NCBI GenBank assembly: GCA_009377605.1
Contig: WHTT01000050.1
Span: 1 to 50,132, forward strand
Source of the DNA: Luteitalea sp.
Lineage (GTDB): Bacteria > Acidobacteriota > Vicinamibacteria > Vicinamibacterales > Vicinamibacteraceae
Direction: 5' to 3'
DNA length: 50,132 nucleotides
Shown: one piece after another, positions 1 through 50,132 of the stretch
Position numbering within the stretch: position 1 is the first letter of the stretch
Layout: every line of letters begins with the position of its first letter
Translations under genes and position numbers: made by a program
Notes under the pieces: generated by a model
Seen by the model: the letters and a program-made list of their open reading frames with translations, nothing else
What the model was told of the DNA's origin: nothing
Database searches by the model: none

Positions 1-137
1 ATCAAGGGATAGAGGGATCAAGGGATCAAGGGATCGAGGGATCAAGGGATCAAGGGATCGAGGGACCAAGGGATCAAGGGACCAAGGGATCGAGGGCCAC
101 AGGACAGGGGCGAGCGACAAGGGGCAAAGGGACAAGG
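1..137. repeat. Tandem word array CAAGGGAT(C/A)
   Basis: The first ~100 bases are almost entirely imperfect tandem copies of ATCAAGGG and ATCGAGGG, decaying into ACAAGGGGC by about position 135. The same word recurs near 2151-2190, 12528-12681 and 16850-16880. A second, inverted arm is not visible here because the window starts inside the array. No gene is seen in 1-178. Confidence 0.85.
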
Positions 138-178
138 TTCAATGCAAGGCTCGAGGGTTTCCAAGCGTAAGGGCGAGG

Positions 179-952
179 GTGAATAGTTTGAACGAAGAGA
201 TCAAGCGTTACTGGAACGCGCATATTCATGACCTGGAGATGACGACGCAGCCCATTGGGACGCGTGAGTTCTTCGACGATCTCGAGGCGTACCGTTTCGA
301 CAAGCTGCGCTACTTACCGCAGCTCGTCGACTTCGGCGCGTTTGCTGGGCGGGAGCTCCTCGAGGTTGGCTGCGGCATCGGCACCGACTTGGTGCGATTT
401 GCCCGCGGCGGTGCGCGCACGACGGGCGTGGACCTCTCCGAGACCGCGATAGACCTCGCGCAGCGCAACGTCGCGCTGCACGGTGTGGCCGATCGCGCCA
501 CGCTACGTGTGGCGGACGGAGAAGCCTTGCCATTCGAGGCGGATCACTTCGACTGCGTGTACGGGCACGGCGTCATCCCGTACACAGGCGATCCAGCTCG
601 GCTATTGTCTGAATGTTACCGCGTGCTGAAGCGCGGCGGCCACGGCCTGTTCATGGTGTACAACCGCGTCTCGTGGCTGAACGCGCTGTCCAAGGTGATG
701 CGCGTCGATCTCGAGCACGCCGACGCGCCGGTGCTTCGCAAATACTCGATTCCCGAATTTCGCGACCTTCTGGAGCAGGTTGGCTTTCGCGACGGGCGCA
801 TCGTCCCCGAGCGCTTTCCGGTACGATCGCGCCTCCACGGTGGCTGGAAGGGGGCCCTCTACAACACCTGCTTCGTGGGAACCTTCAACACGTTACCCCG
901 CCCGCTCGTCCAGCGGTTCGGGTGGCATCTGATGGCGCTATACAGGAAGTGA
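179..952 (+). CDS. Class I SAM-dependent methyltransferase
   Basis: A 257-residue protein with a Rossmann methyltransferase fold. The SAM-binding motif I (LLEVGCGIGTD) is at about residues 60-70, followed by the acidic loop GVDLS and a post-motif segment ending in YRVLKRGG, typical of the Methyltransf_11/25 families. The substrate cannot be read from the sequence. The start is a GTG directly after GGGCGAGG, which is only a weak ribosome-binding site. The gene converges on the radical SAM gene with a 6-base gap. A second methyltransferase and glycosyltransferases lie nearby, so a small-molecule, lipid or glycan substrate is a reasonable inference. Family call is secure; role is open. Confidence 0.85.
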   Translation: MNSLNEEIKRYWNAHIHDLEMTTQPIGTREFFDDLEAYRFDKLRYLPQLVDFGAFAGRELLEVGCGIGTDLVRFARGGARTTGVDLSETAIDLAQRNVALHGVADRATLRVADGEALPFEADHFDCVYGHGVIPYTGDPARLLSECYRVLKRGGHGLFMVYNRVSWLNALSKVMRVDLEHADAPVLRKYSIPEFRDLLEQVGFRDGRIVPERFPVRSRLHGGWKGALYNTCFVGTFNTLPRPLVQRFGWHLMALYRK

Positions 953-958
953 CGCCCG

Positions 959-2107
959 TTACGCTGACGCAGGCACCAACTCTCGGCTCCGATACCGACG
1001 TTTTTCCGCCGATGCGCGAACGAGGAATTTCGCGTACGGGACAACCTGCTTGATCGCCGCGACGTTCATCTGGCACGGGCTCAGACAGGTAGGGCACTTC
1101 TCGCTTCTAATCCATTCTCGATGCGCCTGGGACGCTTCTCGGAAGTAGATGGTCTCCGGGTCCTCTTCGCACGCGTTGCCCACCACACGGCTGTTCTCGC
1201 AGAAGAACAGGCCGCCGTCGGGGTTGAGCATGACGCCTTGCGACTGGAAGGGGCACGGCGCCAGACGATGATACCCGTTGCCGATCATGTCGGCGTAGTG
1301 CATGTAGATGAAGTTCTGGCCGTCCAGGAGCGGATCCTGGCGCACGCGGTCCAAGAAGAACTGCCGCATCTGCTCCTCTTCCTTGGCGACCGGCTTGATG
1401 TCGCCTTCGAGCTCAGCATTGCCCAGCATCGCCTCGGTGAAGCGGACCATGTTGAACACGATGTCGAGCTTCTCGCGCCGTGCCCACGCCAAGATGTTCT
1501 CCGCATCGTCCAGGTTCATCGAGAAGATGGTGGAGGAGATGCCGAAATTGAAGGGATACTGCTTCTGCAGCGCCTTCATGGCCGCGATCGTTTCGCTGGC
1601 CTTGTCGAAGCCGCGCTTGACGCGCCGCACGTCGTTGTGGACCTCGCCGACACCGTCAATCGACACACGGGCACTGAAGATGACGTCGCGCGCGTGACAC
1701 AGCTCGACGATCTTCGTCAGCATCGGGATGGCCCGGTGCGGTGTGAGGCCAGTCGTGTTGAGCGTGAGCTTGCGGAGGCGAGGTAACTTGTCGGTGACCA
1801 GCCGGCAGATGTCCACGAGGTCATTGCGCGTCGTGGGCTCTCCACCCGAGATGCTGCAGATCTCGAGATTCTTCCAGAGCGAGGAGTCGAGCACGCGCTC
1901 GATTTGCTCGAGTGTGATGTCCTGCTTGCGATCGCCGCGCTGCCAATTGCTGCACATGTTGCAGCGGGCGTCGCAGACGAACGTGATGTGGAAGATGAGG
2001 ACGGTGGGGTGGATCGGATGCCGCCGGGCCACGTACCCGTTCAGCAGGTCCCGGGGTGCGCTCAACGCCGCCTTGGTCAGATATCTGGCTGCATAGGTTT
2101 GAGCCAT
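959..2107 (-). CDS. Radical SAM protein with C-terminal cysteine-rich (SPASM-like) region
   Basis: A 382-residue protein. The CxxxCxxC cluster that binds the radical-SAM [4Fe-4S] is at C45, C49 and C52 (FVCDARCNMC), followed by the SGGEP SAM-binding motif near residue 80. The C-terminal third carries a further cysteine set (APCPFQSQG, FFCENS, KCPTCLSPC) resembling SPASM/twitch auxiliary-cluster domains, so more than one iron-sulfur cluster is likely. Such proteins modify peptides, lipids or carbohydrates. The ATG start (complement of 2105-2107) is 37 bases from the end of the upstream flippase-like gene, so co-transcription is likely. Substrate unknown. Confidence 0.85.
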   Translation of the reverse strand: MAQTYAARYLTKAALSAPRDLLNGYVARRHPIHPTVLIFHITFVCDARCNMCSNWQRGDRKQDITLEQIERVLDSSLWKNLEICSISGGEPTTRNDLVDICRLVTDKLPRLRKLTLNTTGLTPHRAIPMLTKIVELCHARDVIFSARVSIDGVGEVHNDVRRVKRGFDKASETIAAMKALQKQYPFNFGISSTIFSMNLDDAENILAWARREKLDIVFNMVRFTEAMLGNAELEGDIKPVAKEEEQMRQFFLDRVRQDPLLDGQNFIYMHYADMIGNGYHRLAPCPFQSQGVMLNPDGGLFFCENSRVVGNACEEDPETIYFREASQAHREWIRSEKCPTCLSPCQMNVAAIKQVVPYAKFLVRASAEKRRYRSRELVPASA

Positions 2108-2144
2108 ATTAAGTCCTTCATTTTACGTAATTTCGGGGCCGACG

Positions 2145-3110
2145 TCAAAGAAGGGATCCCTTGACCCCTTGACCCTTGACCCCTTGCCCTCTGAGATAAA
2201 GCCATGCGCCCGGCAGATTTCCCGCAATTCCCGAGAGGACGATCAAGGTCGACAATGCGAACGAAAGCTCATCCGCGACGCCGACCCGGTGCAGCAGCCA
2301 GACGATCACGCCTTGGGGCAGGCCGAATCCGCTGACCGAGAGTGGTAGCAGCAGCATGAGCAAGCCAATCGGCATGAAAACGAGATAGTACGTGAACGGC
2401 ACCTCCATCCCGAGGCCGAGCCCCAGCACGTACGCCTGTAGGACGCGGAGCACCTGAACCAACAGCGACAAGCAGAACACCGATGCAAGCACGCCAGGCG
2501 CGCGCCGATAACGGGCCACGGCGTCGGCGAGCCGCAGCAGGATCCGGCCGAGCTGGCGCGTTTGCCAGCCCGTCTGCAGAAAACGCTGCACAAGGCGGTC
2601 CGCCCAAAGGGCGGCTACGGTTCCGATGGCGACGCCGGCCGTCAGCAGAAGGATCCCGTCTCGAAGCGCGGACTCCTCCGCCTGCGTCCAGATCAGGGCC
2701 CCCATGGTCCCAAGGAGAACGATCGCGATGACGCCCAGCAAGCGGTCGACGGCCACCGACGCCAGCGCCGCACTGTTGTGCGCGGTGTGCCGGCCCAGCG
2801 ACCATGCGCGCGCGGCGTCTCCGCCGACGCCGGCCGGGAGGAAGCTCCCGACGAAGGAGCTGACCAGGAAGATCCTCGCCGCTGGGCCGAAGGCAACCGG
2901 CGTTTCGCTGGCCTTCAGCAGCAGCACCCAACGCCAGATCATCGTGACGCGGTCGAGCGCCAGCAGCAGGCCCACCAGACCAACCGACCAGAGACACACG
3001 CCCAGGATGGCCCGCGCGGCGGCGCCGGCATCCACTTGGCGGACGAGATACACGAGGATGGCCGACGTGATGATGACGCGGAGCCACGTCGACCGGAGCA
3101 GGCGAGTCAC
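2145..3110 (-). CDS. Flippase-like integral membrane protein (LPG_synthase_TM / UPF0104 family)
   Basis: A 321-residue multispanning protein with about seven or eight hydrophobic segments. It has the family signature F.GS.LPAGVGGDAAR near residue 95 and V..DR.LG soon after, as in the MprF N-terminal flippase domain and AglD-like proteins. It probably moves or accommodates a lipid-linked product in the inner membrane. The GTG start overlaps the stop of the upstream methyltransferase by four bases (GTGA), so translation is coupled. The last 14 or so residues (GQGVKGQGVKGSLL) are a direct translation of the CAAGGGGT intergenic word array, so the ancestral C-terminus has been overwritten or extended by the repeat. 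Confidence 0.8.
   Translation of the reverse strand: MTRLLRSTWLRVIITSAILVYLVRQVDAGAAARAILGVCLWSVGLVGLLLALDRVTMIWRWVLLLKASETPVAFGPAARIFLVSSFVGSFLPAGVGGDAARAWSLGRHTAHNSAALASVAVDRLLGVIAIVLLGTMGALIWTQAEESALRDGILLLTAGVAIGTVAALWADRLVQRFLQTGWQTRQLGRILLRLADAVARYRRAPGVLASVFCLSLLVQVLRVLQAYVLGLGLGMEVPFTYYLVFMPIGLLMLLLPLSVSGFGLPQGVIVWLLHRVGVADELSFALSTLIVLSGIAGNLPGAWLYLRGQGVKGQGVKGSLL
2151..2190. repeat. CCTTGACC word array inside a CDS 3' end
   Basis: Consecutive copies of CCCTTGACC on the + strand (CAAGGGGTC on the coding strand) form the last 14 codons of the flippase-like gene. Same word as at 1-137 and 12528-12681. Confidence 0.85.
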
Positions 3111-3823
3111 GGCAGCGGCTTGCGCGCGACGAAGGTGAGGGTCTCGAACAGATTCTTGCGGACCTTGAACAGCAGCTCCTCCGAGCGCGTATAGCGCGAC
3201 AAGGCGTCGACGCCCGGTAGGTTCACGAGGAGCGCAGCCCCCGCGAGCAGGTCGCGTCCGAGCCCTGTGGCCACCCCAATGCTCCGCACGACCTGCTCGA
3301 GCCGAAATCCGCCGTCGTAGAGCAGCTGTCGGACCCGCCGCTCGGTGGTCACGAAGTTATGGGTGTAATCGACGTCCCAGAAGAAGGTGCGCTCCTTCAA
3401 GTAATCAGGCACCACGATGAAGAGCACACCGCCCGGTTTGAGCGCGCGCAGCGCCTCCGCCGTGAACGCGCGGGCGGCGTCGATCCCCGACATGTGCTCC
3501 AGGACTTGGTCTGCGTACACCACCTCGTAGCCGGCATCGTCAACGGGTAACGGCGGCACGAACGCCTTGAGGACCTCCAGGCCTTTGGCTCGCAATACCT
3601 CGATCAAGAGGTCGCTTGCCTCGACCGCGACGTATGTCCAGCCGGCCGCGATTGCCGCCTCGCCCAACGACCCGTGCCCCGGCCCGATTTCGAGGAGACG
3701 TCCGGGTGGACGGCTATGGCGCGTGAGCAGCTCGAGCCGCGTCCGTTCGATGCGGTTGCGTCGCCCCGCGCCGTAATCGGTGAGCTGCTTCTCCCTGAAC
3801 GACCGGTAGAACGTGTCAGCCAC
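3107..3823 (-). CDS. Class I SAM-dependent methyltransferase
   Basis: A 238-residue methyltransferase with motif I LLEIGPGHGSLG at about residues 43-54, an acidic VEAS at the end of strand 2, and YADQVLEHM plus LKPGG as the later motifs (Methyltransf_11/23-like). It overlaps the downstream flippase-like gene by four bases and follows the lipoprotein gene by 5 bases. Lipoprotein, methyltransferase, flippase and radical SAM therefore run as one minus-strand operon. It shares no close identity with the methyltransferase at 179-952, so the two are not a recent duplication. Substrate unknown. Confidence 0.85.
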   Translation of the reverse strand: MADTFYRSFREKQLTDYGAGRRNRIERTRLELLTRHSRPPGRLLEIGPGHGSLGEAAIAAGWTYVAVEASDLLIEVLRAKGLEVLKAFVPPLPVDDAGYEVVYADQVLEHMSGIDAARAFTAEALRALKPGGVLFIVVPDYLKERTFFWDVDYTHNFVTTERRVRQLLYDGGFRLEQVVRSIGVATGLGRDLLAGAALLVNLPGVDALSRYTRSEELLFKVRKNLFETLTFVARKPLP

Positions 3824-3828
3824 GAAGG

Positions 3829-4707
3829 TCAGTATTCGTTCTTGAACCGCCCACGCGTGATCCAGATGTACATGCCCGCCGGCGTAATGCTGTGCACCTC
3901 GTTGACCCCGTAGCTCGGGCTCCCGCAGTGCCCAATGATCACGTCGTAAATCCAGACGTCACGACTGTTCTCGCTCCGGCCAGGACCGTGGTGATACGCG
4001 ACGACGTCCTTCGACGGGTCGCTGGGGTTCCCACGCTTTCCATTGAAGCCCCAGCGGTTGTCGTCCTGACGCAGGCGGTCGACCAGCGTGTCCAGGAAGC
4101 GCCAGCCGGTCGGCGTGTGCTCCTGGCACGAATGGTTGTACAGGAGATCCGGTTGCGCAGCCACGAGCTGGCCTCCAACCGCGGCCAACTGAGCGCGTGC
4201 CTTCGCCTCGCTGGTTTGGCCATCCGGTGTGCGCGGCTGGACGCCTCCACCGGTCGTAAACGTCGCCGTGGCCGACCATGGCCCCACGCCTTCCTCGTTT
4301 TCCCCGCGGACGCGCCACTGATAGGTCGTCCGGGCGGCGAGACTCGCGCCGCCGAGCTCGAGGACGGCCGTTTCGCCGCGAGCCGGCACGACGCGGTCCA
4401 CGACGCGCCGGTCGCCCCGCAACACCTGGAAGCGATGCACGACGCCCTTGATCTCCGCGAACTCCCCCGTGGCTGCTTCTGCCTCGAGGGCCTTGGGACG
4501 CTCGCCCTTCGGATACGTGTGGCCGTTGGCCGGCTCGGTTGGCGTCGGCGCTGTCAGCTTCAGCTGCGGCTGGCTGCCAGACTCCGCGGTCCGCGAGCCG
4601 TCGCCCCCGGCGTCCGGTACTGCCGCCGGTGCCGCCGGCGATTGCTCACTGCAGCCCGCGGCAACGCTCACCGCGAGCAACAAGCCTAATTTTGTTGCAA
4701 GTCGCAT
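3829..4707 (-). CDS. Lipoprotein with fibronectin type III domain
   Basis: A 292-residue exported lipoprotein. I place the start at ATG 4705-4707, because GGGGAG lies 4 bases upstream and the product then opens with a lipoprotein signal peptide ending in the lipobox VAAGC (C19). Upstream in-frame codons would bury that signal. Residues of roughly 50-150 form a fibronectin type III-like beta sandwich (YQWRVRGEN, GVGPWSATATFTT). The remaining C-terminal domain (NHSCQEHTPTGW, YHHGPG, DVWIYDVI) is not one I recognise. It is probably anchored in the outer membrane or periplasm. It is first in the minus-strand operon with the methyltransferase and flippase. Confidence 0.75.
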   Translation of the reverse strand: MRLATKLGLLLAVSVAAGCSEQSPAAPAAVPDAGGDGSRTAESGSQPQLKLTAPTPTEPANGHTYPKGERPKALEAEAATGEFAEIKGVVHRFQVLRGDRRVVDRVVPARGETAVLELGGASLAARTTYQWRVRGENEEGVGPWSATATFTTGGGVQPRTPDGQTSEAKARAQLAAVGGQLVAAQPDLLYNHSCQEHTPTGWRFLDTLVDRLRQDDNRWGFNGKRGNPSDPSKDVVAYHHGPGRSENSRDVWIYDVIIGHCGSPSYGVNEVHSITPAGMYIWITRGRFKNEY

Positions 4708-4830
4708 AGCTCTCCCCTTGGTTGACCGACAGCGAACACACAAAATTCGCCCGCGGCCCGCGCTGGGAGAGCGAACCAATGGCAGGAACGCACGCATTCT
4801 ACAACGGGTCATTGACACTATCCACTACTT
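4708..4830. other. Intergenic gap upstream of the FN3 lipoprotein gene
   Basis: The 123 bases between two minus-strand genes. On the minus strand a TAGAAT hexamer about 85 bases before the lipoprotein start could be a -10 box, but no good -35 is in register. The SD GGGGAG lies at its left edge. Nothing else seen. Confidence 0.3.
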
Positions 4831-5703
4831 TCACCAGGGGAGGGGGATTCTCGGGAAGCCCAGGTCGTCGAACGTCATACGGATGCCGAGGCCGCCCTGG
4901 ACACCGCCGGCCCGCACCTTGCGCGGGCCGCTGACGGCATCGAGCGTGACCGAGGCGGTGGCCCAGCGCACGAAGCCGTTGGCGCCGAGCTCGGTGAAGC
5001 CCGGGAGGCTCCACGGCAGGCGGTAGGTGCCGTCGAGGCCGACATGGTACCCAACGGTCCAGTCGCTCTCTTCGCGCGGCTGAAGGCTGCGGATGGACAC
5101 GGTCTCGAAGTCGGGTGGATCATTTTCGTCGAGGTTGTCCGGTGTGAGCGCACCAACGAACTCGTGTGAGACGAAGTAGAACGACGGGCCGGCCGACAGG
5201 CCGATATCGATGTCGTCACGGACCGGCACCATCCAGCCGGCGCTCAGGTGAAACGCCGACTCCTGGTGCTGGAGGGAGTCGCTGCTTCCGGCGGTCGTGC
5301 GCGTCCTGCCGAAATCGACCGGGTGTGGGACGACGGCCGTCACGGCCGATCGAGCGTCTCCCGAGACGCGCGTGAATGTCCCGCCGATGAGCGCATTGCG
5401 CCAGACGCGCCATCCGGCCCCCACACCGAAGAGGAAGGCGCCGCCGTAGCGCTGCGATGTTTGCACGCTCGCCGTTTCGTTGTAGACCGCGAAGTCGAAG
5501 CCCTCGCTCACCGACGAGCCCAAGATCTCACCGCCGAATCCCACGCTCACGATCAGGTCATGCTCCCATGGCCGCATGATCGTCTGCGGAATTCGGCCCA
5601 GCAGGCCCGGTTGTGTATCAGGAGGCGTCTGCGCGTGCGCAGGAAGCGCGACGATGAGACCTAGGAAAAGCAATAGTGCAACGTTCCGCATGAGCGGCGA
5701 CAT
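4831..5703 (-). CDS. Outer-membrane beta-barrel-like protein
   Basis: A 290-residue protein with a Sec signal peptide ending PAHAQ near residue 25. It then has alternating hydrophobic/aromatic strands with many glycines (GVGAGWRVWRN, FHLSAGWMVP, SAGPSFYF), and ends in GIRMTFDDLGFPRIPLPW, consistent with a small outer-membrane barrel. No catalytic motif is visible. The chosen ATG (complement of 5701-5703) has GAAAGA just before it; an ATG four codons later is possible but has no SD. It lies between the lipoprotein gene and a second flippase-like gene and may belong to the same envelope export function. Family name uncertain. Confidence 0.65.
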   Translation of the reverse strand: MSPLMRNVALLLFLGLIVALPAHAQTPPDTQPGLLGRIPQTIMRPWEHDLIVSVGFGGEILGSSVSEGFDFAVYNETASVQTSQRYGGAFLFGVGAGWRVWRNALIGGTFTRVSGDARSAVTAVVPHPVDFGRTRTTAGSSDSLQHQESAFHLSAGWMVPVRDDIDIGLSAGPSFYFVSHEFVGALTPDNLDENDPPDFETVSIRSLQPREESDWTVGYHVGLDGTYRLPWSLPGFTELGANGFVRWATASVTLDAVSGPRKVRAGGVQGGLGIRMTFDDLGFPRIPLPW

Positions 5704-5778
5704 TCTTTCAGCAGCTCACACGCGAGTCAACGGAAATCGGGACTCAGGATTCAGGAATTAGGATTCGGGAATCAGTGG

Positions 5779-6831
5779 TTACGTGTCGAGCTTGACATCA
5801 TCGGTTTGATCGAGCAGTCGGGGCTTGTGATCGCGATGGAGAGCCGCACGTTCCCTGGCGGGCTGTGGGCTTCGTCGGAGCAGGAAAAGAGCGCCACCGG
5901 CGAGCGACAACACCATGATGAGACCCGCGCTGGCGAGCGAGAGCGCGAGCGCAGCGCCGACACCCAGGCCGAGCCGCGTGAAGAAATAGCTGAACGTCGC
6001 TTCCCGCACGCCCAAGCCGTTGATGGAGATTGGCAGGAGCTGCGCCACCAGACTGACGGGCACGATGATCAGCGCGTCGCGCACGCGGAAAGGGATCCCG
6101 AGGCCGTAGGCAACAGCGACATAGACGAGGACGAGCAGGAGCTGAACGGTTACCGCGCCGGCTCCAGCGATCGCGACAGCCCCCGGACGACGGGCCATCT
6201 GCTCGAGCAGAGTATGGATGCGCGCCAAGCGATGCTCTACCCACTCTGGATGCAAGACACGGAGCGGTCCGAGCAGCTTGGTCACGAGATGCGGGTAGTA
6301 GAGTACCGGCACACCGACGGCCACGAAGCCAGCGAGGGCCATCCAGAGATAACTGGCTCCGGGTACCGGCATTCGCCCGTGGTGGGCGAGCACTGATCCG
6401 GCTGCCGCGACGGCCGTGAGCGCCGCGAGGCCAATCAGCCGATCGACGAGAATCACGCCGGTGGCAACCGTGCGGGAGCCGGTCAGCGGTGCCGTGTCGG
6501 CGATGCGGACCACGTCGCCGCCAATATTGCTCGGGAGGAAGTTATTGAAGAAGGTCGCGACCAGGTACGAACGAAACAGCATCGAGACGGGGACGCCGAC
6601 TTGCTGCGTATCCAGCAAGAGGCGCCAGCGCCAGGCGCCGACGAGGAGATGCAAGAGATAGACGAAAACGCCGAGCAGCAGCCAGCCGGGGTCCATGCCT
6701 TGTAGCCGCCCGCCAACTTCGGCGACATCGGTCTGCGAGAAAAGCAACCACAGCAGGCCCGCGCTGACCCCGATCTTCACGATAAGGAACAGGACCCGCC
6801 GTGAATTGCCCGTTTCTCGCGCTCCCGACAT
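5779..6831 (-). CDS. Second flippase-like integral membrane protein (LPG_synthase_TM / UPF0104)
   Basis: A 350-residue multispanning protein of the same family as the product of 2145-3110, with the matching signatures F.NNFLPSNIGGD near residue 105, VDRLIG, and LLPISINGLGVRE near residue 255. I place the start at ATG 6829-6831, because farther upstream the frame only translates the GTGACAAG word array and an unrelated stretch. It is divergent from the glycosyltransferase operon that begins about 250 bases away, and its upstream region is that word array. Likely role: transbilayer movement or tolerance of a lipid-linked intermediate made by the neighbouring transferases. Confidence 0.8.
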   Translation of the reverse strand: MSGARETGNSRRVLFLIVKIGVSAGLLWLLFSQTDVAEVGGRLQGMDPGWLLLGVFVYLLHLLVGAWRWRLLLDTQQVGVPVSMLFRSYLVATFFNNFLPSNIGGDVVRIADTAPLTGSRTVATGVILVDRLIGLAALTAVAAAGSVLAHHGRMPVPGASYLWMALAGFVAVGVPVLYYPHLVTKLLGPLRVLHPEWVEHRLARIHTLLEQMARRPGAVAIAGAGAVTVQLLLVLVYVAVAYGLGIPFRVRDALIIVPVSLVAQLLPISINGLGVREATFSYFFTRLGLGVGAALALSLASAGLIMVLSLAGGALFLLRRSPQPARERAALHRDHKPRLLDQTDDVKLDT

Positions 6832-6854
6832 CGAACCGAGCAGGGTAGCACGGA

Positions 6855-7020
6855 AGGGGTGAGGGGGTGACAGGGTGAGAGGGTCATCCAGGCGTACGCA
6901 GCCCACATCGCAGGACAGTGCCAGGTCGGAAGCGGAAATTCTGTTCGCCGCCACATCTATGCCCGAAGAACCCCCTCACCTTGTCACCCTGTCACCCTCT
7001 CACCTTGTCACCGTGTCACC
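6855..7020. repeat. Inverted GTGACAAG / CTTGTCAC word array
   Basis: The left arm (about 6857-6884) reads GTGAGGGGGTGACAGGGTGA and similar. The right arm (about 6970-7020) reads CCTCACCTTGTCACCCTGTC and similar, i.e. the same word on the other strand. The ~85 bases between are unique. The arms could pair in RNA or extruded DNA. The array separates divergent genes, so it is not simply a terminator. Confidence 0.8.
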
Positions 7021-7033
7021 CACTGTCTATAAT
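7005..7033 (+). promoter_or_regulatory. Near-consensus sigma-70 promoter for the glycosyltransferase operon
   Basis: TTGTCA at 7005-7010 and TATAAT at 7028-7033 are separated by exactly 17 bases. The -35 hexamer is part of the last CTTGTCAC word of the array. The start point would fall near 7040. That rules out the ATG at 7032 as a translation start and favours the GTG at 7083. Confidence 0.6.
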
Positions 7034-7082
7034 GCCGACATTGTTGCTGGGCTACGACGCCGCAACGCATGGGTTGAATTCT

Positions 7083-8345
7083 GTGACTGCCCCCGCCGCT
7101 CCGCTCCGGATCCTCATGCTGGCTCCGGAGCCGTTCTTTGAGCCGCGTGGCACGCCATTCAGCGAGTATCACCGCATTAAAGCGCTGGTCGAGGATGGGC
7201 ACCAGGTCGATCTGGTCACCTATCCCTTTGGCGGCGACGTGCAGCTGCCGAACGTCCGCATCGTGCGGTGTGCGCGGCCGCCCTTCGTCCACAGCGTGCC
7301 TGTCGGTCCCTCTCTTCGCAAAGCGATTCTGGATGTTTGCCTCGGTGCGACTGCGCTGCGCTGGGCGCTCGGCCGCCGCAATCGCTACGATGCCATCCAT
7401 TCCCACGAGGAAGCGGGCCTGCTGGGTGTGTGGCTGAGTCGACGGCTCGGCGTGCCGCACCTGTATGACATGCATTCGAGCCTGCCGCAGCAGCTCGCCA
7501 ACTTTCACTTCTCGCAGTCCCGTCTGTTGCGTCGTGTCTTCGACTGGATGGAGCAGACGATGGTCCGCGACTCGCGGGTGATCATTACGATTTGCCAGGA
7601 GCTGCAGGATCAGGTGCGCACGATGGGCGCGGGCGAGCGGGCGGTGCTGATCGAGAACGTCATGGGCGGCGACGTCGACGACGTGCCGGGGCCTGGACGC
7701 GAGAAGTTGCGCGCGGCTTGGGGCATCACGCCGGAGCAGCCCGTCGTGCTCTACACTGGTACCTTCGAATCGTATCAGGGGCTCGACCTGTTGCTCGAGG
7801 CTGCGGTGCATCTTCGGACGCGTGTGCCTGATGCCGTGGTCGTGATCGTCGGTGGGGCGCCCGAGCAGGTCAGCGGTTATCAGAAGCGAGCGGCTGCACG
7901 CGGCGCACCGATTTTTTGTGTAGGACAGCGGCCGCCCGAAGAGATCCCGCACTTCGTAGATGCCTGCGACGTGCTGGTCTCACCACGGATTGCCGGCACG
8001 AATACGCCGCTCAAGATTTACTCGTATCTGCGCTCGGGCCGTCCAATCGTTGCGACCGACCTTTGGACGCATCGTCAGGTGCTCGACGAGACGTCGGCGG
8101 TGCTGGTGCGGCCAGATGCCGAGGCGGTCGCCGATGGCCTGACCGTGCTGCTGCGGAATCCAGCCGAACGCGCCCGCATCGTTGACGGCGCCCGCCAGCT
8201 GGCCAGCGCGAAGTACAGCCGCGCGGGATACGTGGAGCGCACGCGGCGCGCGTACGAGCTGCTCATGGACGGCTCATCGCGGCCCGTCGGCCACACGCCG
8301 CTCCCGCCGGTTGGCCAGGTGCGCGCAAGGAGCTCGAAGCTGTGA
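7083..8345 (+). CDS. Glycosyltransferase, family 4-type (GT-B fold)
   Basis: A 420-residue glycosyltransferase. The N-terminal Glyco_transf_4-like domain starts RILMLAPEPFFEPRGTP, and the C-terminal Glycos_transf_1 domain has VVLYTGTFESYQGLDLL and the donor-binding region SPRIAGTNTPLKIYSYL. It would transfer a sugar from a nucleotide donor in the cytoplasm. I chose the GTG at 7083 because the next upstream start, ATG 7032, lies inside the predicted -10 box. Everything upstream of that only translates the intergenic word array (TLSPCHPL repeated). The stop overlaps the epimerase start (GTGA). Sugar and acceptor unknown. Confidence 0.8.
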   Translation: MTAPAAPLRILMLAPEPFFEPRGTPFSEYHRIKALVEDGHQVDLVTYPFGGDVQLPNVRIVRCARPPFVHSVPVGPSLRKAILDVCLGATALRWALGRRNRYDAIHSHEEAGLLGVWLSRRLGVPHLYDMHSSLPQQLANFHFSQSRLLRRVFDWMEQTMVRDSRVIITICQELQDQVRTMGAGERAVLIENVMGGDVDDVPGPGREKLRAAWGITPEQPVVLYTGTFESYQGLDLLLEAAVHLRTRVPDAVVVIVGGAPEQVSGYQKRAAARGAPIFCVGQRPPEEIPHFVDACDVLVSPRIAGTNTPLKIYSYLRSGRPIVATDLWTHRQVLDETSAVLVRPDAEAVADGLTVLLRNPAERARIVDGARQLASAKYSRAGYVERTRRAYELLMDGSSRPVGHTPLPPVGQVRARSSKL

Positions 8346-9334
8346 AGACACTGGTCACGGGCGTAACGGGATTCACCGGTGGCCACCTGGCTCGGTACCT
8401 CAAGAGCCGTGGCGCCGAGGTGCGCGGCGTCGTTCGGCCGGAGAGCGCCAGCCGTCCGGTCGTCCAGGATCTGCGCGCGGCCGGCATCGAGATCGCAGAA
8501 GCGGATTTGAGCGATCCGCTGATGGTGGGAGAGGCGTGCGACGGCGCAGAGGTCATCTATCACGTGGCGGCAGCCTATCGGGAAGCAGGTCAGCCGGCGA
8601 CCATGTACCGAGAGGTGAACGTCGGCGGAACGCTGAACATTATTCACAACGCCCGATCCCGCAGCGTGCGGCGCCTCGTGTATTGCAGCACCGGAGGCGT
8701 CCATGGTCACGTGGCGAATCCGCCGGCCAACGAGAAGGCGCCCTTCAATCCGGGCGACATCTACCAGCAAACCAAGCTGGAAGCGGAAGAGGAGGCGCGC
8801 CGGGCCGGTCAGGGCGGCGACGTCGAGGTGGTCGTTGCTCGGCCCATCGGTATCTACGGCCCGGGTGACACACGGTTTCTCAAGATGTTCCGTGGGATCG
8901 CGCGGGGCCGATTCCCCATTCTCGGATCGGGCGAGGTCTTCTATCATCTGACGTACATCGATGACCTCGTCGAGGGGTTTCGGCTCTGCGGCGAGCTGCC
9001 GCAGGCGGCCGGGCGGACCTATTTACTCGCGGGGCCTCGGTATACAACCCTCAACGAGCTGACGCGGCTCATTGCGGACGAGCTGAAGGTCAAGCCACCG
9101 CGGCTACGGCTGCCGGTCTGGCCCTTCTGGCTCGCCGGGGCGGTGTGCGAGCTGGTGTGCGTGCCGCTGCGCGTGGAGCCGCCGCTCTATCGGCGGCGCG
9201 TGGACTTCTACACCAAGAGCCGTGCATTCGACACGACGCGCGCCCGCACGGAGCTGGCATACGAGCCCAAGGTGGATCTCCCCGAGGGGATCCGGCGGAC
9301 GGTCGCTTGGTATCGGGCGGAAGGGCTTTTGTAG
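8342..9334 (+). CDS. NAD-dependent epimerase/dehydratase (extended SDR)
   Basis: A 330-residue extended short-chain dehydrogenase/reductase. The nucleotide-binding motif TGVTGFTG is at residues 6-13 and the catalytic Y141-x3-K145 is in YQQTK. The overall plan resembles nucleotide-sugar epimerases and the hopanoid-linked HpnA group. It uses a GTG start overlapping the upstream glycosyltransferase stop by four bases and is followed after 18 bases by the next glycosyltransferase, so it probably makes or alters a sugar nucleotide for them. It is not closely similar to the other epimerase at 29065-30024. Exact substrate unassigned. Confidence 0.8.
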   Translation: MKTLVTGVTGFTGGHLARYLKSRGAEVRGVVRPESASRPVVQDLRAAGIEIAEADLSDPLMVGEACDGAEVIYHVAAAYREAGQPATMYREVNVGGTLNIIHNARSRSVRRLVYCSTGGVHGHVANPPANEKAPFNPGDIYQQTKLEAEEEARRAGQGGDVEVVVARPIGIYGPGDTRFLKMFRGIARGRFPILGSGEVFYHLTYIDDLVEGFRLCGELPQAAGRTYLLAGPRYTTLNELTRLIADELKVKPPRLRLPVWPFWLAGAVCELVCVPLRVEPPLYRRRVDFYTKSRAFDTTRARTELAYEPKVDLPEGIRRTVAWYRAEGLL

Positions 9335-9352
9335 GTCCTTGAATCTGTTTAG

Positions 9353-10567
9353 ATGCTGAACGTTGTCCAAGTCTGCGACCATCTCGGGTGGCCCGGCTCC
9401 CGGATGCACGGTGTCAAGCGGTTGTTTGCGTGGATGATCCCGCGCTTCGACAAGAGCCGATTCAATGTGTCGCTCGTCAGCCTCCGCCGCAAAGATCTCT
9501 CTGAGGACACGCTCGAGCAGCTTGGCGTCGATGTGACCTACCTGCACAAAGGGCGGTTCGATCCGTCGACGTGGACGGCCCTTGGCAAGGTCTTCGATGC
9601 CCAGCGCGCCGACATCGTCCATCTGCACGGCTATGGGGCGACGACGTTTGGTCGCCTGGCGGCCGCGACGCGGGGGCTGCCGGTCCTCTTGCACGAGCAC
9701 GCGAACCACACGGACACGCCGTGGTTCCAAAGGGTTGCCGATAGAATCCTTCAGCCCTATACGGACCTGGCGCTCGCCGTGTCTCAGTCGACGGCTGAGT
9801 TCGTCGTGCGTGCTCGGCTCGTGCCCGAGACCAAGATCAAGGTCGTTTACCTCGGTGTCCCGCTGGAGGAGTTTGCTCGACCGCGAAGCGGCGAGGAGAT
9901 TCGCGCGGCGCGTGCGGCCCTCGGCATCGACGCGGATACGTTCGCCCTCGGTACGGTGACGCGGCTCATGCCGTCGAAAGGCAACACATACCTCGTCGAC
10001 GCCATGAAAGTGGTGCGCGAGCGTTTGCCCAGTGCGCGCTGCTTCATTGTTGGCGAGGGAGAGCTGCAAGCGGAGCTCGAAGCACAGGCGCGGGCGCGTG
10101 GTGTCTCGGGCTGCGTGCACTTCACTGGCTTCACGCGGGATGTCGCGGGCGCGCTCGCCGCACTGGACCTCGTCGTCTTTCCGTCGTTGTGGGAAGGGAC
10201 GCCGCTGACCGCCTTCGAGGCACTGGCCATGGGGAAGCCGATCCTGGCCACCGATGCCGATGGCCTGATGGACATTCTGACCGACGGGCGCGACGCACGC
10301 ATCGTTTTGCGTCGGGATGCAGGCGCGCTCGCGGCCGCCGTGCTCGAGCTCCACGATGATCCAGAGCTCCGGATGCAGCTGGGGCGCCACGCGCATGCGA
10401 CCGGCATGCAGTACGACATCCAGGCCTTCGTCCACAAGATGGAGCGGCTCTACGAGCTGATGCACCGCGTCTCACGCCGAACGAAGCGGCAAGGGCTGCT
10501 TCGGGAGGACCTGAGCTTTCTCGGCGGACCGGCCGAGGCCGGGCCCCCCCAGGGGGCGCCTTGGTGA
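9353..10567 (+). CDS. Glycosyltransferase, family 4-type (GT-B fold)
   Basis: A 404-residue protein with an N-terminal acceptor-side domain (VVQVCDHLGWPGSR, VHLHGYGATTFGR) and a C-terminal Glycos_transf_1 domain (GTVTRLMPSKGNTYL, FIVGEGELQ, FPSLWEGTPLTAFEALAMGKP). The SLWEGTPL..FEAL segment is the E-x7-E donor-phosphate motif region. The ATG at 9353 is preceded by little Shine-Dalgarno sequence, so it probably depends on coupling to the upstream gene. The last ~20 residues are proline/glycine rich and lie outside the fold. Third gene of the 7.1-12.5 kb operon. Specificity unknown. Confidence 0.85.
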   Translation: MLNVVQVCDHLGWPGSRMHGVKRLFAWMIPRFDKSRFNVSLVSLRRKDLSEDTLEQLGVDVTYLHKGRFDPSTWTALGKVFDAQRADIVHLHGYGATTFGRLAAATRGLPVLLHEHANHTDTPWFQRVADRILQPYTDLALAVSQSTAEFVVRARLVPETKIKVVYLGVPLEEFARPRSGEEIRAARAALGIDADTFALGTVTRLMPSKGNTYLVDAMKVVRERLPSARCFIVGEGELQAELEAQARARGVSGCVHFTGFTRDVAGALAALDLVVFPSLWEGTPLTAFEALAMGKPILATDADGLMDILTDGRDARIVLRRDAGALAAAVLELHDDPELRMQLGRHAHATGMQYDIQAFVHKMERLYELMHRVSRRTKRQGLLREDLSFLGGPAEAGPPQGAPW

Positions 10568-12525
10568 ACGCGCCGCGCACACCGAGGGTCGCGCCCATGT
10601 GGCAAGAGCCAGGTGTGGTGGGCGTGCTGCTCGTGGGGGCATTCTTGACCACGCTCGCCCTCACGGTGGACTTCCCGCGAAAGGCTGTCGGCTTTCAAGG
10701 CGACGAGGCCACGTACTACGTGCTCGGTCACAGCCTGGCCGAGGACTTCGACTTCGAGTATCGGCGCGCAGATCTCGTGCGTGTCTGGCGGGAGTTCCCG
10801 TCCGGACCGCAGGGCATCTTCCTCAAGGAGGGGAAGGATGTCGAGCTCGCGCTGACCTCGGAATTCCCATTCGCTCAGCGAATCAAGCACGACGATCCGG
10901 ATCGCGGGGAGCGCCTGTACATCAGCAAGGCCTTCATCTACCCCCTCGTGGCAGCGCCGTTCATCTTCTTTCTCGGGACGAACGGCTTTCTGGTTCTGCA
11001 CGCGATTCTGTTCACGCTGTGCCTCGGCGCGGGCTATGCCTTCTTGCGCACTCGCACTTCCTCCATCACGGCGTTCGCCTTTGCGATGGCGTTTCTCTTT
11101 GCGTCCGTCGTGCCCGTGTACTTCGTCTGGCTGACGCCGGAGCTCTTCAATTTCGCGCTGCTCCTGCTCGGCATCTTCCTCTGGTGCTACAAGGAGGTCG
11201 CCAGCCCACTGGTGCCGAGCCGCCACCTGAAGGACGAGTGGGGACGCTTCCTGCGTGCGGATGCCAGCACGTGGCTTGGTGTGGCGCTCCTTGGTGTGGC
11301 GACATTCTCGAAGCCCACCAACGTGTTTGCCCTCATGCCGCTCGTTGCGCTGTCACTCCTTCGCCGCCAGTGGAAGCGCGCCTGTCTCACGACGGTCGTG
11401 TTCACGGTGGTTGTCGGTGGATTGTTCGCGATGAACGCCGTCATCACCGGAGAGTTCAACTACCAGGGCGGATATCGGGCGACGTTCTATGCGGACAACG
11501 GCTTCCCGTTCCTCACGGAAGACCGTACGTTTCGCAACAGCGGGCTGCGGCGCGCCACCGATACGGTCCCTACCGACGTACTATTCAATCGCGGCGCGCT
11601 CCTCACGGTCTTCCCGCACAATGTCGTCTACTTCGTGTTTGGCCGCCACACGGGCCTCGTCCCGTATTTCTTCCCGGGCGTGCTCATAGTCCTCCTGTTC
11701 CTGTGGGCGGGCCGGCAGCGGCGTGAGGGCTTTCAGTGGCTCGTGGCGGGTACCATCCTGCTCGGCGCGCTCACCTTGCTGCTCTACATGCCGTTCACCT
11801 ACTCTGGCGGCGGCGCACCGGTGGGCAATCGCTATTTCCTGCCGTACTACGGCCTGTTCCTCTTCGTCGCGCCAGCGCTGTTCAGCGCGCGGAGCGCGCT
11901 GACGGCAATGACCGTTGGTGGGCTGTTCTGCGGACAGCTCGTGATCGATCCGTTCTACACCTCGTTCTATCCCTGGGCGCACCCGCAGCGAGCGCTGTTC
12001 CGCTGGCTGCCGGTCGAGCTCTCGCTCATCAACGATCTCCCCGTCAACGTCCAGCCCTCGCGCGCCAAGGTCAAGCTCTCTGGCAATCCGCCGCTCGTGG
12101 CGTACTTTCTCGACGACCAGGTCTACAAGCTCGAGCCGAACGCCTGGTTCTGGATTCGCGGTGAGGGCACGGCGGAGATCCTCTTGCGCGCGCCGGTCTG
12201 GATCCCGTCACCAGACGGGCCGCGGCCGGCCCGCCTCGGCGCGTTGTTGATCAATCTCATGTCTGGCGAGCTCCCCACGACCGTCCGCATCGATACCGGT
12301 GTAGAACGCCTCGAGGTTGCACTGACCGAGAATGCGTTCAAGGAGGTCCGCGTGCAGATGCCGCGCGGATTTCCATACAAGCCGATGCCCGGGGAGCCGC
12401 TCAACTATATCTATCGCTTGAAGCTTTCCTCGAGCGCCGGTTTCTTCCCACTCTTCACCATGCCCGGCTCGCGTGACCCGCGCTTCCTGGGCGCGCGGGT
12501 TCGGCTGACGCCACTCTATCGTTGA
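10564..12525 (+). CDS. Large membrane protein, GT-C-type glycosyltransferase-like (family 39-like)
   Basis: A 653-residue protein with a first transmembrane segment around residues 15-35 and an acidic periplasmic loop (GFQGDEATYY) like the catalytic loop of ArnT/PMT GT-C enzymes. About ten further hydrophobic helices follow to residue ~460. The soluble C-terminal region of some 190 residues looks beta-rich. If the GT-C assignment holds, it would use a polyprenyl-phosphate sugar outside the cytoplasm. GTG 10564 overlaps the upstream stop by four bases, which is why I prefer it over the TTG one codon earlier. Last gene of the operon; the CAAGGGGTC array follows at once. Confidence 0.65.
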   Translation: MNAPRTPRVAPMWQEPGVVGVLLVGAFLTTLALTVDFPRKAVGFQGDEATYYVLGHSLAEDFDFEYRRADLVRVWREFPSGPQGIFLKEGKDVELALTSEFPFAQRIKHDDPDRGERLYISKAFIYPLVAAPFIFFLGTNGFLVLHAILFTLCLGAGYAFLRTRTSSITAFAFAMAFLFASVVPVYFVWLTPELFNFALLLLGIFLWCYKEVASPLVPSRHLKDEWGRFLRADASTWLGVALLGVATFSKPTNVFALMPLVALSLLRRQWKRACLTTVVFTVVVGGLFAMNAVITGEFNYQGGYRATFYADNGFPFLTEDRTFRNSGLRRATDTVPTDVLFNRGALLTVFPHNVVYFVFGRHTGLVPYFFPGVLIVLLFLWAGRQRREGFQWLVAGTILLGALTLLLYMPFTYSGGGAPVGNRYFLPYYGLFLFVAPALFSARSALTAMTVGGLFCGQLVIDPFYTSFYPWAHPQRALFRWLPVELSLINDLPVNVQPSRAKVKLSGNPPLVAYFLDDQVYKLEPNAWFWIRGEGTAEILLRAPVWIPSPDGPRPARLGALLINLMSGELPTTVRIDTGVERLEVALTENAFKEVRVQMPRGFPYKPMPGEPLNYIYRLKLSSSAGFFPLFTMPGSRDPRFLGARVRLTPLYR

Positions 12526-12527
12526 AA

Positions 12528-12681
12528 AAGGGGTCAAGGGGTCAAGGGAGGGTGGTTCGCTCAGCGGGGTGAGCGCGACGTTTCCGGCTCGTCGGCCGCG
12601 GGGCCTGAAGGCCCCGCGCTACGTACGCCCGAAGAACCATCCCTTGACTCCTTGACCCCTTGTTCCCTCGATCCCTTGACC
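12528..12681. repeat. Inverted CAAGGGGTC array enclosing a GC palindrome
   Basis: The left arm (12530-12549) holds AAGGGGTC copies. The right arm (12640-12681) holds CCCTTGACTCC, CTTGACCCC and similar. Between them, 12597-12618 is a perfect inverted repeat with 10-base arms (CGCGGGGCCT and AGGCCCCGCG). The element lies after the glycosyltransferase operon and before ttcA and could act as a terminator. Confidence 0.8.
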
Positions 12682-12697
12682 CTGTATACTCAACCCG

Positions 12698-13504
12698 ATG
12701 TCCTACCGCAGCTCCCTCGAGGCACGGATTGCCCGGAAGACGACAAAGGCGATAACCGATTTCGGGCTCATCGAGGACGGCGATCGCGTCATGGTCGGCC
12801 TCTCCGGCGGGAAAGACAGTTGGGCGCTGCTCCAGATTCTCGATGTGCTGCGCCGACGTGCGCCGATTGCGTTCAGCTTGGTGGCGGTGAACGTGGATTC
12901 CGGCTATGACGGGTACCGCCACGACCTCATCAAGGCGACGTGTGAGGCGCACGGCTGGGAGCACCACATCGAGCACACGGCGATCGGCGGCATCATGGAT
13001 GATCTGCTCGAGGCAAATGCGACGCCCTGTTCGCTGTGTGCGCGCCTGCGTCGAGGTGCCCTCTACCGCCTCGCCGCGCAGGTCGGCGCCACCAAGATCG
13101 CGCTCGGCCATCATGCGGACGACTTCGTCGAGACCTTGCTCCTCAACTTGTTCTTCGGCGGAGCCCTCAAGGCGATGCCGGCCCGCCTCGTCTCCGATGA
13201 CGGTCGACATGTCGTGATTCGACCACTGGTCTACGTCGCCGAAGACGAGGCCCGTGGCTACACGAAGGAATGTCAGCTCCCCGTCATTGGCTGCTGTTGC
13301 CCCGCGTGCGGCGACCTCGGCCTTCAGCGTCAACGCATCAAGCGTCTCCTGGCGGAGCTCGAGCGCGAGCACACGGGTGTCAAGAGCTCCATGCTTCGAG
13401 CGCTCGGCAACGTCATGCCGCGGCACTTGCTGGACACGCGACTGAATCCACCCGCATCGCTTCGCCGGCGTGTCTTGCAGGCAGAAGCGCTCGGCACAGA
13501 ATGA
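12698..13504 (+). CDS. ttcA: tRNA 2-thiocytidine biosynthesis protein TtcA-like
   Basis: A 268-residue PP-loop ATPase of the TtcA/TilS superfamily. The ATP-binding loop SGGKDS is at residues 36-41, the family CxxC (PCSLC) is C111/C114, and a cysteine cluster CCCPAC follows at 199-204. In TtcA, three such cysteines hold a [4Fe-4S] cluster used to thiolate cytidine 32 of tRNA. The protein is shorter than E. coli TtcA but holds every expected motif. A TATACT hexamer at 12685-12690 sits so close to the ATG that the message may be nearly leaderless. The stop overlaps dtd (ATGA). Confidence 0.85.
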   Translation: MSYRSSLEARIARKTTKAITDFGLIEDGDRVMVGLSGGKDSWALLQILDVLRRRAPIAFSLVAVNVDSGYDGYRHDLIKATCEAHGWEHHIEHTAIGGIMDDLLEANATPCSLCARLRRGALYRLAAQVGATKIALGHHADDFVETLLLNLFFGGALKAMPARLVSDDGRHVVIRPLVYVAEDEARGYTKECQLPVIGCCCPACGDLGLQRQRIKRLLAELEREHTGVKSSMLRALGNVMPRHLLDTRLNPPASLRRRVLQAEALGTE

Positions 13505-13950
13505 GGGCTGTCGTCCAGCGCGTGAGCCGCGCGGCTGTTCGCGTGGAAGGGGAGACTGCCGCTGAGATCGGGCTCGGTCTGCTCGTGCTCGTCGGAGTGG
13601 AGAAGGGCGATGGTCCGGAGGACGCCGCCTACATTGCCAACAAGGTGGCCGAGGTTCGCATCTTCAACGACGACGGGGGGAAGATGAATCGGGCCGTGAC
13701 GGAGGTGAACGGCGCCGTCCTGCTGGTGTCTCAGTTCACGCTCCATGGCGATTGTCGCCGGGGACGAAGGCCCTCACTCGACCTCGCGGAAGCACCCGGT
13801 CCAGCCCGTGCGCTCTACGAGGATGTCGGGCGTCGCCTCCGCCAGCGCGGCCTCGCCGCCGCCGAAGGAGTCTTTCAGGCCACGATGCAAGTCGAGCTCG
13901 TGAACGACGGCCCGGTCACCATTCTCCTCGACAGCCGCAGGACCTTCTAA
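13501..13950 (+). CDS. dtd: D-aminoacyl-tRNA deacylase
   Basis: A 149-residue DTD protein that hydrolyses D-amino acids from mischarged tRNA in the cytoplasm. Both defining motifs are present: SQFTL at about residues 78-82, and the cis Gly-Pro motif in NDGPVTI near residue 137. The length is standard. I start it at ATG 13501, which overlaps the ttcA stop by four bases and gives the family's usual opening MRAVVQRVSRA. The shared operon with ttcA makes a small tRNA modification/quality-control unit. Confidence 0.93.
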   Translation: MRAVVQRVSRAAVRVEGETAAEIGLGLLVLVGVEKGDGPEDAAYIANKVAEVRIFNDDGGKMNRAVTEVNGAVLLVSQFTLHGDCRRGRRPSLDLAEAPGPARALYEDVGRRLRQRGLAAAEGVFQATMQVELVNDGPVTILLDSRRTF

Positions 13951-13954
13951 GCAG

Positions 13955-14160
13955 GGGCAAGGGGCGAGGGCCGGGGAGCGGGTGACAAGGTGAGCGGGTG
14001 ACAAGGTGAGGGGTTGTTCGAGAATTCCGGGTGGAAATCGGGTGACGCTTCAACGTCGCTCGACGGCCGGCCTCGACAGCTCGAACCACGCGTTCACCTT
14101 GTCACCCTGTCACCCCCGTCACCTTGTCACCCCCGTCACCTTGTCACCCCTGTCACGCAT
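13955..14160. repeat. Inverted GTGACAAG / CTTGTCAC word array
   Basis: The left arm (13955-14012) carries GGGTGACAAGGTGA copies. The right arm (14098-14157) carries CACCTTGTCACC copies. About 85 unique bases lie between. Same word family and same geometry as at 6855-7020. Confidence 0.82.
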
Positions 14161-14172
14161 CCCTCGCCGCTC

Positions 14173-14181
14173 TGATATGAT
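14173..14181 (+). promoter_or_regulatory. Possible extended -10 promoter element
   Basis: TGATATGAT matches an extended -10 (TGn-TATGAT) 47 bases before the GTG of the outer-membrane protein gene. No -35 hexamer is at ideal spacing: CTGTCA in the adjoining word array lies 20 bases upstream. Tentative. Confidence 0.3.
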
Positions 14182-14227
14182 TTCCATTGACCGGGGCACC
14201 TGCACGTGTTGAGGAGGACCGACCATC

Positions 14228-15097
14228 GTGGAACGTCACGCGACGCTCTGGCGTCGGTTGGTGTGCGTCTGCGCGCCTGCCACGCTCCTCTGGGGCCTCT
14301 TTGCTGCACCGAGCGCAGCGCAGCAGCGTCCCCTGGTCACCGAGGATCCCGAGACCATCGGGAGTGGGAACATCCTCATCGAAGCGGGCGCTGATTACGG
14401 CCGCGACGTGCTCTATCCGGCGTCGGGCCTGACCGGCAACCGGCTGCGATTGCCCACGCTCGGCGTCAGCATTGGCATCAGCTCGATCGCAGAGCTGCAG
14501 TTCGACACGGGTGTCCATACCCGCCTGGCGATCGCCGAGCGTGAAGACGCCCCCCTCACCGACGATCTGGAAATCGATGGCACCAGCACGCGGAGCTTCG
14601 ACGACACGATAGTCGGCTTGAAGCTGCGCCTGGTCGGTGAAAGTGCTGATCGCCCCGGGCTCGGTGTACGCCTGGTGACGCGCTTGTCGACCGCCAGCAA
14701 GTCGAGCGGCCTCGGCCTCGGGACAAGCGACTTCTTCGTGCAGGGGCTGCTGGCCAAGACGACGCAGTCGACCCGCGTGGTGGGGAACTTCGGCGTCGGC
14801 TGGCTGGGCAATCCAGTTGGCGGCGACCAGGTCACCGCGTTCACCTACGGTGCCTCGGTCGCCAACGCCGTGGCGCGAGGGGTCGAGATTGTCGGCGAGC
14901 TGAACGGCCGGTTCGACACCGGGGACCTCGATGTGCCAGGGACCGAGAGCCGAAGCGCGCTGCGCATGGGGCTCCGTTACACCCATGGACCGGGGCGCAT
15001 CGACGGCGGTCTCATCTTCGGTCTCACTGAAAACGAGCCAGGGTTTGGCTTCACGGTTGGCTACACGTACGTCTTCAACGCCTTCGCGGTGCCGTGA
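14228..15097 (+). CDS. Outer-membrane beta-barrel-like protein
   Basis: A 289-residue exported protein with a long signal peptide ending PSAAQQ near residue 37. Regular glycine/aromatic beta strands follow, ending in GFGFTVGYTYVFNAF, an aromatic-ended terminal strand usual for outer-membrane barrels. The start PLVTEDPETIGSGN and the layout resemble the family often annotated as MetA-pathway/transporter barrels. The GTG start is supported by GAGGAGG ten bases upstream. It stands alone, between a word array and the palindrome pair before the DapF-like gene. Ligand unknown. Confidence 0.65.
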   Translation: MERHATLWRRLVCVCAPATLLWGLFAAPSAAQQRPLVTEDPETIGSGNILIEAGADYGRDVLYPASGLTGNRLRLPTLGVSIGISSIAELQFDTGVHTRLAIAEREDAPLTDDLEIDGTSTRSFDDTIVGLKLRLVGESADRPGLGVRLVTRLSTASKSSGLGLGTSDFFVQGLLAKTTQSTRVVGNFGVGWLGNPVGGDQVTAFTYGASVANAVARGVEIVGELNGRFDTGDLDVPGTESRSALRMGLRYTHGPGRIDGGLIFGLTENEPGFGFTVGYTYVFNAFAVP

Positions 15098-15113
15098 CGT
15101 GGCTCGCGGGCAC

Positions 15114-15222
15114 GGCGCGTTCGGCGAACGCGCCCTACCGAAGAGGGTAGGGCCGCTTCGTCGAGACGGCCGCCAGAGATCGAAGAGGGTAGGGCCGCCT
15201 CGCCGAGGCGGCCGCCAGAGAT
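15114..15222. repeat. Palindromic repeats with a 42-base tandem duplication abutting dapF
   Basis: 15114-15134 is a perfect inverted repeat (arms GGCGCGTTCG and CGAACGCGCC around one base). The identical 21-mer is at 47943-47963. 15139-15180 and 15181-15222 are tandem copies of a 42-base unit with few differences, each centred on a GGCCGCCTCG-type palindrome. The second copy ends exactly at the base before the dapF-like ATG. Confidence 0.85.
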
Positions 15223-16053
15223 ATGCTCGACCTGCACGTCACCAAAGCACATGCCTACGGAAACGACTTTCTCTACGTGCCCCACGCCGCGGCGCTCACG
15301 GCGTGCCCTGACCTTCCCGCCCTGGCGCGGCGACTTTGTGATCGTCATACCGGCCTCGGCGCCGACGGCCTGATCCTCTATACGCGTACCGCCGATGGCG
15401 CTGCGATGCGACTGCTCAACGCGGATGGGAGCGCAGCGGAAGTGTCGGGGAACGGCGTGCGCGGTCTCGCGGCGCTCATCGCAAGGACGTGGCTGGCGGC
15501 GCAGGATGTCGGGGCACTGACGGGGCGGACCGTTGCCATCGGTACCGACGCCGGTCGCAAGTTGCTCACCTTGGTGCAGGTCGACTCGGAGCATCGGTTC
15601 CTGTTCCGGGCCGACATGGGCACACCGCAGGAGCTCCGCACGATCACGCTGGACGTGGCAGGTGAGCGCATCGAGGCAGTACAGCTCTCGATGGGCAACC
15701 CACAACTGGTGCTCCTCGCGAAGCTCGACGTCGATCGACTGGTGCGCTTGGGCGCGGCGCTGCAGTCACATCCGGCCTGTCCCGGTGGAACGAACTTCGA
15801 AATGGTCGACGTTGTCTCCCACCAGGAGGTGCAGATCCTCATCTACGAGCGAGGGGTGGGACCGACCTCGTCGTCCGGCACGGGCTCGTGCGCTGCTGCC
15901 GTAGCGGCCGCGACCTCTGGCGGCACCGCGCGCGATCTGCAGGTCAGTGCGCCTGGCGGAGCCCAGCGCGTCGAATGGCGCGACGATACCGTCTATCTGA
16001 CGGGCTGGGCCGACGTCCTCTTCGAAGGGACCTGGTTTACGAGGCGTACGTAA
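15223..16053 (+). CDS. dapF: DapF-like protein lacking both catalytic cysteines
   Basis: A 276-residue protein with the two-lobed diaminopimelate epimerase fold. KAHAYGNDF opens it, the NADGS..EVSGNGVRG motif is at residues 66-79, and the second motif ERGVGPTSSSGTGSCA is at 209-224. Active DapF uses two cysteines as acid/base, one in each motif (CGNG and ACGTG). Here both are serine: S75 (TCG, 15445-15447) and S218 (TCC, 15874-15876). C223 is present but lies at a non-catalytic position. The reading frame is otherwise intact and full length. It may be inactive, slow, or have another substrate. No Shine-Dalgarno is visible because a palindrome unit runs up to the ATG, and the stop TAA lies in a repeat relic. 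Confidence 0.8.
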   Translation: MLDLHVTKAHAYGNDFLYVPHAAALTACPDLPALARRLCDRHTGLGADGLILYTRTADGAAMRLLNADGSAAEVSGNGVRGLAALIARTWLAAQDVGALTGRTVAIGTDAGRKLLTLVQVDSEHRFLFRADMGTPQELRTITLDVAGERIEAVQLSMGNPQLVLLAKLDVDRLVRLGAALQSHPACPGGTNFEMVDVVSHQEVQILIYERGVGPTSSSGTGSCAAAVAAATSGGTARDLQVSAPGGAQRVEWRDDTVYLTGWADVLFEGTWFTRRT

Positions 16054-16082
16054 GCGACGAGCAACGCCGCCAGGTGGGACGC
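16036..16082 (+). repeat. Relic related to the core of the 46 kb MITE-like element
   Basis: The stretch around 16041-16075 (with GACGAGCAACGCCGCCAGG exact, flanked by CGTAYGT and YGGGAYGC) matches the minus strand of 46073-46111. The terminal inverted repeats of that element are absent here. The dapF-like stop codon falls inside it. The remainder of 16083-16198 shows nothing recognisable. Confidence 0.6.
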
Positions 16083-16198
16083 ATCGGCGGCCAGAATGGC
16101 ACACGTATTCCTAGACGAACCCTAAGATCGATGTGGTAGAAACTGCATCGAAACCGCGGATCGCGCGTGCGAATTCTTGCGTACGATTCCTCATTGTT

Positions 16199-16825
16199 TC
16201 ATCTCCTTCCCGCTCCCTTTGCGCGTGCTACGAGCGCACTGCTTACGCCGTCCATGGCTGTCCCCAACTTCTCTCCGCTGTCTCCAAGCAGCACGATCGC
16301 ACCTTCGAAGTCGTCTCGGTCGAGTGCTGAGCGCGCTTCTTGCAAGACCTTGGCGGTGGCGCCAACCGCTTCGGCGAGGGGACGGACTGCTCGCGGAGCG
16401 ACGCGCGCTTCCTTGGCGCTGGCCAGGAGGCTGGTGGCATGCTCGAGGCGCGTCTGTAGGGCTTGGAGGGCCTTTTCGGCGTTGCCGCGCGCCCGTGCCT
16501 TCGCCTCTGCGGCCTGTGCAGCCGCATTGCGCGCGCGCTCACGCGCCTCGAGGGCGAAGTTGAGCGCCTGGCGGTAGTCGCGTTGGTTGGCGAAGTCGCC
16601 AGCGCGCTTCAGGGCGTCGAGCGCAGCGTCGAGCCCTTCCGGCGCGTACTCCGCGGCGCCGGCGGCCCGTGCTGCATCGATCGCGCCCTGGGCCTGATGG
16701 AGCTCTTTGCTGGGCGGCTCACCGCAGGCGGACGCGAGGAGCGTTGCGGCGAGGAAGAGCGCCCCGTAGGAGAGCGAGAGCACCACGAAGGGCAAGGGAC
16801 GAGAGACACGGGAAACGAGTGTCAT
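16199..16825 (-). CDS. Lipoprotein, DUF4398-like, alpha-helical
   Basis: A 208-residue lipoprotein. The signal peptide ends in the lipobox ASAC (near residue 34), followed by GEPPSKEL. The mature part is almost wholly alanine-rich helix with coiled-coil character. The segment QGAIDAARAAGAAEYAPEGL followed by ALDALKRAGDF is the DUF4398 pattern seen in periplasmic lipoproteins, often near OmpA-like partners; no such partner is adjacent here. It converges on the DapF-like gene. Function unknown; localisation to the periplasmic face of a membrane is likely. Confidence 0.75.
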   Translation of the reverse strand: MTLVSRVSRPLPFVVLSLSYGALFLAATLLASACGEPPSKELHQAQGAIDAARAAGAAEYAPEGLDAALDALKRAGDFANQRDYRQALNFALEARERARNAAAQAAEAKARARGNAEKALQALQTRLEHATSLLASAKEARVAPRAVRPLAEAVGATAKVLQEARSALDRDDFEGAIVLLGDSGEKLGTAMDGVSSALVARAKGAGRR

Positions 16826-17062
16826 GGTTTGAAAGGAAGCAGGGGTTCAAGGGGCCAAGGGATCAAGGAATCAAGTTCATCATCCCGCCGCATACCCTAC
16901 CAGATGGAGGTTGCTTATGTACCTCGACAGCGTTTTACTTCGTGACGTTCACTGGGCGCCGGCTCGCATCGCGAGGGGCGTCCTCATCTGTAGTACGATT
17001 GACGAGCGTGGCCGTCAGCACGAGGGTGTGCGGGTGCTGGTTGGCGGCGTGCTGGTGTCAGG
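16826..17062. repeat. Divergent intergenic region with a short CAAGGG word array
   Basis: 16850-16880 carries AAGGGGCC, AAGGGATC and AAGGAATC copies, the CAAGGG word in one orientation only. The rest, up to radC, shows no inverted arm, no convincing promoter and no coding region that I can support. Confidence 0.6.
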
Positions 17063-17731
17063 ATGAAACGGCTGGCCCAGGAGGATCGGCCGCGCGAGAA
17101 GCTCGATCGGCTGGGACCAACCGCCTTGGGCGACAACGAGCTGCTCGCCATCGTTGTCGGCCATGGCATCGGCCGCCTGGATGCGCTCGAGGTCGCGGAT
17201 CGCTTGCTTGCCGAGGTTGAAGGACTGCACGGGCTGGCCCGGGCCTCGCGTGATGATCTGGATCGCGTGCCTGGCGTTGGCGCCACCAAGGCGGCACGGC
17301 TGCTGGCGGCGATTGAGCTGGGCCGACGGACGCTGACCCGCGCAGCACCGGAACGTCCACAGCTGGCGACGCCGCGTGAGACGGCTGCGTATCTGCTGCC
17401 GCGCTTCGGAGGCCATCGCGTCGAGCAGTTCGGTATCGTGATGGTCGACACGAAGCACCGCGTCCTGAAGGCGACCGCGGTCTCGCGCGGCACATTGGAC
17501 GGAAGCCTCGTCCACCCGCGGGAAGTGTTTCGAGAAGCGGTCCTGCGCGGTGCCGCTGCCATCGTCCTGTTCCACAATCATCCGTCCGGGGATCCGTCAC
17601 CGAGCCGCGATGATGTGAAGCTGACGCGCCGGCTGCTGATGGCCGGTGACGTCATGGGGATCGACGTACTGGATCACGTCATCCTCGGTGACACGACGTA
17701 CTTCAGCTTTCGCGAGGCGGGACAGATCTAG
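17063..17731 (+). CDS. radC: RadC-family JAB/MPN-domain protein
   Basis: A 222-residue RadC (UPF0758) protein. An N-terminal helix-hairpin-helix region (LDRVPGVGATKAARL, residues 66-80) is followed by the JAB metalloprotease-like domain with its zinc motif HNHPSGDPSPSRDD at 171-184, so H171, H173 and D184 are intact. The biological role of RadC proteins remains unsettled despite the DNA-repair name. The ATG at 17063 is the only start after an in-frame stop about 60 bases upstream, and GTCAGG before it is a weak SD. The stop codon sits at the edge of a hairpin. Confidence 0.88.
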   Translation: MKRLAQEDRPREKLDRLGPTALGDNELLAIVVGHGIGRLDALEVADRLLAEVEGLHGLARASRDDLDRVPGVGATKAARLLAAIELGRRTLTRAAPERPQLATPRETAAYLLPRFGGHRVEQFGIVMVDTKHRVLKATAVSRGTLDGSLVHPREVFREAVLRGAAAIVLFHNHPSGDPSPSRDDVKLTRRLLMAGDVMGIDVLDHVILGDTTYFSFREAGQI

Positions 17732-17771
17732 GTAGGAGGAAAAAGGTACCCGGTTCCTTTTTCCTCCTACC
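17731..17771. terminator. Perfect 16-base-pair hairpin between radC and metG
   Basis: 17731-17746 (GGTAGGAGGAAAAAGG) pairs perfectly with 17756-17771 around a 9-base loop. On the + strand the descending arm holds a run of five T. The A-run on the ascending arm would give the same layout in the opposite direction. It begins on the last base of the radC stop codon. Confidence 0.6.
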
Positions 17772-17812
17772 ATCTCCGAAGTTGCGTTCGCACGCTTTCG
17801 TTCGTAGCGCTT

Positions 17813-19798
17813 ATGCCGCCGTTCTACATCACGACGCCTATTTATTACACGAATGGTGAGCCGCACGTCGGTCACGCGTACACGACGATCCTGACCGATG
17901 CCATTGCCCGAGCACATCGCCTACTCGGTGACGACGTGTTCTTTCTGACAGGAACCGATGAGCACGGTCAGAAGATTGAGCGCTCAGCGCAAAAGGTAAA
18001 CGTGGAGACGCGCGCCTACGTGGATGGGCTCTCGGCGGCGTTTCGGAGCCTGTTCGAGGCGCTCAACATCTCCAACGACGACTTCATCCGAACGTCGGAG
18101 CCGCGGCACTATCGCGCAGCGGAGGCTCTCTGGCGCCGCGTCCGCGATCGGGGGGACCTGTACAAGGGAAGCTATGAAGGCTGGTATTGCACGGTGGACG
18201 AGATCTTCGTCGCCGAGACGCAGCTCGTCGACGGCGATCGCTGCCCGCTCTGTGGCAACGTCGTGGAGCGGCTCAGCGAGGAGAGCTACTTCTTTCGCCT
18301 CTCGAAGTACGAGCAGCCGCTGCTCGAGCATTATCGCGCCAACCCCGACTTCGTCACGCCAGAGATTCGGCGCAATGAGGTGGTGTCGTTCGTCGCGCAG
18401 GGCCTGAAGGACCTCAGTGTGAGCCGCACATCATTCCGCTGGGGGATTCCGGTGCCAGACGACCCCGGACACGTGATGTACGTGTGGTTCGACGCCTTGA
18501 CGAATTACATCACCGCCGCCGGCTTTGGAGACGAGCGTCCAGAGGCGGCGGCGCGCTTTCGCGCCGTCTGGCCTGCCGACGTGCACCTGATCGGGAAGGA
18601 CATCGTGCGACAGCATGCCATCTACTGGCCGGCGTTCTTGATGTCAGCTGGCTTGCCGCTGCCCAAGCGCATCGTTTCGCACGGGCACTGGCTCATGGAA
18701 GGCGCCAAGATGTCCAAGTCCGTCGGCAATGTCATTCAGCCGCAAGGGTACATGGAGACGTTCGGCGTGGACGCGCTGCGCTATTTCGTATTGCGCGAGA
18801 TGACCGTCGGCAACGACGCGAGCTTCAACGATCGGGCGTTCGTCGGTCGCTACAACGCGGACCTGGCCAACGACCTCGGCAACTTGGTCAGCCGCGTTGT
18901 CACGATGATCCACCGGTATGTGAATGGACGTGTCCCCGCGGCTGGCGTCGATCTCCCGGAGGAGGTGGAGGCCGAGAACGCCCTGTTCCGGGGCGAGCTG
19001 GCGCGGGGGATCGAGACCACACTGGACGCAGCCCGCCGCTTCGATACGGCCACGGCATTGAGCGCTGCCTGGCAGTTGGTGACCGGGACCAACCGCTACT
19101 TGGTGGCGCGGGAGCCGTGGAAGCTCGCAAAGCGGCCGGAAAGCCGTTCGCACCTCGAGACGACGCTCTATCATGCGGCGGACGCTATCCGGGTGATTGC
19201 CGCCCTCATCGAGCCCGCGGTACCTGCGACCGCCACCCGTATCCGGCGCATGCTCGGTATCGATGCCGAGTCGTGGGTCGACCTCAGGCCCTCCACCTTA
19301 CCGGTGGGGCGGTCGCTTGGCCCCGTGGAGCCTCTCTTTCCACGAGTGGAGATTGATGTGACCGAACACGATCAGGATCAGACGAGCCCCCAGACGAGTC
19401 CCCAGACGAGTCCCGAGCCCAGCGCTGCGGCCCAGGCGACCGTCCCGAGCCCAGGGAGCCCGGTAGGTGAGCCGCGCATTTCCATCGACGACTTCATGAA
19501 GGTCGACCTGCGCGTGGCGAAGGTCTTGGGCGCGGAGCGCGTGCCCAAGTCGAAGAAGCTGCTGAAGCTGACCGTCGATCTCGGCTTCGAGCAGCGGACG
19601 GTCGTGGCAGGCATTGGCGAAGCCTATGAGCCGGAGGCCCTGGTGGGCCGAACGATCGCGATTGTCGCCAACCTGCAGCCGGCGACCTTGATGGGCGTCG
19701 AATCGAATGGGATGGTCCTGGCCAGTAGTCCCGAAGGTGGTAAGCCGCAGCTGGTTGGTTTCGACTCGCCGTTGCCGCCGGGTAGCCGCGTTCGCTAG
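17813..19798 (+). CDS. metG: Methionyl-tRNA synthetase with C-terminal tRNA-binding domain
   Basis: A 661-residue class I aminoacyl-tRNA synthetase that charges tRNA(Met). The HIGH-type motif is HVGH (18-21) and KMSKS is at 299-303. A zinc-binding knuckle with CPLCG lies near residues 144-148. After the anticodon-binding helical domain comes a low-complexity linker (TSPQTSPQTSPEPS, near residue 530). An EMAP/Trbp111-type tRNA-binding domain of about 105 residues ends the protein (DLRVAKVLGAERVPKSKKLLKL). The ATG at 17813 lies 42 bases after the hairpin. Confidence 0.95.
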   Translation: MPPFYITTPIYYTNGEPHVGHAYTTILTDAIARAHRLLGDDVFFLTGTDEHGQKIERSAQKVNVETRAYVDGLSAAFRSLFEALNISNDDFIRTSEPRHYRAAEALWRRVRDRGDLYKGSYEGWYCTVDEIFVAETQLVDGDRCPLCGNVVERLSEESYFFRLSKYEQPLLEHYRANPDFVTPEIRRNEVVSFVAQGLKDLSVSRTSFRWGIPVPDDPGHVMYVWFDALTNYITAAGFGDERPEAAARFRAVWPADVHLIGKDIVRQHAIYWPAFLMSAGLPLPKRIVSHGHWLMEGAKMSKSVGNVIQPQGYMETFGVDALRYFVLREMTVGNDASFNDRAFVGRYNADLANDLGNLVSRVVTMIHRYVNGRVPAAGVDLPEEVEAENALFRGELARGIETTLDAARRFDTATALSAAWQLVTGTNRYLVAREPWKLAKRPESRSHLETTLYHAADAIRVIAALIEPAVPATATRIRRMLGIDAESWVDLRPSTLPVGRSLGPVEPLFPRVEIDVTEHDQDQTSPQTSPQTSPEPSAAAQATVPSPGSPVGEPRISIDDFMKVDLRVAKVLGAERVPKSKKLLKLTVDLGFEQRTVVAGIGEAYEPEALVGRTIAIVANLQPATLMGVESNGMVLASSPEGGKPQLVGFDSPLPPGSRVR

Positions 19799-19843
19799 GC
19801 GCGGGCCCGCTTCGCTTTGGTCCGTCCTTCGCGCCCTGATCAG

Positions 19844-20635
19844 ATGGAACCGCCGCTCATCGATTCACATAGCCACCTGGCGGATGATGTCTTCGCCGCG
19901 GACGTCGAAGGCGTCATTCAGAGGGCGCAGGCTGCGGGCGTCACGCGGACGCTCTGCATTCTCGAGGCTGGCAACCGCGATGAAGCCGCACGTGTCGCCC
20001 GCCTGCGCGCGCTGTGGCCAGCGGTGCGCTTCAGCGCGGGGATCCATCCGCATCACGCGGGGCCCTACGGGAGCGATCCGGCGCGCGTCACATCTACGGT
20101 CAGCGCGGCGCTCCGCACCAACGAGGCCGCTCGCGCGCTGGGGGAAATCGGCCTGGACTACCACTACGACTTCGCTCCGCGCGAGGTGCAGCACGCCGTG
20201 TTCCGCACGCAGATCCAGTTGGCGCAGGAGCTGGATCTGCCGGTGGTGATCCATACACGCGAAGCGGACGCGGATACGACGCGCATCCTCGGCGAGGAGA
20301 ATCGTGGCGCCCTCCGAGGCGTGTTCCACTGCTTCACGGGCGACGGCCGCTTGGCGGCGGCGGCGCTCGATCTCGGGTTCTATCTGTCGTTCTCGGGGAT
20401 CGTCACGTTTCCCCGTGCGGACGGCCTGCGCGAGGTGGCGAAACAGGTGCCGCGAGACCGATACCTCGTCGAGACCGACAGCCCCTATCTCGCCCCCCCG
20501 CCCCACCGTGGGCAGCGCAACGAGCCCGCCCTGGTGGCGCGCGTGGTCGAGGTGCTCGCCACCGTGCGGGAGACCTCGCCAGAGGTGGTGGCGGCCGAGA
20601 CCACCGCCAACTTCGAGGAGCTGTTCAGGCCATGA
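19844..20635 (+). CDS. tatD: TatD-family metal-dependent hydrolase
   Basis: A 263-residue TatD-type amidohydrolase-fold DNase. The metal ligands are visible: H9 and H11 in DSHSHL, the glutamate in GEIGLDYH, the histidines in VVIHTREA and GVFHCFTG, and the aspartate in ETDSPYLAP. I start it at ATG 19844 because translation from an upstream TTG would only add residues not usual for the family. It follows metG by 45 bases; metG and tatD are neighbours in many bacterial genomes, so an operon is likely. Confidence 0.9.
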   Translation: MEPPLIDSHSHLADDVFAADVEGVIQRAQAAGVTRTLCILEAGNRDEAARVARLRALWPAVRFSAGIHPHHAGPYGSDPARVTSTVSAALRTNEAARALGEIGLDYHYDFAPREVQHAVFRTQIQLAQELDLPVVIHTREADADTTRILGEENRGALRGVFHCFTGDGRLAAAALDLGFYLSFSGIVTFPRADGLREVAKQVPRDRYLVETDSPYLAPPPHRGQRNEPALVARVVEVLATVRETSPEVVAAETTANFEELFRP

Positions 20636-20702
20636 CGAGCCCCGGAGGAGGGAGCCGCGAGCCCAGTTTGCGTCTCTTTTGCGTTACTATGCAGAGGTTT
20701 TT

Positions 20703-23961
<3,259 letters not shown>

Positions 23962-24099
23962 TGAGTTGTAAGTGTTTGAGCTCAGCACTCTCTGCGATGG
24001 TAGGGTGCGTCGGCCTCCCGCGCCGTCACGGCCGCCTCGGCGAGGCGGCCCGACCTAAACTCACAACGCATAACTCACAACTCACAACTTCCATCATCC
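23962..24099. repeat. Inverted GAGTTGT / ACAACTC array enclosing a GC palindrome
   Basis: GATGAGTTGTAAGTG near 23958-23972 faces ACTCACAACGCATAACTCAC and further ACTCACA copies at 24059-24090. Between them, 24030-24050 is a palindrome with arms GGCCGCCTCG and CGAGGCGGCC, nearly the same as the unit at 15201. The palindrome-within-word-array design matches 12528-12681. Confidence 0.75.
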
Positions 24100-25638
24100 A
24101 TGAAGCCACGCATCCTAGTCATCGACGATGAAGCTGCCATCCGCGACATGATGCGGATGATCCTCGAATACGAAGGCTACGACTGTCTCGTGGCGGCGAC
24201 CGGCCAAGAGGCGCTCGCCCTGATGGAGCGCGCCATGCCGGATCTCGTCTTCCTGGATATCAAGATGCCTGGCATGGATGGGCTCGAGGTGCTCGGCCGC
24301 ATCCGAAGCCTGGACGAAGGGGTGCCGGTCGTGATGATCTCCGGCCATGCGACGATCAGCGATGCCGTCACCGCCACCAAGCTTGGTGCGTTCGACTTCA
24401 TCGAGAAGCCGCTCGCCAGCGAGCGCGTCCTCGTCACCGTGCGCAATGCCATCGATGCGAGCCGTCTCAAGACCGAGGTCGGGCGCCTGCGACAGGACGC
24501 CGAGGCCAAGTATCGGATCACGGGTGACAGCCCGGCGCTCAGGCGGGTCCTGGACGATGTGGCGCGTGCGGCGCCGACCAACGCAACGGTGCTCATCCTC
24601 GGCGAGAGCGGCGTCGGTAAGGAGCTCGTCGCTCGTGCCATCCATCGCAACAGTCAGCGCGCGAAGGAGCGCTTCGTCCAAGTCAACTGTGCAGCGATTC
24701 CGGAGGAGCTGATCGAATCCGAGCTCTTCGGTCACGAGAAAGGCTCCTTCACCGGTGCTTCCGACAAGCAGCTCGGGAAGTTCGAGCAGGCGGACCGCGG
24801 CACGATCTTCTTGGATGAAGTCGGAGACATGAGCCCGAAGACCCAGGCCAAGGTGCTGCGCGTCCTGCAAGAGGGTGAGGTGGAGCGAATCGGCTCCGCC
24901 AAGACCTTCAAGGTCGACGTGCGTGTGATTGCTGCGACGAACAAGCGGCTCGAGGAGGAGATTGCACGAGGCACGTTCCGCGAGGACCTCTACTTTCGGC
25001 TGAGCGTCATCCCGATTTCAGTGCCACCGCTCCGCGAGCGCGCAGAGGATATCCCCTCGCTCGTGCGCCACTTCATGGACTTGTTCGCACGTGAAGGTGC
25101 CAGCTTTCGGGCGAAGCGCTTCACACCGCCGGCCATGGCGCTCCTGCAGCACCAGCGCTGGAAGGGCAACATCAGGGAGCTCAGGAACACCGTCGAGCGC
25201 GCCCTGATCATGTCGCGGGGCGAGAGCATCGATGAGGCGGAGCTACGGGAGATCCTCAGGCTCGAGACGCGCCTCGGCCCTTCGGCCGCTGAGCCGCAGG
25301 CGCCAACCGGTGGGCTGGAGCGCGCGCCGGGAACTGCCGCAAGCGGTCTCTCTGGAGCGGATCGCGCCGCTCCAGCCCCGGCAGGCACGTCAATCGACGA
25401 CCGAGTGGCGCCGGACGCGTCTAGCTCAGGAGATGCCATGCCGCCTCCCGCGCCGGAGCCGTCACGGCCGTCGACCCTCAAGGAGTTCAAGGAGCAGGCG
25501 GAACGTGCGTTCCTGGTCGAGCGGCTCCGCGACAACAACTGGAACATTTCCAAGACCGCCGAGGTCATTGGGACGCCCCGCAGCAACTTGTACAAGAAGC
25601 TTGAACAGTACCAGATCAGCCAGGAGCGCGACGGCTAG
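24100..25638 (+). CDS. NtrC-family sigma-54-dependent response regulator
   Basis: A 512-residue regulator with an N-terminal receiver domain (acidic pair DD at 9-10, phosphoacceptor D53 in FLDIKMPGMDG). The AAA+ domain has Walker A GESGVGK at 168-174, the sigma-54 contact loop GSFTGA at 215-220 and Walker B TIFLDE. A proline/alanine-rich linker of about 70 residues precedes a Fis-type helix-turn-helix (WNISKTAEVIGTPRSNLYKKL). It should activate sigma-54 promoters when phosphorylated. No histidine kinase gene is adjacent, so its partner is elsewhere. The ATG has no clear Shine-Dalgarno sequence. Confidence 0.92.
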   Translation: MKPRILVIDDEAAIRDMMRMILEYEGYDCLVAATGQEALALMERAMPDLVFLDIKMPGMDGLEVLGRIRSLDEGVPVVMISGHATISDAVTATKLGAFDFIEKPLASERVLVTVRNAIDASRLKTEVGRLRQDAEAKYRITGDSPALRRVLDDVARAAPTNATVLILGESGVGKELVARAIHRNSQRAKERFVQVNCAAIPEELIESELFGHEKGSFTGASDKQLGKFEQADRGTIFLDEVGDMSPKTQAKVLRVLQEGEVERIGSAKTFKVDVRVIAATNKRLEEEIARGTFREDLYFRLSVIPISVPPLRERAEDIPSLVRHFMDLFAREGASFRAKRFTPPAMALLQHQRWKGNIRELRNTVERALIMSRGESIDEAELREILRLETRLGPSAAEPQAPTGGLERAPGTAASGLSGADRAAPAPAGTSIDDRVAPDASSSGDAMPPPAPEPSRPSTLKEFKEQAERAFLVERLRDNNWNISKTAEVIGTPRSNLYKKLEQYQISQERDG

Positions 25639-25639
25639 G

Positions 25640-25758
25640 GAGACCACGAAGGCACGAAGGATCAACCACGAAGACACGAAGATTCAACCACGAAGAACAC
25701 GAAGAGCACGAAGAAAACCAAGTTGAATTCTCTTCTTCGCGACCTTCGTGGTTCTGCC
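25640..25758. repeat. CACGAAGG word array with inverted arm
   Basis: About eight copies of (C)CACGAAGR from 25645 to 25715 face CTTCTTCGCGACCTTCGTGG at 25731-25750. The array follows the regulator stop and precedes the DUF885 gene by about 50 bases. Same word as at 40899-41052. Confidence 0.85.
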
Positions 25759-25805
25759 GCGCGCGTCCGCGATAGGCTCTGTGCTACGGCAATTGAGGAA
25801 AATTC

Positions 25806-27629
25806 ATGAATCGCATCCTGATGGCTCTCGCGCTCGTTGTTTCCCTTCTTGGTTGCCGTCAAGAAGCCTCCGATTCCGCTCGGTCGTCGGCAACCGAGGG
25901 CGACCTGGCTCAGGCCGCGGCCGAGCTCGACAAGTTCTACGCTGAGTATTGGGAGGAATTGCTTCGGCTCGATCCAATCCAGGCGACCTTCATCGGCGAC
26001 ACCCGTTACAACGATCAGTTGCCGAACTTCCTGGCCGCCGATTTTCGGAAGCGGATGCACGACTTCAACGCGGGATGGCTGAAGCGCGCGCAGGCCCTCG
26101 ACGGCCGGACGCTCGATGAGCAGGCGCGCCTGAGCTATGACATCTTCGTGCGCAATCTCGAGCGAGAGCTCGAGACGGAGCGCTTCCCCGACTGGATGCA
26201 GCCGATCAATCAGTTCTACAGCGTGGCCAGCCTGGCCGTGCAGTTGGGCTCTGGCACGGGCGCCCAGCCGTTCAGGGAGGTCGGCGATTATGACAACTGG
26301 CTCCAGCGTGCCCAACGCTTGCCCAACCTCTTCGATCAGGCAATCGCCAACATGCGCGAGGGGATGGCGCGCGGCGTCGTGCAGCCCAAGGTGTTGATGC
26401 AGAAGGTCGTGCCGCAGCTCGACGCCATCATTGCGGACGAGCCGGAGGACACGGACTTCTGGGGGCCAATCGCGCGCATGCCGCCAGAGTTTGGTGACGC
26501 CGACGGGAAGCGTCTCACCAGCGCCTACCGCGCGATGATCGGCGAGCACGTGGTGCCTGCCTATCGGCGCCTGCGTAGCTTCATTGAGGACGAATACCTT
26601 CCCGCGTGTCGCGACACCGTGGCGCTGTCTGCCCTCCCAGACGGCGACGCCTGGTATGCCTTCAACGCCAAGCGCTCGACGACGACCGATCTCACACCGG
26701 CCGAGATCCATCGCATCGGCCTGAAGGAGGTGGCGCGCATCCACGGTGAAATGAAGCAGGTGATGCAGCAGGTGGGCTTCAAAGGCGATCTCGCGGCCTT
26801 CTTCGAGTTCATGACCACCGACCGACAGTTTCGATTCGCCAGCGAGAACGCGCTACTGAAGGCGTACAACGGCCTCAGGGCACGCGTCGAGGCCGGTGTG
26901 CCGCGGTTGTTCTCCCTGCTCCCGAAGGCGTCGTTCGAGATCCGTCCCGTCGAGCCGTTTCGCGCCGCCTCGGCCGCCGGGGGCGAGTATCAGCAGCCAA
27001 GCGAGGACGGGTCGCGCCCAGGCATCTTCTATGTCAACACGTATGACCTGCCGACGCGGAAGACATGGGATATGGAGAATCTGTTCCTGCACGAGGCGAT
27101 CCCGGGCCACCACTTCCAGATCGCCTTGCAGCAGGAGCTGGCCGACCTGCCGCGGTTTCGCCGCTTTGGAATCGAGACCGCGTTTGTCGAGGGCTGGGGG
27201 CTGTACGCCGAGTCACTCGGCAAGGAGCTGGGCATCTACACCGATCAGTATCAGTACTTCGGCCGCTTGCAGGCGGAGCTCTGGCGTGCCATCCGCCTCG
27301 TCGTGGACACCGGCTTGCACGACCAGGACTGGACGCGCGAGCAGGTGATCGAATACATGATCGACAACTCTGCGACGAGCAAGACGCAAGCGGTTGCCGA
27401 GGCGGAGCGCTACATTGCCATCCCGGGGCAGGCGTTGGCGTACAAGATCGGCGAGCTCAAGCTGCAAGAGCTGCGCAGGCGGGCCGAACAGGCGCTTACA
27501 GACCGCTTCGACATCAAGGCATTCCACGCCGCCGCGCTCGAAGATGGGTCGTTGCCGCTCGATGTGTTGGAAGCGAAGATCGATCGCTGGATTGCTGCAC
27601 AAGAGCAGGTGACACCAACCGGGGACTGA
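25806..27629 (+). CDS. DUF885 family lipoprotein, probable zinc hydrolase
   Basis: A 607-residue exported lipoprotein with a short signal peptide ending in the lipobox SLLGC (C17). The long helical DUF885 domain carries HEAIPGHH at residues 429-436, a zinc-peptidase-like motif characteristic of the family, followed by FVEGWGLYAE about 25 residues later. Members resemble metallocarboxypeptidases but few have known substrates. The ATG at 25806 is supported by GAGGAAAA seven bases upstream. It is monocistronic and converges on the toxin-antitoxin pair. Confidence 0.88.
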   Translation: MNRILMALALVVSLLGCRQEASDSARSSATEGDLAQAAAELDKFYAEYWEELLRLDPIQATFIGDTRYNDQLPNFLAADFRKRMHDFNAGWLKRAQALDGRTLDEQARLSYDIFVRNLERELETERFPDWMQPINQFYSVASLAVQLGSGTGAQPFREVGDYDNWLQRAQRLPNLFDQAIANMREGMARGVVQPKVLMQKVVPQLDAIIADEPEDTDFWGPIARMPPEFGDADGKRLTSAYRAMIGEHVVPAYRRLRSFIEDEYLPACRDTVALSALPDGDAWYAFNAKRSTTTDLTPAEIHRIGLKEVARIHGEMKQVMQQVGFKGDLAAFFEFMTTDRQFRFASENALLKAYNGLRARVEAGVPRLFSLLPKASFEIRPVEPFRAASAAGGEYQQPSEDGSRPGIFYVNTYDLPTRKTWDMENLFLHEAIPGHHFQIALQQELADLPRFRRFGIETAFVEGWGLYAESLGKELGIYTDQYQYFGRLQAELWRAIRLVVDTGLHDQDWTREQVIEYMIDNSATSKTQAVAEAERYIAIPGQALAYKIGELKLQELRRRAEQALTDRFDIKAFHAAALEDGSLPLDVLEAKIDRWIAAQEQVTPTGD

Positions 27630-27642
27630 CGGGCACTGCTGT

Positions 27643-28071
27643 TCACTGGGCGCGCTGCCGTCCGACCGGCAGGATGCACGGCACGGCTTGCCGCCCATGA
27701 CGACGATAGACGCGGAAATCCCTATCGGTGGTGAGCAGTACCACGTCCGCCAAGGTCTCCGTCATGCGCACGAGGCACGCATCCGCCAGGCTCATCGGTA
27801 CGTCCGCGTACTTCTCCATCAGCCTCAGCGGTCGCTCGAGGTCGTCGTTGAGGTCGAAGGCGGCGAGGAGCGCCCGGCGGCGGAGAAGAGCAACGAGTGC
27901 AGACTCACCGCGAGACTCCAACAGGTGAAACGTCTCTGAAAGCACGGCCTCGCTCGTGTGCCACGGCGGCGGAAAGCGCTCCGCTTGGGCCGCGGCCCAG
28001 CGGTGGTATCCATCGCGATGGCTCAGCAGCGCAACGAGAAAGCCGGCGTCAACGACCACGCTTCCGGCCAT
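27643..28071 (-). CDS. vapC: PIN-domain toxin (VapC-like)
   Basis: A 142-residue PIN-domain protein, probably an RNase that cleaves RNA when freed from its antitoxin. The acidic active-site residues are in place: D8 (VVVDAG), E46 (LSETF), D97 (SLADACL) and D116/D118 (LTTDRDF). The ATG overlaps the antitoxin's 3' end by 23 bases, the usual antitoxin-first arrangement. It converges with the DUF885 gene with a 13-base gap. RNA target unknown. Confidence 0.85.
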   Translation of the reverse strand: MAGSVVVDAGFLVALLSHRDGYHRWAAAQAERFPPPWHTSEAVLSETFHLLESRGESALVALLRRRALLAAFDLNDDLERPLRLMEKYADVPMSLADACLVRMTETLADVVLLTTDRDFRVYRRHGRQAVPCILPVGRQRAQ

Positions 28072-28306
28072 AGTCGGTCTTGTGAAGATATTCCTTCCGG
28101 CGCGCGCTCAGATCGCGAGGGAGCCCGTCGACCGAGCCAATCAGATCAGCAATGGCATCGATCGCGGGGCGTCCGGAGCGCGAATCACCGCGCGACGTGA
28201 GGCGCTCGCGAACGACATCGGACTTCGAAACCTTCCGCCCACGGGACTCGGCTTCGATGTCGGCGACGAGCGCTTCCGGCAGCCTGACGGTGAGACTCTT
28301 CTTCAC
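28049..28306 (-). CDS. Ribbon-helix-helix antitoxin
   Basis: An 85-residue protein. The N-terminal KKSLTVRLPEALVADIE strand-helix is a CopG/Arc-type ribbon-helix-helix DNA-binding domain that should dimerise. The basic C-terminal tail (LSARRKEYLHKTDYGRK) would wrap the PIN toxin. I place the start at GTG 28304-28306, with GGGAAGG upstream; a longer frame exists but adds residues outside the fold. It overlaps the toxin gene by 23 bases. Autoregulation through the inverted repeats just upstream is probable. Confidence 0.82.
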   Translation of the reverse strand: MKKSLTVRLPEALVADIEAESRGRKVSKSDVVRERLTSRGDSRSGRPAIDAIADLIGSVDGLPRDLSARRKEYLHKTDYGRKRGR

Positions 28307-28321
28307 GGCACACCTTCCCAA

Positions 28322-28355
28322 CAGTGTTTCACTGCCCCAGTGTAATACGACACTG
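28322..28355 (-). promoter_or_regulatory. Probable antitoxin operator (CAGTG inverted repeats)
   Basis: CAGTG-N3-CACTG at 28322-28334 and CAGTGT-N6-ACACTG at 28338-28355 give four half-sites, 16-50 bases before the antitoxin GTG. Clustered short inverted repeats at this place are typical ribbon-helix-helix operators. The rest of 28356-28458 shows nothing else. Confidence 0.5.
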
Positions 28356-28458
28356 CCAACTACGCAATACATGACGCACCCGACCAGCGGTTCGGTGTTG
28401 TGCGTGGGTGATCGCGCCGTGAGCTAAGGACCGGCCGACGACCTGTGGACGAGAGTGG

Positions 28459-28464
28459 TAGAAT
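28459..28464 (+). promoter_or_regulatory. Possible -10 box for rnpB
   Basis: TAGAAT lies 15 bases before the predicted RNase P RNA 5' end. No recognisable -35 hexamer is in register. Confidence 0.35.
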
Positions 28465-28618
28465 TCAACATGTGCCGTAGTGGTCCGAGGTGATCGCCGC
28501 GGGCGGCGCCCGCGATGGGCGCCGGTAGCGGAGGAAAGTCCGAACTCCAGAGGGCAGCGTGCTGGCTAACGCCCAGTCAGGGTGACCTGAAGGAAAGTGG
28601 CACAGAAAACATACCGCC

Positions 28619-28731
28619 CGCCTTCGCGCGCTACGCGCGCTATGGCGAGGCAAGCCCCTGAGGCTGTTGGGCAGCGCAGCCCGGTGGTCGGGGAGCTTGC
28701 TTCGCCATAGCGCGCGTAGCGCGCGGAGGCG
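28619..28731 (+). repeat. Palindromic repeat forming an oversized P12 of rnpB
   Basis: The left arm 28619-28655 and right arm 28695-28731 are nearly perfect reverse complements (core CGCGCTACGCGCGCTATGGC). Their two mismatches are of the G-U type in RNA, so the stem is preserved. Confidence 0.85.
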
Positions 28732-28844
28732 AGTAAGGGTGAAAAGGTGCGGTAAGAGCGCACCGCGCACCCCGTGAGGGGTGTGGCAGGCTAAACCCCA
28801 CGCGGAGCAAGACCAAATAGGGGGGCGCTGGCGGGCCGGCGCGG

Positions 28845-28881
28845 GCTTGTCTCGCCGTAGCGCGCCTCGCGCGCGAAGGCG
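28845..28881 (+). repeat. Second copy of the same palindrome arm in rnpB
   Basis: 28845-28881 aligns without gaps to 28695-28731 (GCTTG...CGCC.TAGCGCGC...GCGCGCG.AGGCG) with about six differences in 37 bases. It sits in the P16/P17 region of the same RNA. Confidence 0.75.
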
Positions 28882-29064
28882 GGTCACCGCGCACGGAGCT
28901 CGCCGGGAGGGCTGCCCGCTCGAAGCCTCCGGGTAGGTCGCTAGAGACCGTCAGCGATGACGGTCCGAGAGGAATGATCACCACCGAGCTCGCCGGGAGG
29001 TGGGCGCGGAACAGAATTCGGCTTACTGGACCACTGCGACCTTATTCATACCTCTTGAATTTCC

Positions 29065-30024
29065 ATGGGCATCTACGTCGTCACAGGGGGTGCTGGCTTC
29101 ATTGGCTCGCACCTGGTCGAGGAGTTGGTGCGCCGCGGCGAGCGCGTGCGCGTGGTGGACAATCTCAGTACGGGGAGGCGTGAGAATCTCGCGCATCTCT
29201 CGGGTGTAGAGCTTCTCGAAGGCGACCTCGCACGGCTCGACGTTGCACGGCAAGCGGTGACGGGCGCAGACATCGTGCTGCATCAGGCGGCAATTCCCTC
29301 GGTGCCGCGTTCGGTAACCGACCCCATCACCTCGCACCGCGCCAACGTCGATGCCACCCTGAACGTACTCGTGGCCGCACGTGATGCTGGCGTTCGACGC
29401 GTGGTCTATGCGGGGTCGTCGTCGGCGTATGGAAACACGGACACGTTGCCCAAGCGTGAGGAGATGCCCACCCATCCGCTGTCGCCCTATGCCTTGCAGA
29501 AGCTCGTCGGTGAGCAGTATGCAGCGATGTTCACCGAGCTCTATGACCTCGAGACGGTGACCATCCGCTACTTCAACGTGTTTGGCCCGCGTCAGGATCC
29601 CTCGTCGCCGTACTCCGGGGTAATTTCGCTCTTCGTCAAAGCGCTGCGCAACCGTGGCCGCCCGACGATTTATGGAGACGGCGAGCAGACCCGCGACTTC
29701 ACGTACGTCGCCAATGTGGTCGACGGCGTGCTCCGCGCGTGCGACGCTCCCGAGGCACGCGGACAGGTCATCAACGTCGCCACAGGTGAGCGGATCTCGC
29801 TGAACCGGCTCTTCCAGGTCGTGCGGTCGCTTACCGGCGCCGAAGGCGCCGAACCGGTGTACGGCGACCCTCGAGCGGGCGACGTGCGCGACTCTCAAGC
29901 CGATCTCACGCGCGCCCGAACGCTCCTTGCCTACGCTCCCCTCGTCGGTTTGGAGGAAGGTCTCCAGCGCACAATCGACTGGGCGCAGCACAATCAACCG
30001 GTGCACGAGTTGCCCGGAGCGTGA
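29065..30024 (+). CDS. NAD-dependent epimerase, UDP-hexose 4-epimerase-like
   Basis: A 319-residue extended SDR with TGGAGFIG at residues 7-14, catalytic Y142-x3-K146 (SPYALQK), the SSSAYG strand, and NVFGPRQ before the substrate region. It closely follows the GalE/WbpP plan, so interconversion of UDP-glucose/galactose or their N-acetyl forms is likely. It lies 29 bases after the end of rnpB, has no visible Shine-Dalgarno and may be co-transcribed with the RNA. It would supply sugar nucleotides to envelope glycosylation. Confidence 0.85.
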   Translation: MGIYVVTGGAGFIGSHLVEELVRRGERVRVVDNLSTGRRENLAHLSGVELLEGDLARLDVARQAVTGADIVLHQAAIPSVPRSVTDPITSHRANVDATLNVLVAARDAGVRRVVYAGSSSAYGNTDTLPKREEMPTHPLSPYALQKLVGEQYAAMFTELYDLETVTIRYFNVFGPRQDPSSPYSGVISLFVKALRNRGRPTIYGDGEQTRDFTYVANVVDGVLRACDAPEARGQVINVATGERISLNRLFQVVRSLTGAEGAEPVYGDPRAGDVRDSQADLTRARTLLAYAPLVGLEEGLQRTIDWAQHNQPVHELPGA

Positions 30025-30388
30025 CGCGGCCATTCTGGCTGCACGTGTCCCGTCTGCCTCGTTCGCGCGCCTCCACAACCCGCAAACACTGGTACCTGGC
30101 CCCGGCCCTGGATCCCGGCATAGCGCCAACCGTAGGCTGCGCTCGCGCGAGAGAGCGTTGACCCGCGAAGCACACTTCCTTCGTCTGTTGTCCTGATCTG
30201 CTGCCGGCTCAATGACTTGGCGCAGCGCCGCTTTCAGCGCGTCGCCTGGCCCGTCCCTTGCGTGACCAGGGGCGAGCGGGGCGCGGGCTTCTGCCGCGGC
30301 GATCAAGGGGACGACCTGACTCCTTGGTTCCGGCCAGCCGGTGCCCCGTGGTTTGGTCGTAACGCTAGGACATCAGGAGGAGGGTGAT
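30025..30388 (+). other. Intergenic stretch without a recognised gene
   Basis: The 364 bases between the epimerase and the ComEA-like gene. Short open frames here lack start signals and family features. No word array is obvious, unlike most gaps of this size. The only clear signal is the strong AGGAGGAGGG Shine-Dalgarno at its end. Confidence 0.4.
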
Positions 30389-30745
30389 ATGCGAACCACG
30401 ATCTCGCGTCCCTGGCTTCTCGCCGCTGGCCTCATGTTGGTTCTTTGCGGACCCATTCTGCACGCACAAGCCTCGCGTGAGAAGCCGTCCCCGCAGCCGT
30501 CGAAGAAGGCTCGCGTCCTCAACGTGAATACCGCGTCGGCCGCGCAACTCCAGGAGCTGCCTGGTATTGGCGTCAGCACCGCCGCACGCATCGTCGAGTA
30601 CCGTCAGAAGCACGGGCCCTTCAAGAAAGTCGAGGATCTCATGAACATCCGCGGCATCGGCGAGAAGAGCTTCTTGCGGCTGAAACCGCTAATCACGGTC
30701 ACACCCGGCGCCCCTGCACGCCAAGCCAAGGGGACACGTCTGTGA
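30389..30745 (+). CDS. ComEA-like helix-hairpin-helix protein, exported
   Basis: A 118-residue protein with a signal peptide ending HAQAS near residue 31. Paired helix-hairpin-helix motifs follow (LNVNTASAAQLQELPGIG, then VEDLMNIRGIGEKSFLRL), the ComEA pattern that binds DNA outside the cytoplasmic membrane during natural uptake. The ATG at 30389 has a near-perfect AGGAGGAGGG SD; an earlier in-frame start would bury the signal peptide. It overlaps the pilin-like gene by four bases (GTGA), which fits a DNA-uptake or pilus function. Confidence 0.8.
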   Translation: MRTTISRPWLLAAGLMLVLCGPILHAQASREKPSPQPSKKARVLNVNTASAAQLQELPGIGVSTAARIVEYRQKHGPFKKVEDLMNIRGIGEKSFLRLKPLITVTPGAPARQAKGTRL

Positions 30746-31365
30746 CCACTGCCTACCCACGAACGACAGACCGTTCGCTCGTGGCCGATCCTGGCTTCTC
30801 GCTGCTGGAGCTCCTGGTCGCGACCAGCCTTGTCGCAGTCGTGGCGCTGCCGGCGATGGCCAGGCTCGATGCTGGTCTCGGGCGCGTGCGGGGGGAAGCA
30901 GGCGCACGACAGGTGGCGGCGTGGCTCGCGTGGTCACGGGCACAGGCCCTCAGCAGCGGCCGTTCGGCCGGTGTGCGGTTCGATCGGACGGCGAGCACGA
31001 TTCGCATGGAACGAGTCTTGGATCGAAACGGCAATGGTCTTCGCACGGAGGATCTGGACACTGGCATGGACCACCGTGTAGGCACGCCGGTTCGTCTCGA
31101 TGAGCTTGTTCCGGGCGCGCGCTTCGCCGTTGCCACCGCTCTGCCAGGAATTGATGACGCGCCTTCGCTTCCTGCGGGAGCCAATCCCGTCCGTTTCGGC
31201 AGCTCGGACGTGGCGTCGTTTTCTGCGCGCGGGACCAGTACGCCCGGGACCATCTACGTCTGCGGCTCGGACCAGGAGCAGTATGCGGTCCGTGTCTTGG
31301 GTGCGACGGGGCGCATTCGCGTCTTGCAATTCGATCGCGTGAGGGGCGTGTGGCAGGCGAGGTGA
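30742..31365 (+). CDS. Type IV pilin-like protein (GspH/FimT type)
   Basis: A 207-residue protein with a prepilin leader. The cleavage site is G18|F19, followed by SLLELLVATSLVAVV with the conserved glutamate at +5 (E23). The rest resembles the GspH/FimT minor pseudopilin group (ARQVAAWLAWSRAQALSSGRSAGVRF, then a beta-rich C-terminus). It would be processed by a prepilin peptidase and act as a minor pilin. GTG start coupled to the ComEA-like gene; its own stop overlaps the following small gene by four bases. Confidence 0.8.
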   Translation: MTTAYPRTTDRSLVADPGFSLLELLVATSLVAVVALPAMARLDAGLGRVRGEAGARQVAAWLAWSRAQALSSGRSAGVRFDRTASTIRMERVLDRNGNGLRTEDLDTGMDHRVGTPVRLDELVPGARFAVATALPGIDDAPSLPAGANPVRFGSSDVASFSARGTSTPGTIYVCGSDQEQYAVRVLGATGRIRVLQFDRVRGVWQAR

Positions 31366-31673
31366 ACGGGGCTCGTCCCCTCGTGGGCAACGCTGGGCTG
31401 GGCACCGAGGATCCGGATAGCGCGGCGCCGTTGGTCGAAGTGGAGCTCGTCCCCGGCGGCATGGGCTGGCTGGTCGAACGGTCGGCCGGGAGAGGTCGCA
31501 TATGGACGGAATGGCCGCTCGCACCGGGCACGGTCGTCAGGGTCCGTTCGAACGAGCGGACGGTCGGCGACGACAACACGGCGCAAATTCTGCGCAGTGA
31601 GCTAATCGAGGTGCGGCAGGGGAGGCCACCTTTGTACGAAGGACTGCTGCTGTTTCCGCCACCTCGTGCGTAG
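31362..31673 (+). CDS. Small protein of unknown function
   Basis: A 103-residue protein I do not recognise. The GTG start at 31362 overlaps the pilin-like stop by four bases, the coupling seen in the two preceding genes, which is the main reason to accept it. It has no signal peptide and no prepilin leader. It is rich in short beta-prone stretches (VEVELVPGGMGWLVE, IWTEWPLAPGTVVRVRS) and ends LLLFPPPRA. Codon use looks like that of its neighbours. Its place suggests a role with the pilin-like protein. Confidence 0.55.
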   Translation: MNGARPLVGNAGLGTEDPDSAAPLVEVELVPGGMGWLVERSAGRGRIWTEWPLAPGTVVRVRSNERTVGDDNTAQILRSELIEVRQGRPPLYEGLLLFPPPRA

Positions 31674-31851
31674 GAGGGAGAACTGGCTGCCCAGGGCGGG
31701 AACATGCTTCCCAGCTTCTGGCTGAGAATCCTGCGAGGAATGGGGGAAGTAAGTATCGCGGAGGAGCGGAGACGTTGCAAAACATACCAGCAATCACCCA
31801 CGCGTCCCATTTGAGCCATCACGAGAGCCCGTGGCATCCCACTTGTCACAC

Positions 31852-31876
31852 GGTGGTCGCAATGACGGCGACCACC
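31852..31876. promoter_or_regulatory. Perfect inverted repeat upstream of the AAA+ regulator gene
   Basis: GGTGGTCGC (31852-31860) and GCGACCACC (31868-31876) around 7 bases, ending 11 bases before the ATG and overlapping the SD region (GGAG at 31876-31880). It could be an operator for the encoded regulator or an mRNA hairpin that occludes the ribosome-binding site. The remainder of 31674-31851 shows no gene. Confidence 0.45.
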
Positions 31877-31887
31877 GGAGATCTTCG

Positions 31888-33315
31888 ATGACCAGAACCT
31901 TGGACGTAGGAGTCAATTCAGGCGCGGGCGATCAGTCAGAGCTCGAGGTCTGGACGGCACTGTCGACGGCGTGGCGGACGATGCCAGGCGGGCTATTGCG
32001 GGCGCAGTTCGAGGCGGCGCTGACGCACATGGCCGACGCGGCCTGGGCGCACATCCGCGAGGGCACACTCGCACCTGGCGGGGCGTCGCCCGCACCGCCT
32101 GAGCATGGGGTGCTCTTCGAGGTCATGCCGGGGGTGGTGCTCGAGGCGGTGCCCCGTGACGGCGCAGGCTTTGGACCGCGTCAGATGGCGATTTTGCAGC
32201 AAGGTGTCCTGGCCGCGGGATTCGTCGTGGAGCTGGATCGGTGGCGCACGGGCACGTTACGCATACCCTCCCTGTTGTGTCCACCCATGCAAGTGCCAGA
32301 GCTCATCGGGTCGAGCCCTGCCTTTCGGCTCCTGCTCGATCGTGTGGCGCGGGTCGCGCGGACCGACTTTGCCGTGCTGATCGAGGGGGAGAGCGGTGTG
32401 GGCAAGGAGCTGGTCGCGCGCCGCATCCATGCATTGAGCCGCCGGAGACGTGGGCCGTTTGTCGCCGTCAACTGCGCCGCGTTGGTCGACACGCTGGTGG
32501 AGGCGGAGCTCTTCGGCATCGAGGAGCGGACGGCCACCGGCGTCAAGGGGCGGCGCGGCAAGTTCGAGCACGCCGATGGTGGCACGTTGTTTCTCGACGA
32601 AGTCACGGATCTGACGCCCCGTGCCCAGGCCAAGCTGCTCCGCGCGCTGCAAGAAATGTCCGTGGAGCGGGTGGGTAGCCACGGGACTCGCACGGTCGAC
32701 ATTCGCCTCATTGCCGCGACCAATCGCAATCTCCTGCAGCTCGTCTCGGAAGGGCGCTTCAGACTGGATCTCTTTTATCGACTGAACTCCCTCGAGATCT
32801 ACGTGCCACCTCTCCGCACGCGGCGCCAGGACATCGTCGATCTCGCCACGGCTCTGCTCAAGCGCCACCGAGCGTTGGGACCGGCGGAGATCGGGCCGGA
32901 GGCGCTCGAGTCGCTCTTGGGTTATGAGTGGCCGGGCAACGTACGCGAGGTGGAGCGTGTAATCGAGCGCGCCGTTGCTCTCGCCGAGGGCCCTGTGATT
33001 GAGCTGGACGACCTTCCTCCTGGAATCACCGGCCGCTATCGAGAGGTGCTCCTACCAAAGGACGAAACGGACGACACCATGCGAGCGTGGGGCAGCCGGT
33101 ACGCACGGCTCGTGCTCAGGCGCTGCGGCGGGAGAAAGCGGCAAGCTTGCCGCATCCTCGACATCAGCTACCACACGTTGCAGGCCTACCTTCGGTACCC
33201 GCTGAAATCGAGCAACGGCCACGATCCACAATCGGTTGGCGCCGATTCGCCGGCCGATTCACAAGGCGAGGTTGCCGTGGGGGAGGAGCGCCTTGACCCT
33301 GTAAGAGCGCCATAG
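31888..33315 (+). CDS. AAA+ enhancer-binding-protein-like regulator with altered GAFTGA loop
   Basis: A 475-residue protein without a receiver domain. The ~130-residue N-terminal region is of unknown type. The AAA+ domain has Walker A GESGVGKE and Walker B TLFLDE. The Fis-type helix-turn-helix (RKRQACRILDISYHTLQAYL) is at about residues 413-432. The loop that touches sigma-54 should read GAFTGA; here it is EERTATGVKGRRGKFE, so the contact residues are lost. As I recall, a family with this altered loop recurs in Acidobacteriota. It may regulate without sigma-54. The start at ATG 31888 is backed by GGAG. Confidence 0.82.
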   Translation: MTRTLDVGVNSGAGDQSELEVWTALSTAWRTMPGGLLRAQFEAALTHMADAAWAHIREGTLAPGGASPAPPEHGVLFEVMPGVVLEAVPRDGAGFGPRQMAILQQGVLAAGFVVELDRWRTGTLRIPSLLCPPMQVPELIGSSPAFRLLLDRVARVARTDFAVLIEGESGVGKELVARRIHALSRRRRGPFVAVNCAALVDTLVEAELFGIEERTATGVKGRRGKFEHADGGTLFLDEVTDLTPRAQAKLLRALQEMSVERVGSHGTRTVDIRLIAATNRNLLQLVSEGRFRLDLFYRLNSLEIYVPPLRTRRQDIVDLATALLKRHRALGPAEIGPEALESLLGYEWPGNVREVERVIERAVALAEGPVIELDDLPPGITGRYREVLLPKDETDDTMRAWGSRYARLVLRRCGGRKRQACRILDISYHTLQAYLRYPLKSSNGHDPQSVGADSPADSQGEVAVGEERLDPVRAP

Positions 33316-33405
33316 TACCGTTCTTGGGCTGTGCCGCTGGGGAAGGTCCTCCAAGGGACGCCGGCCTCCATGCTGAGAGTCACCACCAGCTGCGCACCCT
33401 GACCC

Positions 33406-34527
33406 ATGACGCAGCCGGTCCCTTCACTCAAGCAAACGCCTCTCCACGCCCGACATCTCGCGCACGGCGCTCGGATGATGTCCTTCGGCGGGTGGGAGAT
33501 GCCTGTCGAGTACACGGGTATCGTCGACGAGCACATGAGTGTTCGGACGCGTGCGGGCCTCTTCGATGTCAGCCACATGGGTGAAGTCGAGCTTGCCGGC
33601 CGAGACGCGCTGGCCGCACTCCAATACCTCACCAGCAACGACGCCAGCCGCCTGAGCCCGGGCCAGATTCAATATTCGGCGCTTACGACGCCCGAAGGCA
33701 CCTTTGTCGATGACTTGTTGGTGTATTGCCTGGCCGACGAGCACTTCCTGCTCGTGTTGAACGCCGCCAACATCGAGAAAGACATCGCGTGGATCCGCAA
33801 GCACACGACCGACGCCGGTGATGTCGTCGTCGTCGACACGAGCAACCGCTATGCCCTCGTTGCGCTTCAGGGGCCCGCTGCGCCCGAGATTCTGCAACCG
33901 CTGACCGGTGTCGAGCTGGCTGGTCTGAAGTACTACCGCTACGCCAACGGTGAGGTTGCCGGCGTGAGAGGCTTCATCTCTCGAACGGGCTACACGGGTG
34001 AGGACGGCTTCGAGGTCTTCGTTCCCCCAGCCACGGCAGAGCGCGTTTGGAACGCAGTACTCGAGGCGGGCGCTGGCGTCGATCTCCGGCCGTGTGGCCT
34101 GGGTGCGCGCGATACGCTGCGTCTCGAGGCGGCCATGCGTCTCTATGGCCAGGACATGGACGAGACCACGACGGTGCTCGAGGCGGATCTTGGCTGGATC
34201 GTTGGATGGCAGAAGGAGCAGTTCCTCGGATCCGACCGTCTGCGCGCGCAGAAGAGCGAGGGTGTGCCGCGAAAGCTCGTCGGCTTCGAGATGCTGGGCC
34301 GCGGCATCGCGCGACACGGCTACGAGGTCTATCTCAACGGCACGAAAGCGGGAGTCGTGACCAGTGGAACGCAGACTCCCTTCCTGAAGAAGGCTGTCGG
34401 CATGGCGTATCTACCGGCGGCTGATGCTGTCGTGGACCGTGAGCTCGAAGTGGACGTACGCGGCCGTCGAGTCGCCGCTCGCGTCGTGCCGCTACCCTTC
34501 TACAAACGCTCCAGGAGCGGACGCTGA
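33406..34527 (+). CDS. gcvT: Glycine cleavage system T protein (aminomethyltransferase)
   Basis: A 373-residue T protein. It moves the methylene group from lipoyl-bound aminomethyl on H protein to tetrahydrofolate and releases ammonia. Family landmarks are intact: PLHARHLAHGARMM.FGGWEMPV at the N-terminus, GQIQYSALTTPEG.FVDDLLVY for folate binding, FISRTGYTGEDGFEVF, and GLGARDTLRLEA. Length is normal. The ATG at 33406 lacks a strong SD. First gene of gcvT-gcvH-gcvP. The 90-base leader was checked for a glycine riboswitch and none was seen. Confidence 0.95.
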   Translation: MTQPVPSLKQTPLHARHLAHGARMMSFGGWEMPVEYTGIVDEHMSVRTRAGLFDVSHMGEVELAGRDALAALQYLTSNDASRLSPGQIQYSALTTPEGTFVDDLLVYCLADEHFLLVLNAANIEKDIAWIRKHTTDAGDVVVVDTSNRYALVALQGPAAPEILQPLTGVELAGLKYYRYANGEVAGVRGFISRTGYTGEDGFEVFVPPATAERVWNAVLEAGAGVDLRPCGLGARDTLRLEAAMRLYGQDMDETTTVLEADLGWIVGWQKEQFLGSDRLRAQKSEGVPRKLVGFEMLGRGIARHGYEVYLNGTKAGVVTSGTQTPFLKKAVGMAYLPAADAVVDRELEVDVRGRRVAARVVPLPFYKRSRSGR

Positions 34528-34904
34528 TGTATCCAGCTGACTTGAAGTACACCAACGACCATGAGTGGCTGCGCCTCCTGGGTGATGGCCACGCGGAGGT
34601 AGGCATTACCGACTACGCCCAGCAGCAACTGGGCGACGTCGTGTTCGTCGAGCTGCCCGAGGTGGGCCGCACCGTGGCCAAAGGCGAAGCCTTCGGCACG
34701 ATAGAATCAGTGAAGGCGGTCTCGGAGCTGTTCTCTCCCGTCGCCGGTGAGGTGAGTGAGATCAACGGCGAGCTGCAACAGCATCCGGAACGGATCAACT
34801 CCAGTCCGCATGAGACCTGGATTATCAAGCTGCGTCTCGCCAATGGCGACGAGGCTGACGCGCTCCTCTCCAGCGAGCGCTACACGGAATTGGTGGAAGA
34901 GTAG
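34527..34904 (+). CDS. gcvH: Glycine cleavage system H protein
   Basis: A 125-residue lipoyl carrier. The lipoylated lysine is K63 in ESVKAVSE, and YTNDHEWL at the N-terminus is typical. It shuttles the aminomethyl group between the P, T and L proteins. The ATG shares one base with the gcvT stop (TGATG), so translation is coupled. The neighbouring gcvP gives the full P-H-T set; the shared L protein (lipoamide dehydrogenase) is not in the window. Confidence 0.96.
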   Translation: MYPADLKYTNDHEWLRLLGDGHAEVGITDYAQQQLGDVVFVELPEVGRTVAKGEAFGTIESVKAVSELFSPVAGEVSEINGELQQHPERINSSPHETWIIKLRLANGDEADALLSSERYTELVEE

Positions 34905-34928
34905 ATCCCTGACCCCGAGGCCACCCCG

Positions 34929-37856
<2,928 letters not shown>

Positions 37857-37871
37857 GCGCAGAGTTCACAT

Positions 37872-37930
37872 GAGCCTCTAACCTCTAACCTCTAACCTCG
37901 CTCTTTCGAGCTCCAGCCTCGAACCTCGAA
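37872..37930. repeat. CTAACCT word array forming the 3' end of the aminotransferase gene
   Basis: Three copies of CTCTAAC (GAGGTTA on the minus strand) at 37875-37898 are followed by CCTCGAACCTCGAAA. The array writes the last ten or so codons and the TAG stop of the aminotransferase gene. It separates convergent genes. Confidence 0.8.
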
Positions 37931-38768
37931 AGGCCCACAGAAGTCGCGTTGTGATGGGCCCAGGGCGCCCTGTTCCAATGGTGAGATCATCGATCATGAC
38001 GACCGGTGCGATCTCACGTGTCGTGCTGGTCAGGAACGCTTCGTCCGCCACCGGGAGATCTGTGTAGCGCAACGTCGCCTCACGTACCGGCAGACTGAGC
38101 TGCTCGCCGAGCTCGAACACCAGCCCGCGCGTGATGCCCGGTAGGATCCCGGCTTCGAGCGGAGCCGTGAGCACCTCGCCGTCGCGGACGATGAAGAAGT
38201 TGCTCTGGGCGCACTCGGAGATCTCGCTCCTGTAGTTGAGCATCAGGGCTTCGAAGGCGCCGTGCTTGTATGCCTCCTGCATGGCCAGGGCGTTGTTGAT
38301 TAGATTGTTCGATTTGATGCGCGGGTTGAGGGCTTCCGGGTGATTGCGGACCACTGACACCAAGGAGATCTTCACACCGCGTTGGTACGTCACCTCGGGT
38401 GGCGCCACGAACGGCTTGACGATGATGATGAGCGTAGGGGAGGGGCAGGCTCGGGGATCGTACATGATGTCGCCGACGCCCCGCGTCAAGAGAATCCGGA
38501 CGTACGCTTCTCCCGGAAGATCCGCCGCACTCATGGTCGCGTGCAGACGGTCGAGAAGCTCGGCGTCGCTAAAGGGCAGAACAAGCGCGATCCGCTCGGC
38601 CGACTGGCGGAGCCGTGCGAGGTGCTGCGCGAAGAGGAACGGTGTGCCATCGTAGGTTCGCAGCGTCTCGTAGACGCCCTCGCCAAACAACAGGCCGTGG
38701 TCGAAGACCGAGACCGTGGCCTCACGCTCGCTACAGATGCGTCCATCGATGTTCACCGTGGCTGCCAT
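37878..38768 (-). CDS. Class IV PLP aminotransferase (branched-chain / D-amino acid type)
   Basis: A 296-residue fold-type IV transaminase. FDHGLLFGEGVYETLR at 22-37 is the family opening, the PLP lysine is K152 in RIKSNNLINN, and GILPGITR is the phosphate-binding loop. The lysine context fits IlvE of the short type and D-alanine transaminase about equally, so I assign no gene symbol. The ATG at 38766-38768 has GAGGAG upstream. The C-terminal ELERARLEVRG is written by the CTAACCT array rather than by a conserved fold. Divergent from nnr across a 101-base gap. Confidence 0.82.
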   Translation of the reverse strand: MAATVNIDGRICSEREATVSVFDHGLLFGEGVYETLRTYDGTPFLFAQHLARLRQSAERIALVLPFSDAELLDRLHATMSAADLPGEAYVRILLTRGVGDIMYDPRACPSPTLIIIVKPFVAPPEVTYQRGVKISLVSVVRNHPEALNPRIKSNNLINNALAMQEAYKHGAFEALMLNYRSEISECAQSNFFIVRDGEVLTAPLEAGILPGITRGLVFELGEQLSLPVREATLRYTDLPVADEAFLTSTTREIAPVVMIDDLTIGTGRPGPITTRLLWAFRGSRLELERARLEVRG

Positions 38769-38869
38769 GCATGCTCCTCGTCGATGCGGACCCTGTCTCA
38801 GTTGTACTCGCTTCGGATGGCAGCCGCAAGCGACGGCAGGGCCTGGGTGAGCATGGTAGATTACCCGCT

Positions 38870-40465
38870 ATGCGCGTCTTGAACACCACGCAAATGCGTG
38901 AGGCCGACCGATACACGATCCACGAGATTGGCATTCCCTCCCTGGTGCTCATGGAGAACGCCGGTCGCCAGGTCGTCTCTGCCATGGAGGCGTGGTTCAA
39001 ACCGCTCGCCGACAAGCGGGTCGCGGTGGTCGCAGGCCGTGGCAACAACGGCGGTGACGGGTTCGTGGTAGCGCGCACGCTCCTCGACCGCGTGCTCGAC
39101 GTTGGGGTGTTCCTGATTGGCCGCGTGCAGGATGTCGCGGGCGACGCTCGCGCCAACCTGGAGATCCTCGGCAGGCTGGGAGTGTCGGTCGTCGAGGTTG
39201 GCGACGAGCAATCGTGGGAGCTCCACTCCTCCGAGGCACTGGCCGCCGACATCGTCGTGGACGCGATCTTTGGGACCGGCCTCAAGGCGCCGCTTCACGG
39301 CGTGCTGCAGACGGTCGTCGCGGACCTCAACGCCTCCGGCGTGCCGGTCGTGGCCGTGGACGTGCCGAGCGGCTTGGCCAGCGACGCCCACATGGTCATG
39401 GGCGAGGCCGTGCAGGCCACGCTCACAGTGACGATGGGCGCCCCAAAACCGGCGCATGTGCTGCCACCGGCCTCACGCCACTGCGGTGACCTCGTCGTGG
39501 CCGACATTGGCATTCCTCCGTCGGTCATCGATGCCGTCGAGGGACCGCGCCTCGAGGTCGTCACACAGGAGATGCTGGGCGCCCACGTCGAGGTGCGCGA
39601 TCCGGACGCGCACAAGGGGGATTTCGGCCGCATCCTGATTGTGGCAGGCTCGATGGGGAAGACCGGCGCGGCGCATCTCGCGGCCATGGGAGCCATCAAG
39701 TCGGGCGCCGGCCTCGTGACGATTGCCACGCCGCGCTCTTGCCAGCCGCTGCTCGCCGTCATGGCGCCCGAGTACATGACGGTCGCATTGCCGGAGGACG
39801 AGGAGGGGCGCATCATCGCAGAAGCGCTCGAGATCGTCTTGGCTCAACCGGCCGACGTCATTGCCATCGGCCCAGGGCTTGGGACGAGCGACGCGATCAC
39901 GACGTTCCTGATAAGCCTCCTGGAGCAGTCCGGCGTCCCCTTGGTACTGGACGCCGATGCGCTGAACGCATTTGCGGCCGATCCGCTGCGCCTTCACGCC
40001 CGCGATGGCCTGGACATCATCATCACGCCGCACCCGGGGGAGATGGCGCGTCTTCTGGGATCTCCGACCAACGAAGTCCAGGCCGACCGCGTGGCCGCCG
40101 CTCGTGCCCTCGCCGAGCAGCGCGACCTTCATGTGATTCTCAAGGGGCACCGAACGCTCGTCGCGTCGCCAGACGGCGCCGTGTCCATCAACGTCACGGG
40201 CAATCCAGGTATGGCAACCGGCGGCACTGGCGATGTCCTGACCGGTGTTGTCGCTGCATGGCTCGCGCAGCTTCTCGATCCGGAGGCGGCCGCTCGGCTG
40301 GCCGCTTACGTGCACGGGCTCGCGGGTGATCTTGCGCAGGCGGACTGTGGCGAGGTGGCGATGAGCGCCTCGGACCTCCTCGATCACTTGGGCGACGCCG
40401 TGTTGGAGCTGCAGTCTGGTGCCGGCCATGACGGCCGAGACGAGGCTCGAGGAGATCCCATCTGA
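38870..40465 (+). CDS. nnr: Bifunctional NAD(P)H-hydrate epimerase / ADP-dependent dehydratase
   Basis: A 531-residue repair enzyme that recycles damaged NAD(P)H hydrates. The N-terminal YjeF_N epimerase domain (residues 1-220, GRGNNGGDGFV at 57-67) is fused to a C-terminal ribokinase-like dehydratase domain (HKGDFGRILIVAGSMGKTGAA, TPHPGEMARLLG, GNPGMATGGTGDVL). I start it at ATG 38870, where the product opens with the family's MRVLNTTQMREADR; the longer upstream frame is out of character. The stop overlaps the proposed tsaE start. nnr-tsaE is a widespread gene pair. Confidence 0.92.
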   Translation: MRVLNTTQMREADRYTIHEIGIPSLVLMENAGRQVVSAMEAWFKPLADKRVAVVAGRGNNGGDGFVVARTLLDRVLDVGVFLIGRVQDVAGDARANLEILGRLGVSVVEVGDEQSWELHSSEALAADIVVDAIFGTGLKAPLHGVLQTVVADLNASGVPVVAVDVPSGLASDAHMVMGEAVQATLTVTMGAPKPAHVLPPASRHCGDLVVADIGIPPSVIDAVEGPRLEVVTQEMLGAHVEVRDPDAHKGDFGRILIVAGSMGKTGAAHLAAMGAIKSGAGLVTIATPRSCQPLLAVMAPEYMTVALPEDEEGRIIAEALEIVLAQPADVIAIGPGLGTSDAITTFLISLLEQSGVPLVLDADALNAFAADPLRLHARDGLDIIITPHPGEMARLLGSPTNEVQADRVAAARALAEQRDLHVILKGHRTLVASPDGAVSINVTGNPGMATGGTGDVLTGVVAAWLAQLLDPEAAARLAAYVHGLAGDLAQADCGEVAMSASDLLDHLGDAVLELQSGAGHDGRDEARGDPI

Positions 40466-40941
40466 TCCGCACGGTCACCATCAGTGAGCCAGGGACAATC
40501 GCCCTGGCGGCGCGGCTGGCGGCGCGCCTCGAGCCCGGCGGCGTGCTCCTGCTGTTCGGGGACTTGGGGGCCGGCAAGACGGCGTTCGTCCGCGGCCTCG
40601 CCGAGGGGCTCGGCGTCCCAGCGGAGGAGGTGAGTAGTCCCACCTTCACGCTCGTCCAGGAATACCGTGGCGGGAAGCTTCCGCTCTACCACGTCGACCT
40701 GTACCGGCTATCGCCCGGCGAGGTCGACGACCTCGGCCTCGATGCGCTCGCACCAGACGGTATCATCGCGATCGAGTGGGCCGATCGCCTACCGCGTCCG
40801 ATTCCTGGCGCCGTCGAAGTGCGACTGGAAGACGAGGGTGACGACAACCGGCAGGTGACGATCGTTGGCCTCGACCTTCCTCGAGAGGCGTCGGCAACCA
40901 CGAAGATCGCGAGGAGCAACCACGAAGGTCACGAGAGTTAA
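40462..40941 (+). CDS. tsaE: tRNA t6A biosynthesis ATPase TsaE, apparent CTG start
   Basis: A 159-residue P-loop ATPase of the threonylcarbamoyladenosine machinery. Walker A is GDLGAGKT at residues 33-40, and SSPTFTLVQEY and HVDLYRL are diagnostic. From the first canonical codon (GTG 40543) the N-terminal strand-helix would be missing. The frame is open back to a stop at 40429-40431 and encodes the expected VTISEPGTIALAARLAARL. I propose CTG 40462, with GAGGAG (40449-40454) eight bases upstream and a four-base CTGA overlap with nnr. The last ~14 codons (TTKIARSNHEGHES) and the TAA stop are written by the CACGAAGG array. Confidence 0.85.
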   Translation: MIRTVTISEPGTIALAARLAARLEPGGVLLLFGDLGAGKTAFVRGLAEGLGVPAEEVSSPTFTLVQEYRGGKLPLYHVDLYRLSPGEVDDLGLDALAPDGIIAIEWADRLPRPIPGAVEVRLEDEGDDNRQVTIVGLDLPREASATTKIARSNHEGHES

Positions 40942-41054
40942 ACCACGAAGATCACGAAGGTCACGAAGGCTCAACCACGAAGAGCACGAAGGACATCAAA
41001 TAAATTCTTCTTCGTGTCCTTCGTGGTTGAGCCTTCGTGACCTTCGTGGTGACT
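40899..41054. repeat. Long hairpin of CACGAAGG words between tsaE and guaB
   Basis: The left arm (40899-40998) has about seven CACGAAG copies. The right arm (41013-41052) is the reverse complement of 40956-40996 with few mismatches, around an A/T-rich loop (ATCAAATAAATTCTT). The hairpin sits exactly between two convergent genes and overlaps the end of tsaE, so it is well placed as a two-way terminator. Confidence 0.85.
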
Positions 41055-41056
41055 TC

Positions 41057-45644
<4,588 letters not shown>

Positions 45645-45727
45645 GGAGTGTTACCAGGTGGACGTAGGGCCTCAGGGCGGCCCCGCTTCTCCCGTCATTT
45701 TACGGGCTCGTGGGGGCTGTGACAAGG

Positions 45728-46028
45728 TCACTGCCGTGAGACCAGGAGACTGATGCGATTGACGCGCCGGCCGTTGGTCGAGACCTCATAGTGGAGATGT
45801 GCACTTGTCGCGCGGCCCGTGGAGCCCACCTCACCGAGAACCTCGCCACGTTTGACCCGTTTCCCGACCCGCACGCGGCGGCGTGAGAGAGGCGCAGCGC
45901 GCGTCTCCATCCCGCGCCGATCCCAGGCACCAACGTGCGGCCGCGCGAGGCATCCGCAGCGGCTGCCATCTCCGTCGACGCATCGACCCTCTCGGCAGTC
46001 AAGCGTGCTGACGCTCTGCGTGCTGACA
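45728..46028 (-). pseudogene. Decayed M23-type metallopeptidase remnant
   Basis: The minus strand from about 45895 down to 45728 encodes METRAAPLSRRRVRVGKR...GEVLGEVGSTGRATSAHLHYEV, the C-terminal end of an M23/LytM endopeptidase domain with the HxH of the HLHYEV motif. In a different frame just upstream, VDASTEMAAAADASRG resembles the preceding M23 strand. A frameshift and loss of the zinc-site N-terminal part are therefore likely. Nothing M23-like remains beyond 46029, where the MITE-like element begins. The usual Y.HLS histidine also appears as proline (APLSRR). Too short to be active. Confidence 0.65.
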
Positions 46029-46029
46029 C

Positions 46030-46193
46030 TAGTGGGCTGTATCAGTCATTTGTAAAGCGCCTTGCGGGCGGGGCATCCCGCCTGGCGGCGTTGCTCGTCG
46101 GTCACATACGGCCTGTATGCTCCCTCCTCGCGCCTGGCCAGCCGGGCGCCGCGCTCCGCAAGCCACTTCACAAATGACTGATACAGCCCACTA
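46030..46193. mobile_element. MITE-like element with terminal inverted repeats and TA/CTAG target site
   Basis: The ends are GTGGGCTGTATCAGTCATTT at 46032-46051 and its exact reverse complement at 46172-46191. Similarity continues imperfectly inward (AAGCGCCTTGCGG and AAGTGGCTTGCGG). Both ends are flanked by CTAG (46029-46032 and 46191-46194), consistent with a TA duplication at a CTAG target, as made by IS630/mariner-type transposases. About 160 bases long with no transposase, so it would be moved in trans. The comM stop codon falls in its right flank. Confidence 0.75.
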
Positions 46194-47717
46194 GGGGTCG
46201 CGCGGGTGATTGAGGGTGTCGGCCCTGAACTGCAGAGCTTCGGCAATATGCTCGGTGCGAAGCTCCGCATCTCCGGCTAAATCCGCAATCGTTCTCGCGA
46301 CTCGCAGGACCCGTGTGTGCGCGCGGGCGCTCAAACCGAGCCGCTCGCTGGCTCGCTCGAGGAGATGCAAGCCCGCCCGGCCAGGCCGACACCACCGACG
46401 GAGCTGCTGTGCCTCGAGCATGGCATTCACGCCCATGGCGTTATCCGGCCAATACGCCCGTTGGCGCGTGTGCGCCTGCGCCACACGGTCACGAATGGCC
46501 GTCGTGGGCTCGCCCGTCGGCTCGGCGAGCTGCTCCCGCACGGTGACCGACGACACGTCGACGACGAGATCGATGCGATCGCGCAGCGGCCCGGAGATAC
46601 GGTGCACGTAGCGCGCGACGTCCCGAGGCGTGCAGCGACACGTCCGGATGGGGTGACCCAGGAAGCCGCAGGGACAGGGATTCATGGCCGCCACGAGCTG
46701 GAACCGCGCGGGGAACCGCACGGTCCGACTGGCGCGCGCAATGGCGATCTGGCCCTCTTCGAGCGGCTGGCGCAGCACTTCCAGCGCGTGCCGCTCGAAC
46801 TCTGGGAGCTCGTCGAGGAAGAGGACACCGTTGTGTGCGAGGCTGATCTCGCCGGGCCGGGGATGCGAGCCACCACCCACCAACGCCACTGCCGACGCCG
46901 TGTGATGTGGCGCCCTGAACGGACGACAGGGCAGCAGGCCGGCGCCAGGCGGAAGCGTGCCCGCCACGGAATGGACGGCTGTCGTCTCGAGTGCTTCTTC
47001 GAAGCTCCACGGTGGCAGGAGGGCTGGCAGGCGTCGTGCCAACATTGTCTTGCCAGCACCAGGCGGACCGACGAGCAGCATGGCATGACCGCCGGCAGCG
47101 GCGATCTCCAGCGCGCGCTTGGCAAACGCCTGGCCCTGAACGTCTGCCAAGTCGGGCTCCGCAGCGACGGGATGCTTTGGTGCGGCAGGCAGCGCTGGAG
47201 CACGATCCGGATGCGTGACGAGCTCGACCGCGGTGCAAAGAGAGTCCACGGGGAGGACGCGCAGATCGCCCACCACGGCCGCTTCTGTTGCATTGTCCTT
47301 CGGGAGCAGCAGCGACGGAATACCGTGGCGCCTGGCCGCGGCTGCCACAGAGAGGATGCCGTGCGCGGGCTGCACGCCGCCGTCGAGTGACAGCTCGCCG
47401 ACCACCAGGATGTCGTCGATCGCACGTCGTTCCACGATGCCCTGCGCCGCGAGAACGCCAAGAGCAATCGGCAAATCGAGCGCGCTACCCGCCTTGCGGA
47501 TATCCGCGGGAGCCAGATTGACGGTGATGCGGTGCTGTGGGAACTCCAGACCAGAGTGCCTGATCGCGCTGCGGATACGGTCGCGACTCTCGCGCACACT
47601 GGCGTCTGGTAGACCGACCATGGCAAAGCGCGGCAGTCCGGACGACACGTCGACTTCGACGTCGACCAGTTGGGCCTCGAGCCCGTGCAGGACAGCCGTC
47701 CGCAGTCGCGCCAGCAC
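46191..47717 (-). CDS. comM: YifB/ComM-family Mg chelatase-like AAA+ ATPase
   Basis: A 508-residue protein. An N-terminal Lon-protease-like fold (MVGLPDASVRESRDR near 33-47; DLPIALGVLAA) is followed by a Mg-chelatase-type AAA+ domain with Walker A GPPGAGKT at 217-224, ending with the C-terminal helical domain (RLGLSARAHTRVLRVARTIADL). ComM is a helicase that aids branch migration when incoming DNA recombines during transformation, which fits the ComEA-like gene elsewhere in the window. The TAG stop is formed by the CTAG at the right end of the MITE-like element, and the last residues (TLNHPRDP) differ from the usual family ending. Confidence 0.9.
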   Translation of the reverse strand: MLARLRTAVLHGLEAQLVDVEVDVSSGLPRFAMVGLPDASVRESRDRIRSAIRHSGLEFPQHRITVNLAPADIRKAGSALDLPIALGVLAAQGIVERRAIDDILVVGELSLDGGVQPAHGILSVAAAARRHGIPSLLLPKDNATEAAVVGDLRVLPVDSLCTAVELVTHPDRAPALPAAPKHPVAAEPDLADVQGQAFAKRALEIAAAGGHAMLLVGPPGAGKTMLARRLPALLPPWSFEEALETTAVHSVAGTLPPGAGLLPCRPFRAPHHTASAVALVGGGSHPRPGEISLAHNGVLFLDELPEFERHALEVLRQPLEEGQIAIARASRTVRFPARFQLVAAMNPCPCGFLGHPIRTCRCTPRDVARYVHRISGPLRDRIDLVVDVSSVTVREQLAEPTGEPTTAIRDRVAQAHTRQRAYWPDNAMGVNAMLEAQQLRRWCRPGRAGLHLLERASERLGLSARAHTRVLRVARTIADLAGDAELRTEHIAEALQFRADTLNHPRDP

Positions 47718-48004
47718 GCGGTTCCTGAGTGCAAGAAGCGATGCACGATGCCGCCACGATTCCCGTGAGCCAGAAACCGCGCTGAAGGTGTTCCGCTCCA
47801 GTCACTTGGCGCTCGCTGCCCTGATCGTGGGTCGCGAACGAGCATGCGGAAACTGCAGCGTTCGCGGGACTCCTATGTGGTGGTAATTGCAACACAGCGC
47901 CTTCGGCGAACGTGCCCTGCCCTAGCGGTGGTGATTGCAACCGGCGCGTTCGGCGAACGCGCCCTGCCAGAGATGGAAGGTAGGGACGCCTCGCCGAGGC
48001 GTCC
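47718..48004. repeat. Intergenic region with palindromic repeats
   Basis: 47877 and 47928 begin two ~45-base tandem units (GTGGTRATTGCAAC...CGGCGAACG). The second contains the perfect palindrome 47943-47963, identical to 15114-15134. 47981-48007 is another perfect inverted repeat with 13-base arms (TAGGGACGCCTCG). Its outer triplet is the stop codon of the lytic transglycosylase gene. 47718-47876 shows nothing recognisable. Confidence 0.85.
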
Positions 48005-49729
48005 CTATTGGGCGCTGCGTGCTGTGTAGACGGTGAGCCGATCCCCCGGATCGAGGCGGCTGCCACTGAGGCCATTCCAGGTCTTGAGCTCCGCGATAGA
48101 AACGTCGAAGGTCTGGGCAATGCCGTAGAGCGTATCGCCTCGACGTACGCGGTACGTCAGGGGACCGCCGTTGGGGTCGCCCGTGCCGTTGTCTTTCGCG
48201 GCAGCGAGGCTGGTGCCCCCACGCTGGGCGCGGGACGCGAGCAGTGTGGACGCCGGCGCGCGCGGCACGACGAGCTGTTGGCCGATCTGCAGGACGTAGG
48301 GCTTGGAGAGGCTATTGGCGTCCGCAAGATCCGCCTGTCGTACTTTCAGCTTACTGGCGATCTTGCTCAGCGAGTCGCCGCGGTTCACCGTGTACCACTG
48401 CAGGGTCGCGAGCTCATCCCGCTCCGCGCGGGTCAGCCGTGTGCGTAGCTGGGCAGCCGTCCCTTCTGGGACCTTGAGCTCGTAGCTCGAATTGCGAAGC
48501 GGTGTGGTCCAGCGGCGCAGCTCCGGGTTCGCCGCTTGGATCTCATCGACGGGGACACCGGTCCATTCCGCCACGCGCCGAAGGTCCACGGCACGCGTGA
48601 CGGGTACCTTCTCGTAGCGAAGCGGCTCGTCGTCACTCAATGTGAAGCCGTACTGCGCCGGATTTCGCGCGATGATGATCGCCGCCAGAATCATGGGGAC
48701 GTACTCGCGCGTCTCACGCGGGAGATACTTCGCGTTGCTCGACAGTCGCCAGAAATCGGCCGTCTTGGCGCGCTGCACTGCACGCTGCACGCGTCCTGGC
48801 CCTCCGTTGTACGACGCCAGCGTCAGCAGCCAGTCCCCGTCGAACATCTGCTTGAGCGTCTTCAGGTACCGCGCCGCCGCTTGCGTGGCCTTTTCCGGAT
48901 CGGCGCGCTCGTCGATGAACCAGTCGGTCTTGAGGCCGTTCTCCGCAGCGGTTCCACGCATGAATTGCCACACGCCTTTGGCGCGTGCGCGCGACAACGC
49001 CGCAGGCTTGAAGGCGCTCTCGATGAGCGGGATGTAGGCGAGGTCGAGGGGAATGCCCTCGGCACGGAACACCTCTTGAATCATCGGCAGGTACTGCTGA
49101 CCCCGCGTCAAGCCCCCCTCGATGTGATCGCGCAGCCGCGTTTGAAAGAGCTGCACGTACTGCAGGACCCGCTCGTTCGACGGGATGGGGATGTCGTGCG
49201 TCGTGGCGGCGAGGTCTCGTTCCACGGTTTCGTGCACGTTTGGCTCCGCCGGCAGCGGCGGATTGAAGGTCGTAATCTCGAGGACCTTGTCGATGAGCGC
49301 TGGCTCCGAAGGCTTCTCGGTGAAGCCATCCCCCCTGGCGAGGGCAAGCGCTTCTTGTGCGCTAATCCGGTCGACGAGCCGATCGAACTGCTGACTCAGG
49401 CGCACATCCGACCGCGCCCCCCACCGCGACTCGGTCAGCACCCGAAGCGCCAGGTCGAACTCCTCACGAGCGCGATCGAGGTGACCCGTCTCCAGCTCAC
49501 GCTCACCGTTGACGTAGTGGCGTTCCGACGTCGTGATGACCGCCGCGATGGGATCGTCGGCTGCTCGATCACGCGCGTGTGTCGACGCGTTCTGGGCCTT
49601 GGGGGCGCTGTCGGCGGGCCGGCGTGCGTTGTCGGCCGCCCGCGGATTGCCGACACCGGGAATCAAACTACAAGCTGAAATCGACGTGAGGCAGAAAACT
49701 AGGACCGGCAAGCCGGCTGGTCTTCGCAT
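48005..49729 (-). CDS. mltD: MltD-like membrane-bound lytic murein transglycosylase
   Basis: A 574-residue lipoprotein. The signal peptide ends in the lipobox SISAC (C20). A helical N-terminal region leads to the SLT domain with the catalytic glutamate E237 in IPLIESAF, then GVWQFM and LASYNGGPGRV. Two LysM peptidoglycan-binding domains follow, at about 445-490 (YTVNRGDSLSKIA) and 525-568 (YRVRRGDTLYGIA). It cleaves glycan strands to 1,6-anhydro ends in the periplasm. The stop TAG is the outermost triplet of the palindrome 47981-48007. Confidence 0.9.
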   Translation of the reverse strand: MRRPAGLPVLVFCLTSISACSLIPGVGNPRAADNARRPADSAPKAQNASTHARDRAADDPIAAVITTSERHYVNGERELETGHLDRAREEFDLALRVLTESRWGARSDVRLSQQFDRLVDRISAQEALALARGDGFTEKPSEPALIDKVLEITTFNPPLPAEPNVHETVERDLAATTHDIPIPSNERVLQYVQLFQTRLRDHIEGGLTRGQQYLPMIQEVFRAEGIPLDLAYIPLIESAFKPAALSRARAKGVWQFMRGTAAENGLKTDWFIDERADPEKATQAAARYLKTLKQMFDGDWLLTLASYNGGPGRVQRAVQRAKTADFWRLSSNAKYLPRETREYVPMILAAIIIARNPAQYGFTLSDDEPLRYEKVPVTRAVDLRRVAEWTGVPVDEIQAANPELRRWTTPLRNSSYELKVPEGTAAQLRTRLTRAERDELATLQWYTVNRGDSLSKIASKLKVRQADLADANSLSKPYVLQIGQQLVVPRAPASTLLASRAQRGGTSLAAAKDNGTGDPNGGPLTYRVRRGDTLYGIAQTFDVSIAELKTWNGLSGSRLDPGDRLTVYTARSAQ

Positions 49730-50084
49730 CTAGGCGCTCCCACCGTCCAAGGCCATGCTGAAAACGAGCGCGGAACAACACACGTACGCACGACCCGAAC
49801 CATCCATTACCCCTGTAGGGTGAAGAGAGATCACCATCGGCGAACGGAGGCCGCCTCCTTCTCCGATGGCTCGGTAGGGACGCATCCCCAAGCGTCCGAA
49901 CGGCGCGCTCACGTGCCGTGTCCTACCATTTACGAAAAGAGGACCCTTCCCCTTTTCATCTCGCGTTCAGGCCGTGGTGTTTCGGGGCCTGTTGGCCTCG
50001 CTGGGCAGAGTGCCTGCGGTGCTGGGCGGGAAGGGTAACACCCGCCTGTGCCGTCGTCAACGAAAAGGTGGATCGGGTGTCAAG
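49730..50084. other. Non-coding stretch at the right edge
   Basis: No gene can be supported. 49876-49917 (GGTAGGGACGCATCC...) is a degenerate form of the GGTAGGGACGCC palindrome family. Two short opposing motifs (GCATCCCCAAGCGTCC) also suggest a hairpin remnant. The rest is GC-rich without recognisable features. Confidence 0.5.
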
Positions 50085-50129
50085 GCGAAATAGAAATGTC
50101 CCCGTTCTTAGCGAAATAGAAATGTCCCC
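50085..50129. mobile_element. Tandem GCGAAATAGAAATGTCCCC repeats, probable insertion-sequence end
   Basis: The 19-mer GCGAAATAGAAATGTCCCC occurs at 50085-50103 and again at 50111-50129, a 26-base period. Its low GC contrasts with all flanking sequence. Repeated blocks of this type occur as transposase-binding sites at the ends of IS21-type elements. The body of the element would lie beyond the window. Confidence 0.5.
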
Positions 50130-50132
50130 TCT

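Follow-up and report, generated by a model that had tools for sequence, protein, structure and literature searches.

Our analysis placed one RNase P RNA gene (rnpB) of type A at positions 28477..29041, on the plus strand, of the 50,132-nt stretch of Luteitalea sp. DNA that was analysed (the window). The gene scored 240.2 bits against RF00010, which has a gathering threshold of 100, and covered the type A model from end to end (model positions 1-367). Its length of 565 nt is set by the ends of this Rfam match; the first-pass annotation, made from the letters alone, had described an enlarged gene of about 557 bases. This rnpB is the single RF00010 match in the whole assembly (6.79 Mb in 382 contigs), which also encodes the protein subunit of the enzyme, rnpA (PF00825, 87.4 bits). 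A plasmid search with rnpB returned ordinary rnpB similarity only, and none of 42 records covered 80% of the query. Upstream of rnpB, on the minus strand, lie two small adjoining frames (28049-28372 and 27643-28071) that look toxin-antitoxin-like by eye, namely a ribbon-helix-helix-like frame followed by a PIN-like frame.

Two regions on the plus strand of the gene are long. P12 (28609..28734), bounded by the conserved ACAGAAA and AAGGGTGAAA, measures 126 nt against a median of 58 nt in 54 rnpB genes of the order Vicinamibacterales, and P16/17 (28822..28929) measures 108 nt against a median of 32 nt. Three copies of one palindromic element lie within these regions. They were scored with R1, a covariance model built from 22 dispersed copies of the element, none of them taken from rnpB. 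Copy 1 forms the left arm of P12 (28617..28656, plus strand, 51.9 bits) and copy 2, inverted, the right arm (28694..28733, minus strand, 27.4 bits); the outermost bases of the P12 match may be host stem, the ACCGCC..GG base being native to rnpB. The apical section separating the two (28657..28693, plus strand) is itself a stem-loop in the minimum free energy fold. Copy 3 (28844..28883, minus strand, 51.8 bits) is found at the tip of an extra stem in P16/17. With filters off, the next best R1 match in the 50 kb reached 12.8 bits.

Between the two P12 arms (28619-28655 and 28695-28731) there are 2 differences in 37 positions, each compatible with G-U pairing in RNA, and the repeat search gave 93% complementarity over 40 nt within P12. 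In the same 37-base register, four positions separate the third copy (28845-28881) from the left arm and six from the right arm, and the repeat search gave 90% complementarity to the left arm over 41 nt. The proposals that P12 is extended by a palindrome with 37-base arms whose mismatches are G-U compatible, and that an arm-like copy with about six differences lies in the P16/P17 region, were thereby borne out. In the window a 31-mer of the right arm, allowing up to 3 mismatches, had two matches, its own site and the left arm; 100 shuffles gave none. Each rnpB copy can be written as a hairpin of CGCC, an internal loop, GCGCGC, three bases, GCGCGC, a second internal loop and GGCG. The P12 of the window is thus a near-perfect hairpin built from two inverted copies of one palindrome, and the stretch 28605-28750 folds at -109.7 kcal/mol versus -66.5 (sd 4.0) in 200 dinucleotide shuffles (z -10.9). 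The folding energy of the P16/17 stretch alone is not unusual (z -1.04; 29 of 200 shuffles equally good). Two sub-threshold Rfam matches to mir-275 (E <= 1) on the P12 hairpin, one per strand, were taken as chance.

A separate 19-nt stretch in the P16/17 insert (28892..28910, plus strand) recurs as a direct repeat, with 18 of 19 positions identical, in P19 at 28982-29000, where a genome of the same genus (G001) differs. This shared stretch suggests sequence copying inside rnpB.

A palindrome family dispersed through the genome

A genome-wide search for the exact GCGCGC-core version with up to 3 mismatches returned three matches, all inside rnpB and none at any other place. This result first favoured the view that the inserts are RNA-specific helices, i.e. 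fast-evolving peripheral stems that resemble a repeat through a shared GC-rich hairpin nature. Relaxed patterns and the covariance model overturned it. When the core was left free, six further places outside rnpB were found, and one dispersed copy, CCCGCCTTCGC-TCGCCTCCGGCGA-GCTACGGCGAGGCAAGCC, has both ends as in the rnpB copy with a core that differs by paired changes. A pattern of the two ends matched 7 times in the window's genome and not once when reversed; it is present in 31 of 60 genomes, while the reversed pattern gave 3 matches in all of them (G002, G023 and G031). The family consensus of about 35-42 nt reads CCCGCC TTC GC-core-GC TWC GGCG n GGCARGCC, and its core varies by compensatory pairs. 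R1, for which E-values are rough, gave at least 104 matches at E <= 0.1 among 112 candidates scored in the window's genome, two or three of them in rnpB. A 400-kb sample of the same genome held 8 matches, or about 136 per genome by proportion, and 200 kb of G001 held 7; 107 kb of the negative control G037 held none. Judged with the reversed-pattern and G037 controls, the family is a dispersed palindromic repeat, REP-like in the wide sense. For the core that the first-pass annotation had proposed to look for outside rnpB, the answer is therefore twofold: the exact GCGCGC version is confined to the gene, and the family is dispersed through the genome with other cores.

Some dispersed copies have neighbourhoods worth recording. 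One (L262:1431-1467 on contig C30 of the window's genome, 34.3 bits) precedes the likely start codon of rnpA by about 24 nt, and therefore both RNase P subunit genes carry the element. Imperfect heptamer arrays, TTCCCGATTCCTGA being one example, follow six own-genome copies (L152, L153, L154, L145, L149 and L167).

Distribution across Vicinamibacterales

Over the 54 rnpB genes of the order the core segments between anchors are near-constant in length (60-61, 64 and 30-31 nt), and the variable helices range from 26 to 268 nt in P12, 30 to 108 nt in P16/17 and 10 to 67 nt in P19. An apparent 313-nt insert in P13/P14 of G046 proved to be a run of N, i.e. an assembly gap, and was dropped from the length count. 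An R1 scan (171.5 kb, E <= 0.05; 14 genomes at E <= 0.001) placed the element in P12 of 17 of these genes; P16/17 holds it in 2, P19 in 4, and P3 or the 5′ end in 5, with G029 carrying it at all four places. The scan gave 38 matches in 27.4 kb of rnpB versus 4 in 93.3 kb of flank, a 32-fold enrichment in which the 38 slightly overstates the number of places, as a palindrome can match on both strands.

The same-genus G001 aligns to the rnpB of the window throughout, variable helices excepted. Its P12 of 39 nt holds one element copy (38.6 bits), and its P16/17 has the extra stem without a copy; no clear target-site duplication, which MITEs show along with terminal inverted repeats, was seen between the two genes. 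The place of the inserts is thus not constant among relatives. According to the first-pass annotation, inserts at the same place in all relatives together with a core found nowhere else would have spoken for RNA-specific helices; the first half fails and the second holds only for the literal core. Carriers of the P12 element are scattered on the rnpB tree. Mapped on a tree built from rnpB cores, presence in P12 takes 14 changes among its 17 carriers and presence of two copies 9 changes among 9, on a weakly resolved topology (24 of 51 inner branches open) in which independent gains look the same as gains with losses. Contrasts also occur within genera: G019 has a two-copy P12 and G028, with a nearly identical core, has no two-copy P12, and P12 differs likewise between G026 on the one hand and G036 and G053 on the other, and between G009 and G021. 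From dispersal combined with this presence and absence we infer that the palindrome is mobile.

Wherever P12 matches R1 on both strands, the copies are inverted (9 of 9). Of the 62 dispersed loci fetched, 11 have a second copy no more than 150 nt away, in direct orientation at 9 and inverted at 2; the difference (Fisher p 0.0003) is weakened by shared descent of some of the P12s. Inverted-only pairs fit a filter that retains only inserts able to pair, and they support the earlier suggestion that the palindrome is tolerated where it extends a stem. The 268-nt P12 of G042 (L051) contains about four tandem copies of a unit of about 40 nt. Element-bearing P12s were also seen in records labelled Acidimicrobiia, Lentisphaerae and Rickettsia typhi, labels that are unchecked.

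A second stable RNA, tmRNA, has kept its length: it measures 350-359 nt in all 49 genomes of the order above the cut-off, 14 of which carry the P12 element. Elements lie beside tmRNA at 4 of 30 loci and within it at none, apart from two that reach a few bases into its 3′ end. The adjoining copies are L256:1853-1900, L255:1846-1904, L241:1912-1944 and L250:1409-1470, two of which abut the 3′ end, and a role in 3′ ends or termination is possible for such copies. Short elements of eukaryotes are known to derive from stable RNAs, and in parallel the dispersed repeats could have been thrown off from the abundant RNase P RNA. That direction would agree with the relatedness of P12 arms to dispersed copies, with the copy that precedes rnpA in this genome, and with those adjoining tmRNA in four relatives. 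Against it, the dispersed copies examined are without rnpB flank, and the family also populates genomes with an element-free rnpB, e.g. G008 (104 matches, rnpB without R1 match), as well as G055, where 116 family matches stand beside no recovered RF00010 match. We regard this reverse direction as highly improbable.

Enlarged genes are concentrated in this order. An rnpB of at least 500 nt is found in 17 of 53 genomes of the order versus 1 of 121 elsewhere in the phylum, the latter count leaving out 4 of 125 genomes with partial or fragmentary matches (G139, G151, G173 and G177). R1 matched none of 20 out-of-order rnpB genes (19 longer ones and one from a same-class genome), and element-bearing rnpB is therefore not general in the phylum. 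Many relatives within the order have a long P12 without any R1 match. The motif CACTCCTTCCAAGTGCGC was considered as another dispersed repeat and rejected: a search of 60 genomes gave 3 matches, in 2 of the genomes and each inside an rnpB span, and those long P12s are therefore not counted as mobile. This long P12 type, in which a hairpin precedes CACTCCTTCCAAGTGCGCCGGG-like sequence, occurs in several families (L060, L062, L053, L033, L050, L027 and L011); its 18-mer was found only in rnpB across the 60 genomes, and it is perhaps a conserved RNase P module.

Other palindromes in P12 and Y1 transposases

Two further palindromes, unrelated to the first and likewise dispersed, occupy P12 in other genomes. 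The P12 of G038 carries another hairpin. With up to 2 mismatches, the 18-nt arm of this hairpin has 106 + 110 matches in its own genome (two of these arms being the rnpB pair), compared with 0 for the reversed control and 9 matches in the other 59 genomes together. The 19 other G038 copies fetched are all complete palindromes, and their flanks pair as well. Within this P12 (L045), worn outer remains surround a fresh inner copy of the same palindrome, as if one copy had inserted into the tip of the other. The P12 of G023 holds a third palindrome type. Its 16-mer was matched exactly 9 times outside rnpB in a 194-kb sample, which was non-random in that it included the contig of rnpB and two that carry Y1 genes.

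These findings bear on the notion of RNA-specific helices. It draws on the many long P12s without an R1 match and on the CACTCCTTCCAAGTGCGC type, seen only in rnpB among 60 genomes, and the portion of PMC12974513 available to us describes peripheral expansion segments as known in RNase P RNA. It does not account for arms in G038 and G023 that are exactly identical to genomic repeats, for R1 scores of 27-52 bits on the three rnpB copies when nothing else in the window exceeds 12.8, or for the 0 of 20 out-of-order genes recognised by R1. As an explanation of the inserts we consider it very unlikely: it is contradicted for G038, G023 and the window, and it is right for CACTCC-type P12s.

REP sequences are short dispersed intergenic palindromes that go together with REP-associated Y1 (RAYT) transposases, and they bear a 5′ GTAG/GGAG tetranucleotide as signature. 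The copies read from the window's family vary at the position of this tetranucleotide (GTAG, GATAG-like, GAAG). The palindromes of G038 and G023 resemble the REP/RAYT arrangement, since each is short and dispersed and each flanks a Y1 gene at one of two Y1 loci. In G038, locus L287 has a Y1 frame at 959-1645 with palindrome ends near 843-914 and 1636, and the other locus, L113, is without element ends. In G023, locus L293 has a Y1 frame at about 8550-9368 with exact inverted ends near 8536 and 9421, and the other locus (L292, 18904) has no palindrome end nearby. We take the Y1 genes of L287 and L293 to be RAYTs, as read from their sequence. The window's family differs: in 32 Y1 neighbourhoods, including both of its own genome, one weak match (L209, 20.4 bits) was the only one at E <= 0.05, and no Y1 gene there is flanked by the element. 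Mobilisation of this family by a RAYT is thus not supported.

Origin and meaning of the inserts

Taken together, the data lead us to read the rnpB inserts as copies of a dispersed non-coding palindrome that is tolerated as an extension of peripheral stems, to which we give a probability of roughly 0.8. A dispersed copy would first have entered the tip of P12. The later copies, inverted in P12 and single in the P16/17 stem, may have arisen by re-insertion or, as is likelier for one or more of them, by copying inside the gene. Each copy is self-complementary and the inverted pair anneals, so that an insert at the end of a hairpin would do no more than lengthen a peripheral stem whose base stays the same (ACCGCC...GGGT); the extension itself is predicted from folding. 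Selection would tolerate it because the catalytic core keeps its length and sequence. Transposition would then be the cause of the insertions, which would be neutral and leave the enzyme unimpaired.

How much of this requires repeated entry is a separate matter. At least one of the three rnpB copies in the window was probably made by local copying, because the three are most alike each other and because the 19-nt stretch has been copied between P16/17 and P19. The first-pass idea that the same mobile element entered two peripheral helices is upheld as regards a dispersed family with presence and absence among relatives, yet the entry into two helices may have been one entry followed by local copying, since the rnpB copies resemble each other above any genomic copy. 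Carried to its end, this argument has one ancestral element-like P12 hairpin from which template switching or gene conversion in rnpB made the rest, the dispersed family having supplied only the seed. The GCGCGC core confined to rnpB, the single copy of 38.6 bits in the P12 of G001, and the 19-nt repeat at which G001 differs all point that way. What it leaves unexplained is the full end sequence GGCGAGGCAAGCC, common to rnpB and to dispersed copies of the same genome, as well as G038 and G023, where many copies in the genome are identical to the P12 arms. We hold local copying alone to be a serious contender with a little under an even chance.

Under the preferred reading of tolerated dispersed palindromes, P12 would be the main receiving helix in the order, with a fast turnover. 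More tentatively, and with the odds rather against it, P12 could be a genuine landing site in the order, at which unrelated palindromes, some of them moved by Y1 single-strand transposases, enter hairpin tips and replace each other. New expansion segments of this essential ribozyme would then come mainly from them, and certain of these segments could by now have taken on a function, as perhaps in the CACTCC-type P12.

Repeats in rnpB have precedents. Reportedly, Vioque in 1997 described STRR heptanucleotide repeats in the rnpB of heterocyst-forming cyanobacteria. These are alike in that a genome-dispersed repeat lies inside rnpB, and differ in being tandem heptamers and not palindromes. For Rickettsia, Ogata et al. 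2002, as cited in the available part of PMC2229807, described palindromic elements inside the genes for M1 RNA (RNase P) and tmRNA. There too, according to that part, a dispersed and maybe neutral palindrome lies inside the RNase P RNA gene. The Rickettsia elements are, however, given there as 105-146 bp long and are known for sitting in protein genes, so that, judged by length alone, the family described here (units of about 35-42 nt, in the window about 40 nt) does not belong to them. Unlike in Rickettsia, there are several copies per RNA, inverted pairs extend P12, unrelated families occupy one helix, and tmRNA is uninvaded. In the accretion model, RNase P RNA grows by segments inserted at helix tips, P12 included, with the older structure left intact (PMC12974513, in part). 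Our inserts are similar tip insertions, but the portion of that paper available to us names no source of the inserted RNA, whereas here the source is a dispersed repeat. The open PMC literature yielded no paper on palindromes in Vicinamibacterales rnpB, which does not show that none exists. New are the families themselves, the occurrence of several copies within a single RNA, spread over several helices, and the three unrelated dispersed palindromes in one helix across the order.

In models of RNA evolution, ribozymes and the ribosome grew by insertion at helix tips, yet the donor of a segment is seldom identifiable. Vicinamibacterales offer donor families in the same genomes, carriers beside non-carriers within genera, and three unrelated palindromes in one helix, and the origin, tolerance and turnover of expansion segments are therefore directly testable in this order. 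For the order itself it follows that rnpB length and P12 are unsafe taxonomic markers. More generally, the settling of short self-complementary repeats in the outer hairpins of rnpB appears to be one way in which old RNA machines gain parts.
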